Positions 1 to 21,176 of a stretch of 21,176 bases of DNA are shown here, piece by piece. Under the pieces are notes generated by a model. The model searched no databases. It was not told the origin of the DNA and saw nothing but the letters and a program-made list of their open reading frames with translations. This DNA comes from a virus. Each line of letters starts with the position of its first letter. Position 1 is the stretch's first letter. Made by a program: the position numbers and the translations under genes. The stretch covers positions 1 through 21,176 of the IMG/VR virus record IMGVR_UViG_3300027747_002967, one strand, 5' to 3'.

Positions 1-2
1 GA

Positions 3-758
3 GACTCAAGTCAAGTAGATGCTGATGCAGCTATCAAGCAAGCAGATCTTGGCTACTGCGAAGCACTAGATTTTAAGTGCGCCGCGACACGCACGTGTAA
101 CGCGTGGGCAGTCGGAGGTCCAATCACATCTGCAGGCTCACGCCCAGCTCCAAAGAAAGATCGTATTCACGGCTCAAAGAAAAATAAGCCAGGAAGCGCC
201 GCAGGATCTAAGAAGATCGTTTTCTCTGCAAGAACTGAAGCAAGCCTTCGCGCTAAAGTAGAAACTCATAACAAGGGTGCGAAGCCTGGGCGTAAGGCAA
301 CCCTTCCAATGCTAAAGGCAGTTTACCGTAGAGGTTCAGGCGCGTTCTCGTCTAGCCACCGACCAGGTATGACTCGTGATGGTTGGGCAATGGCTCGCGT
401 TAATGCGTTCCTCAAACTTCTCAAGTCTGGCTCTCCTGCAAATCCAAACTATAAGCAGGACAATGATCTATTGCCTAAGGCTCACCCTAAGTCTTCTCGC
501 GCTGAGGCTTCAATAATGCAGCACGAACTTTTATCTATTGCGCTTAAGACTGCTGATGAATACGGCTCACCAGAGCACGCTATCCATGCGATGGCCGAGT
601 ACTCATCTCTAGGTTATGAGGCAATCCCTGCGCTACGCGGTGCGTGGCTACGAGGTGTAAGAGACGGGGATATCCCGTTTGAGCGAGCATACACCCTAGC
701 GACAAAACTCTATGATTCTAAGGACGCGGATTTACTCCCAAAGAAGCGTAAGGGATAG
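3..758 (+). CDS. Phage head protein, C-terminal fragment with recurrent HRPGM module (possibly portal C-terminus)
   Basis: The reading frame is open from the first bases of the window, so the gene starts upstream; an internal ATG at 309 is not needed as a start. The visible 252 residues begin with a Cys-containing stretch, then a Lys/Ser/Ala-rich linker, then a compact basic module with the signature VYRRGSGAFSSSHRPGM, WAMARVNAFLKLL and QDNDLLPKAHP (about 340-490). I recognise that module from structural genes of many tailed phages; its biochemical role is unknown to me. A helical tail (MQHELLSIALKTADEYG onward) and a basic end, LPKKRKG, follow. It lies immediately upstream of the giant gene and two genes before the protease, where a portal gene would be expected. 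Portal identity is an inference from position only. Confidence 0.7.
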   Translation, partial: DSSQVDADAAIKQADLGYCEALDFKCAATRTCNAWAVGGPITSAGSRPAPKKDRIHGSKKNKPGSAAGSKKIVFSARTEASLRAKVETHNKGAKPGRKATLPMLKAVYRRGSGAFSSSHRPGMTRDGWAMARVNAFLKLLKSGSPANPNYKQDNDLLPKAHPKSSRAEASIMQHELLSIALKTADEYGSPEHAIHAMAEYSSLGYEAIPALRGAWLRGVRDGDIPFERAYTLATKLYDSKDADLLPKKRKG

Positions 759-769
759 GTATCATCTAG

Positions 770-3700
770 ATGGATGCACCTCTAAACGACAAGATTGAGC
801 GTATGCTCAAGCGCAAGGCAGCTCGTAAGAAAAAAGACAGTAACTTTTTACCTGTCTTCTCTTTGCATGAGCAAGTCTTATCTCTCGTCAAGGATGCAAA
901 CTCTAAGGTATCCGAGGAGCGTCATGTAACTCCGCGCGCCGCGCTTATCGTAATGAATCGTGCACTTGCAGATCTATCAACACTTGACGACGAGGCGCGC
1001 AACTTTGCGGTCCTCAAGGAGGTATCACGCTTCCTTAGTGTTGCAACAAAGACATTTACAGCCAGCGAGACAAGTAACACAGATTTGCTAGTCGCAGGCC
1101 ACCCTCTATCTTCTCTTAACGCGTCGCTTTCTGCCGAGGAATTTCTTGCAAAGAACGCGCAGTGGATTGCAGCTGATACTTCCATCGACGAGTCTATTCG
1201 TCCACTAGTTGCCTCAGCTCACGGAGCAATGCCAGGGTCTATCGAGCGTGAACATGCGTTTGCTCGACTCAATGCAAACAAGACTCTTCTTGCGTCATAC
1301 TTTAAGCTTGACAACCTTTCACCTATTATTGCAGCGTTTAGCAGCGGAAACTCGTCCGCGGCTCGTCGCGCACGCGTTGCTCTACAGTGGCGTGACAAGA
1401 AGGGCCGCTGGGTTGAAATGGGACGCGGTGTTAACTTCCGTTTCCGTTTGCCTGACGGCTCAATTCAAGTTGGCAGCGGAGACTATATCGGCGCCGGCGG
1501 AGATACTCGTATCGAGAATACGCCTAAAGGCCCGTCACTTGTTGCAGACTCAGGACTTATCGAAGTATCAGGAGTTCCTGGACTTCGACCAGGGCTTTAT
1601 GTTATTAAAAGTGGTAACGCCCAGGTATACCAGGCACGTATTCCTGGACATGCGGCTCCAGAGAAACCTTCGTTTAAAGATCAACTCGACAAAAATATTC
1701 CTACGCTAGCGGAGCTTACTGCAACACGTAAAGACGCGCCAATCGGTTGGCACTATCAAAATGGGATGTATATATCAGACGATAACTACGCTGTCGTCAT
1801 TGACCGCAGCGGGCGTCCACATTCTGTACTACGTCTAGACGCAAATGGGCGTCCAACCGGAGAAGCTATTGCGCGAGTTAGCAGCTGGGCAGAAGCTAAC
1901 GCAGCTATGTCTAAGGACGAACCATCATTTGATAAGTATATTGCTGGCCAAGAAGCAAAAGCCACAGAAGGTCAACTTCCTCTTGGTAAAATTCCTGGCG
2001 CTACAGCTAAGGACGTTATTAACCCACAAGACATCCTTAAGATGCAAGAACAGCGCATGCAGGAGAACAAGGCAATTGACGCAGGCAAGCCTGCGCCTCA
2101 ACCACTTGGAAATAAAGATCTTAACGGAAATGTAGTTCCTGACGGCTGGGTACGTGATCCAAATAACGACACACACTACTCTCGTGAACTTCCATTGCGC
2201 GACGGTGGAACTTATCCAGTTCTTGCGTATTTAACTGGAGACGGTAAATATATCGCCGGGCATGCATCTGGGTGGATCCCTGAGCCTGGAACAGACGGCC
2301 GTGGTGGCGCACAGAAGTTTGACTCATGGAGCCAGATTGAAACACAAGGTCTTCCAGGTCTAGTTGACTATCTCAATTCGACGTTTACCAAGGATAACCC
2401 AATTGAGTTTACTCCGTCTAAAGAGACTGTAAAAAGCAAGGCAGTAAAGAAAGTTGCAACTGTTCCTTCAAATAATAAGTCAAACGCAGAAAAAGTTGTT
2501 AATACCAGTGCGCCTACAGCCCCTGCGCTATTCCCAGACTTTACAGCGCCAAATGGAGCATTCAAACTTAATACTGCAAACTACGATGTTCAAGGACGCG
2601 TAGATGAAGCAAGCAGAGACTTTACAGACAACCCAAAGAAGCTAGCAACTAAGTTTACTCCGCAGGAACTTGTTCAGGCGTTGTCACAGGCGCTGCTGGG
2701 GAACTCTACAGATGCAGCCATAGCAGAAATTCTTAACGCAAACGTTGATAGCAATAACGATATGGTTGACCCTGCAGCTATTCCAAATAACGTTGACATT
2801 CCGCAGGTAAACGTTGGACAGCCTTCAGGTGCAGGCCAACTAGAGTTTAGCGCAGGTGCAGAGTATGTGCCTGCTGAGGCGCTGTTTAACGCTTTATGGG
2901 AAGCTGGATTAGACCCTAACCGCGTCATCGCAAACATCTATGACTCGGCTAACGGCAATAATGATAACCTTAATAAGATTATCGAGGCACAAGGCGGAAA
3001 GCCTTCAGCTGACGAGACACAGCTTGTTGATTCTATAATGCAGGAAATACGTCAACTTAAAGACGCAACTAAGCCTGGCGATAATCCTATTGCAAACCAA
3101 AAAGACGCTAATGCTAAACCTGAGCCTTTGCCAGGGAAGCTTATTGAAAATCTACCAATTGACTTCCAAAACCCAGACTATTACATTCCAGATCCAAATG
3201 CGTACGTGCCATCTCAGCCTACAGTCGATAACAATGGCTACACAGACAATCCGCAAATTCTTGCGCAGGATTATTACACTGCAGATCTTGTCGAGCAACT
3301 TATATCTGGAATCACCGACGGGTCAGGCGCTGCGCTTCTAGCATTTGACAACATCACCGTTGAAGTTCCAATTGAGTCAATGCGCGACGCACTTCAGTAT
3401 CAAGGTGTTAATACAAATCAGATTCTTCTTGATCTTAAGAAAGAATCAAACAATATGGATACTACGTCTCCTTCTCCTTCGTCTTCTGAAAGTCCAACTC
3501 TTCAGGCGCATTCACAGATGATTAAAGATCTCATTGAACAAACTGGTAACACAGTTGATCCTGAGACAGCAAATAAGATTCGTGATGCAATAGACCAAAA
3601 AGGACTTCTTGACTGGTCTGAGGCAAACAAGTCGGAGATCATCGACGCAATTGCAGAAGTCGCCGGTCCTGCTATCCTTAACCCAGCGCCTACTCCCGCT

Positions 3701-6508
3701 GCTGAGCGTAGATTCCCTCCTACAACAGGAGAGCGTCAAGCTATAGAAACTCCAGTAGCTCCAGCGCCAGCTCAAGCGCCTACACCACAAGCTGGACCTC
3801 CTACAACAGGGCAGCGTCAAGCGCCAGAAGTAGCGCAACCTGTAGAGACAGTAAGTGTAGATTCTCCTGCAGCTAATAACCCAGCGCCTGTCTACCCGGG
3901 ACCAGAAAATCGTGGGTATCACCCAGACAACACAGTTCTTGATATTGCAGGTAAGGTTATGGGCAAGGGAACACGTATTCGTGCTTCTCGTGATGGCCGC
4001 ACTGGAACAGTTATCGCAGTTCAAAATATTGACTCACGCACAGGTGAACGTATTCCTTATGTTCGTGTGCGTTTTGACGACGGGTCAGTAGCAGTTCGCT
4101 CTGCACTTAAGGTACGAGCAACTGGAGATGCGCAGCAGGCAGTTCCTAATGAAGCTCAGCGACAGGCACCTACTCCTCCGCCAGTTCCAGATGTATCATC
4201 ACGCCTTGACGCACCGGTTCTTAACCCTGGAGCAATTGCAACTGAAGGAAATATCCAAGGTGTTAACGATCTTGGAACTACTCCAGATCGTCTAAAAGAA
4301 TTCACAAATCCCGATGCAAAACAAAGCGACTACTCTGTCTGGGGTCTGCGCGCGGGAGAAATTGCTAGGGCAGCTCAAGATCGTGTAACTCTTGAAAGTA
4401 TTAAGCAGGCAGCTATTGATCATCAACTAGCTATCCTCGAGTTCCGTGCGGCTCCTGCAGCACAAAAAGAAGCGCTATCTTTAGAAGTCACTAAGAAAAA
4501 AGAGCAGCTTGACGCGATGATGAAGGATACCTACGGTGTTCGCGATGGCGTAACGTTTGGAAAGAATAACTACTCGCTAACATTTGGTGGATTTAATGTA
4601 TTCTTAAGCGGAACAAAGGAAGAACTACAAGCTGGCAATCAGCCCGTGAGTCTTAGTATCGCAATGAATGTTTTAGACTCTAATGGCAGAAGCATCGGAA
4701 CGATAAATAGAACAGTTAGTGGTAAATCAGCTGTAGATCCTAATACAGGAGCTAACAACTTCGAGTGGCAGGTAAAGAATAACTACCTAGCTATAAATAA
4801 CGCTAAGGATAAAAAATCTGGATTTGCTACAGCGTATAACCGTTTTATGGAAGATTGGTATATCGCCAATGGAGTTAAGGAAATTCATGTGCAGGCTGCA
4901 GGTGGAGGAAGCTACCAAGGTGGATTTGTCTGGGCGCTAAACGGATTTAACTGGGAAACTCCTGCCAGTGCAGAGAGTGAAGTATTTACACGATTAAGAC
5001 TGATGCGACGTGTAGCTACGGACAAAGGTGTAATTGCACAGATTGAACGTCTACAGGAAAAAGCAACAGCGGCTAAACTTCGTGACGGCGGATTAGATCT
5101 AAATAAGACGCCAACTCCTATGGAGCTTGCTCTTGTTGGTTGGTATCCAGGTGCAAAGACCTGGACCGGTAAAGATCTTATGGCAAGAAATGGCTGGATG
5201 GGCGTCAAGCGACTTGATCCTACAGTCAAGGAGCAAGTACAGTCAGTAAATTATGATCAGATTCGTGCAGCGCGTAAGCGTATAGAGGCAAAAGAAAATA
5301 AGCCTAACGTCGGTCGTGAATTTGTCATGACTGCAAACAGTAACGAGTTTGGCAATAAGAACTCAGAGCTTGGGCAGTACTTAGCTGAAATCAGAGACGT
5401 ACTGCAAAACAATAGATCTCTAGCAGTTCTTTCTCCAGCTGCAAAGACAGCGCTTAATACATATGTTACAAAACAACTTTTAACTAAGGAAGGAAGAGAT
5501 CTGCCAATGCAGGACATCTTCCAACTACGTAAGGCACTTCACGCCGAGGCTAAGGCAGACAACCCTCTACTTAATTCTACCGACTTTGGCGTAGGAACAG
5601 ATCTTGCTAGTGCTACTATAGAAGACATCTCGCAAAATAAGGTTAAAGGCTTTGATATTAAACGTCTTGGCATGTATGAGTCAGGTTACAACGACACATG
5701 GCTTGCTACTCATGTTGCATCGGGACAACGCTTCTATGTCAAGAAGGATGATCTAGCAACTAACTATGATATTAGTGGACCTCTTTCCGAGATTGCCGCA
5801 ACTAATATCGCGCGCGGTATTGGATTTGAAGGAGCATACAACACGCTAGTAAGCAGTGATAATCCTAATGTTCTTGTTATGCAGGAAGCTGGATCTACAC
5901 TTCCTCTCGGCAGCGAGCCACGGGTTGCATCAAAGGTCTATGACGGCACGACCGGTACACTTGTAGCGCTTGATGGTAGCAAAGTAACATTTAACGGTGA
6001 TAATTTTATTAACAAGATGCATACTCCTGAAGACGCTGCACGCGTAGTTCTTCTCGATCTGCTCATCAACAATCAAGATCGCCATAATGGAAACATCCTC
6101 TACGCACTTGACGGAGTCAATCCATCTCAAATTCGTATCTTCCCAATTGACCATTCATTATCTTCTTTTGCGTTAAAGCCAGGAGATAGAAACCAGTATC
6201 TATTTGACGCTATACTTGGTGAAGGCGACGGCAAGATTTATGATCTAACAATGCCTGCGCTTACTCGCGCTATGAAGGAAGAAGATTTGCTGGCATTGTT
6301 TAGAAATGAAGCAAATAACTTACGCGAAAGTCTTAAGGATGGAAACATTCAGCTGGCTGGAAAAGAGCTTGACATGGTTATTGCCCAGTGGGGAAGCTTA
6401 AATAACTACCGCGATGCAATCAATCAGCGTCTTGACGCAATGTTGAAGCCAAATGGCGCTGTTCATGCAAGATTCCTACGCATTCTTAAGCCATCTTTCT
6501 GGAACTAA
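770..6508 (+). CDS. Giant virion-type protein (1912 aa) with C-terminal HipA/PI4K-like kinase domain
   Basis: The ATG lies 11 bases after the previous stop and has only a weak ribosome site. N-terminal helices (1-190) are followed by a beta module starting at RDKKGRWVEMG (about residue 208), two W-rich modules (about 320-380 and 455-530), two related helical repeats (about 617-743 and 823-892), Pro/Ala/Gln linkers, and an SH3/KOW-like stretch (about 1065-1115). Around 1270-1400 the strand pattern plus a G-rich turn and GGFVWALNGFNW resemble a GNAT acetyltransferase. The C-terminal 280 residues look like an atypical kinase: K1658/K1659, E1674, QDRHNGN with D1770 and N1775, and IDHS with D1794. 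The 5-residue D-to-N and 19-residue N-to-D spacings fit the HipA/PI4K type. No signal peptide or membrane segment is seen. Its place between head genes suggests a head-internal, possibly injected protein; the substrate is unknown. Confidence 0.85.
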   Translation: MDAPLNDKIERMLKRKAARKKKDSNFLPVFSLHEQVLSLVKDANSKVSEERHVTPRAALIVMNRALADLSTLDDEARNFAVLKEVSRFLSVATKTFTASETSNTDLLVAGHPLSSLNASLSAEEFLAKNAQWIAADTSIDESIRPLVASAHGAMPGSIEREHAFARLNANKTLLASYFKLDNLSPIIAAFSSGNSSAARRARVALQWRDKKGRWVEMGRGVNFRFRLPDGSIQVGSGDYIGAGGDTRIENTPKGPSLVADSGLIEVSGVPGLRPGLYVIKSGNAQVYQARIPGHAAPEKPSFKDQLDKNIPTLAELTATRKDAPIGWHYQNGMYISDDNYAVVIDRSGRPHSVLRLDANGRPTGEAIARVSSWAEANAAMSKDEPSFDKYIAGQEAKATEGQLPLGKIPGATAKDVINPQDILKMQEQRMQENKAIDAGKPAPQPLGNKDLNGNVVPDGWVRDPNNDTHYSRELPLRDGGTYPVLAYLTGDGKYIAGHASGWIPEPGTDGRGGAQKFDSWSQIETQGLPGLVDYLNSTFTKDNPIEFTPSKETVKSKAVKKVATVPSNNKSNAEKVVNTSAPTAPALFPDFTAPNGAFKLNTANYDVQGRVDEASRDFTDNPKKLATKFTPQELVQALSQALLGNSTDAAIAEILNANVDSNNDMVDPAAIPNNVDIPQVNVGQPSGAGQLEFSAGAEYVPAEALFNALWEAGLDPNRVIANIYDSANGNNDNLNKIIEAQGGKPSADETQLVDSIMQEIRQLKDATKPGDNPIANQKDANAKPEPLPGKLIENLPIDFQNPDYYIPDPNAYVPSQPTVDNNGYTDNPQILAQDYYTADLVEQLISGITDGSGAALLAFDNITVEVPIESMRDALQYQGVNTNQILLDLKKESNNMDTTSPSPSSSESPTLQAHSQMIKDLIEQTGNTVDPETANKIRDAIDQKGLLDWSEANKSEIIDAIAEVAGPAILNPAPTPAAERRFPPTTGERQAIETPVAPAPAQAPTPQAGPPTTGQRQAPEVAQPVETVSVDSPAANNPAPVYPGPENRGYHPDNTVLDIAGKVMGKGTRIRASRDGRTGTVIAVQNIDSRTGERIPYVRVRFDDGSVAVRSALKVRATGDAQQAVPNEAQRQAPTPPPVPDVSSRLDAPVLNPGAIATEGNIQGVNDLGTTPDRLKEFTNPDAKQSDYSVWGLRAGEIARAAQDRVTLESIKQAAIDHQLAILEFRAAPAAQKEALSLEVTKKKEQLDAMMKDTYGVRDGVTFGKNNYSLTFGGFNVFLSGTKEELQAGNQPVSLSIAMNVLDSNGRSIGTINRTVSGKSAVDPNTGANNFEWQVKNNYLAINNAKDKKSGFATAYNRFMEDWYIANGVKEIHVQAAGGGSYQGGFVWALNGFNWETPASAESEVFTRLRLMRRVATDKGVIAQIERLQEKATAAKLRDGGLDLNKTPTPMELALVGWYPGAKTWTGKDLMARNGWMGVKRLDPTVKEQVQSVNYDQIRAARKRIEAKENKPNVGREFVMTANSNEFGNKNSELGQYLAEIRDVLQNNRSLAVLSPAAKTALNTYVTKQLLTKEGRDLPMQDIFQLRKALHAEAKADNPLLNSTDFGVGTDLASATIEDISQNKVKGFDIKRLGMYESGYNDTWLATHVASGQRFYVKKDDLATNYDISGPLSEIAATNIARGIGFEGAYNTLVSSDNPNVLVMQEAGSTLPLGSEPRVASKVYDGTTGTLVALDGSKVTFNGDNFINKMHTPEDAARVVLLDLLINNQDRHNGNILYALDGVNPSQIRIFPIDHSLSSFALKPGDRNQYLFDAILGEGDGKIYDLTMPALTRAMKEEDLLALFRNEANNLRESLKDGNIQLAGKELDMVIAQWGSLNNYRDAINQRLDAMLKPNGAVHARFLRILKPSFWN

Positions 6509-6517
6509 GGAGACATA

Positions 6518-7111
6518 ATGATAAAAGTAATTCGCGGGTATGACTCACAGGACAATTCACATATGTTCTCAATTATGGCTACAGATAAAGGATTTTCCTA
6601 CATCTTTAGAGATGACAAGAATCCTATGTTTGATTCCGCTAAGCGCGTAGAGCTTCTCATGAGCAAGATAGACAAAGATCCAAAAACTTTAAAGATTGAT
6701 GATTACCTAGCTATTGCAACTATCGGCTTATCTAACTTTTTCTTTTCTGCACCTATAGACGAAGCAAGCGAAAAGACTGCAATCTCAAGCGAAAAGCTTT
6801 CTATGCAGAGAGTATACGAAGATGAGCAAGGCCACGATATAGGGACAGGACTCGCCGTTGCGTCAGACGATATGGACCAAGTATTCCAAGACTATCCTGA
6901 ACTTTACGAGCAGCTTTCAAGTGAAGATCCAGAGCAAGAAATCACAGCCTCTGGTATGATTGAACTAGTATTTGCTGCGCTTGGCTCGGTAGATCCAAAT
7001 GGGCCTAATGCATGGCTGTTAGATTACATGGATGGTCAAACAGCAGACGGATTTGTAGGAGATATAGTGTTTGACGCTCAACCCGGAAATAACGAAACAG
7101 GGAAGAAGTAA
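6518..7111 (+). CDS. Small acidic protein of unknown function
   Basis: This 197-aa protein has a good ribosome site, AAGGAG at 6507-6512, five bases before the ATG and overlapping the stop of the giant gene, so the two are translationally linked. The N-terminus looks like a small alpha/beta fold (IRGYDSQDNSHMFSIMATD, then FSYIFRDD). The centre and C-terminus are acidic and helical (DDMDQVFQDYPELYEQL, EDPEQEI). It contains EITASGMIELV near residue 143, matching the hydrophobic-T-A-S pattern found at module borders in the neighbouring protease gene. I do not recognise a family. One base separates its stop from the next start. It may be a head assembly or head-internal protein, or a partner of the kinase protein upstream, but nothing in the sequence decides this. 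Confidence 0.8.
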   Translation: MIKVIRGYDSQDNSHMFSIMATDKGFSYIFRDDKNPMFDSAKRVELLMSKIDKDPKTLKIDDYLAIATIGLSNFFFSAPIDEASEKTAISSEKLSMQRVYEDEQGHDIGTGLAVASDDMDQVFQDYPELYEQLSSEDPEQEITASGMIELVFAALGSVDPNGPNAWLLDYMDGQTADGFVGDIVFDAQPGNNETGKK

Positions 7112-7112
7112 A

Positions 7113-10100
7113 ATGGATATCGTAGGTAAGAATGGTTCGCACGTTCTATTCTCTAACGAGAACAGCGGCGTTGTTATTGACGTTGAAGAAAACGTTGTAG
7201 TTGATTCTGGCCCACTGTCAGCCCTTATTGCTTCTGCAAAGTGGCAGGACGACAGCATAGAGTTTGATGAGTCTACTGCCGAGCTTGCGCAGGCTGCATT
7301 AACGACCCTGAACGTAAGCATCGTTTCATCCGCCGGTCGTATGTATACCATTCCTAAAGGCGCCCAGGAGGAAGCTAACCGTGCTTTAGACTGGCACAAG
7401 GAGTTTCATCGTGGTGGAACACCTGTAGGTCTTAACACAGCGCGTACGTTGGCGAAAGGTGGCCAAATTGGAATTGAAAAAGTTCGTCATATTGCTAAGT
7501 ATTTTCCTCGTCATGAAGTTGATAAGAAGGCGACGGGCTATAAGCCAGGTGAAGAAGGCTTTCCTTCTCGCGGGCGTATTGCGTGGGCTCTCTGGGGCGG
7601 AGACGCGGGATGGAAATGGGCGCAGACAATCGTCGAGCGCGAGAACAAAAAAGCGTTAAGAGCTGACGGTTACACAGATCACGGCTATGAAGAAGACGCG
7701 TATAACTACGCAACAGATACCAGCTATGACGCAGACGTTGACGCATTTAAGATTGCGGCAGCCACCGATAATGGAGCAGTTGAGTTTCTTGCCCGCATGC
7801 GTATGGACGGCTCTGGTATTGACCGTCTCTATAAGGTAGATGATGCTTATAACGTTTCCGTGTGGGATGCAGGGTTCTGGCACTCTATGCCAGATGTACA
7901 CTCTGACTTTGCAAGCTACGACCTAGCTCTTGACAATCCAGACGACACTGTTGAAAAAACTCACGTTGAGATTGATGCGGAGTCTGCACTCTTTATCTCT
8001 GCGTGTCTACAGGAAAATCCAGGACACTACGTCTCGTTGTTTGATATCAACTACGATGAAGCTGACATGATTATGAAGGCAGCCTCAGAGCTAGATTACA
8101 AACTTATAGATAGAGTTATTACAGCAGCGGTTGTTACTCCTTCTGATACTCCAGTAAATCAGGACGGAAACTATACTCCTGAAGAGCGTTCTGCTAAGGC
8201 TCAACAACAGGTACGTGATAAGACAGGAAGATTTGCTAAGGTTGGATCAAGAGTTGTTATCGGCGGAGATGCAGCTAAAGGCTCAGGAAATATTGTTTCA
8301 ATAGATCCTGCAAAGCAATCACTTAAGGTCCAGTTAGACTCCGGAAGTATTGTTGATGTACCGGCTGTTGCAACCGCTCCTGAAAGTGTTGTTACAGCTC
8401 CGGTAGACAACACTGTTGATGTAACCCCACTCGATACCTCTGGAATTCTAGGTCAACCTAGAGCTCCTATTGACCGTCCTAACGCAAGAATTCCTGGAAC
8501 TCTTCCAGCACTTTCTCAAGGAGACCTTGCGACTATTCTTTCAGATTGGCCAACGTGGGTTAAATCACAACGTGATGCGTTTAACGCCAATCCTGCTACT
8601 CCTAGCGCAGGTGTCCCAAACGCTACTCCTGAAAAGAAAAGAAAACTTATCACAGGACCAGGACAAGTTCCTCAACCTGCAAAAACAGAAAATCTAACAG
8701 CTCTTGAAAAGTTAACAGGCGTAAAGTTAATCACAGATCCATATATGCACCCTGTTCTTAAAAGCTTTCTAAACAAGAAGGTAAAAGGCTCGGACGGAAG
8801 CTACTATTATCCAAACAAGGTTTACTACCAACCTGTAGTTCGTGGCAGTGGCTCCTATGAGTCTCCTGAAGATGCAAAGAAAATAAAGGAACAAGAGACT
8901 AATCAAAATAAGCCTGGCAACTCTGTAGAGATGGCACCAGAAAGCAGCGACGTACAGCCTATGTTCTTTGCTGTAGTATCTCAGGATGATCCATCGGCTG
9001 TTCTAGACTTAATTTCTCTAGTCCCTGCAAGCTCTACGTCACTAGAGCCAATGACCTACGCACGTAAGGATAAGAAGTGGGTTAGAGATGAGTCCGTTCT
9101 TGCTGATATTAAGTCCGCTACTCCACCGCCTGTCGTACCTCTTGACGGAGAATCACTACAGAGCGTAATTCAGCAGGTTGATGGTGTTATCCCAGTTGTA
9201 GTCTCATCTGCTTACTCTGATTCAGACATCATTACCGTTCTATGGGGTGCTAACGGGAACGTCATGATGATGACAGCTGCTGGAGGACCAGATCGTAATC
9301 GCGGTAATGCTGAAACACTACGTCGCTATTGGACAAGCGGAAAAGGTGCGGCAAAGATTCGTTGGGGCACTAAGGGAGACTGGGCACGTTGTGTTCGTCA
9401 CCTCGCTAAGTACCTAGGACCTCGCGCTAAAGGCTATTGTCAACTTCGTCATAAGGACGCGATTGGTATCTACACCTCCACCCATGCAAAGCGTGACCGT
9501 GCTCGTAATAATTCTGTAGAAGAATTTGTCTCTGAAACACTACCAACTACCGAGGTTACTCCTCAAGATATGGGAATGGACATTGATGACATCATCAGCA
9601 CTCCTGATGACATCTATGACCCAACATTTGAACCTGACGATGAGATCATTATTCTTCTTATGGATGATGATTTAATGGCTCAGGAATGTGACTACGGTAT
9701 GACCGCAGCCGGTGGATTAGATCAAAATAGAGGCAACGCGGAAACACTTCGCCGTTACTGGACAATCGGTAAGGGTGGACTAAAGATTCGCTGGGGAACT
9801 CCCGGCGATTGGACACGTTGCTATCGACACCTAAAGAAGTACATGGGTCCACGTGCTAAGGGGTATTGCTCCTTGCGCCACCATGAAATGACAGGAATGT
9901 GGCCTGGCGATAAGAACAATCCTGGCCATAACAAAGGAGTATTTGCCATCGACGGTATTAACTCATATGAAGACGTATTATCTTCTTCTGTGCTTTCTGC
10001 TAGGGCTGCCGATGCGCGCCTGCGTGTCATTACAGCTGGGGCCGAGGTAGAGATGCCTGATGGCGCAGCATTTACAATTCCTCTCGTTATCCCAGAGGAT

Positions 10101-12224
10101 CTTGAGTCTGGAGACGGTCGCAAGTTTGAAAAGGGCGCGATTGAGATCCGTGAACTGCCTCTTCCTTTGATGTGGCAGATCAAGACAGATGAAGGCCACA
10201 ACGGCTCAGTTGTTGTCGGCCGCATTGATCACATGGAGCGTGTTGAAAATGGAATTGGAAACGCCACAGGAGTCTTTGACTCCGGTGCATACGGACAGGA
10301 AGCCGAGCGTCTCGTGCGCGAAGGATTTATCCGCGGTGTTTCCGCTGACCTAGATCAATTCGAGGCAAGCCAGCATATAGCTGAATTATCTGAAAATGAA
10401 GAAGATGGTAAAATCGGAACGGACAAGCTCATGATTACTCATGCGCGTGTTATGGCGGTAACTCTAGTGCCTAAACCGGCATTTCAAGAGTGCCAAATCT
10501 ACCTTGTCGATAATGACAAGACTCAGGAGGACAGCGTGACTATCCCAGACGGAGTATACGCCGATGAAATGGATCCCACTGAAGCGTCAGCGCTTGTTGC
10601 GTGTGGCCTTGTTGCAGGTTCTATCCCAGTAACACCACCTACCTCGTGGTTTGACAATCCGCAACTGCGTCAGGCAACGCCTTTGACTGTAGACGATGAC
10701 GGCCGAGTGTTTGGTCACATTGCTGCATGGCATGTTGATCATATTGGAATGTCATTCGGGACTCGTCCACCGCGCTCAAAGAGCAAGTACGCCTACTTCC
10801 ACACGGGTGTTGTTCGCACAGACGAAGGAACAGATGTTCCTGTAGGCCAATTAACATTAGCCGGAGGCCACGCTTCACTAGAAGCATCTGCTCACGAAGC
10901 TGCTCGTCACTATGACGACACTGGCTCAGCAATTGCAGATGTCCATGCAGGAGAAGATGCATTTGGTATCTGGGTATCTGGTGCTTTACGTCCAGGCACA
11001 TCTCCAGAGCAAGTTCGTGCCCTTCGTGCGTCTGCGCCTTCCGGTGACTGGCGTCCAATTAAGGGTCAGCTCGAGCTTGTGGCTGTTTGCCAGGTAAACG
11101 TACCAGGCTTCCCTATTGCACGCGCTCGAGTAGCCTCAGGTGCGGTTATGGCATTGGTTGCGGCAGGTGCTCAAGTACTTGCACGCATGAAGTCAGATCC
11201 TGTCGCAGAATTAAGCTCTAGAATTGAAAAACTGGAGCAGTTAGAAAACGCGCAACTTTCTACAAAAGCGGATGTCGCAAAGGCAAAGTTTGATATAGTC
11301 CGTCAAGAGAAGGAAGCTCAGCTTTCAATTAAGGCAGCTGAAGCTTACGCCCGTATTCATGGCGCGCCTCGCTACGATGATGAATTTGCGACTGTCTCAC
11401 GAGCAAAAAGAATGCAGCTTGCCAAGGAAGGAAGAGCTCTTCCTGACGGTTCATTCCCTATCACTAACGTTGAAGATGTAAAGAACGCGGTGCAGGCGTA
11501 CGGTAGAGCTAAGGCTGGACATAAGGCCGCGGTTCGTCGCCATATCACGAAGATGGCTAAGAAACTTGACCGACCGGATCTTGTCCCCGACGAATGGAAA
11601 TCGCTATCCACGGTAGACGAGGACGTTGATGATCTTCGTACGCGGTTAGCCGAGTTTTCCGCTAAGCTAGGCGATGATATGGGAAAAACATTAGCGGTTG
11701 AGGCTCAAGCGCAGGGTAAATATACTCCTGACACTCAACCGCGTGATGAAAAAGGCAAGTTTCGTAAAGTTCTAGCACGCATTAAGCAAGATCTTGGCGC
11801 AGCTGGTCTTCAAGACGTAGTGCAAAAAGTAGCCAAGGCAGAGCAGCTCAACGAGGTCGGTAACTACCAGGACGCAGCTAAGGCTGCCAACGATGTTATT
11901 GGTATCGTAGATAGACTAGACTCTGGAGCTCTAAATCCACAGGCACTAGAAAATGTTCGTTCCTCGGCAAAAGCCTTAGGCGAGGTTATTGCTAACCTGC
12001 CGTTGCCGTTTGGGAGTGAAACAGAGAAAGTTCGCTACAGTGATCTTCCTCCAGCTTTAAAAAATCTTATGGACGATATGCTGTCACGAGTGACAGACAA
12101 GATCGGTGCAAAAGATGCTCAAGAGGCAACCGTGGGCTTGCGGTCCTTTATGTCCGGTGGAGACTACTATACTCAGCAGGAGATTTCCTCTGAGTTAAGT
12201 AAACTTCTTCGACTATTAACCTAG
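7113..12224 (+). CDS. HK97-type capsid maturation protease embedded in a 1703-aa multi-module protein
   Basis: The start is the ATG at 7113, one base after the previous stop, with GGGAAG upstream; the in-frame ATG at 7071 would overlap the previous gene by 41 bases without a better ribosome site. In order: a basic module (about 80-178: RGGTPVGL, RHEVDKK, GRIAWALWGGDAGWKWA); an RDKTGRF plus KOW-like stretch (about 368-430); a domain ending in TPPPVVPLDGESL (about 575-715); two copies of an AETLRRYW module (720-790 and 863-933) around an acidic linker; the protease (about 960-1135: IPLVIPEDLESGDGRKF, DEGHNGSVVVGRID, RGVSADLD, MAVTLVPKPAF); a domain with GHIAAWHVDH, SGDWRPIKG and VNVPGFPI (about 1177-1350); a coiled coil; a DGSFPI/HITKMAKKL module (about 1428-1492); RDEKGKF and a helical tail. 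H1029 and S1077 fit the catalytic His and Ser. A typical prohead protease is a few hundred residues, so this gene is greatly enlarged. Confidence 0.9.
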   Translation: MDIVGKNGSHVLFSNENSGVVIDVEENVVVDSGPLSALIASAKWQDDSIEFDESTAELAQAALTTLNVSIVSSAGRMYTIPKGAQEEANRALDWHKEFHRGGTPVGLNTARTLAKGGQIGIEKVRHIAKYFPRHEVDKKATGYKPGEEGFPSRGRIAWALWGGDAGWKWAQTIVERENKKALRADGYTDHGYEEDAYNYATDTSYDADVDAFKIAAATDNGAVEFLARMRMDGSGIDRLYKVDDAYNVSVWDAGFWHSMPDVHSDFASYDLALDNPDDTVEKTHVEIDAESALFISACLQENPGHYVSLFDINYDEADMIMKAASELDYKLIDRVITAAVVTPSDTPVNQDGNYTPEERSAKAQQQVRDKTGRFAKVGSRVVIGGDAAKGSGNIVSIDPAKQSLKVQLDSGSIVDVPAVATAPESVVTAPVDNTVDVTPLDTSGILGQPRAPIDRPNARIPGTLPALSQGDLATILSDWPTWVKSQRDAFNANPATPSAGVPNATPEKKRKLITGPGQVPQPAKTENLTALEKLTGVKLITDPYMHPVLKSFLNKKVKGSDGSYYYPNKVYYQPVVRGSGSYESPEDAKKIKEQETNQNKPGNSVEMAPESSDVQPMFFAVVSQDDPSAVLDLISLVPASSTSLEPMTYARKDKKWVRDESVLADIKSATPPPVVPLDGESLQSVIQQVDGVIPVVVSSAYSDSDIITVLWGANGNVMMMTAAGGPDRNRGNAETLRRYWTSGKGAAKIRWGTKGDWARCVRHLAKYLGPRAKGYCQLRHKDAIGIYTSTHAKRDRARNNSVEEFVSETLPTTEVTPQDMGMDIDDIISTPDDIYDPTFEPDDEIIILLMDDDLMAQECDYGMTAAGGLDQNRGNAETLRRYWTIGKGGLKIRWGTPGDWTRCYRHLKKYMGPRAKGYCSLRHHEMTGMWPGDKNNPGHNKGVFAIDGINSYEDVLSSSVLSARAADARLRVITAGAEVEMPDGAAFTIPLVIPEDLESGDGRKFEKGAIEIRELPLPLMWQIKTDEGHNGSVVVGRIDHMERVENGIGNATGVFDSGAYGQEAERLVREGFIRGVSADLDQFEASQHIAELSENEEDGKIGTDKLMITHARVMAVTLVPKPAFQECQIYLVDNDKTQEDSVTIPDGVYADEMDPTEASALVACGLVAGSIPVTPPTSWFDNPQLRQATPLTVDDDGRVFGHIAAWHVDHIGMSFGTRPPRSKSKYAYFHTGVVRTDEGTDVPVGQLTLAGGHASLEASAHEAARHYDDTGSAIADVHAGEDAFGIWVSGALRPGTSPEQVRALRASAPSGDWRPIKGQLELVAVCQVNVPGFPIARARVASGAVMALVAAGAQVLARMKSDPVAELSSRIEKLEQLENAQLSTKADVAKAKFDIVRQEKEAQLSIKAAEAYARIHGAPRYDDEFATVSRAKRMQLAKEGRALPDGSFPITNVEDVKNAVQAYGRAKAGHKAAVRRHITKMAKKLDRPDLVPDEWKSLSTVDEDVDDLRTRLAEFSAKLGDDMGKTLAVEAQAQGKYTPDTQPRDEKGKFRKVLARIKQDLGAAGLQDVVQKVAKAEQLNEVGNYQDAAKAANDVIGIVDRLDSGALNPQALENVRSSAKALGEVIANLPLPFGSETEKVRYSDLPPALKNLMDDMLSRVTDKIGAKDAQEATVGLRSFMSGGDYYTQQEISSELSKLLRLLT
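9270..9479 (+). repeat. Copy 1 of AETLRRYW coding module inside the protease gene
   Basis: This segment encodes residues 720-789 of the protease protein, beginning MTAAGG and containing NAETLRRYWTSGKG, KIRWGT, GDWARC, YLGPRAKGYC and LRH. It is 50/61 identical at protein level to the copy starting at 9699, counted by hand, while many codons differ synonymously. The module is basic, rich in Arg and Trp, and has two conserved Cys. I recognise it as a small module recurring in actinobacteriophage head genes; its function is unknown to me. Confidence 0.85.
9699..9908 (+). repeat. Copy 2 of AETLRRYW coding module inside the protease gene
   Basis: This segment encodes residues 863-932, again starting MTAAGG and carrying NAETLRRYWTIGKG, KIRWGTPGDWTRC, YMGPRAKGYC and LRHHEMTGMWPG. 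Between the copies lies a strongly acidic linker (DDII, DDIYD, EPDDE, MDDD). The protease domain begins about 30 residues after this copy ends. Confidence 0.85.
10525..10538 (+). promoter_or_regulatory. Candidate internal ribosome site and in-frame GTG start in the protease gene
   Basis: AGGAGG at 10525-10530 is followed after five bases by GTG at 10536, in the frame of the protease gene. It sits just after the protease domain ends (KPAFQECQIYLVDND) and before the next globular domain. Initiation here would give a separate 562-aa protein beginning with residues TIPDGVYADE after the start. Use of this start is inferred; the site and the frame are visible. Confidence 0.55.
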
Positions 12225-12252
12225 AAAATATAATGTATTATTCAATCTAGGT
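12219..12252 (+). other. Inverted repeat spanning the end of the protease gene
   Basis: ACCTAGA at 12219-12225 is complementary to TCTAGGT at 12246-12252, with an inner ATAAT/ATTAT pairing at 12230-12241. The stop codon TAG lies in the left arm. The stem is AT-rich and not followed by a T tract, so it is a weak terminator candidate; it may protect or separate the upstream and downstream transcripts. Confidence 0.35.
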
Positions 12253-12296
12253 GGAGTGCCTTAACGCAACCGCGTATAAGTCCCTCGGCCTTGACT

Positions 12297-12330
12297 GATT
12301 AGCGAGATGAACTAACTAATCTTGTTCATC
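12297..12330 (+). promoter_or_regulatory. Potential H-type pseudoknot in the capsid gene leader
   Basis: The 129-base gap before the capsid gene holds no supportable gene. It contains GATGAAC (12306-12312) paired with GTTCATC (12324-12330), and GATTAG (12297-12302) can pair with CTAATC (12316-12321) in that hairpin's loop. This is the interleaved order of an H-type pseudoknot. The structure ends 13 bases before the ribosome site. The connecting loops are 3, 3 and 2 bases, which is tight but possible. Confidence 0.35.
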
Positions 12331-12343
12331 ATGACTGGCCCAG

Positions 12344-12356
12344 AGGAGGGACAGTG
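12344..12356 (+). promoter_or_regulatory. Ribosome site and GTG start of the major capsid protein
   Basis: AGGAGG at 12344-12349 is followed after four bases by GTG at 12354. This decides the start in favour of GTG over the in-frame ATG at 12372, which lacks such a site. Confidence 0.8.
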
Positions 12357-14405
12357 GACCAAATTAAAACAATGCTTGACAGCCTGACTGAGCTTGGCGA
12401 GGATCAACTCGCCGACCTACAGACAGCCATCGTCAATGAGTTTGAAACGGTTGAAAAAGAAGATCCTACTCCTCAGACAGTAGACGCCATGACATCACTA
12501 GCCGATATGCTTGACACCGTTCGCGGTGAAATCAAGAATCGCGCAGCTGCAGCTGAAGAGCTTGCAGCACGTGCTGCGGAAGCAGCAATGCGTGTTAAAG
12601 GCCAAGAAGATGTTCCTGCAGAAGATGTCCCAGCAGACGAAATGCCTGCAGAGACTCCTGCCGAGACTGAAGGAGATCCAGCTGAAGAAGCTAAGGAAAC
12701 TCCCGAAGAAGAGAAGAAGGAAATGCCTATGGCAGCGTCAACATCTGTGGAAACAGGATCTGAGCTTTCAACCTCAGTAGAACCAACAGAAACAACAGAG
12801 ACAATCGAGCCTGTAGCTGAACTATCAGCTCCAGAAGAAGTTGTTGCAACTGAGACCGAACCAGCAGCCGAGGCTGCTGTAGAAGTTGAAGCTGCTGCAG
12901 AAGCAACAGTCGAGGCAACTCCACAAGCTGAGCTTTCAACAGTAGAAGAAGTACAAACAGAATCGACCGAACCTGAAGTTGCTGCAGAAGCACCTGCTGA
13001 AGAAGCAGTTGTAGCGTCAGCTGAAGAAGAGGTACCATCAACAGAACCAGAAACAATCGAAGCGCCAATCGCGCAGGAAGATCAGGAGGCACCAGTGACC
13101 GCCGCCGCAAACAACGAGTTGGACGCTTTAATCGAAGCTCCAGCTGATCGCCGCCCTGTTGCTCAGGTATCAGCTGCTACAGTGGCAATCACTGCCGGCG
13201 CTGACATTCCTGGCTACACAGCTGGCAGCACAATTAACGACATGAGTGGAGTTGCCGAAGCAATGGCAAAGCGTATCCACACACTACGTCGTGTAAACGG
13301 TGGAGATGGAGAGCAGCACATTGTTGCTTCTGTCACCACAAAGTTCCCAGAAGAGCGCACCCTTACACAGGATGCAGAAGCTAACTGGAACAAGATTCAA
13401 TCTGTAGTCGGCCCAGAGGCACTCGTTGCATCTGGCGGACACCAGGCTCCATTCGAAGTTAAGTACGACATTTTCAGTCTCGGCAGCAATGTACGCCCAG
13501 TCCGTGATGCTCTACCTCGCTTCCAGGCAGATCGTGGCGGTATCCGCTACATCGTTCCACCAGTTCTAGCAGATTACGGCAGCGCCGTAGGAATCTGGAC
13601 CGCTGCAAACGATTCAGCACAGACACCATCACCATCAGCTAAGACAAGCTTGACTGTAACAGCAGCATCTGAGACAACAGTCTCAACTGATGCAGTAACA
13701 CTACAGCTACAGTTTGGTAACCTTCTAACACGTGCTTATCCTGAATTGATTGCTCGTCACAACGAGCTTGGTCTTATTCAGCACGCACGCGAAGCTGAAG
13801 GAAACCTTCTAGCAAACATCGGTGCAGCTTCGACAGCAGTCACATCCACATCTCTCGTAGGTATGGGTCGCGACTTCCTAGTACAGCTTGGCCGCGCAGC
13901 GGCAGCATACCGTGCACGTCACCGTCTAGAGGCTGATGCGCCACTTCGCGCAATCATCCCAGCATGGATCAAGGACGCGATGGCAGCTGACCTTACACTA
14001 TCAATGCCTGGCGATGAATCAATGAACGCCTACGGTGAGATTGATGCATATATCGCAGCACGCGGTATCAATGCTTCTTACTCACTTGACACACCAGCTG
14101 GCGCATCACCATTTGGTGCTCAATCAGCAGGCGCAATGAACGAATTCCCAGACACATTTGTCTGGTACTTGTTCGCTGAAGGAACATTCTTGTTCCTAGA
14201 TGGTGGCACAATGGATCTCGGAATTATCCGTGACTCAACACTCGTTGGTACTAACGATTACAAGATGTTCGTTGAAACCTTCGAAAATGTTGCACTTGTT
14301 GGAGTTGAATCACTTAAGGTGACATCAACAATCAACGTAAACGGTACAGCATCTGCTCTACGCGACCTACTTGGTGGCGCATCAGCAACAACTATCGAAT
14401 ACTAA
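12354..14405 (+). CDS. Major capsid protein with N-terminal scaffold-like extension (HK97 fold)
   Basis: The product is 683 aa from a GTG start. Residues 1-90 are helical (MDQIKTMLDSLTELGEDQL, GEIKNRAAAAEELAARA). Residues 95-245 are Glu/Ala/Pro/Thr-rich and low in complexity, with imperfect ELS...EEV repeats; this resembles the scaffold or delta domain of HK97-type capsid proteins, normally removed by the maturation protease encoded just upstream. The capsid domain follows from about residue 248: ADRRPVAQVSAATVAITAGAD, FEVKYDIFSLGSNVRPVRDALPRF, the helix HNELGLIQHAREAEGNLL, and a beta-rich C-terminus (FVWYLFAEGTFLFLDGG, YKMFVETFENVALVGVE). No separate scaffold gene is present, consistent with a fused scaffold. 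An internal start at 13095 could produce a 436-aa form without the extension. A strong hairpin follows the gene. Confidence 0.92.
   Translation: MDQIKTMLDSLTELGEDQLADLQTAIVNEFETVEKEDPTPQTVDAMTSLADMLDTVRGEIKNRAAAAEELAARAAEAAMRVKGQEDVPAEDVPADEMPAETPAETEGDPAEEAKETPEEEKKEMPMAASTSVETGSELSTSVEPTETTETIEPVAELSAPEEVVATETEPAAEAAVEVEAAAEATVEATPQAELSTVEEVQTESTEPEVAAEAPAEEAVVASAEEEVPSTEPETIEAPIAQEDQEAPVTAAANNELDALIEAPADRRPVAQVSAATVAITAGADIPGYTAGSTINDMSGVAEAMAKRIHTLRRVNGGDGEQHIVASVTTKFPEERTLTQDAEANWNKIQSVVGPEALVASGGHQAPFEVKYDIFSLGSNVRPVRDALPRFQADRGGIRYIVPPVLADYGSAVGIWTAANDSAQTPSPSAKTSLTVTAASETTVSTDAVTLQLQFGNLLTRAYPELIARHNELGLIQHAREAEGNLLANIGAASTAVTSTSLVGMGRDFLVQLGRAAAAYRARHRLEADAPLRAIIPAWIKDAMAADLTLSMPGDESMNAYGEIDAYIAARGINASYSLDTPAGASPFGAQSAGAMNEFPDTFVWYLFAEGTFLFLDGGTMDLGIIRDSTLVGTNDYKMFVETFENVALVGVESLKVTSTINVNGTASALRDLLGGASATTIEY
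13084..13097 (+). promoter_or_regulatory. Candidate internal ribosome site and in-frame GTG start in the capsid gene
   Basis: AGGAGG at 13084-13089, five bases, then GTG at 13095, in frame with the capsid gene at codon 248. It lies exactly at the border between the acidic scaffold-like region and the capsid domain. A product starting here would be 436 aa, a usual size for an HK97-fold capsid protein. Use of this start is inferred from sequence only. Confidence 0.6.
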
Positions 14406-14427
14406 GATTACTCGATAAAGTCGTTGA

Positions 14428-14453
14428 GGGAGCGCTCAGAAATGAGCGCTCCC
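14428..14453 (+). terminator. Perfect 11-bp hairpin with GAAA loop after the capsid gene
   Basis: GGGAGCGCTCA, loop GAAA, TGAGCGCTCCC form a perfect GC-rich stem 22 bases after the capsid stop codon. No run of T follows, so classical intrinsic termination is uncertain. It may act as a partial terminator or as a 3' end that stabilises capsid mRNA. The rest of the gap to 14502 shows only a ribosome site for the next gene. Confidence 0.6.
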
Positions 14454-14502
14454 GATACGAAGTACGACACTATTAAACAAACTTTAAGTTAGGAATTAGA
14501 GC

Positions 14503-15375
14503 ATGGCGTTCGATGGAACATTTGAAGCTCCGAAGATCGTGCCATCGGCATTTGGTCTTTTCGTTGTAGCTAAGCCTGACTCTCCTGTAGCTGAAGACAA
14601 ATGGGTTCGAGGATTTAACCAGCGATGGGATACACGACCAAACTACGGCCGTAATTGGGATGAGACTAGTAGCACTTCTAAAGTACTTTTTAGTGACCCA
14701 GCGTCACCAAGATACACATATCACACACCTTTCTTTATTGAAGTAGAAGATCAAGGCTCGACATTAGGCATCGTAGGCGAAGATCGTTTTGCACGCGCTA
14801 TCCGTCAACTTGAAGGTATCAGCCAGGATGCTTGTGAAACCGAGCTGTGGGACGGAGCTATATCTTCCGGTCAATCATTATCTAATCCATATCTTACACG
14901 TGGCTCAGGCGCAACCGTTCTTAACAGCGGTACAGCGCTATCTCCACGTCGCGCGCTAGCACTACTAGAGCACAGAATAGCTGTAGTTTCTGCGGCAGGC
15001 GAGCAGGGAATTATTCACATGACACGTGATATGGCCGCACTTCTAAACTCAACAAATAACATGCTTTTTGACAATAAGGAAAAAGAACACCTACAAACTC
15101 TCGGTGGAACACCAGTAGTGGTCGGTTCAGGCTACTCAGGTAATGGACCGGTAGGCGTTACAGGCGCAACGGCGTCAGACACAAACAAATGGATTTACGC
15201 AACTGGCACGGTCAAGGTCCTCCTCGGCGAGCCAGATGTAGTAAACGACAATCTAGCACAAGGCTACGATGTGTCGGGGAACGCCAACAATATGCGTATC
15301 AAGGCTACCCGAGCAGCTTCGGTCTACTTCGACAGTTCAATTTATCTTGCAGTCAGAGTTGATTTAACCGCGTAA
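14503..15375 (+). CDS. Capsid-associated virion protein (unknown exact role)
   Basis: This 290-aa protein starts at an ATG eight bases after AGGA (14491-14494). It has a Trp/Arg-rich N-terminal region (KWVRGFNQRWDTRPNYGRNW) and a helix FARAIRQLEGISQDACETEL with ELWDG after it, a pattern seen in capsid-fold proteins. AAGEQGIIHMTRDMAALL and GGTPVVVGSGYSGNGP follow, which I recognise from proteins encoded next to the capsid gene in actinobacteriophages. Near the C-terminus are a beta strand carrying the tail of a capsid-like domain (VKVLLGEPDVV) and ATRAASVYFDSSIYLAVRVDL. It is probably a second capsid-fold or head surface protein; the sequence does not separate these. A hairpin lies between it and the capsid gene, so its expression may differ from that of the major capsid protein. 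Confidence 0.75.
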   Translation: MAFDGTFEAPKIVPSAFGLFVVAKPDSPVAEDKWVRGFNQRWDTRPNYGRNWDETSSTSKVLFSDPASPRYTYHTPFFIEVEDQGSTLGIVGEDRFARAIRQLEGISQDACETELWDGAISSGQSLSNPYLTRGSGATVLNSGTALSPRRALALLEHRIAVVSAAGEQGIIHMTRDMAALLNSTNNMLFDNKEKEHLQTLGGTPVVVGSGYSGNGPVGVTGATASDTNKWIYATGTVKVLLGEPDVVNDNLAQGYDVSGNANNMRIKATRAASVYFDSSIYLAVRVDLTA

Positions 15376-15421
15376 AATATACGTATTAGCAGCCGCTTCG
15401 AAATAAGGAGAAATATAAAAA

Positions 15422-16468
15422 ATGGCAACTCAAGAATATGCCGCCAGTATTCAGGGTGTATCAATTCGAGTAACTCGACTTGACGCATCTGGCAACCTCC
15501 TGAATCAGCCTGGCGACAGCTACACAACATCAGCTTTCATGCGTCTATCATTTACGCCTGAATATGAAGAAGGCGATGAAATTACAGAAAAGGGCGCTAA
15601 CGGCGCAGTTGCTGTAACATACAAGTCTCCAGATACACTTAAGCGTATCTCTATGGAACTTGCAATCGCAGAACCAGATCAAGAGCTAACACAGCTTATC
15701 TCAGGTGGTTTACTACTTCGCAAGAACCTAGGCACATATGCTTCACCAGATCGTAAGTCAGTCGGCTGGTCTTCTCCTGCAGTAGGCGATGACCCTGCAG
15801 GCTACGGTGTTGCTATCGAGACATGGTCTAACGCAATCATTGACGGCAAGAAGGCAGCAACATATCCTTACTTCCACTGGGTATTCCCATACTGCAAGCT
15901 TCGCCTTTCAGGTGACCGCGTTATTGAAAACGGTTTGCTTGCAAACAGCTTCCAGGGCTACGGTCTTGGCAACACAGCATTCTCAGTGGGACTAGACGGT
16001 CGCTGGGAGTTCCCAGTTGCAACAGAGCGCCCATACTCATATGCACGTTCCGGCTGGGCTCCAACAGGACGCAAGGGCTTCTATCGCTGGCACGATGATA
16101 TCTCAAAGACTGTTTCAAACGTTGCTCGTACTGGAACAACTGCTACAATCACTACATCAACGGCTCATACCCTTGAAGTTGGTGACTCAGTAGTTATCGC
16201 AGGTCTAACTAACTCTGCTCTCAATGGTACATACACAATCGCAACAGTACCAACAACAACAACATTTACATATACAACAACTACTACAGGCTCTATCGCA
16301 TCTGTATCAGATGCCGGTACAGCTTTGTGTACTTCTAACTCACGTGCGGTGACCGACTTCACTTCACAGGGCTCAACAACTGCATACAACGTACCTGGAG
16401 ACAAGTACTACAACGCTGATAATGCAACAGACTTCATCATCGCGTCAGTAGACGATCCAGTCGCTTAA
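15422..16468 (+). CDS. Major tail protein (tail tube) with C-terminal beta domain
   Basis: The product is 348 aa; AAGGAG at 15405-15410 lies 11 bases before the ATG, a rather long spacing. The N-terminal 100 residues (IQGVSIRVTRLDASGNLL, EEGDEITEKGANGAVAV, MELAIAEPDQELTQLISGG) match the tail tube protein family of actinobacteriophages, and a W/Y/P-rich central region follows (YPYFHWVFPYCKLRLSGDRV). Residues 229-305 form an added Thr-rich beta domain (ISKTVSNVARTG, ATITTSTAHTLEVGDSVVI, NGTYTIATVPTTTTF) of a type common in phage surface proteins; it probably decorates the outside of the tail tube. The same domain occurs in the next gene. A long complex hairpin starts at the stop codon. The position upstream of the connector genes is unusual. 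Confidence 0.82.
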   Translation: MATQEYAASIQGVSIRVTRLDASGNLLNQPGDSYTTSAFMRLSFTPEYEEGDEITEKGANGAVAVTYKSPDTLKRISMELAIAEPDQELTQLISGGLLLRKNLGTYASPDRKSVGWSSPAVGDDPAGYGVAIETWSNAIIDGKKAATYPYFHWVFPYCKLRLSGDRVIENGLLANSFQGYGLGNTAFSVGLDGRWEFPVATERPYSYARSGWAPTGRKGFYRWHDDISKTVSNVARTGTTATITTSTAHTLEVGDSVVIAGLTNSALNGTYTIATVPTTTTFTYTTTTTGSIASVSDAGTALCTSNSRAVTDFTSQGSTTAYNVPGDKYYNADNATDFIIASVDDPVA

Positions 16469-16531
16469 TAATAGAATGTGAGCGGCGTGCCGATGTGTTA
16501 CCACCAACACAGGCATGCCGCTCCTCTATTA
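16469..16531 (+). terminator. Long bipartite hairpin after the major tail protein gene
   Basis: Three nested stems share one axis: TAATAGA/TCTATTA (16469-16475 with 16525-16531), GAGCGGCGTGCC/GGCATGCCGCTC (16480-16491 with 16512-16523, one G-U pair) and TGTGTT/AACACA (16494-16499 with 16506-16511), capped by the loop ACCACC. Small internal loops separate them. The next bases are A-rich rather than T-rich on this strand. It is most likely a terminator or an mRNA-stabilising 3' structure of the highly expressed tail tube gene. Confidence 0.65.
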
Positions 16532-16567
16532 AAATATACATTAACGACGATTAGACGGGATAGATAA

Positions 16568-17932
16568 GTGTCAAACCTTTGGGTTAGCGTTGAAGAGCTT
16601 GACTCCTATGCGGATCATGAATACGCATACGACGCCGTAAAAGTAGCGTCTCAGCTTCTATGGTCTATGTCTGGTCGCAAGTACGGTGGAATTACAACAG
16701 TCAGCGAGAAGTATGTATGCGCGTCTCGCGCGTATCGCCTAGGTGCATCTGCACGCAACTACACGCCGGAGCTTGTTGGCGGCGACATGTACAACATTCC
16801 TTTTGATGAATTTGACGACTACGCGGAGCTAACTACAGACGGCATGTCCCCGTCTACCCGCCTACGCCTACGCGGACGGCCTGTTATTAAGATTGACTCA
16901 GTCCGTGACCGCACAGGAAAGATAGTTGATCCATCCAACTATTATCTAGTAGATCATTCAACCCTTCAGGCACGTTCAGGCACCGCCTGGGCACCGTGCA
17001 ACATCGAGGTTACCTATACATACGGATCTCCTCCTCCTGCGTCTGGTAGAGCTGCAGCCCGCGTTCTTGCGACAGAGTTTATTAAACTTTGGAACGGTGA
17101 CGACTGCGATCTTCCACAACGTATCACCTCTGTTTCACGTCAAGGTATCTCCTATACTATTCTTGACAACCAGGACTTCATCGCCGACATGCGAACAGGT
17201 CTATACATCGTAGATCTATTTTTAAAGTCTGCAAACCCAGACAAGGCGCGCGCGAAGGCTCGTGTATTTTCTCCAGATGTTCCTCGTGCACGTCGACACA
17301 TTCCTAAGCCCCTTTCACTTGCACCAAGCGTTCTTGATATGAATATCACAGGCAAGGACGGCGGAACGCTAGACGTTAACATTGACTACATCAACGCCGC
17401 GTTCTTAGTTCTTGATGATGCCTGGGTTCCTACACTTAAGATAGGCAACTACAGTGGCAGCAAAACTCGTGACCTAGGATCTGGCGCCGTGTCTATTAAC
17501 ACTATCATTAACGATATCTCTAAGTCAGTATCATTTAAGCAAATCGCGGATAACATGGCGATTATCACTACGTCGACTGCCCACGGGTTCTCAGTAGGCG
17601 ACTACGTGACAATCTCAGGTGTAGATGCAACATTTAACGGCTCTTACTATATAGCAGATGTCCCTACGACTACTACGTTTATGTTTGCCAAGGTCGCGAG
17701 TAATATTGCTCGTGTTGCAACTACAGGCACGGCACTTGTTACAAACGAGTCACGCGACACCTTAACGTTGTCGGTTTCCTACGCAGATGCCTATGCCTAC
17801 GCAGGATTTGTTGACCCAGGAACGTGGGATCTTTACGCGACAAAGAACGAAGAAACTGTGTATATTGCGTCTGGCAATCTCTCCCTAAGACTTGGTACAC
17901 CTACTACACCTACCTACACATTAGATAACTGA
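16568..17932 (+). CDS. Head-tail connector (adaptor) protein with C-terminal beta extension
   Basis: The GTG start is fixed by an in-frame stop directly before it (TAA at 16565-16567); the ribosome site is weak. Residues 1-240 resemble head-tail adaptors of actinobacteriophages: WVSVEELDSYADHEYAYDAV, then helices with SQLLWSMSGRKYGG, RLRLRGRPVIKIDSVRDRTG, GRAAARVLATEFIKLW, and the signature RITSVSRQGISYTILD, DFIADMRTGLYIVDLFL, ANPDKA. These proteins form a ring under the portal. Residues 250-454 are a beta-rich extension, including an added domain (about 316-394: ISKSVSF, IITTSTAHGFSVGDYVTISGV, DVPTTTTF) homologous to that in the major tail protein. At 454 aa it is much longer than a bare adaptor, so the extension probably reaches the neck surface. 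Confidence 0.8.
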   Translation: MSNLWVSVEELDSYADHEYAYDAVKVASQLLWSMSGRKYGGITTVSEKYVCASRAYRLGASARNYTPELVGGDMYNIPFDEFDDYAELTTDGMSPSTRLRLRGRPVIKIDSVRDRTGKIVDPSNYYLVDHSTLQARSGTAWAPCNIEVTYTYGSPPPASGRAAARVLATEFIKLWNGDDCDLPQRITSVSRQGISYTILDNQDFIADMRTGLYIVDLFLKSANPDKARAKARVFSPDVPRARRHIPKPLSLAPSVLDMNITGKDGGTLDVNIDYINAAFLVLDDAWVPTLKIGNYSGSKTRDLGSGAVSINTIINDISKSVSFKQIADNMAIITTSTAHGFSVGDYVTISGVDATFNGSYYIADVPTTTTFMFAKVASNIARVATTGTALVTNESRDTLTLSVSYADAYAYAGFVDPGTWDLYATKNEETVYIASGNLSLRLGTPTTPTYTLDN

Positions 17933-17937
17933 GGAGG
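17931..17937 (+). promoter_or_regulatory. Strong ribosome site overlapping a stop codon
   Basis: GAGGAGG starts inside the TGA stop of the connector gene and lies five bases before the next ATG. This fixes the start of the following gene and couples its translation to that of the connector gene. Confidence 0.75.
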
Positions 17938-17942
17938 CTAAC

Positions 17943-18446
17943 ATGCAAATTGTTAACATAGCCTCGGTAAGTGCTGATGCACTGCACCTTAAGAACTTTC
18001 TAGATAGCGTTCTTTATAAGGTAGTTCAAACATATGAGGAATATAACGTTCCTGTGCCTAGTCGCCAATTTTGGACGATGGGTGATCCTGCGATTGACTG
18101 CGAGCAACTCTGCGTTTCATTTGTCCAGATGTACCTAGGACTTCCAGGTGATCAGGCTAGCCAACCACAAAGAGCAACGTCGCCTCGTAGCGCGGTGTTG
18201 AGTATTACTATTTCTCGTGCGATACCTGTCGTAGGTTCTAACGGAAAAGCCCCTACAGGTGAAAAGATTCAAGAAGGCTCGGAGATCTCCGCGGTTGATG
18301 CATATATGTTTATGGAGCTTATCAACAAGTTAGATCAGTGGGAACCTGGCGAGTTTGGCATGGGTGTTATCGCTACAGTCGAGGCCGCAACCGCTGAAGG
18401 TGGCTTTCAAACCACTAAGATGCAGGCAACGTTGGTGGTTCCGTAA
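17943..18446 (+). CDS. Neck/tail completion protein (tail terminator-like)
   Basis: This 167-aa protein has a strong upstream GAGGAGG. It shows FLDSVLYKVVQTYEEYNVPVPSRQFW, the stretch DPAIDCEQLCVSFVQMYLG, SPRSAVLSITISRAIPVV and a C-terminal beta hairpin with VIATVEAATAEGGFQTTKM. I recognise this arrangement from actinobacteriophage proteins encoded between the head-tail adaptor and the small gp10-like gene, where neck and tail terminator proteins are found. It likely forms a ring that ends tail tube growth or joins tail to head. Its stop overlaps the next start by one base (TAATG). The family assignment is from pattern and position; head-tail connector is an equally acceptable label. Confidence 0.7.
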   Translation: MQIVNIASVSADALHLKNFLDSVLYKVVQTYEEYNVPVPSRQFWTMGDPAIDCEQLCVSFVQMYLGLPGDQASQPQRATSPRSAVLSITISRAIPVVGSNGKAPTGEKIQEGSEISAVDAYMFMELINKLDQWEPGEFGMGVIATVEAATAEGGFQTTKMQATLVVP

Positions 18447-18835
18447 TGGTAGTAAAGGTAGTCTTTAATAAGGCAGCAATGGATGAGATGTTAAAAAGTC
18501 CTACCGGCATGGTAGGACGACATCTTGCCGAGCGCGCTACTCGTATTGTTATTGCTGCAAAAATGCAGGCGGGTGTTAAAACAGGAAAGTTAAAAGCTTC
18601 TATTCACATGCGTCACGAGCGCGGTGGCATGGGCGGTCAATATGTGATGGTAGGCTCTAGCTTACATTACGCGCTGCTGCACCACGAAGGCACTAAGCCT
18701 CACATTATCGTTCCAAATAGATCAAACGTGTTGCGTTTCTCTTCAGGTGGAAGAGTTATATATACGCACGCTGTACGACATCCCGGAACACGGCCGAATA
18801 GGTATCTCACCGATAACCTATATTTGATAAGATAA
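18446..18835 (+). CDS. HK97 gp10-like head-tail joining / minor tail component
   Basis: This 129-aa basic protein starts in a TAATG overlap with the previous stop, so it is probably translated by coupled re-initiation. An N-terminal helix (HLAERATRIVIAAKMQAGV) is followed by KTGKLKASIHMRH, the strand YVMVGSSLHYALLHHEGTKPH, IIVPNRSNVLRF, and VRHPGTRPNRYLTDNL. The YA-x3-HEGTxPH and HPGTxPxxYL signatures are typical of the HK97 gp10 family of neck proteins that act between connector and tail. The length is usual for the family. It is followed by a small hairpin and then the tail chaperone genes. Confidence 0.82.
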   Translation: MVVKVVFNKAAMDEMLKSPTGMVGRHLAERATRIVIAAKMQAGVKTGKLKASIHMRHERGGMGGQYVMVGSSLHYALLHHEGTKPHIIVPNRSNVLRFSSGGRVIYTHAVRHPGTRPNRYLTDNLYLIR

Positions 18836-18837
18836 AC

Positions 18838-18857
18838 ATTGAGACAAGCGTCTCGAT
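18838..18857 (+). terminator. Short hairpin between neck and chaperone genes
   Basis: ATTGAGAC and GTCTCGAT pair as an 8-bp stem with one G-U pair around the loop AAGC, two bases after the stop codon. It lacks a T tract. It is a weak terminator or processing site at best. Confidence 0.35.
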
Positions 18858-18889
18858 AAAGACACTAACACAATACGAAGGAAGAAAAC

Positions 18890-19231
18890 ATGACTAATAG
18901 ATTCAAGGACTTTGGTTCAGGTACTGGGCAAGAGGCAAGAGAGCCTCTTTCTTTTAAGCTTCATGGGGAAGATTTTAACTGTGTTGCACAGGTACAAGGT
19001 AAGACTATGCTTAGCCTTATTACAGATGCAAGCTCGTCTGATCCTGCAAAATCTGCTGCGTTGATTAACACCTTCTTTAAGAAGGTACTAGTTGAAGAGA
19101 GCTTTGAGCGCTTTAATATCCTATGCGAGCACCCTGAAAAGATCGTAACAGTTGAGACACTTGCAGAAATCACAGCGTGGCTTGTTGAGGAGTACTCAGG
19201 ACGCCCGGAAGAGCAGCCTACAGTCTCCTAG
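18890..19231 (+). CDS. Tail assembly chaperone, upstream product (gpG-like)
   Basis: This 113-aa acidic protein precedes the tape measure gene. FKLHGEDFNCVAQVQGKTML, then FFKKVLVEESFERF, and IVTVETLAEITAWLVEEYSGRP near the end fit the upstream tail assembly chaperone of actinobacteriophages. Such proteins bind tape measure and tail tube subunits during tail assembly and are absent from the finished virion. The ribosome site is GGAAG (18880-18884), about five bases before the ATG. Its reading frame ends at TAG 19229-19231, and a -1 shift shortly before gives the longer product described in the next entry. Confidence 0.85.
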   Translation: MTNRFKDFGSGTGQEAREPLSFKLHGEDFNCVAQVQGKTMLSLITDASSSDPAKSAALINTFFKKVLVEESFERFNILCEHPEKIVTVETLAEITAWLVEEYSGRPEEQPTVS

Positions 19232-19243
19232 AGTGGGGGATTG
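19204..19243 (+). promoter_or_regulatory. Programmed -1 frameshift site of the tail chaperone pair
   Basis: The shift must occur between the last -1-frame stop (19186-19188) and the zero-frame TAG at 19229. The best slippery heptamer in that interval is C CCG GAA at 19204-19210. A possible stimulatory hairpin starts ten bases later: CAGTCTCC (19221-19228) with GGGGATTG (19236-19243), including two G-U pairs. The exact slip point is inferred. Confidence 0.65.
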
Positions 19244-19629
19244 ACCTATGGCCTTATGTGAATGGACGAGCATTAGTGAACGGACTACAACTTGCAAGCA
19301 TGGATTTTAGTGACATGCTAGACGTTCTTCACTACTTCCTTGAGGATGACATGAACTACAGCACTCCTGAGCAGGCTGAAGCTCGCGATAAGACAAGATC
19401 TTCTATCTATTCAGATCTGTATAACAGCGAGTATAAGTATGCTTCTAAGAAAGAAGGAAGCAGCTACGCTTCAGGTGCTATGGACTTTGATGATCCTCAG
19501 GTAAGTGAACCAGAGCTTAAACCATTTGAACCAAAGAAAAAGCCTAAGCCGTATCTACAACCAACTAGTGTAAACGCAAATGCGCCTAAGCCTTTTGGTG
19601 ACATCCTAGATTCTCCACTTGGGCACTAA
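19210..19629 (+). CDS. Tail assembly chaperone, frameshift extension (gpT-like part of gpGT)
   Basis: This is the -1 reading frame that continues the upstream chaperone. Directly upstream of the first possible independent start (GTG 19258), the same frame encodes AAYSLLEWGIDLWPYVNG, which matches the conserved start of the downstream chaperone half in actinobacteriophages, so the product is made by frameshift and not by a new start. The full product, from 18890, would be about 246 aa if the slip is at 19204-19210. The extension contains MDFSDMLDVLHYFLEDDM, an acidic helical stretch, and a Pro/Lys-rich tail (LKPFEPKKKPKPYLQP). It should bind the tape measure protein encoded next. Several short AACTAAG repeats surround the stop codon. 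Confidence 0.82.
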   Translation, partial: RAAYSLLEWGIDLWPYVNGRALVNGLQLASMDFSDMLDVLHYFLEDDMNYSTPEQAEARDKTRSSIYSDLYNSEYKYASKKEGSSYASGAMDFDDPQVSEPELKPFEPKKKPKPYLQPTSVNANAPKPFGDILDSPLGH

Positions 19630-19651
19630 GAACTAAGAACTAGAAAAAAGG

Positions 19652-19661
19652 AAGGAGGTGA
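19652..19661 (+). promoter_or_regulatory. Near-perfect ribosome site for the tape measure gene
   Basis: AAGGAGGTGA is a 10-base perfect match to the usual bacterial anti-Shine-Dalgarno sequence, with its GGAGG core seven bases before the ATG at 19666. It is the longest such match noticed in the window and fixes the start of the tape measure gene. Confidence 0.85.
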
Positions 19662-19665
19662 CACC

Positions 19666-21176
19666 ATGGCAGTAGTCGGTGAGGCATACATAATTGTTAG
19701 GCCTATAACGACTGGTTTTGAGTCTTCAGTACGTAGAGACTTGCAAAAACTTGAAGGTGTCGCCTCTCGAGTAGGGTCAAATGCAGGAAACGCATTTGGC
19801 ACATCGTTTACACGAAACATGTCAAAAATTGGTATAGGCTCTGATTTTGCAAAGAAGATAGAAAGTCAAGGAAAAGCTTTATACAGTCTACAAGCAGCAG
19901 GGCTAGTAGTTGGAACTGTTATTTCTGAATTACTTGGCAGCGTAGCTGCTCTTGCAGGAGGCGTTGTTGCTCTCGGAGGAGCTTTACTTTCTGCTGCTCC
20001 CGCTGCTCTAGCTTTAGGCGCCGGTCTAGTAGACATCGGCATAGGTGCGATAACAGCTAAGCTTGCCTTATCGGGTGTATTCAAGGCCGTAACCGCGCTT
20101 AATAAGCAAAAGAATATGGCAGCAGCGAGTGACACTGCTGCAAAACGTAGAGTTACAGACGCTGAAAAAGCTCTTCTACGAGTAGTTACAAGTAACACAG
20201 AAGCCTTAACTAGAGCTGATAAAGAAGTAACAGACGCAAAAAATAAGTTTACAAAAGCTCAGGAAGCTCTTACCACCGCGCTTAAAGATGGTAACGAGCA
20301 ACTTCAACAAATGGGTTTTGATGCAGAGGATGCCGCACTTGCTGAAAAGCGCGCGGGCCTTGATCTTGAAAAGGCGCGCGAAGCTTTAGCACGTGTCCAA
20401 GATCTTCCACCTAATTCTCGTGCTCGTCGTGAGGCGCAACTTGCGTATGCGGAGGCTGACCTTAACCTTCGTCGTGCTAAGGACAAAAACTCTGATCTTG
20501 CCAAGGAGCAGCAGCGTCTTGCAAAAACCGGCGTTGACGGTCTTGACTCGGTTGTTGCGGCGCGTGAAGCCGCGGCACAGGCAGATAGCGCAGTTGCTGA
20601 CGCAAGAGACGCCAGGTCAAAGGCTGAAGTTGATGCGCTACAGAAGCAAAAAGATGCAGAAGAAGCTCTTGCTCGTGCACAGTCAGACGCGGCAAAAGGT
20701 CGTTCTGGTAGATCTATAGATCCATTATTTGATTTAACAGCATCACAAAAAGATTTTGCTAACTTTATTTCTAATCTTCAACCAGAGATTAAAAAGTTAA
20801 AAGAGGCAGCCGCAGGAGCTCTTCTTCCTCCACTACAAACAGCGATTACAACTCTCGTTGATAAGGCCTTCCCTATACTAAAGACTGGTCTTAAGGAAGT
20901 AGGAACAGCACTTGGTGACGTCGCGATATCTATTTCTAATGCAATTACAGCTCCTGCTAATCTATCTAAGCTTACAACAGTGTTTACTAATGCAGCAACT
21001 GCTATCGGTAAACTTGGTGGAATTACCGGTAATCTTTGGGGTGTCTTTCTTTCTATTCTTCAAGCAGTAGATCCACTGCTACAAAGGTTTCTTGATTACT
21101 TAACTAAAACTACAAAGTCTCTTGACGAAAAGCTTAACGCAGATCCAGAGAAGCTTAAGGCATTTTTTAACGAGGC
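19666..21176 (+). CDS. Tail tape measure protein, N-terminal part (runs off the window)
   Basis: The frame is open from ATG 19666 to the window end, giving 503 codons without a stop. The N-terminus (MAVVGEAYIIVRPITTGFES, SVRRDLQKLEGV) is typical of tape measure proteins that begin with a short beta segment. Residues 78-137 are strongly hydrophobic (VVGTVISELLGSVAALAGGV, ALLSAAPAALALGAGLVDIG), a likely membrane-active segment used during DNA entry. Residues 153-345 are Ala/Lys/Glu/Asp-rich with heptad-like spacing (coiled coil), including LTRADKEVTDAKNKFTKAQE. A second less charged region has SIDPLFDLTASQKDFANFI. The protein sets tail length and is bound by the chaperones encoded just upstream. 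The position and composition make the call firm; the C-terminal part, where lytic domains may occur, is not visible. Confidence 0.9.
   Translation, partial: MAVVGEAYIIVRPITTGFESSVRRDLQKLEGVASRVGSNAGNAFGTSFTRNMSKIGIGSDFAKKIESQGKALYSLQAAGLVVGTVISELLGSVAALAGGVVALGGALLSAAPAALALGAGLVDIGIGAITAKLALSGVFKAVTALNKQKNMAAASDTAAKRRVTDAEKALLRVVTSNTEALTRADKEVTDAKNKFTKAQEALTTALKDGNEQLQQMGFDAEDAALAEKRAGLDLEKAREALARVQDLPPNSRARREAQLAYAEADLNLRRAKDKNSDLAKEQQRLAKTGVDGLDSVVAAREAAAQADSAVADARDARSKAEVDALQKQKDAEEALARAQSDAAKGRSGRSIDPLFDLTASQKDFANFISNLQPEIKKLKEAAAGALLPPLQTAITTLVDKAFPILKTGLKEVGTALGDVAISISNAITAPANLSKLTTVFTNAATAIGKLGGITGNLWGVFLSILQAVDPLLQRFLDYLTKTTKSLDEKLNADPEKLKAFFNE

Follow-up and report, generated by a model that had tools for sequence, protein, structure and literature searches.

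The stretch of DNA analysed here (the window) is an IMG/VR record of a virus and comprises 21,176 bases. We identified in it a gene for the major capsid protein that encodes a scaffold-like part and a capsid part in one polypeptide and that contains, between the two, a candidate translation start with a Shine-Dalgarno sequence of its own. The features of this gene are given below; the window clade is the group of relatives, defined further on, to which the window belongs.

12344..12349, plus strand: Shine-Dalgarno sequence of the full-length capsid gene, AGGAGG, followed by GACA (4 nt) and GTG at 12354; pairing -10.4
12354..14405, plus strand: major capsid protein gene, an open reading frame for a 683-aa scaffold-capsid fusion (PHROG 777, major head protein, E 6.6e-81)
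12357..12599, plus strand: N-terminal helical domain, residues 2-82, a putative scaffold (AlphaFold2, full-length protein)
12600..13142, plus strand: acidic low-complexity linker, residues 83-263, predicted to be disordered (pLDDT < 50)
13084..13089, plus strand: candidate internal Shine-Dalgarno sequence, AGGAGG, followed by CACCA (5 bases) and GTG; its GGAGG core is invariant (93/93 window-clade genes)
13095..13097, plus strand: candidate internal start codon GTG, codon 248, in frame (GTG in 92 and ATG in 1 of the 93 window-clade genes)
13095..13106, plus strand: border motif VTAA, possibly a maturation cleavage site, also retained by remote relatives without the start
13095..14405, plus strand: predicted short, scaffold-free capsid protein, 436 aa (predicted model, pLDDT 78; Foldseek)

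An earlier sequence-only reading had proposed that AGGAGG, five bases and an in-frame GTG at codon 248 form an internal start resembling that of the gene itself, and that translation from it would give a 436-aa product beside the 683-aa form. The coordinates bear out the arrangement (13084-13089, CACCA, 13095-13097) as well as the two lengths (open reading frame 12354-14405). The likeness also holds, with AGGAGG, GACA and GTG at the gene's own start (predicted anti-Shine-Dalgarno pairing of -10.4 kcal/mol) and AGGAGG, CACCA and GTG at the internal site (-9.8 kcal/mol). Among the 25 in-frame internal ATG, GTG and TTG codons, that at 248 is the best paired, and the runner-up has a pairing of -6.0.

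The same reading had used the AGGAGG strings of the window as an argument against chance. That argument is weak, and we rejected it as evidence for the start: the window contains 14 such strings against an expectation of 7.6, and as many as 14 turn up in 7 of 100 shuffles. The accompanying statement, that most of the strings precede start codons, is correct for bare triplets, 12 of the 14 having an ATG, GTG or TTG 3-11 bases downstream, and incorrect for evident genes, whose starts follow only 3 of the 14 (12344, 17932 and 19653, the last with an open reading frame from ATG 19666) when the codon-248 site is set aside. The string at 10525 belongs to another internal start, in the preceding head gene.

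In the AlphaFold2 model of the full-length protein, helices occupy residues 2-9, 16-34 and 40-82, and the ten-residue blocks over residues 1-80 have pLDDT values of 76-90. A helical scaffold-like domain is thus confidently predicted for the N-terminal end of this protein, as in fusions of the HK97/T5 type; its position and composition suggest that it is a scaffold. The capsid domain begins at about residue 276 in this model, whose overall pTM is only 0.29 and with which a fold search returned nothing at E <= 0.001. Since the full-length model had given no match, the core was then modelled by itself from a deeper alignment and searched again. Residues 248-683, modelled with 60 sequences (pLDDT 78, pTM 0.64), matched 334 PDB chains at E <= 0.001 in Foldseek. 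The 50 matches listed of these 334 are all phage or virus capsid or virus-like-particle entries, among them HK97 1ohg, 8cfa, 8fqk and T5 8zvi, and their TM-scores by query length are moderate (0.32-0.45). By sequence, the capsid protein matched no Pfam family at 1e-3 and, in the PDB, only a methyltransferase at E 0.59-0.6. On the model of the core, the product of codon 248 is a complete HK97-fold domain, and the predicted internal start divides the scaffold-like part from that domain. It had been placed exactly at the border between the two; it is close to the border rather than exactly at it, as codon 248 lies in the predicted disordered linker some 16-28 residues before the folded capsid domain.

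Relatives of the capsid gene came from three sources: viral contigs, scanned six times with six capsid cores; bacterial genomes, scanned once; and 13 phage records with annotation. Four of the six viral-contig scans contributed the best 80 of about 360-380 relatives each, and the sample leans to close ones. The 381 sequences (380 loci and the window) yielded 379 capsid open reading frames, L364 and L365 giving none, and these represent 200 distinct capsid genes as judged by their last 900 bases. The border was identifiable in 191 of them. The other nine are three genes cut before the border (L008, L032 and L363, with reading frames of 406, 400 and 248 residues), four from bacterial genomes (L377-L380; the scan of the bacterial genome collection gave four distant relatives, none used at the border), and the remote L374 and L251, of which L251 served as outgroup in the border-motif comparison of remote relatives. 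Phages of Microbacterium, Arthrobacter and Gordonia are among the cultured relatives. The nearest named relative is DSL-LC01 (72.5% in the core), an assembly from a lake metagenome whose predicted host belongs to the Actinomycetia (PMC10611076). The window clade was defined on the core tree and has 93 members, the window itself (L001) being one of them; parsimony counts rest on one FastTree tree. Our border finder takes only V or M, so that identity of the residue at this position is by construction and identity of the codon is not. The equivalence of Met and Val at the border was seen independently in alignment A1.

GGAGG is found exactly five bases 5' of the start codon in all 93 window-clade genes. 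The start codon is GTG in 92 of 92 genes with no changes by parsimony, compared with a mean of 14.5 and a minimum of 2 changes over 11 conserved Val columns; across these genes, Val is encoded by GTG in 12.9% of cases. DSL-LC01, the one member left, has ATG; no other change of the start codon occurs in the clade, and this one exchanges one common start codon for another at the expense of an amino acid. Glu -3 is GAG in 93/93 genes (0 changes, against a mean of 11.5 and a minimum of 4 over 15 conserved Glu columns), and Ala -2 is GCA in 93/93 (0 changes, against a mean of 14.7 and a minimum of 7 over 24 Ala columns). Pro -1, in the spacer, has undergone 11 changes compared with a Pro mean of 11.9 and is unconstrained. 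Codon -4 varies between ATG (59 genes), CAG (27), CTG (4), CCG (2) and ACG (1) and so between M, Q, L, P and T, and its third base is always G, as the GGAGG core demands; in the 60 codons preceding the border, the third base is G in 12.6%. Thr +1 is ACC in 90/93 genes (1 change) and Ala +2 is GCC in 83/93 (4 changes). The seven codons from -4 to +2 have the fewest third-position changes (17) of 409 such intervals and rank third over all three positions. The constraint on GCA, ACC and partly GCC exceeds what a Shine-Dalgarno sequence and a start codon alone demand.

We counted as a strong start any start triplet near the border with a pairing of -8 or stronger, and drew control windows from the same genes. 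In the window clade, 92 of 92 genes have a strong start near the border, compared with 38 of 954 control windows. The sequence-only reading had looked to conservation beyond what the encoded residues require, and to loss of the site in close relatives with unchanged amino acids, to decide for or against it. The comparison did not refute it: all 93 genes keep GGAGG-N5-GTG/ATG, and neither GAG nor GTG has undergone a synonymous change. Because these two codons are fixed while the residue before GAG varies, the pattern indicates selection for a ribosome-binding site and start codon, and comparison within the clade shows that selection acts at the nucleotide level on the core of the Shine-Dalgarno sequence, on its distance from the start codon and on the start codon itself. 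Open RNA structure around the site was also considered and was set aside, with no clear signal in the window clade, where the site is not unusually open (41% of control codons equal or surpass it), or in the sister clade (0.53 of controls); only in the Arthrobacter clade is it unusually open (0.04 of controls). Rfam and tRNA scans gave nothing.

As judged from predicted pairing, the strong site is not family-wide. The Arthrobacter clade has a strong start near the border in 23 of 28 genes versus 0 of 272 control windows. There is no enrichment in the sister clade (1/48 versus 11/496 control windows) or in the Microbacterium clade (0/11 versus 3/109); GGAGG is absent from both (0/49 and 0/11), and the median pairing is -5.8 in each (46 and 10 genes). 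The GTG codon is invariant where it could be aligned, in 48/48 sister, 28/28 Arthrobacter and 11/11 Microbacterium genes, and GTG makes up 8.6-13.9% of the Val codons in these three clades (8.9% in the sister and 13.9% in the Microbacterium clade). The Gordonia phages have ATG within an aligned MAAS motif; in Phendrix the pairing corresponds to a good Shine-Dalgarno sequence (-10.7), and in GMA2, Sixama and Forza it is slight (-2.3 to -4.6). Over all 191 genes the border codon is GTG in 182, ATG in 6 and GTC in 3, the last being the remote L369, L372 and L376. Either the start is used at lineage-specific strengths or it is unused in some lineages.

Six remote relatives with 25.0-29.1% identity all have [VI][TAL]A[AS] at the border (6/6), encoded with GTC in five cases and ATC in one, and no strong start was found at the border position in these six. 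In Angelicage the codon just before the border is an ATG, with a pairing of -6.0; in Maih it is a GTG, which ranks outside the four best-paired starts there. Since the remote relatives keep the motif in the absence of a strong start, the amino-acid motif is wider than the start signal. The VTAA/VTAS motif at the border is perhaps a maturation cleavage site, and may be an older motif on which the start codon was superimposed. Counting against this reading, motifs of the same type are found at residues 279 and 435, within the capsid domain. In a paper on mycobacteriophage capsids (PMC7150772), the stem "cleav" is absent from the main text.

The gene preceding the capsid gene is a head gene whose open reading frame (7071-12224) encodes 1717 aa. 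It has a candidate internal start of its own, and a gene linked by its PHROG family to capsid pentamer genes follows the capsid gene on its other side.

10005..10535, plus strand: protease-like domain before the second internal start (Pfam Peptidase_S78, E 0.038, a weak match below the cut-off)
10525..10530, plus strand: second candidate internal Shine-Dalgarno sequence, AGGAGG, followed by 5 nt and an in-frame GTG at 10536
10536..12224, plus strand: second internal GTG and the 562-aa C-terminal product predicted from it (strong start at this border in 60/64 window-clade open reading frames)
14503..15375, plus strand: PHROG 779 gene, by PHROG profile the counterpart of "major capsid pentamer protein" genes

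The second site was compared in 130 of the 200 relatives, those with an open reading frame containing both flanking domains; in the rest the gene was mostly outside the fetched stretch or undetected. We counted the best start in a window round the border if its pairing was -8 or stronger, and control windows were treated alike. A strong start is present in 60 of 64 genes of the window clade (5/744 controls), 30 of 36 of the sister clade (1/301) and 9 of 9 of the Microbacterium clade (2/87), and in none of 19 of the Arthrobacter clade (3/105) or of two others. When an in-phase GGAGG occurs at this border, a start codon lies 5 or 8 bases on in 61/63, 29/32, 9/14 and 0/1 cases (window, sister, Microbacterium and Arthrobacter clades), compared with 3/25, 1/17, 1/16 and 0/7 for in-phase GGAGG elsewhere in the same reading frames. 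GTG, ATG and TTG interchange as the start codon among relatives. The PHROG labels conflict: 859, "portal protein", spans both parts of the protein, and 18402, "head maturation protease", matches after the second start, a part assigned to PHROG 18402/29860.

The upstream head protein has several other features. Two copies of a module of about 68 residues were recognized by eye at about 9270-9475 and 9699-9905; each opens with MTAAGG, the copies share NRGNAETLRRYWT, and PHROG 6439 matches in two stretches. The tetrapeptide [VIM]TA[AG] occurs at residues 350, 734, 877 and 987, which are possibly processing sites. The 1717-aa reading frame has PHROG families in common with two genes that are separate in DSL-LC01, of 603 and 851 aa (L239 2960-7879, compared with 7071-12224 of the window). 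A third DSL-LC01 gene, of 183 aa, comes after these two, and all three are annotated as capsid maturation protease.

We consider it highly likely that codon 248 of the capsid gene is a functional in-frame translation start that gives a short capsid protein. Across the window clade the internal start is very probably functional, and it is likely to be so in the Arthrobacter clade. Initiation at 12354 would produce the 683-aa protein, with its helical scaffold-like domain, disordered acidic linker and capsid domain, and ribosome loading at AGGAGG 13084 would produce the 436-aa capsid protein without a scaffold. Infected cells would then contain both forms, which may co-assemble into hexamers. 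The relative strength of the two sites would set the number of subunits that carry a scaffold, a proposal toward which we lean. If the start codon was superimposed on an older VTAA/VTAS motif and that motif is the cleavage site, the short form would look like a subunit already cleaved and would begin where the processed long form begins.

The likeliest alternative, although an unlikely one, is that the start is real and that the short form has a job other than scaffold dilution, for example in pentamers or in an early pool. Room for it is left by the ratio model being inferred. A role in pentamers is less likely because the next gene, at 14503-15375, shares PHROG 779 with the annotated pentamer genes of mycobacteriophages TyrionL and Nigel, and hexamers and pentamers may here come from different genes. 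The link to these genes rests on the PHROG profile, as phmmer found no match between the PHROG 779 gene of the window and the two annotated pentamer proteins.

Explanations that dispense with initiation fail because GGAGG, the spacing and the start codon are jointly constrained. It is quite improbable that EAPVTAA is kept solely as a proteolytic maturation site for the capsid protease. Such a site would agree with the border motif of all six remote relatives, with the protease-like domain weakly matched upstream, and with the same type of tetrapeptide at the four residues named above in the upstream head protein, but it leaves the synonymous invariance of GAG, GCA and GTG unexplained, along with a codon -4 that ends in G for five different residues, and the tetrapeptide is unspecific, given its two further occurrences in the capsid protein. 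Cleavage at the motif may well be true in addition to the start. Slightly less probable still is a Shine-Dalgarno-like pause that aids co-translational folding, for which the site would be suitably placed, in the linker that joins the scaffold-like domain to the capsid domain; a pause has no need for GTG or ATG at a fixed distance of five bases, yet the start codon is under as much constraint as the GGAGG, and clades without GGAGG still retain GTG. We give the least credence to another nucleic-acid signal (a protein-binding site, a frameshift stimulator, or a +1 overlapping frame ending at the TGA of GTGA), which would suit the extension of constraint to GCA, ACC and GCC and the conservation of the +1-frame TGA in 93/93 window-clade and 48/49 sister-clade genes, but GTG-ACN yields that TGA automatically, the stretch over which the +1 frame stays open upstream is not conserved (medians of 37, 8, 16 and 45 codons in four clades), so that an overlapping frame was rejected for want of a conserved open frame, and the 19-base block, which has no Rfam match, is present a single time in the window even when up to 3 mismatches are allowed.

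If the internal start of the capsid gene is taken together with that of the upstream gene, the head module may contain two successive fused genes (protease-like plus C-terminal part; scaffold plus capsid), each read as two nested proteins by means of conserved internal starts. The strengths of the sites would depend on lineage, and the capsid start would lie on a cleavage motif, so that translation alone would give a ready-cleaved subunit. We regard the chances for and against this combined reading as evenly balanced.

Capsid proteins of the HK97/T5 type are understood to have the scaffold (delta) domain on all subunits. Unlike that type, the conserved internal start here predicts subunits without the scaffold domain as well. 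The window resembles the HK97/T5 type, as described in PMC10275583, in that a single polypeptide has a predicted HK97-fold domain preceded by helical, scaffold-like residues, and perhaps also in the protease-like domain of the preceding gene (here the S78 match below the cut-off). According to the same source, the scaffold of a tailed phage is either an independent protein or forms an N-terminal domain of the capsid protein. If our reading is correct, there is a third arrangement, in which one gene gives capsid protein with and without the domain through two ribosome-binding sites, the inner one being kept base by base in the window clade. Balancing scaffold against shell in this manner would be new among viruses. 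The number of scaffolds needed per capsid would become testable in cultured phages, and capsid genes annotated as encoding a single protein may conceal a second one. Among the entries listed in searches of open-access literature there was no report of an internal start between scaffold and capsid in a major capsid protein, which is weak evidence of absence.

The C and Nu3 genes of lambda are nested in-frame genes for a protease and a scaffold. The second site at 10536, which follows the protease-like domain, resembles this layout and that of the Mu-like phages, for which PMC4378225 describes nested in-frame protease/scaffold genes with an internal start, with its own Shine-Dalgarno sequence, in the head gene. 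The proposed internal start of PaMx73 in the same source is also a Val codon. The dual-start genes lambda S and SPP1 24.1/26 likewise give two products in one frame from two starts (PMC6316719). In SPP1 24.1/26, which are lysis genes, the starts are 9 and 2 codons apart according to that source, whereas here they are separated by 247 codons that comprise a whole domain and a linker. A conserved in-frame internal start with its own Shine-Dalgarno sequence, predicted in the capsid genes of the window clade and most of the Arthrobacter clade and also at the second site, is shared with lambda C/Nu3 and the Mu-like phages. In those systems, however, the short form is the scaffold, whereas the short form predicted from the capsid gene described here is the capsid domain.
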